From contig NZ_CP036433.1 in the NCBI RefSeq assembly GCF_007751035.1, positions 5,189,001-5,253,000 of the forward strand: DNA of 64,000 bases, given 5' to 3'. Position 1 is the stretch's first letter; every line of letters starts with the position of its first letter. A program made the translations under genes and the position numbers. This stretch comes from Lignipirellula cremea (lineage in GTDB: Bacteria > Planctomycetota > Planctomycetia > Pirellulales > Pirellulaceae). Below are positions 1 to 64,000 of this stretch, one piece after another. The notes beneath the pieces are model-generated. The model made no database searches and was not told the origin of the DNA. It saw nothing but the letters and a program-made list of their open reading frames with translations.

Positions 1-1
1 A

Positions 2-3000
2 CATCCTCTGTCGCGCGAACTGGCCGAGCTGATGGAGCGGGCCGAAGCCGATGATCCGATCGCCCTGCGGGAACTGGCCGTGCGCACCCGCACCGGTGTG
101 GGAGTGAACGAAGATCCCGAAAGGGCATTCGCCTTGCTGCGGCGAGCCGCCACCCTGGGAGACCTCGACGCACAGGCCATGCTGGGCGTTTGCTATCGTT
201 ACGGCGAAGGCGTCGATTCCAACGAAGGCACTGCTTTGTACTGGTTCCGCAAGACGGCCGAGAGCGGGAATCCCCTGGGCCAGTTCATGCTGGGCGACTG
301 CTATAAAATGGGCGTCGGCGTCGGCCAGGACTACACCGCTGCGGCCAAATGGTTCCAGAAGGCCGCCATGCAGGAACTGGCCGACGCCCAATTTTCGCTC
401 GGCGTTTGCTACTACCGCGGCCAGGGCGTGCCCCAGGATAACGCCCAGGCGGTCGCCTGGTTACGCAAAGCTGCCGACCAGGGCCAGGGCTACGCCATGA
501 ATCTGCTGGGCGAATGCTATCGCACCGGGCAGGGAGTGGAGACGGACCGGGAAATGGCGGCCCAGTGGTATCAACTGGCGGCGGAGCAGGAAAATCCTCA
601 CGCCCAGTTCCATCTGGCCGAAGCCCATCGCACGGGCCAGGGCGCCGTGCTCGATTACGCGGCCGCACTGCGCTACTATCAGCTGGCTGCCGCCCAGGGG
701 CATCAGGGAGCCATTAACGCTGTGGCGGGCGAGTACGACCTGTCGGAGATCGAAGAGCTCGACTTTGGCCAGGTGGAAGCCGACGCCGAAGCCGGCCAGC
801 CGCATGCTTTGTTCCTCCTGGGGCAGTGTTACTACAGTAACCAGTACGTGCCGCAAAACATGAGTCGGGCCGTCGAGTACTGGATCCAGGCCGCCGAGCA
901 AGGACATGTCGACGCCATGCTCATGCTTTCCTACTGCTACCGCGACGGCGACGGGGTCGAACAGAACCCGGCGCAAGCGACCTACTGGCGCGGCAAGGCG
1001 GCCGATCTGGGGCATGCGGGAGCTATCCTGGACCAGGCGTTTGAGGAGTACTTTCATCCGGGCGGCCAGGACGCCCAGGCGGCGGAAAAGTTTCGCGAGG
1101 CGGCCGTTCGCGGCAACGGTCAGGCCTGCAACATGCTGGGCGAATGCCTGCTGCATGGCATTGGCGTCGAGCCCCACGAAGAGGAGGCGGTCTCCTGGTT
1201 CCGCCGCGCCGCTGAGCGATCGTTCGTCCCGGGACTGGTCAACCTGGGCGACTGCCTGCGGGCGGGCTGGGGCGCCGAGCAGGACGAGTGCGAAGCTTAC
1301 CGCTGCTATCAAAAAGCGGCCACCCTCGACGAAGAAAACGGCCTGGCCCGCAGCCGACTGGGCGACTGCTGCCTGGAAGGGCTGGGCGTCGTTCAGGATT
1401 TCAACAAGGCGATCAAATGGTTTCAGGAAGCAATCGCCCTGGACTTGCCCGACGACGGCTACTCCCATCTGCAGCTGGGCCGTTGCTACGAATTGTTCCT
1501 GGACGACCTGCCCGACTATGCCCAGGCGGTCGTGCATTATGAGCAAGCGGTGGAGGCCGGTTCGCTGACGGCGGCGGCCTGCCTGGGACGCTGCTTTTTG
1601 CACGGCCTGGGCGTTCCGCAGGATCCCGAACGGGCCGTGGAACTGTTCACCCAGTCCACTGCCGGCGACGATCCGACCGCGGCTTGCGAGCTGGGTTGCT
1701 GCCACGAATACGGCGTTGGCGTCGACATCCACTGGGAGCAGGCCGTCTCCTGTTACCGCCTGGCAGCCGACAATGAAATGCCGCATGGGATGGCGCTGCT
1801 CGCCCTGGCCCATCTCCGAGGGCATCTGCTGCCGCGGGATCTGGAACAAGCCCAGCAACTGCTAAGTGCGGCGGCGGACCTTGACCTGAACCTGGCCCAA
1901 TGGGAACGGGGATACTGCTTTGCGCTAGGACTGGGAGTCGACGCGGACCCGCTGCAGGCGGAAAGATGCTGGAACAGCGCTGCTTCTGATAGCCTTGCCA
2001 GGCCGGCTCCCGAGGCCGTGGAAGAACTGCGAGCGAATCCCAGCCCGCCGCCTTCTTCGGTCGAATGGATCCGTTCGCAGGCCGAGCAGGGCGTCGCCTG
2101 GGCGTTGAACAACCTGGGCGTTTTCTTCCAGGAAGGCTATGGCGTGGCGGCCGACTATCCCCAGGCTTTCGCCTGCTTCACTCAGGCGGCGGAGCAAGGC
2201 CTGGCCGAGGCGCAGGATAATCTGGGTAACTGCTACGAGTCAGGCTTCGGTGCGGAGCCGCAGTTTGCGCTGGCGGAAAAATGGTATCGGGCCGCCGCCG
2301 AACAGGGCTGCGCGAGTGCGCAGAATTCGGTCGGTTACTTCTACTACTTCGGCCGTGTCTATGAGCAGGACCATGCCGTGGCGCTGGAGTGGTATCGCCG
2401 CGCGGCTGCCCAGGGGGACGGCTTTGCCGCCAACCGGATTGGCCGCATGTACGAGACGGGCCACGGCGTTGGCCAGGACTACGATGAGGCTCTTGCCTGG
2501 CGCCGCAAGGCGCTGGATCTGGGATGCGAGGATGCGGCCGCTGCAGTGCGGCGACTGGAAGCGACCCTCAAAGCTAACGCCACCGACGCCGACCGCTTCG
2601 CCATGCTGGTGATGGATGCCCTGCGCGACCGCGGCGAACTCCGCCAGGTGCGGTACGACCGGGAGCATTTTCGCCTTTATCCCGACGGCGACGAAGAACT
2701 GCTATATATCAACCTGGATAACTTTTATCGCGAGTACACCGACTCCGACGACGAGCATAAAAACCGCGTGATTGAACGGGTGGCGCGGAGCTGGACCGCC
2801 GGGGAAACCGACATCCCGGCTACCTTTGAAGAGGTCGCTCCCGATCTGTTGCCGGCCGTGCGTCCGCTTTCTTACTTTGAGTTCATCCAGCTGAATCTGC
2901 GGCTGGAAGAAGCGGGCTCCGACGCCGGCTGGCCGCACCAGGTGGTGGGCGAACACCTGGGCGTTGGTCTGGTCTACGACCAGCAGGAAACGATGCACTT

Positions 3001-4579
3001 CATCAGCGACACGCACCTGCAGCAGTGGGGCGTGACGGCCTATGAAGCGTTTGAATCGGCGTTGTCGAATCTTCGCGACCTGGGCGAGCCGATCTTTGCC
3101 CAGCCGCGGCCCGGCGTGTATCTGGCCGACTGTCGCGACAGCTACGATGCGTCGCGGATCGTTCTGCAGGACGCCATCGCCGAACTAGCGGTGGCCGGCG
3201 CGCCAATCGCCATGCTGCCCAATCGCGAAACGCTGGCGATCACGGGCTCGCAGGATGAAGAGGGGCTGGGGCTGCTGGTGGAACTGGCCGGCGAGGCGAC
3301 CCTCAACGGCCGGTTGATTGCGGAACTCGCCTTTACGCTGGAGGAAGGCCAGTGGACCGCCTGGCTGCCGCATGTCGATAGCCCGTTGTATCACCATTTC
3401 AAACGCCTGCAGGTGCGCTATTTTGACCGGAATTACCGCGAGCAGTTGGATCTGTTCCGGCAACTGGCGGAACAGTCCGGCGCCACGCGCAACGCCGCCC
3501 GGTTTGAGTTCCGGCTGGATCAGGAGTCCCAGTCGCTGACCAGCTATTGCTTGTGGATCGAAGGGGCTGAGCAATGGCTGCCGGAGGTCGACGAGGTGGT
3601 GTTCGTCGGCATGGTCGACGGCCAGCCCCAGGTGCGCGGCCGTTGCGCCTGGCAGCGTCTGGAAGCCGGACTGGAAGCGGTTCTGGCAGGGCTGGCGGAG
3701 CCGCAGGAATGTTATCCGCCGCGCCTGCGAACGCTCGGCTATCCGACAGAAGAGCAATTTGAAACGCTTGCACTGTCGCCAGCGCCGCAGCAGCTGGCGC
3801 AGGTCACGGTCGACGATTTCGCTACGGCCGAGACCAGCGAGGAAGGCCTGCCGCTGCTCAGCACCAAACGCTGCGGCCTGTTCGGGCACCCGGAATTCGT
3901 CCTCCCGGCGGCCCTCCCGGCAGAGCAATTGCTGGCGTCCCTGCCTGCCCACGCCTCGCCTCCGACCGACGAAGCGGAGGTTGAACTTTCGCCGCTGGAA
4001 TCGCTGATTGAATTCCTGGCGATCGGCGAGAACATGGTCGCTTCCGGAGCCTCTTTCCAGGCCGGCCAGACGCTGCAGTTCAGCTGGGTCATTTTGCGGG
4101 TGGAAAAATTTGACGCCGTGCGGCTCACGATTTTTGAGCCTGACATGAAAAGCTGGCCGATTGCGTATGTTCCCGGCGTCGCCCAGAGTCTGGCCCAGTC
4201 CGCCCTGCAGGCAGCCGCCCTGGCGACGCTCGGCCTGGAAGCGAACGAAGCCGAAACACCCCACATGCGACAGGCCGTGCTGGCATACGGCGCGCATCAG
4301 ACGGCGAAGAACTGGCGCCTGTTTCGCGTCGATCCCAACGACGAAGGGGACAGCGGCTGGCGGTTTGAATGCCACGACGATCCCGATGCACTGGCCGCCA
4401 TCACGGAGCCTGAAACGCTGTCGCTTTACGAAATGTTCGTCGGCAGGCCGGAAATCGTCCCCTTTCTGAACCTGCCGGGCGACAGCGACATTCAATTCCA
4501 GAACGGCCAGCTACACCAGGTCTCCGTCCATGGCGAAGTGATTCCGCTTGCCGCCGACAGCTTTCTCCGGCAACCGTAA
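2..4579 (+). CDS. Sel1-repeat protein with C-terminal DUF1444-like and Imm33/DUF2185-like domains (5' partial)
   Basis: The reading frame is open to the window edge and the first ATG (position 32) falls inside a repeat-like helix, so the true start probably lies upstream. Counting from that ATG (1515 residues), about 21 Sel1-type TPR-like repeats fill residues 10-840, with the recurring pattern GxGVxxDxxxAxxWxxxAA. Residues about 850-1110 resemble the DUF1444/YtpQ family: the segment DSYDASRIVL near 1036, followed by a hydrophobic IAMLPN strand, matches what I recall of that family. Residues about 1430-1510 (SGWRFE, then GRPEIVPFLNLP) resemble DUF2185/Imm33 immunity-type domains. No signal peptide is visible in the part seen. 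Sel1 arrays are protein-interaction scaffolds; the biochemical role is unknown. Repeats and frame are certain, the C-terminal domain names are inferred from memory. Confidence 0.85.
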   Translation, partial: HPLSRELAELMERAEADDPIALRELAVRTRTGVGVNEDPERAFALLRRAATLGDLDAQAMLGVCYRYGEGVDSNEGTALYWFRKTAESGNPLGQFMLGDCYKMGVGVGQDYTAAAKWFQKAAMQELADAQFSLGVCYYRGQGVPQDNAQAVAWLRKAADQGQGYAMNLLGECYRTGQGVETDREMAAQWYQLAAEQENPHAQFHLAEAHRTGQGAVLDYAAALRYYQLAAAQGHQGAINAVAGEYDLSEIEELDFGQVEADAEAGQPHALFLLGQCYYSNQYVPQNMSRAVEYWIQAAEQGHVDAMLMLSYCYRDGDGVEQNPAQATYWRGKAADLGHAGAILDQAFEEYFHPGGQDAQAAEKFREAAVRGNGQACNMLGECLLHGIGVEPHEEEAVSWFRRAAERSFVPGLVNLGDCLRAGWGAEQDECEAYRCYQKAATLDEENGLARSRLGDCCLEGLGVVQDFNKAIKWFQEAIALDLPDDGYSHLQLGRCYELFLDDLPDYAQAVVHYEQAVEAGSLTAAACLGRCFLHGLGVPQDPERAVELFTQSTAGDDPTAACELGCCHEYGVGVDIHWEQAVSCYRLAADNEMPHGMALLALAHLRGHLLPRDLEQAQQLLSAAADLDLNLAQWERGYCFALGLGVDADPLQAERCWNSAASDSLARPAPEAVEELRANPSPPPSSVEWIRSQAEQGVAWALNNLGVFFQEGYGVAADYPQAFACFTQAAEQGLAEAQDNLGNCYESGFGAEPQFALAEKWYRAAAEQGCASAQNSVGYFYYFGRVYEQDHAVALEWYRRAAAQGDGFAANRIGRMYETGHGVGQDYDEALAWRRKALDLGCEDAAAAVRRLEATLKANATDADRFAMLVMDALRDRGELRQVRYDREHFRLYPDGDEELLYINLDNFYREYTDSDDEHKNRVIERVARSWTAGETDIPATFEEVAPDLLPAVRPLSYFEFIQLNLRLEEAGSDAGWPHQVVGEHLGVGLVYDQQETMHFISDTHLQQWGVTAYEAFESALSNLRDLGEPIFAQPRPGVYLADCRDSYDASRIVLQDAIAELAVAGAPIAMLPNRETLAITGSQDEEGLGLLVELAGEATLNGRLIAELAFTLEEGQWTAWLPHVDSPLYHHFKRLQVRYFDRNYREQLDLFRQLAEQSGATRNAARFEFRLDQESQSLTSYCLWIEGAEQWLPEVDEVVFVGMVDGQPQVRGRCAWQRLEAGLEAVLAGLAEPQECYPPRLRTLGYPTEEQFETLALSPAPQQLAQVTVDDFATAETSEEGLPLLSTKRCGLFGHPEFVLPAALPAEQLLASLPAHASPPTDEAEVELSPLESLIEFLAIGENMVASGASFQAGQTLQFSWVILRVEKFDAVRLTIFEPDMKSWPIAYVPGVAQSLAQSALQAAALATLGLEANEAETPHMRQAVLAYGAHQTAKNWRLFRVDPNDEGDSGWRFECHDDPDALAAITEPETLSLYEMFVGRPEIVPFLNLPGDSDIQFQNGQLHQVSVHGEVIPLAADSFLRQP

Positions 4580-4854
4580 ACCCCCAGCGCATGCTATCCC
4601 TGGAGCGCACGTCGTCGCCAGCATGTAGCCGAAGTCGCCAGACTTTGGATGGCGTTTTCCAGGTCAGGGAATCTACGTCTTAACTCTTGCGAGTTCGGCT
4701 ACGGCTTTCTGGCCGGTTGTTCTGCGGGGAAAGTGATCCTTCTCGGTCCTGGTGAAATTTCATGCCGCAGGCAGGCGGTTGGCGGGTCGTCGCCGAACGC
4801 CCGGACCACTAAAATGGCCCGACACGGATTCTTCTTTGCGGTATGGAACAACTC

Positions 4855-6381
4855 ATGGCGAAACAACCTGCTAGTGCGATTACCCCCACCCGGGCCGATG
4901 ATTACCCGGAGTGGTACCAGCAAGTCATCAAGGCGGCCGACCTGGCCGAAAACTCCGACGTACGCGGCTGCATGATCATCAAGCCCTGGGGCTACGCGAT
5001 CTGGGAGCACATGCAGCAAGCCTTGGACAAAATGTTCAAGGCGACCGGCCATCAGAACGCCTATTTCCCGCTGTTTATCCCCAAACGGTTTTTGGAGAAA
5101 GAGGCCCAGCACGTCGAAGGTTTCGCCAAAGAGTGCGCCGTGGTGACGCATAGCAGGCTGGAACTCAACGATGAAGGGAAGCTGATCCCGGCCGGCAAGC
5201 TCGACGAAGAGCTGATCGTGCGGCCCACCAGCGAAACGATCATTGGCGCCGCTTTCAGCCGCTGGGTGCAGTCGTATCGCGACCTGCCGATCAAGCTTAA
5301 CCAGTGGGCGAACGTTGTCCGCTGGGAAATGCGCACCCGCATGTTCCTGCGGACGGCCGAGTTCCTGTGGCAGGAAGGCCATACCGTCCACGCCACCGAA
5401 GAAGAGGCCCAGGAAGAAACGCGGCAAATGCTCGAAGTTTACGCCGACTTCGCCGAGAATTTCATGGCGATGCCGGTCGTCAAAGGGGAAAAAACAGCCG
5501 ACGAGCGGTTCCCTGGCGCCGTCGCCACGTACAGCATCGAAGCGATGATGCAGGACCGCAAAGCGCTCCAGGCCGGCACCTCGCACTTTCTGGGGCAGAA
5601 CTTCGCTAAAGCCCAGGAGATCAAGTTCCAGGATCAGAACGGCGCCGAGGTTTTCGCCTGGACCACCTCCTGGGGCGTCTCGACCCGTCTGGTCGGCGCC
5701 TTGCTGATGACGCATTCCGACGACGACGGGCTGGTGCTGCCGCCTCGGCTGGCTCCCCAGCAAATCGTGCTGCTGCCGATCTATCGCACCGACGAAGAAA
5801 AATCCCAGGTGCTGGAGTTCTGCGCCAAGGTCAAGAGCGAGCTGGAAGCCCTGGTCTACGGCGGCCTGCCGCTGCGAGTCGAAGTCGACGATCGCGACCT
5901 CCGCGGCGGCGAAAAGAACTGGCAGCAGATCAAACGCGGCGTCCCCCTGCGAGCCGAAATTGGCCCCCGCGACGTGGCCAGCGACAGCGTGTTCCTGGCC
6001 CGGCGGGATCGCGGCCATGGCAAAGGAGACAAGCAGTCGCTCAGTCGCGCCGATTTCGTTGGCACGGCCGTCGCCATGCTGACCGAAATGCAGGACGGCC
6101 TGCTGGCAAAAGCCCGCCAGCTCCGCGAAGACAACACCCGCACGGTGACCACGCTCGACGAGTTCCGCCAGTTCTTCACCCCCGAGAATGCCAACAAGCC
6201 GGAAATCCACGGCGGCTTCGCCGTCTGCCATTTCAGCGAAGGGGACGAAGTCCAGGCGATCCTCAAGGATCTCAAAGTCACGCCGCGCTGCATTCCGTTC
6301 GACCTGGAGCAAACGCCCGGCCAGTGTGTCTTCACCGGCCAGCCAACCAGCCGCCGGGCCATTTTCGGCAAATCGTACTAA
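4855..6381 (+). CDS. proS: Prolyl-tRNA synthetase, archaeal/eukaryote-like type
   Basis: Cytoplasmic class II aminoacyl-tRNA synthetase that charges tRNA-Pro. Visible signatures are the N-terminal YPEWYQQVIKAADLAE, the proline/ATP-site motif RPTSETIIGAAFSRW, motif 2 RWEMRTRMFLRTAEFLWQEG and motif 3-like GTSHFLGQNFAKA. The roughly 508-residue length, absence of the bacterial insertion domain and C-terminal tyrosine (GKSY) fit the archaeal/eukaryote-like (ProS3) class rather than the long E. coli type. An alternative ATG at 4843 adds four residues; I prefer 4855 because a weak GGA ribosome-binding motif precedes it. The stop codon TAA lies inside CTAA, the tetranucleotide directly left of a MITE-A copy. 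The gene appears monocistronic. Confidence 0.95.
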   Translation: MAKQPASAITPTRADDYPEWYQQVIKAADLAENSDVRGCMIIKPWGYAIWEHMQQALDKMFKATGHQNAYFPLFIPKRFLEKEAQHVEGFAKECAVVTHSRLELNDEGKLIPAGKLDEELIVRPTSETIIGAAFSRWVQSYRDLPIKLNQWANVVRWEMRTRMFLRTAEFLWQEGHTVHATEEEAQEETRQMLEVYADFAENFMAMPVVKGEKTADERFPGAVATYSIEAMMQDRKALQAGTSHFLGQNFAKAQEIKFQDQNGAEVFAWTTSWGVSTRLVGALLMTHSDDDGLVLPPRLAPQQIVLLPIYRTDEEKSQVLEFCAKVKSELEALVYGGLPLRVEVDDRDLRGGEKNWQQIKRGVPLRAEIGPRDVASDSVFLARRDRGHGKGDKQSLSRADFVGTAVAMLTEMQDGLLAKARQLREDNTRTVTTLDEFRQFFTPENANKPEIHGGFAVCHFSEGDEVQAILKDLKVTPRCIPFDLEQTPGQCVFTGQPTSRRAIFGKSY

Positions 6382-6505
6382 TGCTGCGTCAAGCTTCAAT
6401 CTTAGAGTGAGCGATTTGGGCCGTGCTGCTGTGCTGCCAAAAAAACCGGGGGCTAGCGCCCGGCGGCTGATTTAGAGAAACCTGATATTATGGTTTGACG
6501 CACCA
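6382..6505 (+). mobile_element. MITE-A copy 1
   Basis: A 124-bp non-autonomous element with imperfect terminal repeats (TGCTGCGTCAAG at the left, TTTGACGCACCA at the right). It is flanked by CTAA (6378-6381, containing the proS stop) and CGAA (6506-6509), which fit a 4-bp target duplication with one later change. The right half matches the end of the insertion sequence at 33404-35042. Read on the minus strand, the middle forms a CCGGG/CCCGG hairpin followed by seven T. Confidence 0.8.
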
Positions 6506-6509
6506 CGAA

Positions 6510-6620
6510 AGCAGTCTGGCCGTCCGCTCCCCGCGTTCTGGACCTGGCCACAAGTCCTTCCCCCTCCGCGGCGCCGTTCCCAGCGCCGCACGCGATTCCC
6601 GTCGCTTGCCGGCGGCGAAA
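6510..6620. repeat. Fragment of the GGCCACAAGTCC repeat family (C/D)
   Basis: The stretch between MITE-A copy 1 and uvrC contains GGCCACAAGTCC (about 6547-6558) followed shortly by CGCGGCGCC. The same two blocks in the same order occur in the palindromic element at 9941-10039, and the first block recurs inverted in the C units of the 58.5-59.7 kb array. Nothing else was recognised here. Confidence 0.4.
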
Positions 6621-6648
6621 TTGCCGAAAAGCCGGGGAGCGGTAGAAT
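6621..6648 (+). promoter_or_regulatory. Candidate sigma70-type promoter for uvrC
   Basis: TTGCCG (6621-6626), a 16-bp spacer and TAGAAT (6643-6648) lie 56 bp upstream of the uvrC start. Similarity to the consensus is moderate; this is a prediction by eye. Confidence 0.4.
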
Positions 6649-6703
6649 GAAGGGTATCGTTGCCGTTCCCTGGTGCAGTTGATGGAATCGAAGGAAAGCG
6701 TTC

Positions 6704-8197
6704 ATGAAGAACGAGCCCGCCGATGCGTTGCCGCCGACCGACGACGCTCTTCCCACGGAAGCGTCCGGCGACGGTCTGCCGGTTGATCCGCCTGGCGAAC
6801 TGCCGATCGAAACTGCCGGCGACGATCCGGCTCCGGCCCTGGAAGCGATCGCGGCCGGAACGGGAGGCGGGCAATCGCCGGAGCATTCGTTCGGTTTTCG
6901 CAAAGCGGCCGCCAAGGTCAAGGAGTTTCCGCAAACGCCGGGCGTCTATCTGTTCAAGGACTCCGCCGGCCTGGTGATCTACATCGGCAAGGCCAAGAAT
7001 CTCCGCTCCCGCGCCGCCAGCTACTTTCTCAAAGCAGCCCAGGAAGAGTCCCGCACGGCGACCTGGATCCATGAGATCTGCGACGTCGATTACATGGATT
7101 GCGAAAGTGAAGTCGACGCCTTGCTGACCGAGTCGCGGCTGGTCAAAGACATCCAGCCAAAGCATAACAAGGAACTGAAAGACGACAAAACCTTCCCGTA
7201 CCTGATGATCACCACCGGCGAGGATTTTCCTCGCGTGGAGGTCACTCGGGAACCGCACGACCGGGGCGTCAAACTGTACGGCCCGTTCGCCAATGTGGGC
7301 CAGCTGCGGGGCGCCGTGCAGGTGCTGCAAAGGATCTTCCAGTTTCGCACCTGCTCTCTCGATATCGAGGAACACGACGACCGCTGGCGCTGGTTCCGCC
7401 CTTGTCTGCTCGCCAGTATCAAACAATGCACGGCCCCGTGTAATCTGCGGATCAGCAAAGACGAATACCGCCGCGATATCAAACGGCTGATGCTGTTCCT
7501 CGACGGCAAAAAACAGCACCTGCTGGATCAAATGCGGGGAGAAATGCTGGACGCTTCGAAAGCGCTGCAGTTTGAAAAAGCGGCCCGCCTGCGCGACGAA
7601 ATCCGCATGCTGGAAACGCTCGACAAGCGGGGCGATCTCGACACCCACGCCCAGCCGGAGGTGTTCTACATTGACCCCAAAAAGGGGCTGGCGGGACTGC
7701 GCAAGGTGCTGAAGCTGAGTGAAACGCCGCGCACCATCGAAGGCGTCGACATCGCCCACCTGGGCGGCGGCCAGACCGTCGCCAGCCTGGTGCAGTTTCT
7801 CGACGGCCTGCCGTTCAAGCCCGGCTATCGACGCTACAAGATCCAGGGCGTCCAGGGGATCGACGACTTCCGCAGCATCCACGAAGTTGTCTCCCGCCGC
7901 TTCCATCGCCTGAGCGAACAGAACGAAACGTTCCCCGACATCCTGCTGATCGACGGCGGCAAAGGCCAGCTCAACGCGGCCCGTTCCGCATTCCGCGAGC
8001 TGGGTATCGAACCGCCCACGCTGTTGTCGCTGGCCAAGCGGGATGAAGAAATCTTCCGTCCGGGCGACAGCGAACCGCTGAAGCTCAGCCGCAACGCCTT
8101 CGCCCTGCGACTGCTGCAGTACGTGCGCGACGAAGCCCATCGTTTCGCCCAGCACTACCACCACATCCTCCGCCGCAAAGCGACCTTCGGCGAGTAG
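6704..8197 (+). CDS. uvrC: UvrABC system protein C, short form lacking the C-terminal HhH domain
   Basis: Nucleotide excision repair nuclease that, loaded by UvrB, cuts on both sides of a lesion. A roughly 70-residue acidic, proline/alanine-rich N-terminal extension precedes the GIY-YIG nuclease (TPGVYLFKDSAGLVIYIGKA, residues about 76-95). A UVR motif follows (ALQFEKAARLRDEI, about 288-301), then the RNase H-like nuclease from about 345. The presumed catalytic residues are all there: D in EGVDIAHL, D in GIDDF, D in LLIDGGKGQ and H in DEAHRFAQHYH. The protein ends right after RRKATFGE, where the usual roughly 600-residue UvrC continues into a tandem helix-hairpin-helix domain. The ATG follows AAGGAAAG. 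uvrB lies in this window about 8.7 kb away on the other strand. Confidence 0.93.
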   Translation: MKNEPADALPPTDDALPTEASGDGLPVDPPGELPIETAGDDPAPALEAIAAGTGGGQSPEHSFGFRKAAAKVKEFPQTPGVYLFKDSAGLVIYIGKAKNLRSRAASYFLKAAQEESRTATWIHEICDVDYMDCESEVDALLTESRLVKDIQPKHNKELKDDKTFPYLMITTGEDFPRVEVTREPHDRGVKLYGPFANVGQLRGAVQVLQRIFQFRTCSLDIEEHDDRWRWFRPCLLASIKQCTAPCNLRISKDEYRRDIKRLMLFLDGKKQHLLDQMRGEMLDASKALQFEKAARLRDEIRMLETLDKRGDLDTHAQPEVFYIDPKKGLAGLRKVLKLSETPRTIEGVDIAHLGGGQTVASLVQFLDGLPFKPGYRRYKIQGVQGIDDFRSIHEVVSRRFHRLSEQNETFPDILLIDGGKGQLNAARSAFRELGIEPPTLLSLAKRDEEIFRPGDSEPLKLSRNAFALRLLQYVRDEAHRFAQHYHHILRRKATFGE

Positions 8198-8334
8198 GCG
8201 GCCCGGCGGAATGGGCGCCGGTTAGAATGGGCATCCCGGGTTTGCCTTCCCTCTTGCCGCGACACTTCTGGCGTCGGTAAAAAACCGGTCGGCGGGGCCG
8301 TCCCGTCCCGGCGGAAATCGGTTAGGATTCGAGC

Positions 8335-9933
8335 ATGCCGCTCCGCCTTACCAATCTCGAATTGCCTGTCGAAGAGTCCGAAGAGAAGCTGCGCGCCCTG
8401 ATCGCCGCCCGGCTGGACCTGGATGCCAGCGAACCGTTCACCTGGCGTATCCTGCGTAAAAGTCTGGACGCCCGCACGCGGGACGCATTGCGGTTTGTCT
8501 ACACGCTGACGGTCTCCTGGCCGGGGGAGGCCGACTGGCTGGCCAGTCATGCCGGCAAAAAAGGGGTCGAGCGTTTCGAGCCGACCCAGTTTGTGAATCC
8601 GCCGCCCGGGTCCACGCCGCTTCCCGATCGGCCGGTCGTCGTCGGTTCCGGTCCGGCTGGGCTATTGGCCGCCTATTACCTGGCCGCCCGCGGCTATCGG
8701 CCGTTGATCCTGGAACGGGGCGATCCCGTCAAAGAGCGTGTCCCGGCGATCCGTGATTTCGACTCTGGCGGACCGGTCGACCGACAGAACAACTACCTGT
8801 TTGGCGAAGGCGGCGCCGGCACATTCAGCGACGGCAAGCTGACCTGTCGTTTGAGCGGGCCCGAGGTCGACTGGGTGCTGGAGCGGTTCGTCGAATGCGG
8901 CGGCAAGCCGGAGATCCGTTATGAACAACGGCCCCACCTGGGCAGCAATCGCCTGCCGATGCTGGTCCGTAATTTCCGCCGGAAGATCGAAGAGCTCGAC
9001 GGCGAATATCGCTTCCGCTGTCAGATGGAAGAGCTGGACCTGGTCGACGGTCGCGTCCAGGGGATCAACACCTCCAGCGGTTATATCCGCACCTCGGTCG
9101 TGGTGCTGGCGATCGGTCATAGCGCGCGCGACACGTACGAAATGCTGCATCGCCTGGGCGTGCCGATGGAGCGCAAAGCGTTCCAGCTGGGGCTGCGGAT
9201 CGAACAGCCGCAAGAGCAGGTGAATCGCCACAAGTACCGGCGGGATATTTACGAGCCGATCCTCGGCGCTGCCGACTACACGCTGTCCTGCCGCGGGGAA
9301 CGCGACCTGTTCACCTTCTGCATGTGCGCGGGCGGCATGGTCATTCCCAGCGTGTCGGAGCCTGGGATGTTCTGCACCAACGGTATGAGCAACTCCCGTC
9401 ACGATACGCCGTTCGCCAACTCCGGCGTGATGGTCACGCTGGAGCCGGGCGAGTTCGGCAGCGACCATCCGCTGGCCGGCGTGCACTTGCAACGCCAGTT
9501 CGAAGCGGCCGCGTTTGAGCTGGCAAGAGGGACGTACCAGGCGCCCATCCAGCGGGCCAGCGATTTCCTGGCCAGTCGCGCTCCCGATCCGGCGGAGAGG
9601 CTGGAAAGCTCGTACCCCCGCGGCGTGACGCCGGCCGCTTTGGACAGCGTGCTGCCCGCCAGCGTGATCTCGGCCTTGCGGGCCGGCCTGCCGGTGATGG
9701 ACCGGCAATGGCGGGGCGACTTTCTCAAGAACGCGACGCTCGTCGGCCCGGAAATGCGAGGCAGTTCGCCCGTCCGCATCGCTCGTGAACGGGAGTCCCG
9801 ACAGACGCCCGGCATTCCGGGCCTGTTCCCGGTCGGCGAAGGCGCCGGTTACGCCGGCGGCATCATCAGCGCCGCCGTCGACGGCCTGCTCACCGCCCGG
9901 CAAATCGTACAGGATTTCGCTTCACCAGGCTAG
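8335..9933 (+). CDS. FAD-dependent dehydrogenase, COG2509-like
   Basis: A 532-residue cytoplasmic flavoprotein. A roughly 95-residue N-terminal domain (start MPLRLTNLELPV, with an FTWRILRKSLDAR segment) precedes the dinucleotide-binding motif VVVGSGPAGLLAAYYLA near residue 102. Further family-like segments are NNYLFGEGGAGTFSDGKL and, near the C-terminus, GLFPVGEGAGYAGGI, typical of an FAD-contacting loop. This architecture matches the uncharacterised dehydrogenase family COG2509; substrate and partner are unknown. AGGA precedes the ATG by eight bases. The stop TAG lies in an empty CTAG site, the tetranucleotide type used by the MITE family in this window. No operon partner is evident. Confidence 0.85.
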   Translation: MPLRLTNLELPVEESEEKLRALIAARLDLDASEPFTWRILRKSLDARTRDALRFVYTLTVSWPGEADWLASHAGKKGVERFEPTQFVNPPPGSTPLPDRPVVVGSGPAGLLAAYYLAARGYRPLILERGDPVKERVPAIRDFDSGGPVDRQNNYLFGEGGAGTFSDGKLTCRLSGPEVDWVLERFVECGGKPEIRYEQRPHLGSNRLPMLVRNFRRKIEELDGEYRFRCQMEELDLVDGRVQGINTSSGYIRTSVVVLAIGHSARDTYEMLHRLGVPMERKAFQLGLRIEQPQEQVNRHKYRRDIYEPILGAADYTLSCRGERDLFTFCMCAGGMVIPSVSEPGMFCTNGMSNSRHDTPFANSGVMVTLEPGEFGSDHPLAGVHLQRQFEAAAFELARGTYQAPIQRASDFLASRAPDPAERLESSYPRGVTPAALDSVLPASVISALRAGLPVMDRQWRGDFLKNATLVGPEMRGSSPVRIARERESRQTPGIPGLFPVGEGAGYAGGIISAAVDGLLTARQIVQDFASPG

Positions 9934-9940
9934 CAGGGCA

Positions 9941-10039
9941 AAGGTAGGGGACTTGGCCACAAGTCCCTTTGCCTTCGCGGCGCCTTCTGGGATCTGCAGC
10001 CAGATCCACATGGGGACTTGCGGCCAAATCCACTACCTT
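9941..10039. repeat. 99-bp near-palindromic element (repeat D)
   Basis: Its ends are inverted repeats of 27 bp with three mismatches (9941-9967 against 10013-10039, outer sequence AAGGTAG). Each arm contains a nested hairpin based on GGGACTTG...CAAGTCCC; in the left arm the 8-bp stem with a GCCA loop is perfect. A 20-bp block of it recurs inverted in repeat C of the 58.5-59.7 kb array. It lies 11 bp from the CTAG flanking MITE-A copy 2. Confidence 0.65.
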
Positions 10040-10054
10040 GCAAGCCTTCGCTAG

Positions 10055-10169
10055 TGGTGCGTCAAACTTCGATCTTAGAGTGAGCGATTTCGGCCGTGCT
10101 GCCAAAAAAACCGGGGCTAGCGCCCGGCGGCTGATTTAGAGAAACCTGATTTTATGGTTTGACGCACCA
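10055..10169 (+). mobile_element. MITE-A copy 2, flush against the hom stop codon
   Basis: A 115-bp copy with perfect outer repeats TGGTGCGTCAAAC/GTTTGACGCACCA and a perfect CTAG duplication (10051-10054 and 10170-10173). The right CTAG, read on the minus strand, supplies the TAG stop codon of hom. It is about 9 bp shorter than the other copies, having lost one GCTGCTGT-type repeat unit. Confidence 0.85.
10090..10130 (-). terminator. Rho-independent-like terminator inside MITE-A, downstream of hom
   Basis: On the minus strand the element reads CCGGG, a 7-nt loop CGCTAGC, CCCGG, then TTTTTTT. It lies about 45-75 bp beyond the hom stop codon in the right orientation to end the hom transcript. 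A mobile repeat therefore appears to supply this gene's terminator. Confidence 0.6.
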
Positions 10170-11468
10170 CTAGTCCAGCACCCGCATGCAGACGCTGGGC
10201 GGGTGGACGCAGCTGAGCTGATCGAGCGCTTTCATCGCGGGAGACGAGGCCTGTTCGCTGGCGGCGTGCGTCATGATGATCAGCGGCACCGCGTGCGGCG
10301 TTTCGTCGTCGGGCTCGTGCTGCACAATCGAAGCGATGGAGATGCCGTGATCGCCCAGGACGCCTGTCACTTTGGCCATCACGCCCGGCTGGTCGTCGAC
10401 GGAAAGCCGCAGGTAGTAGCGGCTGCGCACTTGCGCCGGATCGCACGGCTGCACGCGGGCTTCCTGCTGCGACCAGAGTTCGAGCGTGCGGAAGGTGATG
10501 TTCGTTCGCCCCACGGCCGTGTCGATCATATCGGCCACCACTGCCGACGCCGTTGGCATCTGCCCGGCGCCGAGACCATGGAAAAAGACCGGGCCGACCG
10601 CATCGCCGACCACGCTTACGGCGTTAAACGCGCCGCGCACTTCCGCCAGCGGCGAGCCATGTTTGACGAGCGTCGGCGAGACATGCAGCTCCAGCCCGCT
10701 TTCCAGCAGTTGCGCCACGGCCAGCAGTTTGATGCGATAGCCCAGTTCCTGGGCGTGGGACAGGTCGGTCAGGTCGAGCGTGTCGATGCCGGCTCGGGGG
10801 ATGTCCCGCCAGTGGACCCGGGCGCCAAACGCCAAGTGGGCCAGAATGGCCAGCTTCTGGGCGGCGTCGGCTCCGTCGACATCCATCGTGGGGTCGGCTT
10901 CCGCATACCCGCGACGCTGGGCGTCGGCGACGGCCGCGTTGTAGCTATCGCCCTGCTCTTCCATCTGGGTCAGAATGTAGTTGCTGGTGCCGTTCAGAAT
11001 GCCGCGGAGCGACAGCACCTGGTTGGCAGACAGGCACTGGCTGATATTGGCGACGATCGGAATCCCGCCGGCGACGGAGGCCTCGAACGCAATCGAGCGG
11101 CCTAGTTCCCGGGCGCGGTCGAACAATTCCGGACCGTGTTCGGCCAGTAGCGCCTTGTTGGCGGTGACGATATCTTTACCGCTTTCCAGCAGTTTCAGCA
11201 TGATCGTACGGGCCGGCTCCAGGCCGCCGATCAACTGCGCCACCACACGAATTTCCGGGTTGTCGGTGATCACGCTCAAGTCGTCGGACAGCAGTCCGGC
11301 AGGCAAGTCCGCATCGCGAACCTTGGCCAGATCACGGACGACGACCGACTCCAGCCACAGCGTGCGACCTGCATGCCGGGCGGTGCGGTCTCCATGATCA
11401 AGCAGCAGCCGAGCAACGCCGGAACCTACGGTGCCCATACCAACCACGGCGACCTTCGTTGTTTCCAT
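10170..11468 (-). CDS. hom: Homoserine dehydrogenase with ACT domain
   Basis: Reduces aspartate semialdehyde to homoserine with NAD(P)H in threonine/methionine biosynthesis. The 432-residue protein starts with the Rossmann motif VVGMGTVGSGVARLLLDHG. It contains the substrate-domain segments GILNGTSNYILTQM and RRGYAEADPTMDVDGADAAQ. It ends with an ACT domain (about 345-430, YLRLSVDDQPGVMAKVTGVL), usually the allosteric threonine sensor. Length and domain order are normal for the bacterial single-function enzyme. The ATG follows GGTAAGG. The stop codon TAG is contained in the CTAG target duplication of MITE-A. The gene is divergent from the M42 peptidase gene, 120 bp away. Confidence 0.96.
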   Translation of the reverse strand: METTKVAVVGMGTVGSGVARLLLDHGDRTARHAGRTLWLESVVVRDLAKVRDADLPAGLLSDDLSVITDNPEIRVVAQLIGGLEPARTIMLKLLESGKDIVTANKALLAEHGPELFDRARELGRSIAFEASVAGGIPIVANISQCLSANQVLSLRGILNGTSNYILTQMEEQGDSYNAAVADAQRRGYAEADPTMDVDGADAAQKLAILAHLAFGARVHWRDIPRAGIDTLDLTDLSHAQELGYRIKLLAVAQLLESGLELHVSPTLVKHGSPLAEVRGAFNAVSVVGDAVGPVFFHGLGAGQMPTASAVVADMIDTAVGRTNITFRTLELWSQQEARVQPCDPAQVRSRYYLRLSVDDQPGVMAKVTGVLGDHGISIASIVQHEPDDETPHAVPLIIMTHAASEQASSPAMKALDQLSCVHPPSVCMRVLD

Positions 11469-11588
11469 GACCTTACCATCTACATTGAATTATCTTAGCC
11501 CGGACCGGTTGAAAACCTGGCGGGGGTCAGCGAGATTGACATCCTAGTCAATTCCCCCCGATCTGAATATCCCGCGAAAGGACACTCC

Positions 11589-12647
11589 ATGGAGCCGCGA
11601 CCTCTCGAATTCCTGCAGAAACTGCTGACCACGCCGAGTCCGTCTGGTTTCGAGGGCCCCATCCAGGAGGTCGTTCGCGAGTATGTGAACGATTTTGCCG
11701 ACGAAGTCACCACTGATCTGCACGGCAACCTGGTGGCCTGCGTCAATCCGGGCTCTCCCTTGCGCGTGATGTATGCGGGCCACTGCGATCAGATTGGCAT
11801 GATCGTCACCCATATCGACGAACAGGGGTACATTTACGCCCAGACCATCGGCGGCTGGGATCCGCAGCAGCTGATCGGCCAGCGGATGACGATCTGGTCC
11901 GCCAGCGGGCCGGTCGCCGCCGTGATCGCCCGGAAGGCGATCCATCTGCTGAACGACGCCGAGCGGAAGCAGGTCGTGCCGCTGGAAGAACTCTGGCTGG
12001 ATATTGGCGCCAAAGACCGCGACGATTCCGCCAGCCAGGTCGAAATTGGCGATCCCGTGACGCTGCAGCTGGGCATGCAGAAGCTCCGCAACGGCATGGC
12101 GAATGCCCCCGGCATGGACGACAAAACGGGGGTCTGGATTGTGATCGAAGCGGCCCGCAGGGCGGCCGCCAAAGGGGTCTCCTGCTCGTTGTATGCGGTG
12201 TCGACGGTCGCGGAAGAGATCGGACTGCGTGGCGCCCGGACGAGTGCGTTTTCGATCGATCCGCATGTCGGGATTGCGGTCGACGTGACCCATTCGACCG
12301 ACTGTCCCACCATCGACAAGCGGCAACGGGGAGAGATCAACCTGGGGAAAGGGCCGGTCATTTTCCGTGGCCCCAACATGAACCTGAAAGTGACCGAACG
12401 CCTGGTTCGCCTCAGTCGGGAGCAGGAGATTCCGCACCAGATTGCTGCGGTCGGCCGGGCAGTGCCGAACGACGCCAACGCCTTGCAGGTGAATCGCGGT
12501 GGGATGGCTGTCGGTCTGGTCGGCACGCCAAACCGTTACATGCACAGTGCGGTGGAAACGGTCGCGCTCGCCGATCTGGAAAACGCCGCCAACCTGCTGG
12601 CCGCTTTTGCCTGCAGTCTGACCGACGACGAAGACTTCCGTCCGTAA
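11589..12647 (+). CDS. M42-family metallo-aminopeptidase
   Basis: A 352-residue dinuclear metal peptidase of the M42 (glutamyl aminopeptidase/FrvX/TET) family, normally a cytoplasmic oligomer trimming peptides. Metal ligands can be placed on AGHCDQIG (about residue 63), GMDDKTG (about 175), the glutamate pair in VAEEIGLRG (about 208) and VDVTHSTDCP (about 233). The segment TPSPSGFEGPIQEVVREY is typical of the family N-terminus. AAAGGA stands seven bases before the ATG. Substrate preference cannot be deduced. No operon partner is evident; the next gene is on the other strand and ends 37 bp away. Confidence 0.9.
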   Translation: MEPRPLEFLQKLLTTPSPSGFEGPIQEVVREYVNDFADEVTTDLHGNLVACVNPGSPLRVMYAGHCDQIGMIVTHIDEQGYIYAQTIGGWDPQQLIGQRMTIWSASGPVAAVIARKAIHLLNDAERKQVVPLEELWLDIGAKDRDDSASQVEIGDPVTLQLGMQKLRNGMANAPGMDDKTGVWIVIEAARRAAAKGVSCSLYAVSTVAEEIGLRGARTSAFSIDPHVGIAVDVTHSTDCPTIDKRQRGEINLGKGPVIFRGPNMNLKVTERLVRLSREQEIPHQIAAVGRAVPNDANALQVNRGGMAVGLVGTPNRYMHSAVETVALADLENAANLLAAFACSLTDDEDFRP

Positions 12648-12683
12648 CGGTCGGCCAGGATCCATTACCTGGGAAATCCATCG

Positions 12684-13583
12684 TCAGACCACGAAGCCGG
12701 CGAAGTCGCTGATGGTGGAGACGTCGCCCTGGAGCGTGTCGCACGCTTTCCGCTGGCGTTCGATGGAAATGGGGCCGACCGTCGGGGGCGGGCTGCGGCG
12801 GGCGACGATCGGCAGGTGGGTTTCGCCGGCGTACTCGGCAAAGGCCGGCAGGCTGGTTGCATCGAGCAGTACGGCGTCCGCCCAGTCAGGGGCCGGCGTC
12901 GGTTGTTGCGGATCGACACAGGCAAGCCAGACCGGATTGGGGGCCGCTGCCTTCGGTTTGTCGAGCTGCTGAAAATCGCCCTGCACGGCCAGAAAGCAGA
13001 CCGACGGATGCCGCGCCAGACGCTGGGCGCTTGGGATGAAGTCGCCCGCGCCCGCTTCCAGCATCGCCATGATGGGCACGCCCTGCTCCGTGGCGGCCTG
13101 GCAAAAGTCGTCGGGCGGGTTCGCCATCACGCACACGCCGCCCTGGTCGTTGAGCGCCTCCAGCTCTTCGGTATCGGCGGAGGGGCAGCTCACGCCGCGG
13201 AGCACCCAGCGGCGTCCCTCCCAGTAAAAACTCTGATTCTTGGCTCCCAGCGTGCGCAAGCCGATCTCGCGCTGTACCTTGCCCCGCAGTTGATCGCCTT
13301 CGTACGCTTCCACGGTCACGCGGTAAATCGACGGCGTTTTGGGGGACCAGGGGCACGGATCAATCACCTCGGCCTCCGCCAGCAGCGACGCGCCGGGTCC
13401 CAGATCGCGAAAACGAAAGGTCGCCGGCAACGTGTACGAACCCGGGCGAAACGGTCCTTGCACCGTTCCTGTCAGGCGCCACGGGCCAGAAGTTTCGGGC
13501 CGTGGAGTGGTGGCGTACACACGCGTGCGCATCCGGGAGGTTTCGCCGTAGAAGATTTCCAAATGGTCGAACATGCGTCGCAA
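12684..13583 (-). CDS. Degenerate GH2-like protein, function unknown
   Basis: A 299-residue protein without a clear signal peptide. Residues about 70-135 (PWSPKTPSIYRVTVEAYEG, then IGLRTLGAKNQSFYWEGRRW) closely resemble the junction between the immunoglobulin-like domain and the barrel in glycoside hydrolase family 2. The rest is too short for a full (beta/alpha)8 barrel, and I see no NE or other acid/base motif, so it is probably not an active glycosidase of that family. It is the last gene in the minus-strand run after the WD40 protein (175 bp gap). It could be a carbohydrate-binding remnant or a diverged planctomycete family. Confidence 0.6.
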   Translation of the reverse strand: MRRMFDHLEIFYGETSRMRTRVYATTPRPETSGPWRLTGTVQGPFRPGSYTLPATFRFRDLGPGASLLAEAEVIDPCPWSPKTPSIYRVTVEAYEGDQLRGKVQREIGLRTLGAKNQSFYWEGRRWVLRGVSCPSADTEELEALNDQGGVCVMANPPDDFCQAATEQGVPIMAMLEAGAGDFIPSAQRLARHPSVCFLAVQGDFQQLDKPKAAAPNPVWLACVDPQQPTPAPDWADAVLLDATSLPAFAEYAGETHLPIVARRSPPPTVGPISIERQRKACDTLQGDVSTISDFAGFVV

Positions 13584-13758
13584 TATTTCCGGGCGTTAGC
13601 TCGCAGGAAGCGGGAGGGCCAGCGCCAGGGTATCGCCAGGCTGGCCGTGTGTTACTCCGAGAATGTAACGTCTTTGAGTGAGTTGCGTTCTCTCCCGGCG
13701 AAAAAGTCGACGCCTGGACGCTCGATTCAAGGAGAAAGTTGCTCGCCGTTCACCTGGC

Positions 13759-15309
13759 TCATTCCAGGTCGTTGAGGACATTCCGCTCCAGGGCGGCTCC
13801 GGCGGCGGCCGCCGCTTCGGGTTGCGGGTGAACGGCGGCGATGCGAGTCAACAAAGCGCGACCCGCAGGCGACATGGTTTCCAAAGCCAGGACGCACCGC
13901 ATCAGCTGCAGTCGCTGGGCGTCGTCGAGATCGCCTTGCGACATGGGAGCGGCCAGCATCTGCCGCAGTCGGTTCCGCGGTTCGGCCGAGGTCGATTTCT
14001 CCAGGGCGGCCCGCAGCACCAGGTCGATGCCAGGCCGCAGGTCGGACAGATTTTCGTCGGCAGCCTGGCGAACAGCGAATTCGTTGTCGTCCAGTTCCCG
14101 GATCCAGCGCTGGAGATCCGCCTCAGCGGCGCCCGCTTTCAAAAAGTCGAGCTGGCCTGTGAAGTATTTGGCCGCCGCGGCGGGATGCGAGCAGAAAGCG
14201 CCTACCGCCTTGAAGGCATGGGCCGGTTCATCGCTGGCCATGTCGAACCACCAGCCGGCCATTTGCTCGGGCGTCGGCTCGGTGATTTCGGTGGGGGCGG
14301 GAAAGAGCGTACGACGCACCTCCCACAGCAGGATTCCGCCATCCTGGAAACCGACCGCCAGACGTCCTCCGCCTGGCGAAAATGCGGCCGCTGTCGGTTC
14401 GAGCTCATCGAGCGAAATCACGGCGGCGGGACGCATCGTCAACCGTTCCCAGATCCGCACGGTATGGTCGGAACTGGCGGTCGCCACCCAGAGATTGTCG
14501 GCGGAAAAGGCCGATCCCTGGACCTGCTTCTCGTGGCCTTCCAGCGGGGCATAATCCAGCGCGACGTCGCCGTTGTATTCGTAAACCCGGTACAGCATGC
14601 AGTCGGGCTGGCCGCGTTTTCCGATCAGCAGCCGCTCGCCGTCGTAGGGGGAAAAGTCCACCACCGCTGGACCTTGCACGCCGGCCGAAAGCATGATGCT
14701 GACCGCTTCCTGGTCGAAGATTTCCTCGACCTGCAGACGCATCGGATTGGTCAGCAGCCGCACTACGGATTTGCCGTCGGGAGAAATGGCGATCGGCCCC
14801 GTCTCGGCGACGCTCTTGCGGACCTGTTCCCCGGTCGCAGAATCGAACCAGCCGCCGCCCTGGGGCGACAGGCAGGCTACCTGTTTGCCGCCGTCGATGA
14901 AGCGGGCGGCCGTGGCGCCCTGGTGGGAAACGGCCAGCTTCGTTAGCAGTTTGCCCGTTGGGGCGTCCCAGATGCTCACCGATTCTTCCGGTCCCGCTGC
15001 CGCCGTCAGCAGTCGGTCGCCCTGGGGCGAAAACTCCAACGCGGTCAGCGCCTGGCGATGCGGGGCCAGCGTATATTCGACGCGGCCTGTCTCGGTCCGC
15101 CAGACACGCACCTGGCGATCCTCGTGCAGGCTGGCCAGGAACTTTCCGTCGGGCGAGTACGCCAGGCGAAGCACGGCCTGCGCCGGTTCCGCATCAGACC
15201 CTGCCTGCAGCCGGCTGATGGCGCCCGACGGCAGGACTTCTTCAGCTGCGACCGCACCGCCCAGCCAGAGCAGGCCGGCCAGGAACATCAGGTTTCGTAA
15301 CGGGTGCAT
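13759..15309 (-). CDS. Secreted WD40-repeat protein
   Basis: A 516-residue protein with an N-terminal signal peptide (hydrophobic MFLAGLLWLGGAVAAEE, likely cut after AVA). About six to seven WD40 blades fill residues 40-330, with recurring units such as LAYSPDGKFLASL and TASSDHTVRIWE. The C-terminal 180 residues are helical (MAGWWFDMASDEPAHAFKAV and beyond). They resemble the tail seen after WD40 propellers in other planctomycete proteins, which may be HEAT-like. The protein presumably acts as an extracytoplasmic scaffold; no enzymatic motif is visible. It lies 124 bp downstream of the solute-binding protein gene. Confidence 0.8.
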   Translation of the reverse strand: MHPLRNLMFLAGLLWLGGAVAAEEVLPSGAISRLQAGSDAEPAQAVLRLAYSPDGKFLASLHEDRQVRVWRTETGRVEYTLAPHRQALTALEFSPQGDRLLTAAAGPEESVSIWDAPTGKLLTKLAVSHQGATAARFIDGGKQVACLSPQGGGWFDSATGEQVRKSVAETGPIAISPDGKSVVRLLTNPMRLQVEEIFDQEAVSIMLSAGVQGPAVVDFSPYDGERLLIGKRGQPDCMLYRVYEYNGDVALDYAPLEGHEKQVQGSAFSADNLWVATASSDHTVRIWERLTMRPAAVISLDELEPTAAAFSPGGGRLAVGFQDGGILLWEVRRTLFPAPTEITEPTPEQMAGWWFDMASDEPAHAFKAVGAFCSHPAAAAKYFTGQLDFLKAGAAEADLQRWIRELDDNEFAVRQAADENLSDLRPGIDLVLRAALEKSTSAEPRNRLRQMLAAPMSQGDLDDAQRLQLMRCVLALETMSPAGRALLTRIAAVHPQPEAAAAAGAALERNVLNDLE

Positions 15310-15433
15310 GTTGAGCCTGGCGTGATAGGGAGGGAAGGAAGCCCAGTTCTATTGTGAACCAGCAATCCCCCGGCGGCAACTAGCGAATGGGGGGCAAGCA
15401 ACCGGCGGCGTTTGTCAGGCAATGCGACGGAGC

Positions 15434-16846
15434 CTAATTGTCGCCAGTCGCCTGGTCCACGCCGGCCTTGCTGCGGACGAACTGCAGATGCCGTTCGACC
15501 TGGCGATCGACAACCTGCAGCAGTTTGGCGGGAGACGTTTCCGGCTGACTCATGGCTGCGGCGCCTGCTGTCTTGATCTCCCGGTCGTAAAGTGCGGCTC
15601 CGGGGATCACCGGGACTGGCTGCTGGTTCGGGCTGGCGGCCAGCCGGATGAACTCCTGGAACAACGGCTGCTGCTGCAGGAACTCGGCAAACCGAGGCTG
15701 GTCGACCACTTGCTGCGAGACGGGAATCCAACCGCCCGCGGCCGCGGTTTCGGCGGCGGCCGCCGCATGGTCTCCGAGGCCCGTCCAGAACTTCATGAAC
15801 TCCCAGGCGCCTTGCGGATGCCGGGAGCTGCGCGGAATCAGAAAGAAGTTCCCATTGACCCAGCCCGCATCGATCGGGCCGCCGGGCGGCGGCGGCAAAG
15901 GAGCCACGCCATAGGCTATCGGCGCCAGGCCGCGCGCGACACGCCCTGCGTTGGAGGCGGCGATGTCGCGGGTTCGCCATTGTCCATCGAGAATCATCGC
16001 ATAGCGGCCCGAGCCGGGCGACTCGTTCTGGGGCAGCAAAGGGAACGCTTTTCCGGGTAACGACTGGTCGCCTGCGCGAAAACGCTGCACTTCTTCCGCT
16101 CCCAGGCGCTTGGCGTAGCCCTGCATCCAGCCCAGGGCGGCGACGATCGGCGGGCTGTCGGCGGTCGGCCGCTGCGCCTGCTCGTTATAAAAATCGCCGC
16201 CGAACACGGCCCCCCAGGCCCATAGCCGGCGGGAGTCCGGCAGATAACCGATCCGCGTGCGGCGGCCCTGGTCGTCGAATGCCGAGGCGTTGATCGACAG
16301 GGCGTCCAGCTCCGCCAGTGTCCGGGGCGGCGCCAGGTTCAGCTCGTCCAGCAGGGTCTGGTTGTAGTACAGCGCGCGGATATCAAGACCATTGCAGAGC
16401 CCGTACATGCGGCCCTCGGCGTCGGTCGTCAGTCGTCTGGCGGCGGGAAACAGGAACGTCGTCAGGCTTGCCATTTCGGCGGGCGTGGCGACTTCGTCCA
16501 GCGGCGTGATCGCGCCGCGGCTGGCCCAGTCGGCCAGAATCGGGTCGTCCTGGTTCACCAGATCCGGCGGCGCCCCGCCGGTCACGGAGAGGAACAGTTT
16601 CACATCGAGATTGTTGCCGGGCATCGCCAGCGGCTGGACGTAGTAGCGATCCTGGCTGGCGTTGAAACGGCGAACGACGTTCTCGACCACATCGCGGTCG
16701 GCGCCTCCCCAGAAATGCCAGAAAGTGACGACCTCGCGATCCGGCGGAGGCGTGGCGAACTCGTCCTGCGGCTGAAACGAAGCGCCGATAAACACGGCCA
16801 GGACAAACGTCAGCCCGGCTGCCGGCAGGAGGATTTTCTTCCACAT
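15434..16846 (-). CDS. Extracellular solute-binding protein, family 1 (sugar type)
   Basis: A 470-residue periplasmic-binding-protein-like protein. A basic start and hydrophobic segment (MWKKILLPAAGLTFVLAVF) form a signal or membrane anchor; no lipobox cysteine is visible. Family-like segments are REVVTFWHFWGG at the mature N-terminus, GGAPPDLVNQDDPILADWA, GLCNGLDIRALYYNQTLLDE and PQGAWEFMKFWTG. These are typical of proteins feeding carbohydrate ABC importers. No permease or ATPase gene for such an importer lies in the window. The start codon is only 9 bp after the uvrB stop, so the two are probably cotranscribed. Confidence 0.85.
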   Translation of the reverse strand: MWKKILLPAAGLTFVLAVFIGASFQPQDEFATPPPDREVVTFWHFWGGADRDVVENVVRRFNASQDRYYVQPLAMPGNNLDVKLFLSVTGGAPPDLVNQDDPILADWASRGAITPLDEVATPAEMASLTTFLFPAARRLTTDAEGRMYGLCNGLDIRALYYNQTLLDELNLAPPRTLAELDALSINASAFDDQGRRTRIGYLPDSRRLWAWGAVFGGDFYNEQAQRPTADSPPIVAALGWMQGYAKRLGAEEVQRFRAGDQSLPGKAFPLLPQNESPGSGRYAMILDGQWRTRDIAASNAGRVARGLAPIAYGVAPLPPPPGGPIDAGWVNGNFFLIPRSSRHPQGAWEFMKFWTGLGDHAAAAAETAAAGGWIPVSQQVVDQPRFAEFLQQQPLFQEFIRLAASPNQQPVPVIPGAALYDREIKTAGAAAMSQPETSPAKLLQVVDRQVERHLQFVRSKAGVDQATGDN

Positions 16847-16855
16847 GGTCGGATT

Positions 16856-18949
16856 TTACTTTTTGGGTCGCGGTATGTGCGAACCGCCTTTGGGTTTGCC
16901 TTTCGACCCGCGGCCGCGGCCCCGTTTTCCTTGGGGCTTGTACGATTCGTTCGGGGCCTGGTCGAGCGGCTGTCCGACCGAGTCACGCAGTTTCATCACG
17001 CGATCCCGAATGGCGGCCGCCCTTTCGAACTCTAACGCCTCGGCGGCGGCGAGCATTTCGGCTTCCAGTTCGCGGATGAATTCGTCGGTGATGTATTCGG
17101 TTTCGTCATTCTTGCCAGCGGCTGCGGCGGCCTGGCGGTGGGCGGCGGCCGCGTTCTCGATCCCGCCGCGAATCGTTTTGCGAATGGTTTCCGGCGTGAT
17201 GCCGTGCTCTTCGTTATAAGCCTGCTGCAGGGCGCGGCGGCGGTCGGTTTCTTCCATCGCCAGCCGCATGGATTCCGTCACGCGGTCGGCGTACAGAATC
17301 ACCTTGGCGTTAACGTTACGGGCTGACCGACCGATCGTTTGAATGAGCGAGGTTTCGCTGCGCAGGAAGCCTTCCTTGTCCGCGTCCAGAATGGCGACCA
17401 GCGACACTTCGGGCAGGTCGAGTCCTTCCCGCAGCAGGTTCACGCCGATCAGCGCCTCGAAACGTCCTTCGCGCAGCTCCCGGAGTAACTCGACCCTTTC
17501 AAAAGCGTCGAGTTCGCTGTGCAGCCATTTACAGGCGATGCCCTGTTCATTGAGAAAGGCAGACAGATCTTCCGCCAGGCGTTTGGTGAGCGTGGTGACC
17601 AGCACCCGTTCGTTGACCGCGGACCGTTCGCGGATCTGCTCCAGCAGGTGGGGCACCTGGCCGCGGGCTGGCAGCACTTCGATGACGGGATCCAGCAAGC
17701 CGGTAGGGCGGATCAGTTGCTCGACCACTTCGCCGCCGGTCGTGTTCAGTTCGTAGTCGTTGGGAGTCGCCGAGACGAACACCGCCTGAGGGATCCGTTT
17801 CTCCCACTCTTCAAATTTTAAAGGACGGTTGTCGAGCGCGCAAGGCAGTCGAAAGCCGTGATCGACCAGCGTGGTTTTCCGGCTGCGATCGCCTGCGTAC
17901 ATCGCCCTGATCTGGGGCAGCGTGACGTGCGATTCGTCGACAATTACCAGGAAATCGTCGTCGGGAAAGTAGTCGTACAGCGTTTCCGGCGGCTCGCCTG
18001 GTTGTCTTCCTGAAAGCAGCCGGCTGTAGTTTTCAATGCCGGGGCAGCGGCCCGTTTCCAGCATCATTTCCATATCGAAGCGGGTCCGGGCGTTAAGGCG
18101 TTGCGCCTCGAGCAGCTTGCCCTGGTCGCGAAACAGCTTAAGTTGCCCTTCGAGTTCTTTCCGCATCTCCTCCACGGCGGCCCCAATGCGGTCCTCCGGC
18201 ATGACGAAGTGCTTGGCCGGATAGACGAAAATCTGTTCTTCGGTGCTGATCGCCTCGCCGGAGACGGGATTGATGATTGAGAGCTTGTCGACCTCGTCGC
18301 CCCAAAGCTCGATGCGGTAGGCGAATTCCTCGTACGACGGCCAGACTTCCACGCAGTCGCCCCGCACGCGGAACTTGCCGCGTTCAAAGGAGACGTCGTT
18401 CCGTTCGTACTGGATATCGATGAGCTTCATCAGCATGGTGTCGCGGTCGATGACCTGCTCGCGCACCAGGCTGACCATCATCGCCTTGTAATCTTTGGGC
18501 GAACCGAGACCGTAAATGCACGACACGCTGGCGACAATCAGCACGTCGCGTCGGCTTACCAGGGCGCTGGTCGAAGCCAGCCGCAGGCGGTCGATTTCCT
18601 CGTTGATCGAGGCGTCTTTCTCGATATAGATATCCCGCTGGGGGATGTACGCTTCCGGCTGGTAGTAGTCGTAATAACTGACAAAGTAATGCACCGCGTT
18701 GAGCGGGAAGAACTCTTTGAATTCGGAATACAGCTGGGCGGCCAGCGTTTTATTGTGCGAGATTACCAGCGTCGGCTTCTGCAGACGCTGCACGACATTC
18801 GCCATGGTAAACGTCTTGCCAGAACCGGTGACTCCCAGCAATACCTGGGTGGGCTTGCCTGCCTGGAGCTCCCGTGTCAGCTTGTCGATGGCTTGCGGCT
18901 GATCGCCGGCCGGCTCAAACGGGGCTTGCAATTGAAACTGCACGCACAC
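16856..18949 (-). CDS. uvrB: UvrABC system protein B
   Basis: Helicase-like damage-verification subunit of nucleotide excision repair. Walker A is [16 protein letters not shown], the DNA-separating beta-hairpin region is [15 protein letters not shown], the Walker B-type motif is [15 protein letters not shown], and helicase motifs such as [15 protein letters not shown] and QTIGRSARN follow. A C-terminal UVR motif ([20 protein letters not shown]) is the UvrC contact. A basic, Gly/Lys-rich tail follows. The frame extends to 19300, but homology begins at [18 protein letters not shown], so I place the start at a GTG (18949, or 18943) behind a G-rich stretch; this gives about 697 residues, close to the family length. 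A perfect 20-bp palindrome (19044-19063) lies upstream. Confidence 0.95.
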
Positions 18950-19011
18950 CCCCAGGGGGAAGGAAACAGGGGAAGGAATAATCGCTGCGGCCAAACGTTC
19001 GATTATACCGA

Positions 19012-19017
19012 AAATCG
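19012..19017 (-). promoter_or_regulatory. Candidate -10 element upstream of uvrB
   Basis: A perfect TATAAT on the minus strand, 63-68 bp upstream of the proposed uvrB GTG start. No convincing -35 element is visible at the usual spacing. Confidence 0.3.
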
Positions 19018-19043
19018 GCCGACCGGAGCAGGCTGGCAAGGGC

Positions 19044-19063
19044 GGCCCTGCTGCAGCAGGGCC
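19044..19063. repeat. 20-bp perfect palindrome between the FAH gene and uvrB
   Basis: GGCCCTGCTGCAGCAGGGCC is fully self-complementary. It could be an operator for uvrB or the stem of a terminator for the upstream hydrolase gene (no T-run follows). It does not resemble a LexA box known to me. Confidence 0.5.
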
Positions 19064-19133
19064 AGGGGGCATGCGAGGGGACGGCCCTGGCGGCAAACGC
19101 GCAGGGCGATAACCGCCAGGAGAGGGAGCCGAT

Positions 19134-20153
19134 TCAGTCGCTCCGCATTTGCGGCATGGCGATGGTATTTCGCAGCACGCCAAGCTCGGCGCTTTCCAGA
19201 GAGATCGTATCGCCGGGCGACAGCCAGCGATCGAGTTCCAGGCCGCAGCCGCCGGGCAGGGTTCCGACGCCGATGAAGTCGCCCGGGTAGAGTGTTTCAT
19301 CCTGCGAGATGTACGACACGATTTCCGGGATGCGATGCTGGATTTCGGCCGTGCTGCATTCGGTCCAGATTTCGTCGTTCACGCGGACCTGCATCGTCAG
19401 CTGATAGGGGTTATCAATTTCGTCGGTCGTAACCAGATAAGGACCCATGGCGTTGCCAGTGTCGAAGTCTTTCCCCTTGGCGGGGCCCAGGCGACCTTGC
19501 ATCTCGTGGAGCTGCACGTCGCGAGCGCTAAAATCGTTAAACAGGGAATAACCGGCAACGTACTCCATCGCGTTCACAGGCGAAATATTGTAGCCCTGCT
19601 TGCCGATAAACAGGCCGAATTCCAGCTCGAAGTCGAGTTTCTCGGTGTACGACGGCCAGACGACTTCGGCCTCGGGACCGACCACCGAACGCGGATTCCC
19701 CTTGTAGTATAAGGGACGCTCATACCAGACCGCCGGCGGCCGCAACAACGGTCGGCGAAGCACCGAGCGGGACAATCGATTGACCCAGCCCAGCGCGGGC
19801 GACCGCCAGTGGGCGGCCGTCTGCATGCACTGGGTTAAATGCCGCTCGTACGACAGGCAATCCCGCAACGACGAGGGCCGCGGCAAGGGCGCCAGCAACG
19901 TGAGGTCCGCCAAAGGCGCCAGGCAGGCGGCCGGTCGCTCTGCTTCCGCCAGGGCGACCAGTTCGCGAGTTTTTTCCATCGCGGCTGGCCCCGCTTCCAG
20001 CAGAGCGAGCATGCTGGCAAAATGGGATGTCGAAGCTTCCCCATGAGCCTCGGCCGCCGCCTTGAGGAAAACGACCGTCTGGCCGTCGTGCAGGAGCGCC
20101 GCGACGAGCGGCGGTCCGTGCTCCCGATCGCTGCGGCAGGTCAACAATTTCAT
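19134..20153 (-). CDS. Fumarylacetoacetate hydrolase family protein
   Basis: A 339-residue member of the FAH superfamily (metal-dependent C-C hydrolases, decarboxylases and isomerases of aromatic or sugar-acid catabolism). The metal-site region reads LDFELEFGLFIGKQG, followed by YSLFNDFSARDVQ, GPAKGKDFDTGNAMGPYLV and YPGDFIGVGTLPGG, all characteristic. The N-terminal 80 residues form the variable domain. The frame is open to 20402, but MKLLTCRSDREHG at 20153 with GGGAAC upstream is the sensible start. The stop is 184 bp upstream of uvrB on the same strand. The exact substrate is unknown. Confidence 0.85.
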   Translation of the reverse strand: MKLLTCRSDREHGPPLVAALLHDGQTVVFLKAAAEAHGEASTSHFASMLALLEAGPAAMEKTRELVALAEAERPAACLAPLADLTLLAPLPRPSSLRDCLSYERHLTQCMQTAAHWRSPALGWVNRLSRSVLRRPLLRPPAVWYERPLYYKGNPRSVVGPEAEVVWPSYTEKLDFELEFGLFIGKQGYNISPVNAMEYVAGYSLFNDFSARDVQLHEMQGRLGPAKGKDFDTGNAMGPYLVTTDEIDNPYQLTMQVRVNDEIWTECSTAEIQHRIPEIVSYISQDETLYPGDFIGVGTLPGGCGLELDRWLSPGDTISLESAELGVLRNTIAMPQMRSD

Positions 20154-20482
20154 GATTCGTTCCCGTTGCGAGGATGCGGCCGCCGAGGATAATAGGTCAG
20201 AAGTTTGGTGCTGCGGCGTTCCGAATCCTGGCTGTCGCCAGTATAAACCGTTTCCTGCAGGGCCAAAGGGCCAGCCTCGGGCTCCTGCGACCCGGATTGC
20301 CGGAGGCGAGCCACAGTCCAACCGGTTCCGCCGCCGATAGGAAGGTTGTGCGGAAAAACCACCGACAGAAGCTGGCGCCCGCCGGTGAAACAAACGTCCC
20401 ATCGTGGTAAAGTTTCTCTGGCAAACTTGCCGTACCGATCCTTTTTGCTTTCTTCCAGAACCTTTCCATTCGATCTAACTTT
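20154..20482. other. Divergent intergenic region, FAH gene/E2 gene
   Basis: 329 bp between divergent starts. The last 80 bp before the E2 gene are T-rich on the plus strand (CCTTTTTGCTTTCTTCC) without a recognisable Shine-Dalgarno motif. No gene, terminator or clear promoter pair was recognised. Confidence 0.5.
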
Positions 20483-21700
20483 ATGACCATCGAACTGAAT
20501 ATTCCCCAAGTTGGCGAGTCGATCCAAGAGGTACAGATCGGACAATGGCTGAAACAGGAGGGCGACTACGTCGAACAGGATGAGACGATCGTCGAGCTGG
20601 AAACCGACAAAGCGTCGGTTGAGTTGCCTGCCCCGCAATCCGGCGTACTCACCAAAATCCTCAAAAAGAAGGGGCAAATGGTCTCGATCGGCGAAACGGT
20701 CGGCCATATTGATCCCAACGGCAAGCCCACCGCCGGCAATAGCGGCAAGGCTGAAAAGAGCAAACCCGCCGGCAACAGCAGTTCCGCCAGCGACAAAGGC
20801 CAGACGAACCGCAGCCAGCCCGCCGAATCCCGCGATTTGAATTCCGACGATCCGGCCGTTTCCCCGGCCGTACGACGCCTGCTGCGGGAGCACCACCTGA
20901 CCGCCGACGAAGTCAAAGCGACTGGCGAACATGGCCGATTGTTGAAAGAAGACGTGCAACGCCATGTCGAGCAGCACCAGGCCAGCAGCGAAAACAACGG
21001 CGCTCTGGAAGAGATCGTTCCCATGAGCCTGATTCGCCGCCGGATTGCCGAGCGGCTGGTTTCGGCCCAGCAGCAGGCCGCGCTGCTGACCACGTTCAAC
21101 GAAATCGACATGACGGCCGTCATGGCGCTCCGTTCGCAGTTTCAGGAAAATTTCCTGAAACGTTACAATATCAAGCTCGGCTTCATGTCGTTCTTTATCA
21201 AAGCGGCCGTCGACGCGCTCAAGCAGTTCCCGGCCGTCAACGCCGAGGTGCGGGGAACCGATATTGTTTACCGCAATTACTATCATGTCGGCGTCGCCAT
21301 TGGCGGCGGACGCGGGCTGGTCGTGCCGGTGCTGAGGCACGCCGAACGGATGAGCTTTGCCGAAATTGAACAGGCCATTGCCGATTTCGGCCAGCGGGCC
21401 GCAGCGAACAAAATTACGCCCGATGAACTCGACGGCGGCACCTTTACCATCAGCAATGGCGGCATTTATGGGTCGTTGTTGTCGACGCCGATTGTCAACC
21501 CGCCTCAGTCCGGCGTGCTGGGCATGCATGCCATTGTCGAGCGCCCTGTCGCCCTTAACGGACAGGTGGTGATCCGGCCGATGATGTATGTCGCTTTGAC
21601 TTACGATCACCGTCTGGTCGACGGTCGCGAGGCGGTCACCTTCCTCAAGCGCATTCGTGAAGCCATCGAAGACCCGGCCCGCATGCTGATCGAAGTGTAG
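20483..21700 (+). CDS. sucB: Dihydrolipoamide acyltransferase (E2), 2-oxoglutarate dehydrogenase type
   Basis: Core E2 enzyme of a 2-oxo acid dehydrogenase complex, transferring the acyl group from lipoyllysine to CoA. The lipoyl domain occupies residues 1-75, with the lipoylated lysine at about 43 in [10 protein letters not shown] Ser/Asn/Lys-rich linker follows. The E1/E3-binding domain is at about 115-150 ([13 protein letters not shown]). The catalytic domain runs from about 175 to 405 with [31 protein letters not shown] and the active-site [12 protein letters not shown]. The 405-residue length and single lipoyl domain fit succinyltransferase. The E1 (sucA) and E3 genes are not in the window, so the assignment to 2-oxoglutarate rather than another complex rests on sequence alone. 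Confidence 0.92.
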
Positions 21701-21830
21701 TCCGTCCGCACGCAGGACAATCGGCCGGGAAACGGTTCCCGGTTCGTGCAGGGAGGGAGGAGCGAGAAGGATGACTGTCCTTCGATTTCCTTCGCTTCTA
21801 AATTCGACGTCCCCAAGCGAAGGACGATAA

Positions 21831-22388
21831 CTACCGTCCTTTTTCCGCTATCTGGATCGCGTGAACCAGGGCGGCCACTCCGGCGTGGGCGACTTCTGCG
21901 TCCTGCTCGCCGGTGGCTCCCCCGACGCCGACGGCTCCGATTACCTGGCCGTCGACCATTATCGGCACGCCGCCTTTAAGGCTGGTAAACTTCCCGCCGC
22001 TGACGGCCGCCGCCTGTTCCACCGCCAGGCTCAACTGCGTGTTGACTTCTTTACCGGGCGGCAGCGGACCCGTTTCGCCGCGTTTGGTGGCGGCCGTGGT
22101 AGCTTTGGTCATCGACGTATACACGCTGCCGGGTCGAGCGCCGTCCATCCGGGCGAACGCCAGCAGATGCCCGCCGTCGTCGACGACGGAGATATTCACC
22201 TGAACCTGCATTTCTTCCGCCTTGACCAGGGCGGCGGCGATCGCGGCCTGGGCGCCAGCCAGATTCAGCCGCACCTGATTACGCGTAATCAGTCCCCCAG
22301 GGGATGGCGGTTCAGCCGCGGAAAGGGCCGGGAGGCTTCCCAGGGTCATCGCCACTGCCAGGGCAAGAATCCGGTTCGTTTTTGTCAT
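21831..22388 (-). CDS. Secreted GlcG/HbpS-like (DUF336) protein
   Basis: A 185-residue protein with a signal peptide (MTKTNRILALAVAMTLGSLPALSAAEP). The mature part is one GlcG/HbpS-type domain: AAIAAALVKAEEMQVQVNI, VVDDGGHLLAFARMDGAR, then KGGVPIMVDGQVIGAVGVGG and EQDAEVAHAG. The family includes the haem-interacting extracellular protein HbpS and GlcG of unknown role; haem binding here would be inference. The frame opens at 22496, but the ATG at 22388, with GGAG upstream, starts the signal peptide. It lies 144 bp downstream of metH on the same strand; cotranscription is uncertain. Confidence 0.85.
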   Translation of the reverse strand: MTKTNRILALAVAMTLGSLPALSAAEPPSPGGLITRNQVRLNLAGAQAAIAAALVKAEEMQVQVNISVVDDGGHLLAFARMDGARPGSVYTSMTKATTAATKRGETGPLPPGKEVNTQLSLAVEQAAAVSGGKFTSLKGGVPIMVDGQVIGAVGVGGATGEQDAEVAHAGVAALVHAIQIAEKGR

Positions 22389-22532
22389 CGTCAGGGATCT
22401 CCAGGCGCAAAGAATGCCGCCCTCTGCCGGCGACATCGAGGTATACAACCAACAGGCCAGCGGCGACGCCCTCGCGTTCCTCGGCGGGAGAAACACGATT
22501 GTAATGCCAGCCAGCAGGACGCTGTGAAAAAA

Positions 22533-25500
22533 TTAGCTGGCCGGCGTGTAGCCGAGGTTGGGGGCGAGCCAGCGTTCGATCTCGGCGACCGACATCCCTT
22601 TCCGTCGAGCGTAGTCTTCGACCTGGTCTTTGCTGATCCGGTCGACGGAAAAATACCGCGCTTCGGGATGGGCGAAGTACAGGCCGCTGACGCTGGCAGC
22701 TGGCCACATGGCGAAGTGCTCGGTCAGGTCAACGCCCGCCGTTTTCTCGCCTTCGAGCAGGTCGAACAGGATCCGCTTCTCGGTGTGGTCGGGCTGCGCG
22801 GGGTAGCCGGGCGCCGGCCTGATGCCGCGATACCTTTCTTTGATCAGATCTTCAGGCGTAAGGCTTTCGTCGACGCCAAAGCCCCAGTCACGCCGCGCCT
22901 GGGCGTGCAGGTATTCGGCGAACGCTTCGGCAAACCGGTCGGCGAGTGCTTTGACCATGGTGGAGTTGTAGGTATCGCCGTCGCGGTCGTATTCGGCCGC
23001 CAGATCGGAACAGCCGTGGCCGGACGTCACGATAAAGGCGCCCAGGTAGTCCTGCCGGCCGCTGTCGAGCGGAGCGATGTAATCGCTCAAAGCGCGGAAG
23101 CAGCTTTGGCCCTTGCGCTCCCATTGTTGCCGTAGCGTGTGGAACCGGGTGAGCTCTGTCGTGCGGGTGTCATCGGTGAACAGGCAGATATCGTCGCCGT
23201 CGGAGCCTGCCGGCCAGAAGCCGTACACGCCACGCGCCTGGAGTAGTTTTCCTTCCAGGATCCGGTTGAGGACCGTCTGCGCGTCGGCGAACAGTTCCCG
23301 GGCGGCCTGCCCGACGACTTCGTCCTCCAAAATGGCGGGGTATTTGCCCCGCAGTTCCCAGGCCTGGAAAAACGGCGACCAGTCGACGTATTCCAGCAGC
23401 TGCTCCAGCGGGACGTTGTCCAGCACTTTGGCGCCCAGGAAGGCCGGCTGCGGGATCGACACGCTGCTCCAGTCGGTGACGAACTTTCGTTCGCACGTTT
23501 CCGCATAGGGGGTGAGCGTCACCTGCTGCCGTTTGTTGAACGAATTGAGCAGGCTCTCCTGTTCCTGGAGGTTTTTCTGGACGAACTCCTCGCGATGGTC
23601 GTCGCTGAGAAGTTTTTCCACCACGCCGACGCTGCGCGAAGCATCCAGCACATGCACCGTGGGCTGGGTGTAACCGGGCGCGATCCGCACGGCCGTGTGC
23701 TTGGCGCTGGTCGTGGCTCCACCGATGAGCAGCGGCAGTCGGAAATCCAGCCGTCCCATTTCCCGCGCGACATGGGCCATTTCATCAAGGCTGGGGGTAA
23801 TGAGCCCCGACAGACCGATGATGTCGACGCCCTCGGCGATGGCCGTTTCCAGGATTTTCTCACAGGAGACCATCACGCCCAGGTCGATCACTTCAAAGTT
23901 GTTGCAGGCCAGCACCACGCCGACAATGTTCTTGCCGATGTCGTGCACATCGCCTTTGACGGTGGCCAGCAGGATCTTGCCGCGGAATTCCTGCTCGGCT
24001 TCGCCGTGTTCTTCTTTTTCCTTCTCCATAAACGGGAGCAGGTAGTTGACCGCTTTTTTCATCACGCGGGCCGACTTGACCACCTGGGGCAGGAACATTT
24101 TGCCGGCGCCGAACAGGTCGCCGACCACGTTCATGCCGTCCATCATGGGGCCTTCGATGATCCGCAGGCAGCGATCATATTTGGCGCGGGCTTCTTCGAC
24201 GTCCTCCTCGATGAACTGGTCGATCCCTTTGACCAGGGCGTGCTGCAGCCGTTTTTCGACCGGTTGCTCGCGCCATTCCATGTTGGCGGCCGCTTTGACC
24301 TTGCCGGTGTCTTTGACGGACTCGGCCAGCTCCAGCAGGCGATCGGTCGCATCGGGCCGACGATTGAAGAGAACGTCTTCCACCCTTTCGAGCAGCTCTT
24401 TGGGAACCTCTTCGTAGACTTCCAGCTGGCTGGCGTTGACGATGCCCATATCGAGCCCGGCCTGGATGGCGTGATACAGGAAGGCCGAGTGGATCGCCTC
24501 GCGGACGACATCGTTGCCGCGGAACGAGAACGATACGTTGCTGACGCCGCCGGACACCTTGGCGCCGGGGCACTCTTTTTTGATCTGGCGGACGGCTTCG
24601 ATGAAGTTGATGGCGTAGTTGTTGTGCTCTTCGAGCCCGGTGGCGACGGTCAGGATATTGGGGTCAAAGATCACATCTTCGGGCGGGAAGCCGATCTCTT
24701 CGGTCAGGATTTTGAACGCCCTTTTGCAGATGGCGACTTTGTGGTCGATCTCGACCGCCTGGCCCGTTTCGTCAAAGGCCATCACTACGACAGCGGCTCC
24801 GTACTGGCGGATCAGCCGGGCCTGCTTCATAAACTTGGGCAGGTCGTCCTTGATGGCGATCGAGTTGACAATCGCCTTGCCCTGCACGCATTTCAGGCCG
24901 GCTTCGATGATCTCCCATTTGGAGCTATCGATCATGATCGGCGCCGAGGCGATATCGCGCTCGTTGGCGATCAGGTTGAGGAAGGTCGTCATGGCGGCGG
25001 GCCCGTCGAGCAGGGCGTCGTCCATGTTGACGTCGATAATGCTGGCGCCGCCTTCGACCTGTTCCCGCGCAATGTGCAGGGCGTCTTCAAATTTTTCGTC
25101 GCGAATCAGTCGGGCGAACTTCCGCGAGCCGGTCACGTTCGTCCGCTCGCCGACCATGATAAAGTTGGACTCGGGGCGGATCGTCAGGGCCTCGCTGCCG
25201 CTAAGACGCGTGAACGAAGGCACCGTGATGCGGCCGCGGGGCCGGGTCCGCTTGACCCGCTCCGCGATCGCCGAGATATGCTCCGGCGAAGTGCCGCAGC
25301 AACCGCCCACAATGTTGACCCAGCCGTTCTCGGCGAATTCCCCCACCTGACCGGCCATATCGGAAGGCGTCAGCACAAACTTGCCCATGTCGTCCGGCAA
25401 GCCGGCGTTGGGGTGGCAGCTGATCGGCACGGTGGCGAAATGCGACAAGTCTTCCAGCAAAGGCCGCATCGCCGCGGGGCCCACGGCGCAGTTCATGCCG

Positions 25501-26252
25501 ACGCTAAGCAGCGGGAAGTGCGATACCGAGTTCCAGAACGCTTCCACGGTTTGGGCCGAGACAAAGGTCGTCTGGCTCTCGTTAAAGCAGCCGGACACCA
25601 TGACCGGTACGATCAGGCCCGAGTCCCGCCGATGATTGGCGATGGCGAACAACGCGCTTTTGACGTTGAGCGTATCAATGAACGTTTCCAGTAGAATAAT
25701 ATCGACGCCCGCTTCCACCATGGCGGCGACCTGCTCGTAGTACGAGGCAGCCATTTCGTCGAAGGTCGAAGGCCGGGCGGCCGGATCATCGCTGGTCGAA
25801 ATGGTCAACATGCGGGTCGTCGGGCCGATCGAACCGGCCACGAATCGCGGCTTGTCCGGCGTGCGTTCCGTGTATTCGTCCGCCGCTTTGCGGGCGCATT
25901 GGACCGCCGCTGTATTGATCTCGCGGACGAGCTCCAGGGGCAGGTCGAACTCGACCATGCCGACCGGACTGGCGCCGAAGGTGTTGGTTTCGACAATGTC
26001 GGCCCCGGCGGCATAGTATTGCCGGTGGATATCGGTGATCGCCTCGGGCATCGTCAGGCAGAGGATATCGCAGAAGTTTTTGAGATCCTTGGTGTGCCCG
26101 GCGAAGCGTTCGCCGCGCACATCTTCCTCGGTGAGCTTCAGCCGCTGGAGCATGGTGCCCATCGCGCCGTCCAGGACCAGGATGCGATCCTCAAGTAGCT
26201 CTTCGATCAACGATGTCGAGTGGGGGCGTTCAACCGTAGCCATTTCAACCAT
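22533..26252 (-). CDS. metH: Cobalamin-dependent methionine synthase
   Basis: Transfers a methyl group from methyltetrahydrofolate via methylcobalamin to homocysteine. All four modules are present in 1239 residues. The homocysteine module has zinc cysteines in GMNCAVGPA and [11 protein letters not shown]. The pterin-binding module starts at [17 protein letters not shown]. The B12 module carries the DxHxxG motif in [16 protein letters not shown]. The C-terminal SAM-dependent reactivation domain contains [20 protein letters not shown]. The start is ATG 26252 or the in-frame ATG at 26243; neither has a clear ribosome-binding site. It is complete and of normal length. No cobalamin riboswitch could be recognised in the upstream region. 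Confidence 0.97.
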
Positions 26253-26670
26253 CTGCTAAAGTAATGCAAACTCTACTCGCCGCCGCGTTTACGTCGGAGG
26301 CTTTCCTTCCAACTATCTCAAATCCCTCGTCCGCTGGCAACGCCTGATTGGCCTGCTGCGACATGACGCCACTGCTTGCATCGCGCGTTCCGAAGGGAGG
26401 CGTTGGGCTTCGTCCGCCCAGAATGTCCGGCGGGACCTGGCTTTTTTATTGCCGCCGCGAACTCTCACCAGCCCGGGCGCGTCTATGCAGGTGACGGACG
26501 TTTTCTCTCGGCGACAGAGGGCGTTTTTCTTCCGCCAAGGTGTCTCCAGCGACGAGCATTTTTCCGTTGTCGTCAGATTTTTTGCATCGCGACTTGGGTC
26601 CCACGACAAACGCAGGTAAAATATGAGCAGTTCACGTTACTTTTCTCCCCGCGGCGAGGGAGGTTTACTC
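26253..26670. other. Divergent intergenic region, metH/TPR gene
   Basis: 418 bp between divergent genes. It holds a candidate plus-strand promoter (26594-26622) and a 7-bp inverted repeat, TTGTCGT (26567-26573) and ACGACAA (26603-26609), that brackets the -35 position. I searched by eye for B12 and SAH riboswitch cores on both strands and did not find a convincing one. Confidence 0.5.
26594..26622 (+). promoter_or_regulatory. Candidate promoter for the TPR gene
   Basis: TTGGGT (26594-26599), a 17-bp spacer and TAAAAT (26617-26622), 48 bp upstream of the preferred start. An inverted repeat TTGTCGT/ACGACAA flanks the -35 element and could be an operator. Confidence 0.35.
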
Positions 26671-27246
26671 ATGACCGTGCCTGCAACTGATTTGAATCGC
26701 ATTCGCCGGCGGCAGCTGCTTTCCCAGGCGGAAGGTTATCTGGAACTGATCCTCGGTTTCAACGAGAACTGGACGCTGCCAGCTGACGTTCGCGACCCGC
26801 TTGCCCTGCGAGCGCTGGAAGCGATTGACACTCTGGAGCAAGAGAACTGGCGGAAATCGCACGTGCTGTTTCTCAAAGGACAGACGCTCAGGGCGATGGG
26901 CCAGTATGGAGCTGCTTTGATTCCGCTGGCGGAGGCAAGCGACCTTGCTCCGCGGAACTTGCACATTCACTTGGCGATGGCCTGGTGTCATAAACGCGTC
27001 AACGCCTTGTCGCTGGCGATTTCCGACCTGGAGAACGCGCTGGAGATCGATTCCGAACAGGCGATCGTGCATTACAACCTGGCCTGTTACTGGAGCCTGG
27101 CGAAGAACCCCGCCAGCGCCGCCCGATATCTGGGACAGGCGTTCGATCTCGATCCGGACTATCGAGAAATGGTCGCCGGCGAGTCGGATTTTGACCCGAT
27201 CCGCCATCACCCGGCCTTCCAGCAAGTGATCGGTCTGGTCGTCTAA
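26671..27246 (+). CDS. TPR-repeat protein
   Basis: A 191-residue soluble protein. Three to four tetratricopeptide-like units are visible, for example LFLKGQTLRAMGQYGAALIP (about 65-85), HIHLAMAWCHKRVNALSLAI (about 98-118) and IVHYNLACYWSLAKNPASAA (about 130-150). The C-terminal YREMVAGESDFDPIRHHPAF is the usual closing element of TPR proteins of the type where the last unit ends in FDPIR. The frame opens at 26623, but the ATG at 26671 is preceded by GGGAGG at eight bases and is the better start. No signal peptide. It probably mediates protein contacts; partner unknown. Confidence 0.8.
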   Translation: MTVPATDLNRIRRRQLLSQAEGYLELILGFNENWTLPADVRDPLALRALEAIDTLEQENWRKSHVLFLKGQTLRAMGQYGAALIPLAEASDLAPRNLHIHLAMAWCHKRVNALSLAISDLENALEIDSEQAIVHYNLACYWSLAKNPASAARYLGQAFDLDPDYREMVAGESDFDPIRHHPAFQQVIGLVV

Positions 27247-27264
27247 ACGCCGGACGCTAAAACC

Positions 27265-27290
27265 TCACGGCGCCCTCACCCCGGTGCCGT
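27265..27290. terminator. Weak hairpin between convergent genes
   Basis: ACGGCGCC and GGTGCCGT (one mismatch) can form an 8-bp stem in the 94-bp gap between the convergent TPR and msrP genes. There is no T-run, so terminator function is uncertain. Confidence 0.25.
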
Positions 27291-27340
27291 AACAGGCACG
27301 CCCCGCCCCCCTTCGATCCAATTCGCACGACCGCTAATCG

Positions 27341-28342
27341 CTAGCTATACAACTCGCCTACCTGGTCCGCGTAACCATTCAAATACTCGGTCGGAAAATC
27401 TTCCCGCGTCCCCAGCATCCACTCGCTGTCTTGCCGCCAGGGAGTTACGTCCAGCGGGTTGACGTTTGACTGGAACGGATAGGCGGTGGGGTTCAAGGTC
27501 GTCCAGAAGGTTGACGGTTCGTACCGCACCAGCTCGATCCGCATGATCGACTTGATCGACTTGTAGCCATACTTCCAGGGGATCACCATCCGCAACGGCG
27601 CGCCATGCTGCTTGAGCAGCGGCTCTCCGTAAACTCCGGTGGTGAGCAGGGCGAGGTCGTTCATCGCCTCGGCGATGGTGAGCCCTTCGGTGTACGGCCA
27701 GGGATAGCTGGCGTCCTGCTGACGGGACGCTTCGTCAGGACGGTTGAAAGAGACGAACCGCACAAAGGTCGCCTCCGGCAGCGGATCGGCGTCAAGCAGC
27801 AGCCGGGCCAGCGGCAGGCCGGTCCATGGCACGGCCATCGCCCAGCGTTCGACGCACCGATGACGGTACTGCCGCTCTTCCAGATCGTCGCCGTAACGAC
27901 GGTAGAACTCATCCAGGTCGATCGTAAACGGCTGGCGACAGAGCCCCTCAACCGTGATCGTCCAGGGATACGGCTGTAATGGCTCCACATACCGCCACAC
28001 CCATTTCTTGTTGGTGAACTCATAAAAGTTGCAGTATTTGGCCGCATCCAATCGCGGCGTTTCCGTCCGGCCGTAGGCAAACTCCGCCGCTTTGGCAGCC
28101 GGATAGTGCGGCGAAAACTTCGCCAGCGAATTCGGCGAAAGATAACCGGCGCCAATCACTTCCTCTTCGCTGCCGCCCCAGTTCCAGAACTGCCAGCGAT
28201 AAGCGGCCGCCGCCGCGATAGCTCCGGCGCTCGCGCCCAGCCCCACGCCGAGCCAGCGTCGACGATTCATAAACACATCCCGCGGCGTCTCTTTGCCATC
28301 GGGATCATGCGGCCGCTTTTTATGGAAGAACATAGGCACCAT
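27341..28342 (-). CDS. msrP: Protein-methionine-sulfoxide reductase catalytic subunit MsrP (YedY)
   Basis: Molybdopterin enzyme that repairs oxidised methionines in envelope proteins. After a twin-arginine-type signal (MNRRRWLGVGLGASAGAIA) come family segments PWTITVEGLCRQPFTIDLDE, the molybdenum-ligand cysteine in RHRCVERWAMAVPWTGLPL, and GAPLRMVIPWKYGYKSIKSI. The length (333 residues from 28342) matches the E. coli protein. The frame is open to 28408; the alternative start at 28333 is equally possible. The haem membrane subunit MsrQ is not adjacent, so the electron donor is unknown. The upstream ABC permease gene ends 147 bp away on the same strand. Confidence 0.93.
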   Translation of the reverse strand: MVPMFFHKKRPHDPDGKETPRDVFMNRRRWLGVGLGASAGAIAAAAAYRWQFWNWGGSEEEVIGAGYLSPNSLAKFSPHYPAAKAAEFAYGRTETPRLDAAKYCNFYEFTNKKWVWRYVEPLQPYPWTITVEGLCRQPFTIDLDEFYRRYGDDLEERQYRHRCVERWAMAVPWTGLPLARLLLDADPLPEATFVRFVSFNRPDEASRQQDASYPWPYTEGLTIAEAMNDLALLTTGVYGEPLLKQHGAPLRMVIPWKYGYKSIKSIMRIELVRYEPSTFWTTLNPTAYPFQSNVNPLDVTPWRQDSEWMLGTREDFPTEYLNGYADQVGELYS

Positions 28343-28489
28343 CCATTCCGCAGGGAGAAAACCACCAACAGCAGGATCGCGCAGCGGTAAGGACGATCCC
28401 TCCTCCATTGTCGCACGTCGGCCCGTTCTGTCTGTACAGATTCCTACATTTCGACCGAAGGACCCCTGCGAGCGACTCCGCAGTTTCCC

Positions 28490-30868
28490 TTATTCCTTGA
28501 CCTTCAGCCCTTCGACAAAGTCCATCCGGTGGATGCTCCACTGCACCACCGCCTGGGCGCAAAGGGCGAAGATCGTCGCCAGCCCGAGCGTGACGAACCA
28601 GATCCAGGGCGGCGTCACCACCGGCAGTCGCAGCAGGTCGTTGTTGTAGCTCCAGGCCGTCAGCACGACCAGACCGTAGCCCACCGGCAGTCCCAGCAAC
28701 GAGCCGAGCAGATTCGTCAGCATGCTCTCGCGAAAGAACAGCCCGCCCACCTGCCAGGGCGTGTAACCCAGCGCCCTGAAGGTCGCCACTTCGCGCCGCC
28801 TTTCCGCCAGGTTCACCATCGACGAACTTACAATGCTGCCGAAAAACACCACGCCGGCGAACACAATAATGGTAATCACGGAAACCATTTGATTCTCCAG
28901 CAGCGCTTTTTCCAGATTCCTGATCGTGTCCGCCCGGGCGGTGACTCCTTGAATACCGGGCGTCTGTTTCAGTTCCAGATACAGTCGGCGCATGTCGTGC
29001 GGTCGATGATTGACGAGCAGTTGGGCCCCGGACAGGGCGAACTCCTCCTGCACGAGCCCACTGAGAAAAGCAATCTCCGCATAGGCTCCCAGCCCCATGT
29101 AACTGTCGGCGATCCGGGCCACGGCCGCCTGGCAGGGACGTCGTTCTCCCTGGACAGGAATGAGCGTCACCTGATCGCCCTGCTGCAGATGCAGCAACGT
29201 CGCCAGTCGCCGGGTAATCACCAGCCCGGTCTCCGGGATCGGCATGGCCGTGCCAGCGGCGTCGCGCGGAATCGTCAGCACGGCGCCTGGCGACAATCCC
29301 GTCACGGCGCTTTTCCGCCGGTAGGGGCCGTGGACAAACTCAAACGCTACGTTCAGCAACGGCTCCGCTCGATCAACGCCCGGCAGGCGGCGAATTTCGT
29401 CGAGCGCGGGGCGTCCCTCAACCTCCTTGAACTGCAGATCGATATCGCTGCGGACCGCGCGATAGAACTGGAACTCCAGGAGGTAGTCCTGCGAAGCGCT
29501 CAGCATGAAACCCGTGACCAGCAGCCCGGCGCCCATCATCGAGGCGAATACGTTCGCGCCGGACCGCACGTACTGCCGGAACACGGTCCGCAGCACCATG
29601 CGCCAGGAAGCATTCAGCAGCGACCAGAACCACGTCGCCCGCTCCAGCCAGATCGCCCCGCCGCTACGGGGAGGCTCCGGCCGCATTGCCTCCGCCGGCA
29701 GCAATCGCAGCATGGTGTACGCCCCGTAAAAAGCTCCCGCTCCTGCACAGCCCAGGCTGACGATCATGCCGACCGCCATCACGCCTGGATAAAAGCGGCT
29801 GTCCAGATCGGGGAAATCCATGAAATGGCGATACACGCGAGTGATGCCGGTCGCCCCCCAGTAACCGAATCCGGCCCCGATCAGCCCGCCGATCAGGCCG
29901 ACGACCAGGCCAAACTTGAGGAAGTGCCAGAACACCTGCCCGCTGGAATAGCCGAGCGCTTTGAGCGTGCCGACGACCACCCTTTGCTGCCGGGCCAGGC
30001 GGGTCAGCAGCACGTTCAGCACCACGGCGGCCACGGCCAGGAAGATCGAAGGGACGATCGTCGACATGGCGCCCAGGCCGCTGATTTCATTCGACAGAAA
30101 CTGGTTCGAAGTCTGCAGCCGCAACGGCGTGGTGCTGAATACCCCATAAGAATCCAGTAGCGTTTCCGCCTGCTGCAGGATCGGGTCGATCTGGTCCCGG
30201 GCCTCCGGCGCCAGGCGGCCGATGATCTGGTTGGCGGCGCCCTGGAAATCGTAGACGTCTTCAGCGAACGACCGTTTGATATAGAACACGCCAAACGTCG
30301 ACGGGTCCGGCACCAGCGATCCTGGCCCCTGGACGTACACGAACTCGCTGCTGAGCGCGGTGCCGACGATGATCAACTCTTGCCGGCGGTTGTTCATCAG
30401 CAGATGCAGCCGTTGCCCCGGATACAGGCGATGGGCCCGGGCGAACGACTCGTTGATGATGACCTCGTTCGCCCGACGACTGGAGAAGTAATCGCCCTGC
30501 TGCAGCGCGATTTCATTGAGGATCGGCATGCGCTGGTCCGGCAGGGACAGCACAAAACCATTGAGCGGTTTGACGACGCCTTCGAGATCAACCGTGGCGT
30601 TGAACGAGATACGCGACTCGATTTCACTGACGCCGCGGATCCGGTAGAGGGCGTCGATTTCGCTGAGCGGGGCCTTTTTCAGATCGATCCAGAAATCGGC
30701 CATCCGGCTGTCGCGGTAGTAATCCCGTTTGGCGTAGCTCAGGTTCTGGTAGGCCGACTGCAGCGTGACAAAGCACATCACGCCGACGGCGATAATGCTG
30801 GTGATGGCCAGCAGCAGTCCCTTGGCGTTAAAGATCTCCCGCGCCAGTTTCCGGTTGAGCGTGTTCAC
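28490..30868 (-). CDS. FtsX/MacB-type ABC transporter permease
   Basis: A 792-residue membrane protein built as a duplicated FtsX-type permease. A first transmembrane helix lies near residues 15-37, with a large extracytoplasmic domain following. Three helices span about 265-395, a second single helix lies near 450 (FASMMGAGLLVTGFMLSA) with a second extracytoplasmic domain, and three closing helices span about 665-785. Segments such as ERRREVATFRALGYTPWQV are typical of the family. Such proteins use ATP hydrolysis in the cytoplasm to drive lipoprotein release, peptide export or signalling, not classical import. Its start overlaps the stop of the ATPase gene by 4 bp (ATGA), so the two form one complex. 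Confidence 0.9.
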   Translation of the reverse strand: MNTLNRKLAREIFNAKGLLLAITSIIAVGVMCFVTLQSAYQNLSYAKRDYYRDSRMADFWIDLKKAPLSEIDALYRIRGVSEIESRISFNATVDLEGVVKPLNGFVLSLPDQRMPILNEIALQQGDYFSSRRANEVIINESFARAHRLYPGQRLHLLMNNRRQELIIVGTALSSEFVYVQGPGSLVPDPSTFGVFYIKRSFAEDVYDFQGAANQIIGRLAPEARDQIDPILQQAETLLDSYGVFSTTPLRLQTSNQFLSNEISGLGAMSTIVPSIFLAVAAVVLNVLLTRLARQQRVVVGTLKALGYSSGQVFWHFLKFGLVVGLIGGLIGAGFGYWGATGITRVYRHFMDFPDLDSRFYPGVMAVGMIVSLGCAGAGAFYGAYTMLRLLPAEAMRPEPPRSGGAIWLERATWFWSLLNASWRMVLRTVFRQYVRSGANVFASMMGAGLLVTGFMLSASQDYLLEFQFYRAVRSDIDLQFKEVEGRPALDEIRRLPGVDRAEPLLNVAFEFVHGPYRRKSAVTGLSPGAVLTIPRDAAGTAMPIPETGLVITRRLATLLHLQQGDQVTLIPVQGERRPCQAAVARIADSYMGLGAYAEIAFLSGLVQEEFALSGAQLLVNHRPHDMRRLYLELKQTPGIQGVTARADTIRNLEKALLENQMVSVITIIVFAGVVFFGSIVSSSMVNLAERRREVATFRALGYTPWQVGGLFFRESMLTNLLGSLLGLPVGYGLVVLTAWSYNNDLLRLPVVTPPWIWFVTLGLATIFALCAQAVVQWSIHRMDFVEGLKVKE

Positions 30869-31599
30869 CAGACGACATCCTCAGGCGCGATCGGCTGCTC
30901 ATTGGTTTTGATCTCGGTGATTTCGCCCGATCGCAAATGCACCACGCGATCGGCCACTTCCGCCAGGGCTGCATTGTGCGTAATCACGACTACCGTTTTT
31001 CCCAGGTTGCGGTTCATGTCGACCAGTAACCGCAGCACGCGCTTCCCCGTTTCAAAGTCCAGGGCGCCTGTCGGCTCGTCGCACAGGAGCAACTCGGGAT
31101 TCTTGGCGATCGCCCTGGCAATGGCGACGCGCTGCTGCTCGCCGCCCGACATCTGTCCCGGGAAATGGCGGGAGCGATCCTGCAGGCCGACCATCTCCAG
31201 CGTCTCGTCGACATCGAGCGGATCGCGTGCGATATCGGTCGAGATCAGCACGTTCTCCCGCGCGGTCAGCGTGGGAACCAGGTTATAGAACTGGAAGATG
31301 AAGCCGACTTCGGTGCGGCGATAGCGGGTCAGCTCCGCGGCGGAGGCCCGGGTTAATTCCCGGTCGGCGTACAGCACGCGGCCCACGGTTGGCTGATCGA
31401 GCCCGCCGATCAGGTTCAAAATGGTCGTCTTTCCGGATCCGCTGGGCCCGACGATCGCCAGGAACTCCCCCCGGCGAATGTCGAGCGACACGTTGCGCAG
31501 CACTTCGACAGAGACTTCGCCCATGGCAAAGGTGCGGCCGACCTCTTTCAATTGCAGCAAAGGCGGGGCCGCGGTCGGTTCCGTGTCGTTTGCTTTCAA
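30865..31599 (-). CDS. ABC transporter ATP-binding protein (MacB/LolD type)
   Basis: ATPase partner of the FtsX-like permease that follows with a 4-bp overlap. Walker A is VGPSGSGKTTILNLIGG, the Q-loop FIFQFYNLVPTLT, the signature MSGGEQQRVAIARAI, Walker B LLLCDEPTGALD and the H-loop VITHN. The frame is open to 31740, but the region before LQLKEVGRTFAMG is not family-like. I propose a TTG start at 31599 behind GAAGGA, giving 244 residues, the usual size of this class. That start is an inference. The substrate is unknown. Confidence 0.9.
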   Translation of the reverse strand: MKANDTEPTAAPPLLQLKEVGRTFAMGEVSVEVLRNVSLDIRRGEFLAIVGPSGSGKTTILNLIGGLDQPTVGRVLYADRELTRASAAELTRYRRTEVGFIFQFYNLVPTLTARENVLISTDIARDPLDVDETLEMVGLQDRSRHFPGQMSGGEQQRVAIARAIAKNPELLLCDEPTGALDFETGKRVLRLLVDMNRNLGKTVVVITHNAALAEVADRVVHLRSGEITEIKTNEQPIAPEDVVW

Positions 31600-31847
31600 C
31601 GGTGAATCCTTCGGGACGAAAGGCGCCAGTGCAGTCCCTATAATCGTGCATGACGGGAACAAAGGAAAGATGCGGCCCCGCCCTCGCCCCCGACATGGTC
31701 GGGCCGCGCGGCACAAACGGGACATTCGATCGTTTTTCAAACCGACGCAGCGACCCGCACGCCGAGGTTCACCGCTTCCCCTTGCCCTGCATGGTAGAAT
31801 AAAAGGAATCGACCTGTTCGCGCCGTCTGGCTTTGTTCTGGATTCCT

Positions 31848-33281
31848 ATGCAGACTTTCCCGTTTCTTGCCGATCGCCGACGGTTCCTGACCCAGACCAG
31901 CCTGGGGCTAGGGGCGGCCGCCCTGGCGACGCTGCTGCGCTCAGACGGTTCGTCGTTCCTGCGGGGAGCGGAAGGGTTAGCCGGCGGCGTGCATTTTCGT
32001 CCCCGGGCGAAACGCGTCATTCTGCTCACCCAGTCCGGCGCCCCGTCGCAGATCGATCTGTTTGACGCCAAGCCGGGCCTGAAAGACCGCCAGGGCGAGG
32101 AGCTGCCCGCCTCGATTCGTCGCGGTCAACGCTTGACGACGATGACGGCGAACCAGGATCGGAAACCGATCGCCGCGTCGGAATTCCGCTTTGCCAGGCA
32201 TGGCGAAAGCGGGGCCCAGATCAGCGAGCTGCTGCCGTACACGGCCGGCATTGCCGACGAGCTGTGCATCATTCGCTCCCTGCATACCGAGGCCATCAAT
32301 CACGACCCGGGCGTCACTTGCCTGCAGACGGGCGTGGAGCAACCGGGCCGGCCCAGCATTGGCGCCTGGGTCGATTACGCTCTGGGAAGCGAGAACGCCG
32401 ACCTGCCGGCGTACGCCGTGTTTGTCTCCGGCGGGCAACCGGGCGACCAGCCTTTATACAGTCGCTTGTGGGGCGCCGCTTTCATGCCAACGCAGTACCA
32501 GGGCGTGCGGTTCCGCGGCGATGGACTGCTGTACCTGGACAACCCGCCCGGCGTGGCCCGGCAGGATCGCAGCCGCATGATCGAGGCGATTGCGGCCTTG
32601 AACCAGATCGCTTCCCAGTCCAACGGCGATCCCGGGATTGTAGCGCAGACCCGGCAGTACGAAATGACCGAGCGGATGCAGCAGGCGGCGCCGGAAGCGT
32701 TCGACCTGTCGCAAGAGTCGGCCGCTACGCTGGAAATGTACGGACCCGACGCATCCCAGCGCGGGACGTACGCGGCCAACTGCCTGCTGGCCCGTCGCCT
32801 GCTGGAACGCGACGTCCGCTTTGTGCAGCTGTTCCATCGCGGCTGGGACCATCATTCCAAACTGTCCAGCCGGATCAGGGAGAAGTGCCAGCAGACCGAC
32901 CAGCCGTCGGCGGCCCTCGTTCGCGATCTTAGGCAGCGCGGCCTGCTGGAGGATACGCTGGTGGTCTGGGCAGGCGAGTTCGGCCGTACGGTGTACAGCC
33001 AGGGCGACCTGCAGGCGGACAGTTACGGACGCGATCATCATCCTCGCTGCTTCAGCATCTGGCTGGCCGGCGGCGGCGTGAAGCCGGGCGTCACCTGGGG
33101 GACGACCGATGACTTCTCCTATAACATCGTCGACGGCGGCGTTTCCATCCACGATCTGCAGGCGACGATCCTGCATTGCCTGGGCCTGGATCACGAGCGT
33201 TTGACGTATCGCCACCAGGGCCGCGACTTCCGCTTGACCGACATCTCCGGCAGCGCCCAGCGGCAACTGCTGATCGACTAA
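31848..33281 (+). CDS. DUF1501 family exported protein
   Basis: A 477-residue protein of the DUF1501 family, common in planctomycetes and related to the sulfatase/alkaline phosphatase fold. A twin-arginine-like signal (ADRRRFLTQTSLGLGAAALA) is followed by AKRVILLTQSGAPSQIDLFD, SLHTEAINHDPGVTCLQTG, LFHRGWDHHSKL, VVWAGEFGRTVYSQG and GRDHHPRCFSIWLAGGGVKPG, which carry the conserved His/Asp/Arg positions. Such genes usually sit beside a DUF1549/DUF1553 partner; none is adjacent here. The ATG at 31848 is preferred to the TTG at 31833. No strong ribosome-binding site is visible. The enzymatic activity of the family is not known to me. Confidence 0.88.
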   Translation: MQTFPFLADRRRFLTQTSLGLGAAALATLLRSDGSSFLRGAEGLAGGVHFRPRAKRVILLTQSGAPSQIDLFDAKPGLKDRQGEELPASIRRGQRLTTMTANQDRKPIAASEFRFARHGESGAQISELLPYTAGIADELCIIRSLHTEAINHDPGVTCLQTGVEQPGRPSIGAWVDYALGSENADLPAYAVFVSGGQPGDQPLYSRLWGAAFMPTQYQGVRFRGDGLLYLDNPPGVARQDRSRMIEAIAALNQIASQSNGDPGIVAQTRQYEMTERMQQAAPEAFDLSQESAATLEMYGPDASQRGTYAANCLLARRLLERDVRFVQLFHRGWDHHSKLSSRIREKCQQTDQPSAALVRDLRQRGLLEDTLVVWAGEFGRTVYSQGDLQADSYGRDHHPRCFSIWLAGGGVKPGVTWGTTDDFSYNIVDGGVSIHDLQATILHCLGLDHERLTYRHQGRDFRLTDISGSAQRQLLID

Positions 33282-33331
33282 ATCGGGCAGGCAGTGGCGT
33301 TGAACGTTACTGTGCCTGCGTCCTCGATCAA

Positions 33332-33362
33332 AGAAAAAGACGTTCCCGCTGGGGGAACGTCT
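33332..33362. terminator. Hairpin downstream of the DUF1501 gene
   Basis: AGACGTTCCC and GGGGAACGTCT form a roughly 10-bp stem with a 4-nt loop, 57 bp after the stop. The T-rich tract (TTTTTCTTT) is on the minus-strand side, so it is best as a minus-strand terminator and at most a weak one for the upstream gene. Confidence 0.5.
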
Positions 33363-33403
33363 GTGGAGGTCGAACGATCGCTTCCGTCTCTTTCCCTGGC
33401 TAG

Positions 33404-33468
33404 TGGTGCCTCAAACCATAATATCAGGTCTCTCTAAATCAGCCGCCGGGCGCTAGCCCAATGGCACT
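33404..33468 (+). repeat. Left inverted end of the IS
   Basis: Pairs with the right end at 34978-35042 with about four mismatches over 65 bp. Its outer 60 bp are shared with MITE-A. Confidence 0.85.
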
Positions 33469-33500
33469 GTTTTTACCAAATCCGTTGCCTGGGGTGGTTT

Positions 33501-33545
33501 TTGGCATGAATTTTGCGCCGCATGGTTTGGCATGAAATTTGCGCC
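33501..33545 (+). repeat. Two 19-bp direct repeats upstream of the transposase gene
   Basis: TTGGCATGAATTTTGCGCC (33501-33519) and the same with one change (33527-33545) are spaced 26 bp start to start. They lie between the IS end and the transposase start. They are candidate transposase-binding or promoter-control sites. Confidence 0.5.
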
Positions 33546-33583
33546 CCTTCCTGACCTCTTACTCATTGATAAGGAGTCTTGCG

Positions 33584-34978
33584 ATGGCGGCCAAACAGAA
33601 ACGTAAGCAGAAAGCACAGAAATCTGAGCAGGCGCGGGCGGCGGAGTTTGACGCCGTGTTTGCCCAGTTGGAAGAGATCGTGGATCTCCGCCAGGCCGAT
33701 GAGTTGCAGCCCTCCCACGCCCAAACGATTTACACGTCTGGCGTCGTCCTGTGGCTGTTGGTCTGGCAGCGATTACGCGGCGGTTGCTCGATGGCCGAGG
33801 CGGTCAAGGCCTTGATCGAGCAGTGCCCGGACATCGTGCCCGACAATAAACGCATCGAAGAAGCGACCCTCTCTTCCAGCACCGCGGCGTACTCCCGGGG
33901 CCGGAGCCGTTTGTCGCTGGAGACCGTCATGTGGCTCTGCAACGCCGTCTGGCGGTCGCTGGTCGACAACGCTCCGCCCACCTTCGGCGGGCGACGCGTG
34001 TTCGCGCTGGACGGCACGACGATCTCGCTGGGACCGGAATGGGAACTGTACGACGTCTTCCCGCCCGCTTCCAATCAGTACGGAGAGTCGGCCTGGCCGA
34101 TGGCCTATCTGGTCGTGGCTCATGAGGTCGAAAGTGGAGCGGCGTTGCCCCCGGAAATCGGTGCGATGTACGGCGACCAGGCGGTCTCGGAAACCAGCCT
34201 GATCCACGATCATTTACAACGCATCCCGGCCGATTCGGTGATTCTGGTCGACACAGCTTACGGCATTACGCGTGTCGCCTACGAGTTCCACACGGCCAAT
34301 CAACGCTTCGTGGTGCGGATGAAGAAGGACCGCTTTCGCCGGCTGCAAAAGGACGCCGAGTTGATCGAACAAGGCGAGGACTGGAAAACGTATCGAGGAC
34401 AATGGACGCCCAGTCGCCGCGAGCTGCGCGACAATCCTCAATTGCCGGAGGACTTCTCGCTGCCGATTCGGCTGCACGTGTTCGAAAGCGTCCACGGCGA
34501 AACAATCTATCTGGCGACCGACCTGACCGACGAATTGGACGTCATCGCCGATTTGTATAGTCAGCAGTGGCGTGTGGAAACAGATCTCTCACAGATCAAG
34601 GTGACGCTCGACATCGAGAACATCCTCGCCAAGAGTCCTGAGATGTTCCGCAAAGAACTGATGGCGTCGATCGTGGCCTATAACCTGACGATCCAGTTCC
34701 GCAAACAGGCGGCGGAACAGGCCAACGTACCGCCGCGGCGGCTCAGCTTCACCGGCGTGTGGGACGTGTTCCGCATCTTCCTGCTCCAAAAAACATTCCC
34801 CGACGCCGGCGCCTGGCGCACGGCTTACGCACGAGCGCTCAAGTACGCAGCGCGAGAGAAATTGCCGAACCGCCCCGGCCGGAGCTACTCCCGCGAAAGC
34901 TACAAACGCCGCTCCAAATCCTCGCATTTTAAAAAAAGATCTCCACCCTGGAACCAACCCGAAAACGAGCCAAAGTGA
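33584..34978 (+). CDS. IS4-superfamily DDE transposase
   Basis: A 464-residue transposase. The basic N-terminus (MAAKQKRKQKAQKSEQ) and a helical region to about residue 130 probably bind DNA. DDE residues are placed as D in RVFALDGTTISLG (about 142), D in VILVDTAYGI (about 222) and E in QQWRVETDLSQIK (about 332). The last is close to the IS4 YREK signature with Q in place of R. The ATG at 33584 follows AAGGAG at a good distance; an upstream in-frame start at 33539 is less likely. The frame is intact and both ends are present, so the element may be active. Confidence 0.92.
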   Translation: MAAKQKRKQKAQKSEQARAAEFDAVFAQLEEIVDLRQADELQPSHAQTIYTSGVVLWLLVWQRLRGGCSMAEAVKALIEQCPDIVPDNKRIEEATLSSSTAAYSRGRSRLSLETVMWLCNAVWRSLVDNAPPTFGGRRVFALDGTTISLGPEWELYDVFPPASNQYGESAWPMAYLVVAHEVESGAALPPEIGAMYGDQAVSETSLIHDHLQRIPADSVILVDTAYGITRVAYEFHTANQRFVVRMKKDRFRRLQKDAELIEQGEDWKTYRGQWTPSRRELRDNPQLPEDFSLPIRLHVFESVHGETIYLATDLTDELDVIADLYSQQWRVETDLSQIKVTLDIENILAKSPEMFRKELMASIVAYNLTIQFRKQAAEQANVPPRRLSFTGVWDVFRIFLLQKTFPDAGAWRTAYARALKYAAREKLPNRPGRSYSRESYKRRSKSSHFKKRSPPWNQPENEPK

Positions 34979-35042
34979 GTGCCATTGGGCTAGCGCCCGG
35001 CGGCTGATTGAGAGAAACCTGATTTTATGGTTTGACGCACCA
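34978..35042 (-). repeat. Right inverted end of the IS
   Basis: Complement of the left end at 33404-33468. It starts at the last base of the transposase stop codon. Confidence 0.85.
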
Positions 35043-35153
35043 CTAGCCAGCGAGGGCGTGAGGACGTCTCCGCCGTCGCCGTTCGCTTCTGGGGAAACAC
35101 TGGGCGGGCCGGACGTGAGCCGTTCGACTGGCCGCGGCCGCCCTTTCGTTCCG

Positions 35154-38027
35154 TTAAAATTCGTCCTGGCTGAGCCCGGTGGCGACGATCTCTACTCCGC
35201 TGAGTTGCGGTTCTCCAATGCGCGGCGTCAATTCGATACGCAACGAATCACTACCCGGAACGTGGTCGGTCTGAATCACGACGGATCGCATCGAGCCGCC
35301 TGCTTCTTTGGCGATGTCGAAGTCTTTCCGCACAACTCCGCCGTTGATGGCGATGTCGAACACGCGTTGCCCTGGCTCGATCGGATCGGGCTCCAGGAAA
35401 AACAGGCGAACTGAATACGTCTTGTGCGGCTTCAAGTCCTGGACCGTCAAGGCGCGAATGCCTTTTGCGCCGGAGGCCGCCACCCAGGGCCAGCCCTGGC
35501 CGCCCTGCAGCCACGAGGAATGGCGATAGAAGAATTCGACCTCTGCCGGTTCGAGAGCGACCTTCACTTGCGGCGACGGACCGCCACGCCGGGGATGCTC
35601 CAGCCACAACGTTCCCTTCTCTGTCACGCGGTCGCCCGGCGCGCCCAGATTGACGCCGACGCGCTGGATGCCTTCGACGGTCCCCTCGCCCCAGGACGAC
35701 CATTGCTCATGGCTGGGCGGCATGCTGACCATCGCCAGGCCGACTGGCAGGGGATAACTGCAGGTGCAGCCTTCGTAAAAGTACGGCAAATTCAACACGC
35801 CGCACGCGGGGATGATACTGTTGGTGCAGCCTGACCGTGGGCCGCTGATGTTACACACGCCGCTTTCCGTGCGTTTGTCGTAATAGGCGGGCGTGCCGCT
35901 GCGCATGGTAAAGAAGTTGCCGTAGTCAACGCCGCCATCGCATCCGTAACTTTTCGGAAAGGCCCGCGGTTCTTTGACGCCGGTCAACGGATTGATCCGC
36001 TCGCCGACTTTCGGCTGCTCCGGCTTCCAGTCATCACGCTGCGTAGGCGGCCGATACTGCCGCAGCTGGACCTCGTTAAGATCGCGGCGGGGGAATTCCA
36101 GCTGCGTTACCGCCGGCTCGTCGGCTGCGAGGATGCGTCCGGTGTACACGTCGGAGAAGACCGGCGGCAGCAACCGATACGGCGGCTCGCGCTGGGCCCG
36201 ATGGCGTTCCATCCAGTCTTTGGGGTAAGAAATCATCACCCCATCGACAAACCAGGGCTGCGGCGATCGCTTGAAGTGCCCCAACGCATCGTCAAACCAG
36301 AGCACGCCCAAAGGCGCCCGCACCCGGTCGTCGGGGCTCGACCAGCCGCCTGTGTAGTTGACGGCGCCCTCAAGTGCGCCGCGGCGCCGAACGATCGTGC
36401 GTGTTCCGTTCCGTTCGATTTCGAATCCCGCCGGGCCGTCGCGACCGATGTCGGCGATAAAAACCTTGTACTGTTCAGCCGACATGCTTAACAGGGCAAG
36501 CCCGCCATAGGGCCGCAGGAACGCGAATTTTTCCGGGTCGAATTTCTGGAACCGCCGCTGCGTGGCGGCCTGATCGATAAAGGCGATGGTCGCCAGGTAA
36601 GGCGGCAGGCCCACCTCGCCGGATGCCTCGGTATGGATCGCGATTCGGCCGCCGTAAAGCCCCTGGGCATCGAAGTGCTGCCGCAACGTTTCCACTTTTT
36701 CCGGATCGGCTTCCAGTACGACGTATTGATACTGGTTAGACGCCAGCCGTTTCTGCAGGGATTCGATTTCGGCGCCCCAAACCAGAGCGACGCCGCGCTT
36801 GACTGGCGCCAGCTCCAGGCCGAACGGGGGTAGCACGGTTGGTGTCAATGCTTTTGCTGGATCCAGGGAGTCGCGGCGGGCGTGCTGCAGGAGCTGGGGC
36901 TCCTCCTGCCGCGCTTCCCCGAAGCAGTAAATACTGCCAGCGACAGTCACGATAAACAGTTTGCCGTCAGCGGCCAGCATCGAGTGGATCTCCCCTTCGA
37001 CCCGCTGCTTCTGGGCGTCAAACAGAAAGTCTGTTTCGCCGACCGTGATCTTGTTGCGAACATCGGCAGTACCAGGGCCCTGGGAGATGTTGCCTTCATG
37101 CAAGTCGCGATTCACCTCGCGATCCAGCAGAACCTCGCCCCGTCGCACGGCGCGGCTCAACTCGGCCGATGCAAACCAGCCGCCCGGAAGTCGGCCCGGG
37201 CTGGGCAGCTCGAAGGATCGCAGCTTGCCGGTTTTCAGATCAAATAGCGCCGGCATTGCCTGGCCGCATGGCACGACCAGTTCGTCGCCGTTGACGACAA
37301 GATACCCTTGCGGCGTAACGCCTCCAAAGGCTTCCGCGTTGTGTGGATGCTGACCGTAGACAAAGCCGCTTTCGTCGTTCCGCCAGATTAGCTCGCCCGT
37401 TTCTGCATCAAGGCAATAGATAAATACGCCTTCGAACGACCAGACGCCGGCCGCAAAATAAAGGCGTTTCTCATGCAGCACGGGGCCGCCGCGCACCGGC
37501 CACAAGGAGATCAATCGTCCGTTGCCCAGCACTTTCCGCGTGGAAGGAGCGGCTTGATACTTCCAGACCAGAGCGCCATCCACGGCGTTGAGGCAGTAGC
37601 AAAATCCGTCGTCAGAACCAAAGTAGACACGATTCCCGGAGGCGACCGGCGCGAAACGAACCGGGCCGTCGCAATAGAACTTCCAGCGTTCGCTGCCATT
37701 GTCCACGTCCAGTGCGGATACGGAATCATTCCTTGACGAAGCCAGATAAAGGGTCTTCCCCGCCACGACCGGTTCGTAGCCCGCGTCGAACTGCAGCCGT
37801 TTTGCGCGATAGGCAGGCTTCAGCTCCGGATAGTCGGCAACCCACCATAGCGTCAGGTCCGACGGCAATTCTTCCTTGCTCTGCGCACTACGCTGTGCAT
37901 CGCAGCGCCACATCGGCCAGTCGCCGGCATGAGCCAGGCGAGTCGCTGCGCAGATCGCGACGGGAATCGCAAGGAGGGCGATTGCGTGCGCCACAGCGAA
38001 AGGCAGGGAGCGCTGGCGAACAAACAT
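35154..38027 (-). CDS. Secreted PQQ-like propeller protein with degenerate Rossmann segment and malectin-like C-terminus
   Basis: A 957-residue exported protein with a signal peptide (hydrophobic AIALLAIPVAICAATRLAHA). Residues about 38-370 are PQQ-like beta-propeller blades (for example NDSVSALDVDNGSERWKF and RVYFGSDDGFCYCLNAVDG). Residues about 400-530 (VVLEADPEKVETLRQHFDAQ, then GLYGGRIAIHTEASGEVGLP) look like the SAM-binding half of a Rossmann methyltransferase, but the glycine-rich first loop is not evident. Several cysteines (SYGCDGGVDYGNFFTMRSGT, then CNISGPRSGCTNSIIPACG) lie near 720-770. The C-terminal 100 residues (YSVRLFFLEPDPIEPGQRVF) resemble malectin-type carbohydrate-binding domains. 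The function is unknown; presumably surface redox or polysaccharide related. Confidence 0.82.
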   Translation of the reverse strand: MFVRQRSLPFAVAHAIALLAIPVAICAATRLAHAGDWPMWRCDAQRSAQSKEELPSDLTLWWVADYPELKPAYRAKRLQFDAGYEPVVAGKTLYLASSRNDSVSALDVDNGSERWKFYCDGPVRFAPVASGNRVYFGSDDGFCYCLNAVDGALVWKYQAAPSTRKVLGNGRLISLWPVRGGPVLHEKRLYFAAGVWSFEGVFIYCLDAETGELIWRNDESGFVYGQHPHNAEAFGGVTPQGYLVVNGDELVVPCGQAMPALFDLKTGKLRSFELPSPGRLPGGWFASAELSRAVRRGEVLLDREVNRDLHEGNISQGPGTADVRNKITVGETDFLFDAQKQRVEGEIHSMLAADGKLFIVTVAGSIYCFGEARQEEPQLLQHARRDSLDPAKALTPTVLPPFGLELAPVKRGVALVWGAEIESLQKRLASNQYQYVVLEADPEKVETLRQHFDAQGLYGGRIAIHTEASGEVGLPPYLATIAFIDQAATQRRFQKFDPEKFAFLRPYGGLALLSMSAEQYKVFIADIGRDGPAGFEIERNGTRTIVRRRGALEGAVNYTGGWSSPDDRVRAPLGVLWFDDALGHFKRSPQPWFVDGVMISYPKDWMERHRAQREPPYRLLPPVFSDVYTGRILAADEPAVTQLEFPRRDLNEVQLRQYRPPTQRDDWKPEQPKVGERINPLTGVKEPRAFPKSYGCDGGVDYGNFFTMRSGTPAYYDKRTESGVCNISGPRSGCTNSIIPACGVLNLPYFYEGCTCSYPLPVGLAMVSMPPSHEQWSSWGEGTVEGIQRVGVNLGAPGDRVTEKGTLWLEHPRRGGPSPQVKVALEPAEVEFFYRHSSWLQGGQGWPWVAASGAKGIRALTVQDLKPHKTYSVRLFFLEPDPIEPGQRVFDIAINGGVVRKDFDIAKEAGGSMRSVVIQTDHVPGSDSLRIELTPRIGEPQLSGVEIVATGLSQDEF

Positions 38028-38185
38028 GGCATGACTCTCGGCGCGAGGGAAGTGCAGGAAGGCCGGCCATTATAGCGAGCCAGGGCGCTTCGGTCGCGGA
38101 CGAGTCCCAAAATGCCCTGCGGGTCGACCTCCTCGTTCTGGCGACGAAAGGGAGGAGCCATTGCGCCAACAAGCTGGCCAGCGGC

Positions 38186-38567
38186 TCATCGGCTTTGGCT
38201 CCTGCGTTTGGTTATCCAAGTCGCCAGGCTAAAGAACGCCGTGTTCTCTTCGCTGTGCGGTTCCGCAATGTGGAGCAGCCACCCGCCCGGATCCACCAAC
38301 GCCAAGACCCACTGCACGGCAGCGCGCGAAGTGAAGACCACACAGATTTGGCCGGTCGCATTCCACTTGAATCGGAACTGTGGTGACGACCGGAGGCTTG
38401 AACTTCCTGTCCCGCTTCCGCGGTCCGCTCCTGCCCGTTTGAAGAACGAAGCAGGTTTTATCGTCGGGATAAAAGGGGTAGTGCTCAATGAGATTGTTGT
38501 CGACGTCGAAGGCCGACATGCCCCGTTCCTTGTCGTCATCCTGCGGAAAATCCCTGGCTGGGTTCAC
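38186..38567 (-). pseudogene. Possible frameshifted small gene
   Basis: Two overlapping minus-strand frames together read like one protein: MSAFDVDNNLIEHYPFYPDD in the first, then after a shift near 38345 ICVVFTSRAAVQWVLALVD and WLLHIAEPHSEENTAFF, ending at 38186. Neither alone looks complete. No family was recognised, and chance open frames in GC-rich DNA remain possible. Confidence 0.3.
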
Positions 38568-38576
38568 CCCAAGGTA

Positions 38577-38875
38577 ATGAAGACCTTCTCTGCCGGGCTG
38601 GCTGCCCTGAAAAGATCGACGGCGATCCGCAGGAAGTCAGCAAGGTGCTCGGCGAACTGCTCGACCACTCCGACATCATGGTGCGCCAGGCCGCGATCTA
38701 CGCCCTGCTCACCTGCCCCGAACAGGCATGGATGTATCTCGAGGAAATCGCCAAAGGGCTGGCCCGGTCCAGAGTCACAGGCACATGCACCACGGTCGCG
38801 CCGACCGCGACCGCGACCGCGAAGCTCGCGATGCTTACATTCGGCGCCGATGGGTATTTCTTTCCACCGTCATAA
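38577..38875 (+). pseudogene. Frameshifted HEAT-like fragment
   Basis: MKTFSAGLAALK (from ATG 38577) continues, after a one-base shift in the AAAA run near 38611, as KIDGDPQEVSKVLGELLDHS and DIMVRQAAIYALLTCPEQAW, a HEAT-like helical pair. The final 30 residues before the stop at 38875 are threonine/alanine-rich and include a GACCGC triplication. It looks like a remnant of a longer repeat protein. Translation of the intact part is not expected to give a functional product. Confidence 0.4.
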
Positions 38876-38973
38876 ATTGTTTCCTTGGCCTGCGATCTCT
38901 GGCCGTACTGCAGGCGATCGATCGTTTTTTCCCGTCGCTGCCGCACGCGCGTCCAAGCGGCCTGGTCGGCGAT

Positions 38974-39002
38974 GTGACGGATGCGTGGGAATGCTTTAGA
39001 AT
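38974..39002 (+). promoter_or_regulatory. Candidate promoter for the ceramidase-like gene
   Basis: GTGACG (38974-38979), a 17-bp spacer and TAGAAT (38997-39002), 28 bp upstream of the preferred start. Prediction by eye. Confidence 0.35.
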
Positions 39003-39029
39003 GCTTCGTTGTTTCGCACTTTCTCAACC

Positions 39030-40529
39030 ATGATGCAAAGAACGACCAGCATGCCCACCCCACGTCAACTCATCTTCTCAGGCATTTGCCTGGCCTTGGT
39101 TTCGCTTGGATTGGCCGACGCCGCGATGTCCGCCGAGCCATTGTTTCAGGCAGGCGCTGCGACGAGCAACATCACGCCGGCGATCGGATCGGATCCAACG
39201 GTTCGCTCCCGCAAGCCGCCGGCGACGCACGTGCATGACGAACTGCACGCCCGTTGCCTGGTGCTTGATGACGGCGAGTCCCGCCTGGCATTAGTGGTTT
39301 GCGACCTGCGGCATATTTCGGCCGAGGTCGTGGTCGGCGCCAAGGAGATTATTCAGCGGACCACCGGCATCCCGCCGGAATGCGTGCTGGTCTCCGCGAC
39401 GCATACGCACACCTCGACCGGCGCCAGGCTGGAAGAGCGTGAGGGGGAGCCATATTACGATTACCGCGCGTTCCTGACCCGGCGGATCGCCGAAGGCGTG
39501 CTGCGCGCCGTGAATCAGCTTCAGCCGGCGCGGATCGGCTGGGGCGTCGCTGAGGAACCGACGCAGGTCTTCAACCGCCGCTGGTTCTTGACAGCCAGAC
39601 GCGGTCCGATCTTCGGCGCCCACGACAATATTGAACAGGTCGACACAAATCCTGGTTACAGCGGTCTGCTGCGGCCCGCCGGTCCGGTTGATCCGCAGAT
39701 CACGTTTCTGTCCGTGCAGTCCACCACCGGCAAGCCGATCGCGCTGCTGGCTTCCTATGGGCTGCACTACGTCGGCGGCGTGCCGGCGAATACGATTTCG
39801 GCCGACTATTTCGCCATCTTCGCCGACCGCGTGGGCGAGCTTCTCGGGGCCGACCGACATCAGGATCCTCCGTTTGTCGGCGTCATGGCCAACGGAACCA
39901 GCGGCGACGTGAACAACCTGGCTCGCTACTCCGACGAAGAATTGGCGAAACGCGAGCGGGAGCCGAAGAAACGGTACCAGCCTTTCGAGAAAGCCCGGGA
40001 AGTGGCTCACCTGTGCGCGGAGAAGGTGTTCCAGGCGCACAAGTCGCTGAAGTGGCATGATCATGTGCGCCTCTCCTCCGTGCAGCGGACCCTCACGTTT
40101 GAGCGGCGTTACCCAACCAAAGAGGAGGTAGAATGGGCCGAGGCGGTCAAGGCCAAGAAGATCAAGCCGATGAGCACCAGTCGCTACAGCACCTACAGCA
40201 CCGTGTTGGCTTACGCTTCGCCAGAGATGCCCGCAACCATCGACGTTGTCGTGCAGACGCATCGCATTGGCGACCTGGCCGTGGCCGCCATGCCGTTCGA
40301 GGTGTTCGCCGAGATCGGCCTGGAACTCAAACAGCGCAGCCCGATCCAGCCGCTGATGAACATCTCGATCGCCAACGGAGCGCACGGTTACTTGCCGACG
40401 CCCTATCAGCACCGGCTGGGCGGATACGAAACCTGGATCGGCGTCAACAAGGTGCAACTGGACGCCTCGGAGAAATTAGTAGACGCATTGGTAGAAATGC
40501 TGGGCGAGCTGAATGAGAAATCGAAGTGA
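39030..40529 (+). CDS. Secreted neutral/alkaline ceramidase-like protein
   Basis: A 499-residue exported protein. The signal peptide (LIFSGICLALVSLGLADAAMSAE) is followed by a domain resembling the N-terminal domain of neutral ceramidases: LFQAGAATSNITPAIG at the start of the mature protein, LDDGESRLALVVCDLRHIS, the metal-binding VLVSATHTHTSTGARL and VMANGTSGDVNNLA. The C-terminal immunoglobulin-like domain of true ceramidases is not evident, so amide hydrolysis of sphingolipids is unproven; many planctomycete relatives have unknown substrates. Start codons at 39030, 39033 and 39051 are all possible. A strong terminator lies about 190 bp downstream. Confidence 0.82.
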   Translation: MMQRTTSMPTPRQLIFSGICLALVSLGLADAAMSAEPLFQAGAATSNITPAIGSDPTVRSRKPPATHVHDELHARCLVLDDGESRLALVVCDLRHISAEVVVGAKEIIQRTTGIPPECVLVSATHTHTSTGARLEEREGEPYYDYRAFLTRRIAEGVLRAVNQLQPARIGWGVAEEPTQVFNRRWFLTARRGPIFGAHDNIEQVDTNPGYSGLLRPAGPVDPQITFLSVQSTTGKPIALLASYGLHYVGGVPANTISADYFAIFADRVGELLGADRHQDPPFVGVMANGTSGDVNNLARYSDEELAKREREPKKRYQPFEKAREVAHLCAEKVFQAHKSLKWHDHVRLSSVQRTLTFERRYPTKEEVEWAEAVKAKKIKPMSTSRYSTYSTVLAYASPEMPATIDVVVQTHRIGDLAVAAMPFEVFAEIGLELKQRSPIQPLMNISIANGAHGYLPTPYQHRLGGYETWIGVNKVQLDASEKLVDALVEMLGELNEKSK

Positions 40530-41041
40530 GCGGCTGAGGTTCGCCACTCCGTCGCCTTCCGCCAAGACGACGCCACAGGCAGTACGCAAGCCAGGCTCCC
40601 CTGCCGCCCCCTGTTCGACGACGGTCGCGACATTGCCAGCGACGCACGGTCCACGCCAGTCTTGCGTCTGTACGCCGACCTGGTCGACAGCACGGTCGCC
40701 GCAGCACAAGTCGGTCAGGTCCCGGCAGCCGGCTCCCGCCAGCCAATGCTGGCCCTGCCGGGTTTTTTTCGGAAAATCGCCCCAAAGGTCGCCGCAACCG
40801 GTGTTTTTGCACACATTGGTATATTTTTGTCGTTCGGATGGAAGTTCGCGATTCCCTTCGATCCCTCCCCTGGTAAAAAAGTACGCGAGAAAATTTTTCG
40901 TTGGGGGCGATTCAACTACACGATCAATCAAAGATTATTTATATTGGGGTTTCCAATACGCAACTAATGGCGGTTCGATTCAACCCCTCACTTGCATCAA
41001 TCCCCCCTTCACTCTTCGTTAATCTCCTCCAGAGGTCGATC
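40530..41041. other. Intergenic region, ceramidase-like gene to DUF1552 gene
   Basis: 512 bp. The first 190 bp read without stops in one plus frame (RPLFDDGRDIASDARSTPV), perhaps a coding remnant. Then comes a strong terminator (40721-40769). The remaining 270 bp are notably more A/T-rich than the surroundings and lead into the DUF1552-DUF1592 operon, so its promoter should lie there; no clear pair of promoter boxes was identified. Confidence 0.45.
40721..40769 (+). terminator. Rho-independent terminator
   Basis: CCCGGCAG (40721-40728) pairs with CTGCCGGG (40755-40762), an inner stem GCCAGC/GCTGGC with loop CAAT stacks inside, and seven T follow directly. It is placed to end transcription from the ceramidase-like gene. 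Confidence 0.8.
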
Positions 41042-42361
41042 ATGCTTAACCGTAGAAACATGCTCCAGGGAATGGCGGCAGGCGCCGGCTCGGCATTGGG
41101 ACTCTCGCTTTTTCCCGAACGACTTCTGGCGTCAGGGGCCGGAAACGGGACTCCCAAGCGCATCGTCTTCTTCATGCAGAACCAGGGCTTTGATCCGGCC
41201 ACCTGCATTCCCAAGGGGATGACCAGCAGCGGCTCGCTGGCGAAAGCCAAACTTCCCGAGCCGATCGAAGCGCTTGAGCCTTACAAAGAGAAACTGCATA
41301 TCATCAACGGTCTGCACGGCATGCACACCAGCCCGTCGCATAGCGCGTTTTTCGGGGCGCTCGGCGGCTATCGAGGCGGCGACGGGGTTCCGCCCAGTGC
41401 GTCAACGATCGATCATGAGTTGAGCAAAGCTCTGCCGCAGACGCTGCTGCCGCACCTCTGCATTGGCATGGACTCGATTGAGAACATGACGACCAAGCCG
41501 ACAATTGCCACGCTTTCCGCCAGCGGCGCCGGCCAGCCGATCTTCATGCACTCGAATCCGAATCACCTTTACCAGATGCTCTATGGCGGCATCTCCACCG
41601 GCGACATTCGTCTGCAGCACGAAGCCAAGTCGAACGTACTCAACCAGATCGAACGCCTGGCCGCCGCCAAGGGACGATCCCTGCCGACGGCGGACCAGCA
41701 GCGATACGGTCAGTATGTTCAAGGCTTCCGGGATATGAATGGCCTGCGCGACCGCCTCGAAACCGTCGCCGATCGACTGCGTAAATTCGCCCCCAAGGTG
41801 GACGAGCGATACACCAACCCCGAGTTCGAGACCGACTGGCACGATGTGCTGCTCGACCTGGGCATTTCGGCGCTCGCCTCGGGGATCACCAATACTCTGA
41901 CGATCGGCTCAGGCCGGGGCGAGATTTTCGGCGCCTGGAAGGGGCTGGGTGTGGAGCAGCAGGGCCACAACCTGGGGCACATGGGACAGCCCGACAACCC
42001 GATCTGGATCAAAATCCGCCAGTACAACAGCCGTATGCTCGCACGGATTGTGGATTCGCTGGAGAGCGTGCCCGAAGGCAGCGGCACCATGATGGACCAC
42101 ACGCTGATCGTTTACACCAGCAACAACGCCGACAAGCAGCACACCAGCGGCGCCAACTGGCCCGTCATGCTGCTGGGCAACCTCGATGGCGCCTTTAAAA
42201 CCGGCTGCTTCACGCAACTGGACGGCAAGCGACCTCTCAATGCGCTATTCACGTCGCTCCTGCATGCCGCCGGAGCTCCCTGTGATCGCTTCAATATGGA
42301 TGAGAAACTCGCCAAGAAGTTCGATTCCAGCACGGGCCCGCTGAAGGAAGTGCTGGCATGA
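41042..42361 (+). CDS. DUF1552 family exported protein
   Basis: A 439-residue member of DUF1552, a planctomycete/verrucomicrobial family usually encoded next to DUF1592. A twin-arginine-like signal ([20 protein letters not shown]) leads into [59 protein letters not shown] and [19 protein letters not shown], with conserved histidines. The ATG at 41042 is preceded by AGAGG at seven bases; the longer frame from 40901 is not needed. The stop overlaps the DUF1592 start by 4 bp (ATGA), so the two are translationally coupled. Function unknown; the fold may be related to DUF1501. Confidence 0.88.
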
Positions 42362-44874
42362 CCCTGAGCAAGACCGCGTTTGCGTGGACCATCATCCTGG
42401 CGCTGGGCTGGCTTTCTCCGGTTCGAGGCGAGACCTATACGCCCGGCCAGAAAGTCGCGGGGAACTATGAGAGCTTCGCCCGACCGTTCCTGCAGAACCA
42501 CTGCGTCGATTGTCATGGCGAGAGCGATCCCGAAGGAGGCCTTTCGCTGGAGGATCTGGGGCCGGTGGACGCCATCAACGCCGGCGTGTGGACCAGCGTT
42601 TGGGCGCAGGTCACCCTGAAGGAAATGCCGCCAGAGGACGCGGAGCAACCCGGCGTCGTGGAGCGACTTCGGTTTTCCGCATGGATCGTCGAGGAGCTCA
42701 CCCGGGAGATGCGGGACAAAGGCGGCTTTCGCGCTCACCTTGATCCCAACAAGGGCAACTTCGTCGACCACCAGCTGCTCTTTGGGCCGCTGCCTGACGG
42801 CGTCCAGCTCGTGCCAACCTCGTCGCCGGCGCGCCTGTGGCGCGTGACGCCGCAGGAACACATCACGCGGCTGAATGAATTGATCAATACCGAGCCAGAA
42901 TTCGATCCGACCAGACCAGGTCTGCGCACCCATGGCGATATGGTTCCGACAAACCACGGCGGCGAACTCAAGCTCTATTTTGGCGTCGATCGCATTATCC
43001 AGTGGCAGGGGGGCACGGTCGCTTACGCCACCTCCGTCAAAAGCACGCCCGCCGTGCTTTCCTCGGCGCGTGATCATGGATTAAAGAACTACCCCGACTT
43101 CTATACGGTCAACAGCGCTGAAGCGACGCAGATCCTGAGCATCGCGAAAGATATCATCCGCTACATGGCGTATGGCCCGCTCAGTATTGCCGAAGCGTAT
43201 CAAATCACCGACGACCCCAAGTCGATCGCCGACAAAATGCAGGGCGACCTGCGCGGCCTGCCGACGAGTATCGTCTACAGCACGAAGGTCGTCCGCCCCC
43301 TGACGCCCGTCTATGAATTGATGCAGGAAGAGGGCCTGAGTGAGGAACGGGTCCGGGCGGCAGTAATTTATCTGTTCGAGGCGCTGACATTTCGCCCTCC
43401 AAGCAGCCAGGAGTCCGACGATTACGTGACGATTGTCAAACAGTCGGCGGCCAAACTGGGCAAGGAAGACGGCGTGGTCCTCGGGCTTTCTTCGATCTTT
43501 CTGGATCGTGACGCTCTCTTCCGACCGGAACTGGTGGAAAGCGGCCAGGCCGATGAGCGCGGCCGCGTGATGCTGCAGGACTGGGAACTCGGTCTGGCGG
43601 TCAATCATGCGTTGTCTTATCTCCGGCCCGACAAAGAGTTGCGACAAGCCGTCCTGGAAGGACGCATGCGGACAAAGGCTGATGTCAAACGCGAGGTGGA
43701 ACGAATGCTGGCCGACGACAGCATCCGCAAGCCTCGCATCCTGCAGTTCTTCCGCGACTACCTCGACTACGACATGGGCGGTTACATCTGTAAAGACGCC
43801 AAGGCCCTGGGCGAAACCGGCGTCAGCAATCGTGGCGCCTCCCACTACCGGGCCATGTTCGACGCCACGGCGAGCACCGATCGTCTGATCGAACTCCTCC
43901 TGCAGGAGGACCAGGATGTCTTCCGCCGTTTGCTGACGACGGACAAAGTGGTGGCCACGAACGCGGACAAGGTCTACTTCGGAAAGAAACGATCCAAAGA
44001 AGAAGTCGCTGCCTCCCTCGCCGCCGCCAGAAAGGCCGAAGCCGCCGCCGCCGCCAAAGCAGAGGCTCAGCTCGAAGCCTGGAAGAAGGCCAACCCCGGC
44101 AAGAAACCTCCCCAGCAGGAAGCCAAAAGAAAAGGCCCAAATATCAATCACCAGGTGGCCGAAGCCAGCCTGTCCGGGCCGAACATCTGGGCCCGCGTAA
44201 GTCGCCGCAGTTTTGGCGCCGGCTCGATGAAGCCGGATCGTATCCTGGCGACGGCTCCCGCCGGACAGCGGCTGGGCGTCCTGACCCATCCCAGCTGGCT
44301 CGTTTCCCACTCCGATGCGATGGATAACCACGCCATCCGACGCGGACGCTGGATTCGCGAACGGCTGCTCGGCGGAGGCATCCCTGACGTACCGATCACG
44401 GTCGATGCGATGCTGCCTGACGAACCCGAAAACACCCTCCGGGAACGGATGCGAGTCACCCGGGAAGCCTATTGCTGGACCTGTCATAAAAAGATGGATC
44501 CGCTGGGGCTGACGTTTGAAATGTACAACCATGCAGGTTTGTTCCGGGAAACCGAACTTGGCCAGCCAGTTGACACAAGCGGCGAAATCATCGACTCGGG
44601 CGATCCCGCCCTTGACGGCGAAGTAGCCAACGCCCTTGAATTGATAGAGAAAATCGCCAGCAGCGAGCGTGCCGAGCAAGTCTTCGTGCGTCATGCATTC
44701 CGCTTCTGGATGGGCCGCAACGAAACGCTCAACGACGCTCCTGTTCTCCAGGCAGCCCATCGAGCCTACAAAGAGAACGGCGGCAGCATGAAAGCCCTGC
44801 TGACTTCGCTGCTCACGTCCGATGCCTTTCTGTATCGCACATCCACCAGTGCGACGCTGGCCGAAACGAACTAA
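42358..44874 (+). CDS. DUF1592-family protein with planctomycete cytochrome c motifs
   Basis: An 838-residue exported protein. The signal peptide ([20 protein letters not shown]) is followed by a planctomycete-type cytochrome motif CVDCH (about residue 53) in [20 protein letters not shown]. The middle corresponds to the DUF1587/DUF1592 modules ([35 protein letters not shown]). The last 200 residues correspond to DUF1588 (with [20 protein letters not shown], about 706) and DUF1585 ([15 protein letters not shown]). An unusual Ala/Lys-rich insertion lies at about 551-598. It is coupled to the DUF1552 gene. These proteins are thought to act at the cell surface in redox chemistry, but the reaction is not established. 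Confidence 0.88.
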
Positions 44875-45230
44875 CACTTCGCTTCGCACCCCAATAGTCG
44901 ACCGAAGAAATGGCCCGTTAATCCGGGCCATTTCACCTGCAGGGCGGCGCGTCCATTCCGCATTCGGGCCCGCGTCGCCGGCTGGGGGAGGTCGATCGGC
45001 CTGTTAACCGCCGAGCAAGTTAGCGAAGCGGCAAGGCCGCCACTTCGGGCGGGTATCTAAACCGCTTCCGGGATTGCCGTTTTCCGTTGAACCGAGGGCA
45101 GCTGCTCGGTCATCACTGCGCGAAACGTTTGGTGTTGAGCGCTAGCATCTGCGATTGAGCTCTGGCGGGCGAGCTGCTAGAGTCCGCGCGATTCCTGAAT
45201 CGACTTGATCTTGTGCCACGGAGCGGTGCT
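44875..45230. other. Intergenic region with a hairpin
   Basis: 356 bp. Apart from the perfect inverted repeat at 44907-44934 nothing was recognised. Confidence 0.5.
44907..44934. terminator. Perfect 11-bp hairpin downstream of the DUF1592 gene
   Basis: GAAATGGCCCG and CGGGCCATTTC with a 6-nt loop, 32 bp after the stop codon. There is no T-run beyond the TTTC of the stem, so it is a probable but not classical terminator. Confidence 0.55.
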
Positions 45231-45689
45231 GTGACAGAGCGATACTCGCGACGCGGATTCTTCGCCATTTCCACCGTGTTCCTGCTCGGAGGCAGCGTCG
45301 TCGGCTGCGGCTCGATCCTGTATCCCGAAAGGGTGGGGCAGCCGCGCGGGGGGCCGCTTGACTGGAAGGTCGTGGCGCTCGACGGTGTCGGGTTGATTTT
45401 TTTCTTTGTACCCGGTGTGGTGGCGTTCGCCGTTGACTTCTACAACGGCGCCATTTTCCTTCCCCCCTGCTACTACCAGGGCGCTGACAATCCGTCCGGT
45501 CGCGCGGCGGCGTTAGCAACCGTTAAGGCTCCGCCGGGCGTGTTGAGCCAGGCAGCAATCGAGAAAATTGTCTCGCGGGAGATCGACCGCCCTGTCCGAC
45601 TTTCGCCCGGCGCCTATCAAACGGCCGAACTCGACAGCGTCGACCAGTTCTGGGATACGCACGATCGCCTGGCCGTTCTACCTGGGTAA
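45231..45689 (+). CDS. Small membrane lipoprotein, function unknown
   Basis: A 152-residue protein starting at GTG behind ACGGAG (an alternative GTG lies at 45213). A hydrophobic signal with lipobox-like end (AISTVFLLGGSVVGCGSILY) suggests lipidation of the cysteine in VVGC. A second hydrophobic helix follows (VVALDGVGLIFFFVPGVVAF), then AVDFYNGAIFLPP. That second part is a pattern seen in small uncharacterised planctomycete and proteobacterial lipoproteins. No enzymatic motif. The neighbours give no functional hint. Confidence 0.65.
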   Translation: MTERYSRRGFFAISTVFLLGGSVVGCGSILYPERVGQPRGGPLDWKVVALDGVGLIFFFVPGVVAFAVDFYNGAIFLPPCYYQGADNPSGRAAALATVKAPPGVLSQAAIEKIVSREIDRPVRLSPGAYQTAELDSVDQFWDTHDRLAVLPG

Positions 45690-45996
45690 GTCGCCGGCGA
45701 CGAAAGCACCCCGAGTTGCTCTCCCGGCCGCACCAAATTCCTGGGAATGAGACATCCAACTTCGCCGTCCCCCGCACACCAGCGAGGCGACCGCGCATGT
45801 TCGTCGATTCCCGGATATAATAATGGGGAGCTACGTTAAAAATTGGGATCCGCCGCCTGCTTCGCGATGAGCTTTTGCAGCCTCTTCCTGATTGCAGCGG
45901 GCTCTCTCGTTTGCATGGGTATCCGAAGCATCGAAATGCTTCCTGTCCGTTGGCGCCGCTGACGATCTTGTTGACAAGTCCCAGAAGAAATTCGTC
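45690..45996. other. Intergenic region upstream of the dihaem/cyclase-like gene
   Basis: 307 bp. A perfect TATAAT occurs at 45816-45821 without a good -35 element. A 32-codon frame from 45867 with a hydrophobic N-terminus (MSFCSLFLIAAGSLVCMG) has no recognisable ribosome-binding site and is not called. Confidence 0.4.
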
Positions 45997-47406
45997 ATGA
46001 AAGCATTTTATACGGTCATCGTTATGTTGCTCTTCGGCTCACTCGCGTGTGCGGAGGAGACGGTGCAGGTCAACTCCAAACTACTCTCCGGGTTTATTAA
46101 AGAACATTGCCTGCAATGCCACGGGGCGAGCGATCCCGAAGGCGACCTCAGGCTCGATAACCTTGGTCCCGAACTCAGCACCCAGGAGTCCATACGAAAC
46201 TGGCATCGTGTCTTCAATGCTCTGAGAAATGAGAAGATGCCGCCCGAAGACGAACCCCGGCCCGACGCTGGCAAGCTGAAAGCGGTCGTCGATCACCTGT
46301 ACGTGACGTTGTCCGCTGCGGAGCCGCTGGTGGGCCGCCCTCCGCAGTACAAAGCCGAAGGGATTGAGATTCCCGACGCCAACGCGGAGGAACCTCTCGC
46401 AAAAATCTTCAGCCAGCAAGCGGCCGTGCAGTATCTGGACGATGGCGCCGTCGCCTGGGCGAATTCCTATCGGTGCATCGCCTGCCACACCAGCGGCACG
46501 TATATGGCCGAACGGCCGGTCCTGACCAAAACGCTCGGTCCGCCTCGAGAAGAAATGCTGAAGAGTTTCACCGACGCCGTTAACACGCAAGCCGCCTCCA
46601 AGGGCGACTTCTGGTACGTCTGGCGCAGCCTGGGTCTGGCCCAGTGGGACAAGCATGTTACCGGCAAGCTTTCCGAACCTGCCGCCGCCGCGCTGCGAGA
46701 GATGTTTTCGCGACAGCAAGAGGACGGAACCTGGGACATGGCTCAGCGCCGGATACAGATCCCCCATGTCACCACCCGTTTCGAGCTGGCCGTGCAGGCC
46801 GCCCGGGCCGTGACCGCCGCCCCCGGCTGGCTGGATAACCTGGAAGAAGAAGACCTGCGTCAGGGTGTCGAACGCCTGAAGACCTATCTCCGCGAACACG
46901 AACCTCGCCATGACTACGAGCTCGCGTTGATGTTAAGGGTGGATACCCTGCTGCCCGGAGTTGTCACCCCGCAGGAACGGGACAAGGCCATCGCCATGCT
47001 CCGGCGTGAACAACTGGACGACGGCGGCTGGTCGACGCGCCGCATGTCCGATCCAAGTAACTGGTCCCTGCGGCTTGATCCTCGCCTCGTCGGAACGCTG
47101 CAGAGCAAACCGGACGCCCTGAATCCCGGCAGCGACGCCTACATGACCGGGCTGGCGATTGTGCTGCTCCGCGAATCGGGCGTCCCGACTGCAGACCGGC
47201 AGATCCAACGCGGGATCTCCTGGCTGAAGAGCCGCCAGCGACAAAGCGGCCGCTGGTGGCTGGAGAGCCTTACTTTCCCGGTCCGCAAGCCGGGTGACAC
47301 CCCCGGCGACAAACGGCGGCATTTCACCACCTACATCGCCACGGCGCAAGCCATGCGAGCCCTGGACCTTTGCGGCGAACTCGAGCCCGTCATTTCATCC
47401 AAGTGA
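45997..47406 (+). CDS. Exported dihaem cytochrome fused to a terpene-cyclase-like alpha-toroid
   Basis: A 469-residue protein with a signal peptide (MKAFYTVIVMLLFGSLACAEE). The first haem motif CLQCH (about 39-43) lies in HCLQCHGASDPEGDLRLDNL, nearly the same wording as in the DUF1592 protein 3.6 kb upstream. A second motif CIACH lies at about 160. From about 215 to the end, repeated helices with QEDGTWD, QLDDGGWSTRRM and RQRQSGRWWLES resemble the QW repeats of squalene/hopene cyclases and prenyltransferases. The catalytic DxDD motif was not seen, so cyclase chemistry is doubtful. The longer frame from 45892 has no signal-like start. Function unknown. Confidence 0.75.
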   Translation: MKAFYTVIVMLLFGSLACAEETVQVNSKLLSGFIKEHCLQCHGASDPEGDLRLDNLGPELSTQESIRNWHRVFNALRNEKMPPEDEPRPDAGKLKAVVDHLYVTLSAAEPLVGRPPQYKAEGIEIPDANAEEPLAKIFSQQAAVQYLDDGAVAWANSYRCIACHTSGTYMAERPVLTKTLGPPREEMLKSFTDAVNTQAASKGDFWYVWRSLGLAQWDKHVTGKLSEPAAAALREMFSRQQEDGTWDMAQRRIQIPHVTTRFELAVQAARAVTAAPGWLDNLEEEDLRQGVERLKTYLREHEPRHDYELALMLRVDTLLPGVVTPQERDKAIAMLRREQLDDGGWSTRRMSDPSNWSLRLDPRLVGTLQSKPDALNPGSDAYMTGLAIVLLRESGVPTADRQIQRGISWLKSRQRQSGRWWLESLTFPVRKPGDTPGDKRRHFTTYIATAQAMRALDLCGELEPVISSK

Positions 47407-47514
47407 GGAAGGCGCGGTCACAGGACCGCACCTTGCCAGCGAATATTCGGACCGGAGAAAACTGACATAAGACCGTTAAGCTTCGCCAGCGAGCCTTGAA
47501 CGCGTTGCAGTCCG

Positions 47515-48933
47515 TCAGGGACGCTCCGAGGTGGTCGCACTCTTCGGCCGAATCAGGGGAGCGGTCGGTCGGCGATTGGCTTGGATCTCGGCGACGTGGG
47601 TATCGTAAGCCTGCTGCAACTGCTTGACCACGTCGGGATACTCGGCGGCCAGGTTGGTCGTTTCGCTAATATCCGCCACGGTGTCGTAAAGTTGCACCGG
47701 CTCTTTGGAAGCGTTCTCGACCGTTTGGCCTCGGCGTCGGCCGCCTTCTCCTTCACGCCAGGGATAGAATTTCCACTTGCCGCTGCGCACCGTGCCCGGG
47801 CCGTGCATCAGGACGTAGGTTTCGTGAGGGCTCTTGGCCCCCTTCTCTCCCGACATGAGCGGCCAGATATCCAGACCGTCGATCTTGCGCTCCGGCAGTT
47901 TCGCCCCGGCCAGCCTGGCGACGGTCGGCAAAACGTCGATGGAAGCGGCGACCTCCGTGCAGACCGAGCCCGCAGGAATTTTTCCCGGCCAGCGCATCAG
48001 AGTGGGCTCGCGGATCCCGCCGTCGTAAACGCTGCCTTTTTTGGCGCGCAAGGGAAGCGACGAGCCGACCGCGGCGCCGTTGTCGCTGGTGAAGATCACC
48101 AGCGTTTGTTCGTCAATGCCCGCTTCCTGCACGGCTTTGAGAATCTCCCCGACGGACCAATCGACTTCTTCAATGGCGTCCCAGATCAACTTGCCGGTTC
48201 GGCCTTCGAATTCTTTGGATACGGCCAGCGGCAGGTGGACCATGGTGTGCGGCAGGTAAAGGAAGAAAGGCTGGTCGCCGCTCTCATTGATAAAACGAAT
48301 CGCTTCTTCGGTGTAGCGTTTGGTGAGCGTCGTCTGGTCGGCCGGATACTCGATTACCTCATCGCCCCGCATCAGGGGAACCCAGTTCCGGTGTTTATGA
48401 CCCGCCTGCAATTGCTCCCGGGTCAGACCTTCTCGCAGCAAAATGTCGTCGGCCAGTTTGTTGGCCGGATCAATCCACATATCGTTGCTATACGGAATGC
48501 CATAGTAAGAATCGAAACCTTGCATCGTCGGCAAGCAGGGCGGCAGGTGCCCCAGATGCCACTTGCCGACGCAGGCGGTTTTGTATCCGGCCTGCTTCAG
48601 GACTTCGGCGATGGTGACTTCCTCCGGGTGAAGTCCTGCCTGGCTGTTGGGGAAGAGCACGGCGTTCATGCTAAGCCGCTGATAATGGGCGCCCGTCATC
48701 AAGGCCGTTCGCGAACCCGAGCAGACCGCACACCCGACATAGAAGTCGTTGAACCGCATCCCCTCGGTCGCCATCCGATCAAGGTTCGGTGTTTTCGGCC
48801 CTGTCGCGCCGTTGAAGCCGACGTCTCCGTAGCCCATGTCGTCAATGAAAATCAGAATCACATTCGGGCGATCCGCCGCAGTCGTCGCGCCGGCGGTCGC
48901 CAGAAGCAGGATCATAGAAAGAAGCATTCGCAT
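47515..48933 (-). CDS. Secreted sulfatase (type I, arylsulfatase A-like)
   Basis: A 472-residue exported sulfatase, presumably acting on sulfated polysaccharides. The signal peptide (MRMLLSMILLLATAGATTAA) precedes the metal-binding VILIFIDDMGYGDVGFNG. The formylglycine region reads CSGSRTALMTG (about 70-80): the cysteine and arginine of CxPxR/CxAxR are kept, but the middle position is glycine. Further metal/substrate segments are ACVGKWHLGH and LVIFTSDNGAAVGSSLPLRA. The frame is open to 49143, but ATG 48933 starts the signal peptide. No sulfatase-maturing enzyme gene is in the window. The gene is divergent from the deacylase gene. Confidence 0.93.
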   Translation of the reverse strand: MRMLLSMILLLATAGATTAADRPNVILIFIDDMGYGDVGFNGATGPKTPNLDRMATEGMRFNDFYVGCAVCSGSRTALMTGAHYQRLSMNAVLFPNSQAGLHPEEVTIAEVLKQAGYKTACVGKWHLGHLPPCLPTMQGFDSYYGIPYSNDMWIDPANKLADDILLREGLTREQLQAGHKHRNWVPLMRGDEVIEYPADQTTLTKRYTEEAIRFINESGDQPFFLYLPHTMVHLPLAVSKEFEGRTGKLIWDAIEEVDWSVGEILKAVQEAGIDEQTLVIFTSDNGAAVGSSLPLRAKKGSVYDGGIREPTLMRWPGKIPAGSVCTEVAASIDVLPTVARLAGAKLPERKIDGLDIWPLMSGEKGAKSPHETYVLMHGPGTVRSGKWKFYPWREGEGGRRRGQTVENASKEPVQLYDTVADISETTNLAAEYPDVVKQLQQAYDTHVAEIQANRRPTAPLIRPKSATTSERP

Positions 48934-49465
48934 AAGGTGGTTTGCCTGGCCGAAGGGAGAAATTTTGATGAGGAAACATGAACCCCTGCTTGCATCGTGA
49001 CGACGGCGGACGGGGTTTTCAACCCGCTTACTATGGAGAATGACAGGCTCGCCAGCAAGCACCAAATCGTGTGAGCTCCGTTTCCCCATCCATGACCTGC
49101 GGCGCATCCGGATCCGCAAACCGCTGCCAGGCGGCGACGTCATTGGCCGCTTTGGAAACTTGCGCTGGTCCGGCTCCAGGACGGGATGTCACGCGGGAAA
49201 TCGCCTGCCGCCCCGGTCGACTACGCTTTCCTTCATGCTGGTAGCGGCCCAGAACGCATGCAAGTCGCACCGCTCTTCTGCCAGCAGAGTTCCAAAGTAA
49301 CGGCTGGGCGCCGTTCGTCCGGCGCCATTTTGATGTCGGGATGGCGGCCGGAACACCCACACTTTCGTGACAGAACGTTAACACAGGCCCGGGAGCCCGC
49401 AGCGGACGGCGGTCGCTTACAATGGGGCAAACCTGCCTGCCTTTTTCCTCCGCGAGGACTGCCGT
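48934..49465. other. Divergent intergenic region, sulfatase/deacylase
   Basis: 532 bp between divergent starts. Short open frames exist on both strands, but none has a convincing start, signal or family. No promoter or repeat was recognised. Confidence 0.45.
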
Positions 49466-51130
49466 ATGTGTCTTCCAATCCGCCGCCATTGTTTGGCCGT
49501 TTTTTCGATTCTCGCCGTACTCGGCTGTATCACTGTCCCGGCGCGGGGCGCACCGCCGGAAGCCGCGTTTGACATTCTGCTGCGCGGCGGTTTGGTGATC
49601 GACGGGACCGGCAAGCCGGGCGCCCGGGCCGATGTCGGCATCCGCGAGGGTCGCATCGCGGCGATCGGGGCGCTCGAAGCTTCCCAGGGAACGATCGAGA
49701 TTGACGCCGACGGACTTGTCGTTTGCCCTGGGTTTATCGATCTGCACAGCCACGCCGATCGCGGCATTCTGCAGTATCGCAGCGCCGAGAACTATATCCG
49801 GCAAGGCGTCGCCACCCTGGTTTGCGGCAACTGTGGAATGTCGCCCACCAATGTGGCGGAGTTCTTCGGCAAACTCCGCGATGGCGGAACCGGGCCGAAT
49901 ATCGCGCTGCTGATCGGACATGGCAGCGTAAGAGAAAAAATCGTCGGCAGCCGCAACGTAGCGCCCGACGAAGCCCAAATGACGGCCATGAAACGCGAGA
50001 TCCGCAAGGCGATGGAAGACGGCGCGGTCGGCATGTCCACCAGTCTCCGCTACGGAACAGGGGCCTTCGCCAGCGCCGAGGAGATTGCCGAGTTAGCCAA
50101 AGAGCTCGCTCCCTATGGCGGGTTCTACGCGACCCACATGCGCGAAGAGGGATCGCAAATCCTCGAAGCGATTGAGGAAGCGCTGGAGATCGGCCGTCTG
50201 TCGGGAACGCCTGTGCATATCTCGCATCACAAGATTGCGTCGGCTTCGGTGTTTGGGTTGACCCGTCTGACGCTGGAACGGATTGAGAAAGCGCGGGCCG
50301 CCGGCGTCGATGTGACGCTCGACCAGTATCCGTACGGAGCAGGCAGCAGCCGGTTGGCCGTGTATGTGCCGCAGGATTCACTCTCGGGCGGGATCGAAGC
50401 TTTCCGCGAGCGGATCGCCGACCCGGAGCAGCATCGCAAGATCGCCGGCCAGATTGAAGTCCTGCTGCTGGACAAACTCTATGAGCCTGGCCAGAGTCCC
50501 AGGAACGAAGCCGACAACATTCGCGCCCTGGCTCGACTGCAGATTGCCCGCGCAAAGCAGACGCCGCAGTTTGAAGGGAAGAACCTCACAGAGGTGCTGC
50601 AGGCGCGCGGCGAGGCCGTCACCTTGCCCAACGGGGCCGAACTGCTGATTGAATTGGTGAGCCAGGAGGTGGTTGGCATTAACCATACGCTCGACGCGCA
50701 GCCGGGCGGCGATGTTGACCGAGTGATGCAGTATCCGTTGACGTCGCATGCTTCCGACGGCGCCGTCTTTAAGTTTGGCGAAGGGAACCCGCATCCGCGT
50801 TCTTACGGATGTTTTCCGCGCGTGCTCGGCCACTATGTGCGGGAGCGTCAGTTACTATCCCTGGAAGCGGCGATTCGCAAAATGACCTGGCAGCCCGCCC
50901 AGCGTCTGGGATGGACGGATCGCGGAATCGTGCGGGAAGGCGCCTGGGCCGACCTGGCTGTTTTCGATCCGAAAACGATTAGCGACAAGGCCACGTTCCA
51001 GAAGCCGCACCAGTATTCGGTCGGCGTCGAACATGTGATCGTCGGTGGGGAACTGGTGTTGCACAAGGGCCAAATGACAGGCTCGCTGCCGGGGCGGCCC
51101 GTCGGGCTGCCCGCCAAGAAGTCCCCTTGA
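49466..51130 (+). CDS. Secreted N-acyl-D-amino-acid deacylase-like amidohydrolase
   Basis: A 554-residue amidohydrolase-superfamily enzyme. The signal peptide or lipoprotein signal (CLAVFSILAVLGCITVPARG) is followed by the family opening FDILLRGGLVIDGTGKPGAR. HxH is in GFIDLHSHADRGIL (about 92), a cysteine ligand is in VCGNCGMSP (about 116), then HMREEGSQILEAIEEALEI, TPVHISHHKI and the late ASDGAVFKFG. The closing PAQRLGWTDRGIVREGAWAD is typical of D-aminoacylases. It probably removes acyl groups from D-amino acids, for example from peptidoglycan-derived material. The next gene, a permease on the same strand, could take up the product (154 bp gap). Confidence 0.9.
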   Translation: MCLPIRRHCLAVFSILAVLGCITVPARGAPPEAAFDILLRGGLVIDGTGKPGARADVGIREGRIAAIGALEASQGTIEIDADGLVVCPGFIDLHSHADRGILQYRSAENYIRQGVATLVCGNCGMSPTNVAEFFGKLRDGGTGPNIALLIGHGSVREKIVGSRNVAPDEAQMTAMKREIRKAMEDGAVGMSTSLRYGTGAFASAEEIAELAKELAPYGGFYATHMREEGSQILEAIEEALEIGRLSGTPVHISHHKIASASVFGLTRLTLERIEKARAAGVDVTLDQYPYGAGSSRLAVYVPQDSLSGGIEAFRERIADPEQHRKIAGQIEVLLLDKLYEPGQSPRNEADNIRALARLQIARAKQTPQFEGKNLTEVLQARGEAVTLPNGAELLIELVSQEVVGINHTLDAQPGGDVDRVMQYPLTSHASDGAVFKFGEGNPHPRSYGCFPRVLGHYVRERQLLSLEAAIRKMTWQPAQRLGWTDRGIVREGAWADLAVFDPKTISDKATFQKPHQYSVGVEHVIVGGELVLHKGQMTGSLPGRPVGLPAKKSP

Positions 51131-51283
51131 TCGCCGCGCCCGCCCGGGATCTTTTTGCGGTCCGGCTCGTTCACCGTCGCGCCACGACCAGACTGGCCGT
51201 TTCGAGGTTCCGGCGGCGAGTCTTGACAATCGGAAACGAGCGACTTGCCTTTCTCTTTTTTCTTTCTTCGCGGGAACAACTGC

Positions 51284-52777
51284 GTGAGCGCTTCGCCTTT
51301 GGAACAGGATCCATCGTCCTTCGCGGGAACTCGGCACACGCTGCAGCGGGTGCTGGGCGTGCGGATTGCGATGGCGGTCGTGGTCGGCAATGTGATTGGA
51401 TCAGGAATTTTTCTCAAGCCGGGCAACATTGCCGGCGAGTGCGGGAGCTTTCCGATCATCATCAGCGTCTGGGTGCTGGGCGGCGTTCTCTGCTTCCTGG
51501 GCGCTTTGTGCTTTGCGGAACTGGCTGCGATGCTGCCACAGGCGGGCGGAATGTACGTTTATTTGCGGGAAGCCTACGGCCGGCCGGTTGCTTTCCTGTT
51601 TGGCTGGAGCGAGTTTCTCTTCAGCCGCCCGGCTTCGATCGGGGCGCTCGCGGTGGCGTTTGTGGGCTCGCTGGCGCTGGCCAACAACTGGCAACTGTCG
51701 TCGCCGGGGCAGGCCGCGCTGGCCGGCCTTTTGATCGGTTCGGTCGCCTGGATCAATATCCTGGGCGTCATCTGGGGCGGACGCCTGCAGATGGTCGTCA
51801 CCGTGATCAAGGTAGCGTTTCTGGCCTTGGTCGCCCTTTCCCCTCTGCTGGTGCTGCCGTTCAGCGAAACGACGTTCGAACTGGCCAATTACGCCACGAC
51901 GGTTGTCCCACGGCAAACAACGCTGGCGGGCCAGGTGGGGGCGGTGTTGTTAGCGGTCATGTGGGCGTACAACGGCTGGGACGGGGTGACTCCCTTGGCG
52001 GAAGAGATCCGCGACCCGGGTCGCAATATTCCGCTGGCCCTGTTCGGCGGGATTGGCGTCCTGGTAGTGCTCTATGTTTCCGCCAATTTCGCCTACCACG
52101 GCGTGCTATCGATGAGCCAGATTGCCGACGCCGGCGATCACGCTGCGGAACAGATGTTGTACCGCCTGTTTGGATCGCTGGGACTCTCCGCCATGTCGGC
52201 CGTTATCATGTGCAGCACTTTCGGGGCGATCAACACCAACTTTCTTCAGGCGCCGCGGATCACGTTTGCAATGGGCCGCGACGGCGTGTTCTTTCGAATT
52301 CTGGGAGCCGTGCATGCCGTTTATCGTACGCCCTCGGTAGCGATTGTGGTCAATGCTTTGATGGCGTTCCTGCTGGTGCTGGCCGTTGCTTTGGCGAAGT
52401 TTCTCCTGCGTGACCTGTCTGCGGAGAGCTTCCGTAGCAACCTGGCTCAGCAGGTGATCGCCAGCCTCCAGGCGGATACAATTTTCGATCTGCTAACGAA
52501 CTTCGTGATTTTCACGGCGAGTATTTTCTATACCTTGACGGTGCTGGCGGTGATCGTGCTGCGGATCCGCCGTCCAGATCTAAAGCGGCCCTACAAAGCG
52601 TGGGGCTATCCGCTGGCGCCTGCGGCGTTTCTGGCGGTTTACGTGTGGTTCCTTTGGCAAATCTACTGGAGTAAGCCGCTGGAATCCCACACCGGCCTGA
52701 TGCTGATCGCCCTGGGGATTCCGGTCTATTTTCTCTACCAGTATTTAGCAGGAAAAAGAACAAAAGCAGATTCCTGA
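51284..52777 (+). CDS. APC-superfamily amino acid permease
   Basis: A 497-residue inner-membrane transporter with about 12 hydrophobic helices. The first helix contains the broken-helix substrate motif VVVGNVIGSGIFLKPGNIA, and GGMYVYLREAYGRPVAFLFG, WAYNGWDGVTPLAEEIRDPG and RRPDLKRPYKAWGYPLAPAA are typical of the APC/LAT-like branch. A start at GTG 51284 behind CGGGAA is preferred; the frame opens at TTG 51245. It follows the D-aminoacylase-like gene, so the substrate may be an amino acid released by it. That link is an inference. Confidence 0.9.
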   Translation: MSASPLEQDPSSFAGTRHTLQRVLGVRIAMAVVVGNVIGSGIFLKPGNIAGECGSFPIIISVWVLGGVLCFLGALCFAELAAMLPQAGGMYVYLREAYGRPVAFLFGWSEFLFSRPASIGALAVAFVGSLALANNWQLSSPGQAALAGLLIGSVAWINILGVIWGGRLQMVVTVIKVAFLALVALSPLLVLPFSETTFELANYATTVVPRQTTLAGQVGAVLLAVMWAYNGWDGVTPLAEEIRDPGRNIPLALFGGIGVLVVLYVSANFAYHGVLSMSQIADAGDHAAEQMLYRLFGSLGLSAMSAVIMCSTFGAINTNFLQAPRITFAMGRDGVFFRILGAVHAVYRTPSVAIVVNALMAFLLVLAVALAKFLLRDLSAESFRSNLAQQVIASLQADTIFDLLTNFVIFTASIFYTLTVLAVIVLRIRRPDLKRPYKAWGYPLAPAAFLAVYVWFLWQIYWSKPLESHTGLMLIALGIPVYFLYQYLAGKRTKADS

Positions 52778-52931
52778 GTCGCAAACGCAAGCAGTTCTAT
52801 TCGCCTTTATTGGACGAATCTCCCGGAGCAAATCAACGCCGCCAGAACGCCCTCACCGGTCGCCATCCTGGACGTTGTCGACGGCAACCTTGCTGGGAGG
52901 GCAACGCGGCCCGCCTCCGCGGGGACGCAGC

Positions 52932-52960
52932 GAAAAAGCCCAGGCGTTATGGCCTGGGCT
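52932..52960 (-). terminator. Terminator downstream of the coiled-coil protein gene
   Basis: A 9-bp perfect stem AGCCCAGGC/GCCTGGGCT with a 6-nt loop. On the minus strand it is followed by TTTTT, 45 bp after the stop at 53005. On the plus strand CTTT follows, so it may also serve the permease gene 160 bp upstream. Confidence 0.7.
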
Positions 52961-53004
52961 CTTTCGTCTCGATCCGCGTTACCGCCGGGCGGTTGTACGC
53001 GAAA

Positions 53005-53961
53005 TTAATAGCGGAGCAGCACGCCGAGTTGCGGGTTGCGGGAGGGCAGCACGGCGTCTTCGGGTTTCAGGCTGAGACCGTCGGAGGCTCGCAGTTCAAT
53101 CAGGTACGTTTTCCCTGGCTCAGCTTTGATCGAAACGGCCTGACCGTGGGCGGCCCTGATACCCATGGCGTGGGCCCGTTCCTGGTCGTTGGCGATCGTC
53201 CAGAACTCGTCCCAGATGTTCTTCTCAAACTCTGACATGGCAGTGCCGCGAGCGTAAGCGGTAGGCCGGGTGCCGGGAACATCGAGAGAGAAGCCGTCTT
53301 GCGGCGACTGCTTCTCACCGAAGATACGATGGAACAGCACCAGGGACGTCGCCCGAGCCAAGTCGGCTTCTTCGACGTAGTGATCGTCGAATTTGACAAT
53401 CCAGGCGTCGACGTAAACCATGTCGCCATTAACCTGGAAGCGACGGATGCCGTCGATCGGTTCGCCTTCGTCGTTGATTTCCGTAAATTCCAGATCCGTG
53501 TGCACCATACCGTCGTCCCCTTTAGAGATGCCTAGCACCTTCAGACGAGCGAGACGATGGTCGACTTTGAGTAGACGCATGGCGGTGTCCAGGTGCTCAA
53601 TCTCGGCGACCTGCTCGACAATCACCGCGTCTTTTTCTTCAATGATGACGTCTTTTTTTGCGTTAGAAATGGTCAGGTCGCTGATTTTGCCGACCTGGTC
53701 TTCGATGACGGCGTCTTTCTTTTCGCTTTCCAGTTTCACCGCCTGGAACTGCTTGTCCCGTTCCGCCAGGGCGGTTGCCGTCTGTTCCAGCTTCTCCTGG
53801 GCGTTGGTCAGTTCCTGCTGGGTCTTCGCCGCCTGGTTGCTGGAAGCGTTGTACGTATTGAAGCCCATCCAGCTGGCTACACCGGCCGCCGCAAGCAGAG
53901 CCGTGGCGAGCGCAGTGCGCACTACGCTGTTGAGCGTTTTGACATTTTCGATGGCCGACAT
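53005..53961 (-). CDS. Membrane-anchored coiled-coil protein, function unknown
   Basis: A 318-residue protein. One transmembrane helix near residues 17-37 (TALATALLAAAGVASWMGF) is followed by a long coiled coil (about 45-140; AKTQQELTNAQEKLEQTATA, VIEDQVGKISDLTISNAKKD). The extracytoplasmic C-terminal domain is rich in beta strands (LARLKVLGISKGDDGMVHTD; IRRFQVNGDMVYVDAWIVKF) and ends in LPSRNPQLGVLLRY. GGGAGG stands six bases before ATG 53961, which decides the start over 53979. I do not recognise the C-terminal domain. An A/T-rich stretch near 54075-54100 upstream may hold its promoter. Confidence 0.75.
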   Translation of the reverse strand: MSAIENVKTLNSVVRTALATALLAAAGVASWMGFNTYNASSNQAAKTQQELTNAQEKLEQTATALAERDKQFQAVKLESEKKDAVIEDQVGKISDLTISNAKKDVIIEEKDAVIVEQVAEIEHLDTAMRLLKVDHRLARLKVLGISKGDDGMVHTDLEFTEINDEGEPIDGIRRFQVNGDMVYVDAWIVKFDDHYVEEADLARATSLVLFHRIFGEKQSPQDGFSLDVPGTRPTAYARGTAMSEFEKNIWDEFWTIANDQERAHAMGIRAAHGQAVSIKAEPGKTYLIELRASDGLSLKPEDAVLPSRNPQLGVLLRY

Positions 53962-54182
53962 GGTGGACCTCCCAAACATGAATGCTGGCAGCGCGGCTGC
54001 CAGGCCGTTCGGGTGAAGCCAAACGGCAAGCGGAAACGCAGGCGCAATACACGACTTTAAGCAGGAAACTAAGTAATTGTACGTTATGATTATTAATCGG
54101 CCATTTTCGACCGATTTCGCCTGCTTTGCCGAATGATGAGGCTTGCGCCGTTTGTTGGAGTTATATGGACATTAACCGCGAT

Positions 54183-54977
54183 TCAAGCGGATTGGCGTCC
54201 TGCCAGCAGCCTGTCGACTGCCGCTCCAATGTCGTCGCTCGCCATTAAATGCTCCCCAACCAGAATCGCATCAACCCCGGCACTGGCCAGAAAAGCCACA
54301 TCAGCGGCGCTATGAATTCCGCTCTCTCCGACTAGCAGGCACTCGTCGGGTAATCCTTCTTTCATGCGAACGGTGTGCCGAAGATCGGTCTGAAAGGTTT
54401 TTAGATCCCGATTATTTACGCCAACCAGGGTTGCTCCCGCGTCGAGGACCCGCTGGCGATTGTCCGGTTCGTAAAATTCCACCAAAGGCGTCATCCCCAG
54501 TTCGATCGCTTCATTGTGCAATTTGCGAAGCGAACAGTCGTCGAGGCATTCGGCGATCAACAGCACCGCGTCGGCTCCCGCCAGTCGAGCCGTCAGCAGC
54601 TGGTGGGTATCCAGAATAAAATCTTTTCGCAGCAGCGGCAGATCGACCGCCTGTCGGATGGCGGACAAAAAGGCAAGGTCGCCTTGGAAAAACGCGCGAT
54701 CCGTCAGCACACTGATGCAACTCGCACCATGCGACTGGTAAATCTGCGCGATCTCCACGGGATGGAAATCCTCCCGGATTACCCCTTTGGAGGGGCTGGC
54801 CTTCTTCACTTCGGCAATCAGCCGGATCGGTCCAGGCGCCGACAGGGCGGCGAAAAAGTCGCGCACCGGCGGAGCATCGGCCAAGGCGGCTCGTAGCTCT
54901 TTTTCCGGCCGATCGACTTTTTCCTGGGCAATCTCCTCACGCTTGGTGGCGACGATTTTATCGAGAATGGTCGACAA
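54183..54977 (-). CDS. trpC: Indole-3-glycerol-phosphate synthase
   Basis: Converts CdRP to indole-3-glycerol phosphate in tryptophan synthesis, a (beta/alpha)8-barrel enzyme. Signatures are IRLIAEVKKASPSKGVIRED (catalytic lysine), ISVLTDRAFFQGDLAFL, PLLRKDFILDTHQLLTARLA, LVGVNNRDLKTFQTDL and LLVGESGIHSAADVAFLASA. The frame is open to 55274, but homology starts at STILDKIVATKREEI. I place the start at TTG 54977 with GGAA upstream, giving 264 residues, normal for the family. No other trp gene is nearby, so the pathway is scattered in this genome. Confidence 0.94.
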   Translation of the reverse strand: MSTILDKIVATKREEIAQEKVDRPEKELRAALADAPPVRDFFAALSAPGPIRLIAEVKKASPSKGVIREDFHPVEIAQIYQSHGASCISVLTDRAFFQGDLAFLSAIRQAVDLPLLRKDFILDTHQLLTARLAGADAVLLIAECLDDCSLRKLHNEAIELGMTPLVEFYEPDNRQRVLDAGATLVGVNNRDLKTFQTDLRHTVRMKEGLPDECLLVGESGIHSAADVAFLASAGVDAILVGEHLMASDDIGAAVDRLLAGRQSA

Positions 54978-55376
54978 GGGGATGGGTTCCAGCAGAGTTG
55001 AGAAAACAGTTAAACGTCCTTCGCAAACTACCGATTTCCTGGCGTTACCACAACCGGCGACGGCCAGCCGGCCCCCCTGTTCGATTCTGGGGAAGAGAGA
55101 GCGAGAAACCACGTCGACCGCGCTGATGCCCCCGATCCTGGTGGAAAACGCTCTTTTCCCAAAGGGACGAAAGGCGTACGTTTTCTGGCGGTCCGCCCTG
55201 CGCGCTTGCCCGGCCCAGAAGATTGCGAAAACGAACGGCGTGATGCTTCCGTTGCAATCCGACCGGGGCGACACGCCAGCCGGAAGCGGACTCCAGCTGC
55301 GATCTACCGCGGCCGAAGGGAAACGTCATCAAGCGGCGGCCCCTGCCGGGACGCCATTGCCACCGAGGATCTTTCC
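54978..55376. other. Divergent intergenic region, trpC/secreted protein
   Basis: 399 bp between divergent starts. Open frames crossing it are extensions of the two neighbouring genes. No tryptophan attenuator, operator or clear promoter pair was recognised. Confidence 0.45.
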
Positions 55377-56423
55377 ATGCGTTCCAAATTCAAACGGGGA
55401 ACCGGGCTCGCAAGTCTGGCCTGGGGGATGCTCTCGCTGACCGCCCTGGCAGTCGAGCCCGATCTGACTCCGCCGCCCTTGCTCTCCCCGGTCGCCCCGG
55501 TCGCCCCGGTCGCTGCTCTGCGATCCGCGCCGCCAGCGCTAGCGCCGGCGGCAGCCATCCCGGCGCTCCCGCAGCAACTGGAACCCCGACTGCGGACGTT
55601 ACCGGAGCCTCCGCCTTTTCTGCTCCGCCCAGAAGCCGAAGCAGAGGAGCCGAAGCTGGCGACCCCGCCTGATGCACCTGAAGAGCCGCCGGCAGGCGTC
55701 GCCCCCTTCCAGTTCAGCGACGAACTGAACTCCCTGCTCAATGCGATTGTCCGCGCCAATGTGCCGCACACCTTTCAGGACGAACGCAAATGGGGCCGCA
55801 CCAAAGAAGTCTGGGCCGGCATTCGCTTGCGACGGGAAGGATTAAAGATCGAAACAGAGCGAAGGAAAAAAGTCGTCAACGACGGCGACTGGTGGCGCCA
55901 CGAAGCGGCCCTGCTGGGGCCGCAGAAAAACCTGCTGGTGCGGTTCCAGAACCCGGTCGAACAGGCCGATGGCAGTGTTGCCTTTGACGCCATTTTCTCG
56001 ACCCCTTTGCAAGTCCACAGTCGCTACGCCAAATGGGTGCAGGGCGTGCAACTGCTGTCGATCAGCGCCGATGCCCGGGCGACCATTCGCCTGGAAGTCC
56101 GGTGCGAAATGCGGGTGCAACTGGACCCGTCCAAACTGCCGCCCGACTTCGTGCTGCTGCCGCAAGCCACGGCGGCCCGACTGACGTTGTCGGACTTCCG
56201 ACTGGATCGCATCAGCAAGGTTGGCGGGGCCATCGCCAACGAAATTGGCGAAGCGGCCGAAGGGGTGCTGCGCGAGAAACTTGAGGACTACGAGCCCAAG
56301 CTGGTGCAAAAGATCAACGCAGCAATCGCCAAGAAAAAGGATCGCCTGCGGGTGTCGATGCAAGACATGCTCCAGTCGAAATGGAGCGACCTGACCACGC
56401 CCGCAACCGCCCAGGGCGAATGA
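55377..56423 (+). CDS. Secreted Pro/Ala-rich hypothetical protein
   Basis: A 348-residue exported protein with a signal peptide (GLASLAWGMLSLTALAVE). A low-complexity Pro/Ala/Glu-rich linker of about 80 residues includes three VAP repeats (SPVAPVAPVAAL). The folded domain from about 110 on contains DELNSLLNAIVRANVPHTFQ, VWAGIRLRREGLKIETERR and a helical, lysine-rich end (QKINAAIAKKKDRLRVSMQD). No known family was recognised; the linker suggests attachment at a distance from the membrane. GAGG stands nine bases before the ATG. It is convergent with tsaE, 37 bp away. Confidence 0.7.
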   Translation: MRSKFKRGTGLASLAWGMLSLTALAVEPDLTPPPLLSPVAPVAPVAALRSAPPALAPAAAIPALPQQLEPRLRTLPEPPPFLLRPEAEAEEPKLATPPDAPEEPPAGVAPFQFSDELNSLLNAIVRANVPHTFQDERKWGRTKEVWAGIRLRREGLKIETERRKKVVNDGDWWRHEAALLGPQKNLLVRFQNPVEQADGSVAFDAIFSTPLQVHSRYAKWVQGVQLLSISADARATIRLEVRCEMRVQLDPSKLPPDFVLLPQATAARLTLSDFRLDRISKVGGAIANEIGEAAEGVLREKLEDYEPKLVQKINAAIAKKKDRLRVSMQDMLQSKWSDLTTPATAQGE

Positions 56424-56460
56424 ACCGCCGGCCTCTTTCGTCGGCACATTCCCAGGCGGG

Positions 56461-56949
56461 CTACCCCGCCAAACGTTCCGCCAACCCGCTCAGCACGGCG
56501 GCGTAGCAGCCGGAAGGATCACGAAACGCAAAGCGTCGGCTGTTCTCGCCGCTGACTTCGATCGCGATTTCAAGCCGCTCCTCCGGCAGACAGGCATCGA
56601 CCCGATCGGCCCATTCGATCAGCGTGATGTCGTCGGATTCAAAGTACTCGTCGGGGCCAAGCTCCAGGAATTCATCGTCGTCGTTCAGTCGATAGGCGTC
56701 AAAGTGATGCAGTCGACGGCTGCCCTGGTAGTGCTGACAAAGGACAAAAGTCGGGCTGACGACCTCGTGCCGCGGCACGCCATACCCCGCAGCGAGCGCT
56801 TGCACCAGTCGCGTCTTGCCGGCGCCCAGGGTGCCCAGCAGCGCCACGACGCATCCCGACGGCAGAACCTCCGCCAGTGCTTGTCCCGCACGATCCGTGT
56901 CGGCGAGCGAATGGGCCTCGAACAAATAAGGGGATGCGGCGGCGCTCAT
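56461..56949 (-). CDS. tsaE: tRNA threonylcarbamoyladenosine biosynthesis ATPase TsaE
   Basis: A 162-residue P-loop protein needed with TsaB and TsaD for t6A37 modification of tRNAs reading ANN codons. Walker A is LLGTLGAGKTRLVQALA, followed by VVSPTFVLCQHYQG, LHHFDAYRLNDDDEFLELG and ITLIEWADRV, all standard. The gene starts 8 bp after the thiL stop, so thiL-tsaE is an operon, an arrangement often seen in bacteria for tsaE and a metabolic neighbour. Confidence 0.95.
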   Translation of the reverse strand: MSAAASPYLFEAHSLADTDRAGQALAEVLPSGCVVALLGTLGAGKTRLVQALAAGYGVPRHEVVSPTFVLCQHYQGSRRLHHFDAYRLNDDDEFLELGPDEYFESDDITLIEWADRVDACLPEERLEIAIEVSGENSRRFAFRDPSGCYAAVLSGLAERLAG

Positions 56950-56957
56950 GCTGTGAT

Positions 56958-57875
56958 TTACTCCGTGAAACGATGTTCAAACCCACGCGGCTCCAGGGCT
57001 TCCCGGCCATGCGGCGTACGTCGCCACAAACCGGGTCGGGCTATCATAACGCCGATCCGCGTGACGGGAACGCCCAAGGGCTGGTCGCGCAACAACTGCT
57101 CAGCCGCCCGCGGTGGGGCGGTGAAGATCAACTCAAAATCCTCGCCGTCGGCGAGCGCGTGGTCAAGTGCGGTCGACGGACCTACGCGGGCCGCCAGTTC
57201 CCGCGCTGCGGCCGAGATGGGGATCGCTTCCAGGTCTAGCTCCACCCCCAGCGAACTGGCCCGCGTGAGGCGGTCGAGGTCGATCAGCAGGCCATCGCTG
57301 ATGTCGGCCGCCGCGGATGCCTGGTAATCGCGGCGCAGCGTGATCGCTTCCTCTACGCGCGGCATAAAGTCAAAGTGCTTGCCCAGAATGCTGCCGCCTA
57401 GATCGCCTGTGACCAGGACATGATCGCCCTGCTGGGCCCCGCTGCGGCGGAGCAAGCCGCACGGCGTCGGTTCCCCCAGCACGGTGACAGAGATCGCCAG
57501 TTTGCCGTTCCAGCTGTTCGTATCGCCGCCAGCGATAGAAGTGGAATACTGCCGCGCCAACGGCGCCATGCCGGCATACAGCTGTTTGGCCAGGACGCCG
57601 CCGCCTTCACGCGGCAACAACAGGGAAACGAGCGCCGCCACGGGCCGCGCCGCCATGGCCGCCATGTCGCTCAGGTTGACGGCCAGCGCTTTCCGCCCGA
57701 TCCGCTGGGGGTCGCACTCGGCCAGAATGAAGTCAACCTCGTCGGTAATCATATCGACGGCGGCGACACAGTCTCCGCCCAGGCGGATCACCGCGGCGTC
57801 GTCGCCAATCCCGACCGGCACGCGATCGTCCGCCGGCTCGTTCCTTTGCAGGTACTCAATGAACGACCGCTCCAT
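56958..57875 (-). CDS. thiL: Thiamine-monophosphate kinase
   Basis: Phosphorylates thiamine monophosphate to the active diphosphate. The 305-residue protein has the PurM-like fold signatures VGIGDDAAVIRLGGDCVAAV (ATP/Mg site), AVNLSDMAAMAARPVAALVS, ISVTVLGEPTPCGLLRRSGA, VTGDLGGSILG and AAADISDGLLIDLDRL. The length is normal. It is cotranscribed with tsaE. No thiamine riboswitch was recognised in the 357 bp upstream. Confidence 0.95.
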   Translation of the reverse strand: MERSFIEYLQRNEPADDRVPVGIGDDAAVIRLGGDCVAAVDMITDEVDFILAECDPQRIGRKALAVNLSDMAAMAARPVAALVSLLLPREGGGVLAKQLYAGMAPLARQYSTSIAGGDTNSWNGKLAISVTVLGEPTPCGLLRRSGAQQGDHVLVTGDLGGSILGKHFDFMPRVEEAITLRRDYQASAAADISDGLLIDLDRLTRASSLGVELDLEAIPISAAARELAARVGPSTALDHALADGEDFELIFTAPPRAAEQLLRDQPLGVPVTRIGVMIARPGLWRRTPHGREALEPRGFEHRFTE

Positions 57876-58232
57876 GGGACAGGATTCGCCGCAAGGCGAT
57901 TCTCTTCTGGTTCGCTGATTTCTTTCCGGCCGGCAGGCCGACCCAAAGCGGAAGCGCCGACGTACTGCTTGTGCAAGGTCAACCGCCGCCCGACTGCCTG
58001 TGGTTATCGCAAAAAAGCGAGCCAGGAGCCAGCGGTCGGAACTGGCCTTCCGCCTTTTCGACCGGGGCGCCTATAATCCGCGGCAATCCTTCCCCTCTTC
58101 ACCGATGGCGACGGATAAAGAGCGGGCCGGGTATGCCGCTTGTCGATAATAGCATTGCCAGCAAGCCCTGGGCTGAATGACGGTCCGACCGGGATCTGGC
58201 GAGGAACTGAATATTTCTGCGAAGGAACGACA
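57876..58232. other. Divergent intergenic region, thiL/lipoprotein
   Basis: 357 bp. It contains a candidate plus-strand promoter (58048-58077). No THI-box-like sequence was seen on the thiL side. Confidence 0.45.
58048..58077 (+). promoter_or_regulatory. Candidate promoter for the small lipoprotein gene
   Basis: TTCCGC (58048-58053), an 18-bp spacer and a perfect TATAAT (58072-58077), 155 bp upstream of the start. The -35 match is weak. Confidence 0.3.
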
Positions 58233-58481
58233 ATGCGGCTCCTGATGATCGCCTTTACCATCCTGGCAGTTTCCGCCTCCGCCGGTTGCGGCATGACCCG
58301 CAATATCTTTTACCCCGGCAGCATTGAACAGCAGCAACGCTTCGCCACGCTGCATGACCCGTACCCGGACAATGTGGCCGGTCCCGAGGTCGTCGGCGGA
58401 CGGCCGCTTTCGTTCGCCAATCCCCAGCCGGAACCGGTCCGCAGCGACTACGCCCGCAACTATTTCATGTTCGGCCGCTAG
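58233..58481 (+). CDS. Small lipoprotein ending in a MITE target site
   Basis: An 82-residue protein with a lipoprotein signal (MRLLMIAFTILAVSASAGCG; lipobox SAGC). The mature part (NIFYPGSIEQQQRFATLHDP) ends in RSDYARNYFMFGR and resembles short uncharacterised planctomycete lipoproteins with a YPG/DPYPDN pattern. AAGGA precedes the ATG at 58233; the longer frame from 58140 is not supported. The stop TAG is part of the CTAG (58478-58481) that flanks the first MITE-A of the array, so the element sits exactly at the end of the gene. Confidence 0.75.
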   Translation: MRLLMIAFTILAVSASAGCGMTRNIFYPGSIEQQQRFATLHDPYPDNVAGPEVVGGRPLSFANPQPEPVRSDYARNYFMFGR

Positions 58482-58605
58482 TGGTGCGTCAATCTTCAAT
58501 CTTAGAGTGAGTGATTTCGGCCGTGCTGCTGTGCTGCCAAAAAAACCGGGGGTTAGCGCCCGGCGGCTGATTGAGAGAAACCTGATTTTATGGTTTGACG
58601 CACCA
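58482..58605 (+). mobile_element. MITE-A, array copy A1
   Basis: Ends TGGTGCGTCAA...TTGACGCACCA. Flanks CTAG (with the lipoprotein stop) and CGAG. Array copies A2-A4 lie at 58839-58962, 59196-59319 and 59553-59677. Confidence 0.85.
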
Positions 58606-58609
58606 CGAG

Positions 58610-58734
58610 TGCTGCGTCAAGGCAAAGAGTTCGGGTTCTTCCCATTAGCCGTTTTGGCGATAGCCACGGTTAACTAAAAGGAACAGCGGCTCGCGCGAAA
58701 ATGGCCAAACCTGAAATGGAAACTTGACGCACCA
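58610..58734 (+). mobile_element. MITE-B, array copy B1
   Basis: A 125-bp element whose ends (TGCTGCGTCAAGG and CTTGACGCACCA) match MITE-A but whose interior is unrelated. Flanks CGAG and CTAG. Copies B2 and B3 lie at 58967-59091 and 59324-59448. None was seen outside the array. Confidence 0.7.
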
Positions 58735-58738
58735 CTAG

Positions 58739-58834
58739 TGCAAGTTCTTCGGCAGAGGACTGGGTTGCAAGTTGGTGCGGGAGCATGAAGGCAAAGGGAC
58801 TTGTGGCCCAGTCCGCCACCGTGTTCCCTGAAGG
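58739..58834 (+). repeat. Repeat C, array copy C1
   Basis: A 96-bp unit with the inverted pair GGACTGGG/CCCAGTCC. It holds a 20-bp block found inverted in repeat D (9955-9974) and partly at 6547. Further copies at 59096-59191 and 59453-59548. Confidence 0.65.
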
Positions 58835-59717
58835 CTAGTGGTGCGTCAATCTTCAATCTTCGAGTGAGCGATTTCGGCCGTGCTGCTGTGCTGCCAAGAA
58901 AACCGTGGGCTAGCGCCCGGCGGCTGATTGAGAGAAACCTGTTATTATGGTTTGACGCACCACGAGTGCTGCGTCAAGGCAAAGAGTTCGGGTTCTTCCA
59001 ATTAGCCGTTTTGGCGATAGCCACGGTTAACTAAAAGGAACAGCGGCTCGCGCGAAAATGACCAAACCTGAAATGGAAACTTGACGCACCACTAGTGCAA
59101 GTTCTTCGGCAGAGGACTGGGTTGCAAGTTGGTGCGGGAGCATGAAGGCAAAGGGACTTGTGGCCCAGTCCACCACCGTGTTCCCTGAAGGCTAGTGCTG
59201 CGTCAAACTTCAATCTTAGAGTGAGTGATTTCGGCCGTGCTGCTGTGCTGCCAAAAAAACCGGGGGCTAGAGCCCGGCGGCTGATTGAGAGAAACCTGAT
59301 TTTATGGTTTGACGCACCACGAGTACTGCGTCAAGGCAAAGAGTTCGGGTTCTTCCAATTAGCCGTTTTGGCGATAGCCACGGTTAACTAAAAGGAACAG
59401 CGGCTCGCGCGAAAATGGCCAAACCTGAAATGGAAACTTGACGCACCACTAGTGCAAGTTCTTCGGCAGAGGACTGGGTTGCAAGTTGGTGCGGGAGCAT
59501 GAAGGCAAAGGAACTTGTGGCCCAGTCCACCACCGTGTTCCCTGAAGGCTAGTGGTGCGTCAATCTTCAATCTTAGAGTGAGCGATTTCGGCCGTGCTGC
59601 TGTGCTGCCAAAAAAACCGGGGGCTAGCGACCCGGCGGCTGATTGAGAGAAACCTGATTTTATGGTTTGAGGCACCACGAGTGTCAGAGTCGACGGCGAC
59701 AGCTTAGAAGGAAGCCG

Positions 59718-60608
59718 TTAGCGGAGATAGACGCCAGGGTTGTACGGGTAGTAGCTCCGGCGGCGACCGCCGAAACGCCATTCGATGCCGGCGGTTAGCG
59801 AGATATTCTGCATCATGCTGACGTTCGGTCCGCCAAACGCAATGTTGTCGTGCAGGTCGAAGCGAACGGCCGCCCAGGGTTTCCAGAAGTACTTGATACC
59901 GACGCCAAGCGGTAACTGGAACGTGCTTTCGCTGTAGTGCCGGCCCTGCTCATCGTAAAAGTTGAACTGGGCCAGTCCTGCGCCCAGAGAAAAGTAGGGC
60001 CGCCAGCGATCGTCGCCCAGTGGGTAGTAGACCACGTGGAAGTCGAAGAACTGCACTTCATTCCGCCGCGGCGCTGGTCCATTGGGATAACCAATGTCGG
60101 TATCGGCGATCGCGTAGCGGGCCTCGACGCCCCAACTGTCGGCCATGTCGGCGCCAATTCTTATGCCGCCGAGAAATCCAGCCCCGCCGCGGACCTGGCT
60201 GCCGAGCGGATTGTCGGTGAACAGGCCGCCCACAATCATGTCGGCATGATAAGGCCGATTCAGCCAGCTGGAACCGACCAGCGGCTCCTGGGGAGCCCAG
60301 AGACCCGTACCGCTCCAGGGCGCCAGGCTGTGCAAACGGTGGCCGAACCAGCCCTGGGAGATAAAGTCGTCGCCTCTGCCGCCGCGATAGCGCCGGCCAG
60401 CGCCAGGGCTCCAGCCGTCATCGCAGCTCTCGCCAAAACTTTCAGTCGGGGGCTGTTCATCCGCGAAGTATTCGTCGGGCCCCAGCAGGTAGTCGTCATC
60501 AAAGGCAGGCTGACGAAGACCGGGCGATTCCCCTTGCGCAGCACGTTCCCCCACGCTGAAAATCAGCGGCATAAAAAGCAGCAGGAGCCAGCAGTGCTTG
60601 CAACGCAT
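59718..60608 (-). CDS. Outer-membrane beta-barrel protein
   Basis: A 296-residue exported protein with a signal peptide (HCWLLLLFMPLIFSVGERAA). An acidic, glycine-rich stretch (SCDDGWSPGAGRRYRGGRGD) precedes a C-terminal barrel of about 180 residues with alternating strands (MIVGGLFTDNPLGSQVRGG, AGFLGGIRIGADMADSWGVE, YFSLGAGLAQFNFYDEQGRH). The barrel includes a late SLTAGIEWRFGGRRRSYYPY strand typical of OmpA/OmpW-like porins. Probably an outer-membrane structural or pore protein; the ligand is unknown. AAGG stands eight bases before the ATG. Confidence 0.8.
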   Translation of the reverse strand: MRCKHCWLLLLFMPLIFSVGERAAQGESPGLRQPAFDDDYLLGPDEYFADEQPPTESFGESCDDGWSPGAGRRYRGGRGDDFISQGWFGHRLHSLAPWSGTGLWAPQEPLVGSSWLNRPYHADMIVGGLFTDNPLGSQVRGGAGFLGGIRIGADMADSWGVEARYAIADTDIGYPNGPAPRRNEVQFFDFHVVYYPLGDDRWRPYFSLGAGLAQFNFYDEQGRHYSESTFQLPLGVGIKYFWKPWAAVRFDLHDNIAFGGPNVSMMQNISLTAGIEWRFGGRRRSYYPYNPGVYLR

Positions 60609-60746
60609 GGCGCAGCCTTGAAGGACGCAAAACGGCGGCCAGATTCGCCGAGGAAAAGCGGGCCGAGTATGGCGACGCGTCCCGAATCCGTCAACGTCGA
60701 TTTGTCGGCGTTTTGCCCCTGCTGTTGCGTCCTTCCCGGCGATCGG

Positions 60747-61496
60747 TTATCCGGCTGAAGTCGGGCAGACTTCGGCGTTCCACACCACCACGTCCAGACG
60801 CTTTGCAAAATGCAGAAGGGGCGGGCTGTCAGGCAGGTCGATGTTCCACGGCGAAAGCATGGTGTTGTTGGTAATCGTGGCTGCGGCAGGCTGCAGGGGC
60901 CAGGGGACGTGCTGCACTTCGTTCCGCAAAATCCGTCCGTCGGGCGATTGGGCGTACAGGCAGTAGCGTTCCGTCAGCCAGCTTTCCAGCGTGCCCGGCT
61001 GCGACGCATACACGTCGCCGGTGGGACGCCAGGTCGCTTCAAACGCTGCGTCTCCCTGCGTGCGTCGAGAGTAATAGTGGTAAGTATCGCCTTCCTGTTT
61101 CAGGCTCATCTGAGCTCGATAGTAGGGCAGGTAAAAGAACCGGCTTGCCGCCCAGATGGCGAGCGGGTTGGTCGCGTCGAGGCTCAAAAACCAGACACCC
61201 GGCTTGCCCTCGGTTTCAACGTACGTCCGCACATTGATCTCGGGAAAGGCAGAAATCCAGGGCATGTCGGGCAAGGGTCGCCGCATGACGCCCGCCATGC
61301 GGAAGGGAACAATGCCGATCCAGGCCGAACCGTCGAATTCTTGCAGTTCGACCTCCCGCGGCACACAAGAACGAAGAACGTCTGCCGGAACGGGCCAGTG
61401 CATGAACAGCAAGTCGCGCCACGACTGACGCCAGGTCCACGGGCTGGCCGGGGCTTTCCAGGGGCGATGATCTGTCTGCGAGAAAGCCGAATGCAT
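60747..61496 (-). CDS. DUF2071 (YqjF-like) family protein
   Basis: A 249-residue soluble protein of DUF2071. Signatures are WRDLLFMHWPVPADVLRSCV, EVELQEFDGSAWIGIVPFRM, AFPEINVRTYVETEGKPGVW and FLSLDATNPLAIWAASRFFY. The fold is related to acetoacetate-decarboxylase-like barrels, but the family has no established activity known to me. It is encoded 138 bp upstream of the beta-barrel gene on the same strand. A reversed MITE-A copy begins 35 bp upstream of its start and may influence its expression. Confidence 0.88.
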   Translation of the reverse strand: MHSAFSQTDHRPWKAPASPWTWRQSWRDLLFMHWPVPADVLRSCVPREVELQEFDGSAWIGIVPFRMAGVMRRPLPDMPWISAFPEINVRTYVETEGKPGVWFLSLDATNPLAIWAASRFFYLPYYRAQMSLKQEGDTYHYYSRRTQGDAAFEATWRPTGDVYASQPGTLESWLTERYCLYAQSPDGRILRNEVQHVPWPLQPAAATITNNTMLSPWNIDLPDSPPLLHFAKRLDVVVWNAEVCPTSAG

Positions 61497-61531
61497 GAGC
61501 GGATCCGCCAGAAAAAGGGAAAGGTTGCTAG

Positions 61532-61654
61532 TGGCGCGTCAAACCATAAAATCAGGTTTCTCTAAATCAGCCATTGGGCGCTAGCCCCCGGTTTTTTGGC
61601 AGCACAGCAGCACGGCCGAAATCGCTCACTCTAAGATTGAAGTTTGACGCACCA
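61532..61654 (-). mobile_element. MITE-A copy in reverse orientation
   Basis: A 123-bp copy, flanked by CTAG (61528-61531) and CTGG (61655-61658). Next to the central hairpin it has CCATTGGG in place of the usual CCGCCGGG; CCATTGGG otherwise occurs at the inner border of the IS ends. The hairpin is weakened by this change. Confidence 0.8.
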
Positions 61655-61658
61655 CTGG

Positions 61659-61931
61659 TCGCCCGGTACTCCCCGCAAAAGGACGGGTCAATTAACCCAT
61701 TTCGTAGCGAGGGAAGTCATTTCGTCACCGCCGCAGCTAAGGCCGGGCGGGCAGGCGACGAATGCAAGAATATCGGGCGATGGCGCCAATTGCCTTCTAA
61801 TTCCGATCTCCGATGCGGTTGTAACGGCGGGTTCGATTGTATTTCCCGTCGGCAGGCGATAAAAATAGAGAAAGGGACGATCCCCTTCCATTGCTGCCTG
61901 AGAAACCCCTCGAATCCCAAGGGAAGTCGTT
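61659..61931. other. Intergenic region upstream of the small secreted protein
   Basis: Together with the MITE this fills the 435 bp between the DUF2071 and next genes. Nothing was recognised; a T-loop-like GGTTCGATT near 61826 is not part of a tRNA. Confidence 0.4.
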
Positions 61932-62429
61932 ATGAAATCGCTCGCTCTCAGTTTACTTACTGTTTTACTGGCAGCCGCACCGGTCTGGGCCGAAGCGCCT
62001 GCGAAGCCGGATCAGGCGGAATTGTTCCAGCAGTTTGAGAAAACCCTTTCCGGCGCCCGGCTTGTCGGCAACTTTACCGTGACGGGAAAAGACACCGACA
62101 AATTGCGGAAGGAAGAATACGTGATCACCAGCGTCACCAAGTTAGACGAAGGCGACTACTGGCTGTTCAAAGCGAGAATCAAATATGGCGAGCATGACCT
62201 TGAAGTGCCAATGCCGCTGCAGGTGAAGTGGGCAGGCGACACCCCCGTGATCACCCTCGACGAAGTCAAGATTCCCGGCCTGGGCACGTTCAACTCGCGC
62301 GTGGTGATCGAAAACGGCAAGTATGCGGGCACCTGGACCCACGGCAAAGTCGGCGGCCACCTGTTTGGCGTGATTGTTCCCCTGGACGAGAACAAAGAGA
62401 AGCCGGCCAAAGATTCGGAAACGAACTAA
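61932..62429 (+). CDS. Small secreted protein, function unknown
   Basis: A 165-residue exported protein. The signal peptide (MKSLALSLLTVLLAAAPVWA) is followed by one compact beta-rich domain: NFTVTGKDTDKLRKEEYVIT, WLFKARIKYGEHDLEVPMPL, PVITLDEVKIPGLGTFNSRV and YAGTWTHGKVGGHLFGVIV. Such proteins are common in planctomycetes with no assigned role; the lipocalin-like strand pattern is only an impression. AAGGGAAG stands before the ATG. It is followed at 337 bp by another secreted protein gene on the same strand. Confidence 0.8.
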   Translation: MKSLALSLLTVLLAAAPVWAEAPAKPDQAELFQQFEKTLSGARLVGNFTVTGKDTDKLRKEEYVITSVTKLDEGDYWLFKARIKYGEHDLEVPMPLQVKWAGDTPVITLDEVKIPGLGTFNSRVVIENGKYAGTWTHGKVGGHLFGVIVPLDENKEKPAKDSETN

Positions 62430-62766
62430 CCCGACGGTTCGGGAAACTTTGGTCGAAAGAAACGGGCCAACCGCCTGGTCAGGGGCATACCCACACGCTG
62501 CAGAGCGCGCCCTGAACAGGCGGCCATTAGGGGTTGCGCAAAGCTGCAGCGTGCGCACGCAGAAAACGTGGTATATTTTTGTCTGGCGTCGATGTCGAAA
62601 ACATTGGAGAATGTAGGGGCCAATCGCCCTGTACCGGTTATCTGACTCGGCAAACTCGGGCAGGGCATCGTGGAAAGTCGCCTGATTCGTCCCGCCTGCC
62701 CCCCACATCTGCTTGCCGCTGAAGAAGAATCGGAAACCTGGAACAAGCCCGGAAGGCGTAGCTCAA
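62430..62766. other. Intergenic region between two secreted protein genes
   Basis: 337 bp. A GTGCGCAC palindrome and an A/T-rich TGGTATATTTTTG stretch near 62570 may mark a promoter, without a clear -35/-10 pair. No gene was recognised. Confidence 0.4.
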
Positions 62767-63930
62767 ATGACCACCATGATTTTTTCCTTTCGCCGCTGCC
62801 TTAGCCGGGGAATGCTGGCTGCCGCCTGTCTGCTGGCGACGCTGCCCGGGACTTTACGGGCGGCCGAGGACGAAGCGCCGGCGAAGCCGACAGCCGAAAG
62901 TCTCGATCGCTGGGTGCACAACCTGGACGCCGACGAATACAGCATTCGCGAAGGCGCCATGCAGCAGCTTCTTTCGGCGGGACCGGCCGCGATCGAACCG
63001 CTGTCGGCCGCGTTGCCCGAGGGAAATCTCGAAGTCGCCAGCCGTGGCGTTTATGTGCTGGGCGTGCTGGCGCTCGACAAACGGACGGAGACTGCCGATT
63101 CGGCGATGAGCGCACTGGAGAAACTCGCCGCGAGTCAGACCAGCCCGGTCTCCGGACGGGCCGCCGGCAAGCTCCTGCAGATCGGCGAGCTGCGCCGTGA
63201 AAATGCGATTACCGAACTCCATGCATTGGGCGCCGAGGTGCATCGCGGTTTTCAGCAGATGGGACTTGGCGGAGCGGCAGAACTGGTCGTCAAAATCGAG
63301 ATTGGCGCCAAATGGGAAGGGGACGACAACGACCTGCGTCGCCTGGTCTGGCTGAGCGATGTGCAGCAGTTGACCTTCAACTCGAAACGGGTCGGCGATG
63401 CGGGCCTGCAGTATCTGGCCAATCTAAGCGGCATTACCAACCTGGAGATCAAGCGGGCTTCGATCACCGATAATGGCCTCGCTCCGCTGGCGAAAATGAA
63501 AGGCTTGCGGATGCTGTCGATCTACTACACGCCTGTCGGCGACGGTTCCCTCACGCATTTGACGGGCATCACTTCGGCCGCCGAAATCAAACTGTTTGGC
63601 ACCAAAATCAGCGATGACGGCGCCGAGAAGCTGGCGGCCGCCCTGCCAAATGCCCGCATTGACCATCGCCGGGGCGGCTTTCTCGGAATCGGCTGCCAAC
63701 CGCACGACGAAGGTTGCCAGGTCGCCATTATTCATCCCGGCAGTGCGGCCCAGAAGGCCGATCTGCGCATCGGCGATGTGATCGTCCTTTATGAAAAGCA
63801 GCCGGTCAAAGATTTCGAGAACCTGACCCTGCTCATCGCCGAGAACGCCGCCAATGAAGAGGCCGTTATCGAGGTCCTTCGCGGCGAGGAGCGTATGACC
63901 AAAAAGATCCTGCTGGGCGAGTGGGAATAG
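62767..63930 (+). CDS. Secreted HEAT-like/LRR/PDZ protein
   Basis: A 387-residue exported protein. A signal peptide (GMLAAACLLATLPGTLRAAE) is followed by HEAT-like helices (LDADEYSIREGAMQQLLSAG; about 45-130). Leucine-rich repeats at about 190-300 include VQQLTFNSKRVGDAGLQYLA, ITNLEIKRASITDNGLAPLA and SAAEIKLFGTKISDDGAEKL. A C-terminal PDZ domain lies at about 300-385 (GFLGIGCQPHDEGCQVAII, GSAAQKADLRIGDVIVLY). Probably a periplasmic protein-binding scaffold; no protease triad is present. The ATG at 62767 follows GGAAGG at eleven bases; the longer frame from 62713 lacks such a site. Confidence 0.85.
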   Translation: MTTMIFSFRRCLSRGMLAAACLLATLPGTLRAAEDEAPAKPTAESLDRWVHNLDADEYSIREGAMQQLLSAGPAAIEPLSAALPEGNLEVASRGVYVLGVLALDKRTETADSAMSALEKLAASQTSPVSGRAAGKLLQIGELRRENAITELHALGAEVHRGFQQMGLGGAAELVVKIEIGAKWEGDDNDLRRLVWLSDVQQLTFNSKRVGDAGLQYLANLSGITNLEIKRASITDNGLAPLAKMKGLRMLSIYYTPVGDGSLTHLTGITSAAEIKLFGTKISDDGAEKLAAALPNARIDHRRGGFLGIGCQPHDEGCQVAIIHPGSAAQKADLRIGDVIVLYEKQPVKDFENLTLLIAENAANEEAVIEVLRGEERMTKKILLGEWE

Positions 63931-64000
63931 CCGCCGCGCCCGCCCGGGTCGTCTTGCACGCCGGGCCTGGACAGCCTGCCAGCGGTTACAGATCAAACCG

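Follow-up and report, generated by a model that had tools for sequence, protein, structure and literature searches.

A small tandem array in Lignipirellula cremea, probably seeded by IS630-type MITEs around a local spacer

We found that a small tandem array in the chromosome of Lignipirellula cremea is built from two different MITEs, A and B, and a 96-bp spacer, C. We consider it probable that IS630-type MITEs seeded this array, a fused AB pair and a further A having come to lie around C, and that unequal exchange then multiplied the segment. The array is located in the window (the whole stretch of 64 kb that was analysed, to which all positions below refer) between an ORF at 58140-58481 on the forward strand and a convergent ORF at 59718-60608 on the reverse strand. 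Tandem Repeats Finder reported a repeat at 58477-59683 with a period of 357, 3.4 copies and 96% matches, and re-reading of the joints resolved 58478-59681 into three units of CTAG-A-CGAG-B-CTAG-C followed by CTAG-A-CGAG. All elements lie on the forward strand: MITE A at 58482-58605 (copy 1, 124 bp), 58839-58962 (copy 2), 59196-59319 (copy 3) and 59553-59677 (the terminal copy 4, 125 bp); MITE B at 58610-58734 (copy 1, 125 bp), 58967-59091 (copy 2) and 59324-59448 (copy 3); and spacer C at 58739-58834 (copy 1, 96 bp, carrying one arm of a REPIN-like palindrome), 59096-59191 (copy 2) and 59453-59548 (copy 3). CTAG is found at 58478, 58735, 58835, 59092, 59192, 59449 and 59549, and CGAG at 58606, 58963, 59320 and 59678. 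The first CTAG (58478-58481) is the left target duplication, and its TAG (58479-58481) is the stop codon of the left-hand ORF; the first A/B joint is the CGAG at 58606-58609, and the CGAG following the terminal A (59678-59681) is the joint of A-CGAG-B with B absent. The strict A-B-C order, the 357-bp period and the presence of CTAG or CGAG at every joint, as described in the earlier note, were thus confirmed, the joints numbering 11. An assembly artefact is hardly credible as the source of the array, given that its full units differ from one another at 10, 8 and 12 of 357 positions, that all three carry unit-specific changes and that a single contig of 9,565,229 bases makes up the chromosome. 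When the joint pattern was sought in 241 genomes of the family, it was present in one, L. cremea itself, and an Rfam scan of positions 57000-61000 gave no match at E values up to 1.

MITE A (124 bp) and MITE B (125 bp) have inverted ends of 11 bp, which in B contain one mismatch. These ends are all that the two have in common, as had been proposed, the longest match between them without the 11-bp ends being 8 bp (blastn, E 0.17). Both are multicopy in their own genome, with at least 40 matches each (all 40 of the 40 candidates scored; the first look gave 128 candidates for A and 83 for B), and the end pattern TAGTGSTGCGTCAA has 158 occurrences in the genome, 100 of them listed, against 0 for a reversed control pattern. 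A and B are short and non-coding, have terminal inverted repeats and occur in many dispersed copies, and these are the features of MITEs. Besides the array, the window holds three solo copies of MITE A, at 6382-6505, 10055-10169 and 61532-61654, the first of which has unequal flanks, CTAA and CGAA.

Copies were aligned from 87 small loci and the window rather than from the whole genome, yielding 57 A and 54 B copies with at least 90% element coverage. Removing by pattern those with an adjoining element end left 56 solo copies from the 104 outside the array. Their flanks were identical 4-mers in 34 cases (CTAG 28, CTAC 3, GTAG 2 and CTAA 1) and unequal in 22. Since the flanks other than CTAG agree over four bases, the target duplication of A and B, as judged from these flanks, appears to measure 4 bp and not 2 bp. 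A and B each form a dispersed MITE family; the two share their 11-bp ends and lie at CTAG or at a site close to it in sequence. Thirteen of the 56 solo copies had CTAG on one side and an altered 4-mer on the other (CTGG on the left in 7, CCAG on the right in 6), the change lying two positions out from the element, while the mirror change was seen once (p 0.0018); this bias looks tied to transposition. CTAG itself is strongly depleted: for 224 occurrences predicted by base composition, the window has 36, of which 20 are located within or next to elements. Given this rarity, the CTAGs left at the ends of inserted elements make up a sizeable share of the targets.

The presumed mobiliser of A and B is of the IS630 family (Tc1/mariner superfamily), and judging from their ends A and B themselves look IS630-type. 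The core CTAGTGGTGCGTCA is common to the ends of A and B, to an IS630 remnant of the same genome (L209) and to IS630 copies of Planctomycetes bacterium TBK1r. The remnant is the one match to a truncated IS630-like transposase gene in the genome and is bordered by CTAGTGGTGCGTCA; it scored 82.6 bits against NCBIfam NF033545, under the whole-protein cut-off of 100, and 57.6 bits against Pfam DDE_3, over the cut-off. Its best relatives, among the best 80 of 211 loci, are eight full-length copies in TBK1r that are 82% identical and measure about 1.23 kb, carrying CTAGTGGTGCGTCA on the left and TGACGCACCACTAG on the right. In the sole copy examined (L216), the gene is split in two overlapping ORFs, the second of which scored 111.7 bits against the IS630 profile, over the cut-off, and the first 56.7 bits, under it. 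Outside the core, similarity to the end of the own IS630 was clear solely for the left end of A (shuffle fraction 0.0075), the fractions being 0.91 for the right end of A and 0.78 and 0.19 for the ends of B, so that the IS630 link rests mainly on the core. In addition, A and B show matched 4-mers instead of the 2-bp TA duplication expected of ISY100-like IS630 elements, and with 4-bp matched flanks they are called IS630-type by their ends and not as canonical members.

Another candidate, an IS4-family IS in the window (33457-34989; transposase 147.5 bits against NCBIfam IS4), was at first taken as the parent of A because of sequence overlap, and was rejected when the true IS4 ends were located within A. 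These ends, CCCAATGGCACT, were identified from relatives of the transposase in three genomes (G006, G042 and G094); they are of the CCCAATG type and are not those of A or B. At L012 and L013 the IS4 is inserted within the central palindrome of A, where a 6-bp duplication flanks it (CTAGCG, read as CGCTAG on the opposite strand), and the IS4-family IS is a passenger in some A copies. IS4 elements with CCCAATG-type ends and 6-bp duplications were seen at L012, L013 and L198-L207, in the own genome and in G006, G042 and G094; their targets in the own genome, G006 and G042 read as loops of GC-rich palindromes (in G042, CGGGGG-CTCACG-CCCCCG). The copy in the window is flanked by inverted copies of the right half of A and not by a direct duplication, and seems rearranged. 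At L190 (G000:C1:3870700-3874500) two IS4 copies stand in direct tandem inside one MITE A with a single CGCTAG between them. None of the 30 pattern matches in a wider contig collection, from which the own genome was possibly excluded, proved a relative of the IS4 transposase by tblastn.

The earlier note had also raised the possibility that some mechanism links elements end to end at YTAR, and contacts at YTAR-like sites do occur: outside the array, A and B abut at 26 places in our sample, in all four relative orientations. This tally was made by hand. It covers A copies split by IS4 (L013, L014, L015 and L022) and partial copies (L144 and L148); L109, whose neighbour is another element, lies outside it, and L208 was not used. 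A recount gave 25 contacts outside the array. It lacks L116 and L147, where A is offset by 12 bp and the joint is CTAG, which the hand tally keeps, and includes L143 (joint CTAA), which the hand tally omits because the end of B is lost. Every insertion makes a second CTAG, and CTAG is scarce, so that repeated use of the doubled site can explain the end-to-end contacts and no special joining machinery would be needed.

The sequence of the joint depends on orientation. CGAG was found in 11 of the 12 dispersed contacts in which A and B are both in forward orientation (A+B+), compared with one of the 14 other A/B contacts (Fisher p 2.7e-5), so that the A-CGAG-B pair occurs at 11 dispersed loci besides the array. 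The simplest reading of this joint would be that A-CGAG-B moves as a unit, as might also be said of L029, where CTAA stands at both outer ends and CGAG inside. AB may therefore move as one fused element, a reading that the trees and some of the outer flanks do not support. The outer flanks of the 11 dispersed pairs are identical in seven and unequal in four (L013, L026, L030 and L124). Neither the A nor the B copies from pairs make a clade, and A and B distances within pairs are uncorrelated (Mantel r -0.10, p 0.68, 13 pairs). Mean differences were 11.6 among A copies ending in CGAG versus 3.6 among B copies starting after CGAG, and A being so much more diverse than B at these joints is not expected from a single recent ancestor. 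Recombination could blur the common-ancestor signal of the pairs, 66 of 91 site pairs in A and 15 of 21 in B failing the four-gamete test, but it lends no support either, and the trees do not decide.

These same data bear on another reading, in which A-CGAG-B is not one element: B would have been inserted independently beside different A copies, CGAG being a by-product of the way in which B, or a B lineage with CGAG on its left, inserts, and the array would be a local duplication of one such pair. The A and B of pairs do resemble draws from the pool, with A far more diverse, four B copies have left CGAG without an A+ neighbour (L018, L019, L112 and L114), and the outer flanks differ in four of the 11 pairs. 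Against this, CGAG is concentrated in one orientation, and at L029 the joint is CGAG and not the CTAA of the outer ends; we regard independent insertion of B as somewhat unlikely. The fused pair, by comparison, would amount to a new transposable element. Two MITEs would have abutted at one CTAG, and a TA to GA change would have locked them together while leaving the outer ends usable, giving an element of ~253 bp that reached 11 or more other loci and, at the present one, seeded a bacterial satellite; we put this forward tentatively, as somewhat less likely than not. For Tc1/mariner elements, excision at the inner ends would be prevented once the flanking TA is lost. Another type of element, whose ends are similar and whose core resembles a REPIN, adjoins A or B at L026, L124 and L109; at L026 and L124 CGAG also links it to A, giving a three-element chain.

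The third component of the array is of a different kind. The earlier note had counted three different mobile repeats, and C does not bear this out: in a search of the own genome, whole C (96 bp) was found solely in the three array units, and this speaks against a third mobile element. Elsewhere in the genome it has three partial matches of 39-47 bp and 81-86% identity, which overlap a short palindrome, GGACTTGTGGCC-AGTCC. Allowing at most one mismatch, 40 matches were found in the genome; the arm GGACTTGTGGCCCAGTCC of C is part of this set, which also includes three inverted pairs at 40-bp spacing. C itself has one good arm and a degenerate second arm, and it folds with an unremarkable energy (z-score -0.72). 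C would thus be a piece of intergenic DNA of local origin that contains a REPIN-like repeat in decay. A search with the MITE pair gave matches in 3 of 39 other genomes, all of them fragments of 30-83 bp, and an empty site was not found among the genomes searched; hence we infer, rather than read from such a site, that C is ancestral host DNA. The right-hand gene of the array was matched in 18 of 40 genomes including the own one, and the best other gene, at 45% identity, is too distant for the intergenic DNA to be aligned. It is very improbable that A, B and C were each inserted separately by a transposase joining elements end to end. Direct abutment of A and B in all four orientations would suit such a transposase, but dispersed C was not found, and the identical order and boundaries three times over would be a repeated coincidence.

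Taken as a whole, the history of the array is one that we infer, and it would run as follows. A fused AB of ~253 bp would move by means of the left end of A and the right end of B, a T-to-G change having perhaps removed the TA common to both inner ends and so locked the pair. Either another A, or another fused AB that lost its B, would have come to lie 96 bp from the first fused AB, with the local sequence C between them. Unequal homologous exchange between direct A copies would then have raised A-B-C to three units, and gene conversion with dispersed copies would have brought pool alleles into the array. An A stands at either end of the array, which is what expansion of A-B-C-A by exchange between A copies would produce, and this upholds the earlier suggestion that elements inserted next to each other, at CTAG, before unequal exchange or slippage set in. 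The terminal A with CGAG and no B needs an extra step; either B disappeared from a second pair, or conversion altered the flank of an A that stood alone.

Comparison of the divergence between units, which the earlier note had proposed, pointed in the same direction. Among the three full units, A varied at 10 sites in 124 and B and C together at 5 in 221 (p 0.024). A would be expected to vary more between units than B and C under exchange combined with gene conversion from dispersed copies. The four A copies of the array vary at 12 columns; at five of these many dispersed copies (11-39 of 53) carry the minor allele, and at six 0 or 1 of 53 do. At column 31, A copies 1 to 4 have T, C, T and C in turn; C is the common base, and T occurs in one of the 53 dispersed copies, so that A copies 1 and 3 hold a nearly private allele in common. 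B has three variable sites in the array, one of which is a pool allele. This pattern of alleles suggests that the A and B variants fit exchange within the array together with gene conversion from dispersed copies. Alternatively, two GCTAG sequences, one at the left border and one ending C, might have given rise to the first duplication through replication slippage or non-homologous joining, with no second insertion of A. GCTAG is present at both borders, but such an event leaves unexplained why the terminal A stops at its own end with CGAG and requires a later deletion to the A/B border, and we judge it unlikely.

The ingredients of the array are ordinary, yet it is a clear bacterial example of the birth of a tandem repeat from adjacent transposon insertions, a route so far known mainly from eukaryotic satellites. 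Within one bacterial chromosome we see what look like consecutive stages of this route: neighbouring insertions, a fused pair of MITEs and, finally, a tandem array. If the fusion is true, one base change in a common target duplication turns two MITEs into one, and this is directly testable. In a literature search with partial coverage of bacterial MITEs, tandem arrays and IS/MITE families, a bacterial array of MITE pairs was not found.

The closest parallel, as summarised in a secondary source, is the double insertion of a transposon that gives rise to a satellite array in eukaryotes, elongated by unequal crossover or slippage (McGurk and Barbash 2018, cited in PMC12368964). The two cases are alike in adjacent head-to-tail insertion followed by unequal crossover or slippage, whereas ours is bacterial and consists of two different MITEs and a spacer in three units only. 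Bari1, a Tc1-like element of Drosophila, forms head-to-tail clusters of ~80 copies in which, according to passages of PMC8834629, the first two nucleotides are lost at each joint. It resembles our array in that Tc1-like units stand head to tail and each joint carries the same systematic change, but there about 80 copies of one element are involved and here MITE pairs with a spacer. ISY100 belongs to the transposase family of the presumed mobiliser and likewise has a TA-centred target; it duplicates 2 bp, TA, in the description excerpted from PMC2170065, in contrast to the non-CTAG flanks of A and B, which match over 4 bp. Among bacterial elements, the 100-nt MITEPsy1 of Pseudomonas syringae, with its 4-nt duplication of CTAG or YTAA (PMC3189936), is similar to A and B as a short bacterial MITE with a 4-nt CTAG-type duplication. 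In excerpts of the same paper MITEPsy1 occurs once in tandem insertion with an IS, and a MITE-like sequence mobilised as a composite element is cited. Unlike A and B, MITEPsy1 is probably derived from ISPsy2 of the IS5 family and has other ends, and those excerpts describe no tandem array. Set beside these systems, the process itself has already been described for eukaryotic satellites; what is new here is its occurrence in a bacterium, together with the CGAG pair and a target duplication of apparently 4 bp instead of 2 bp.
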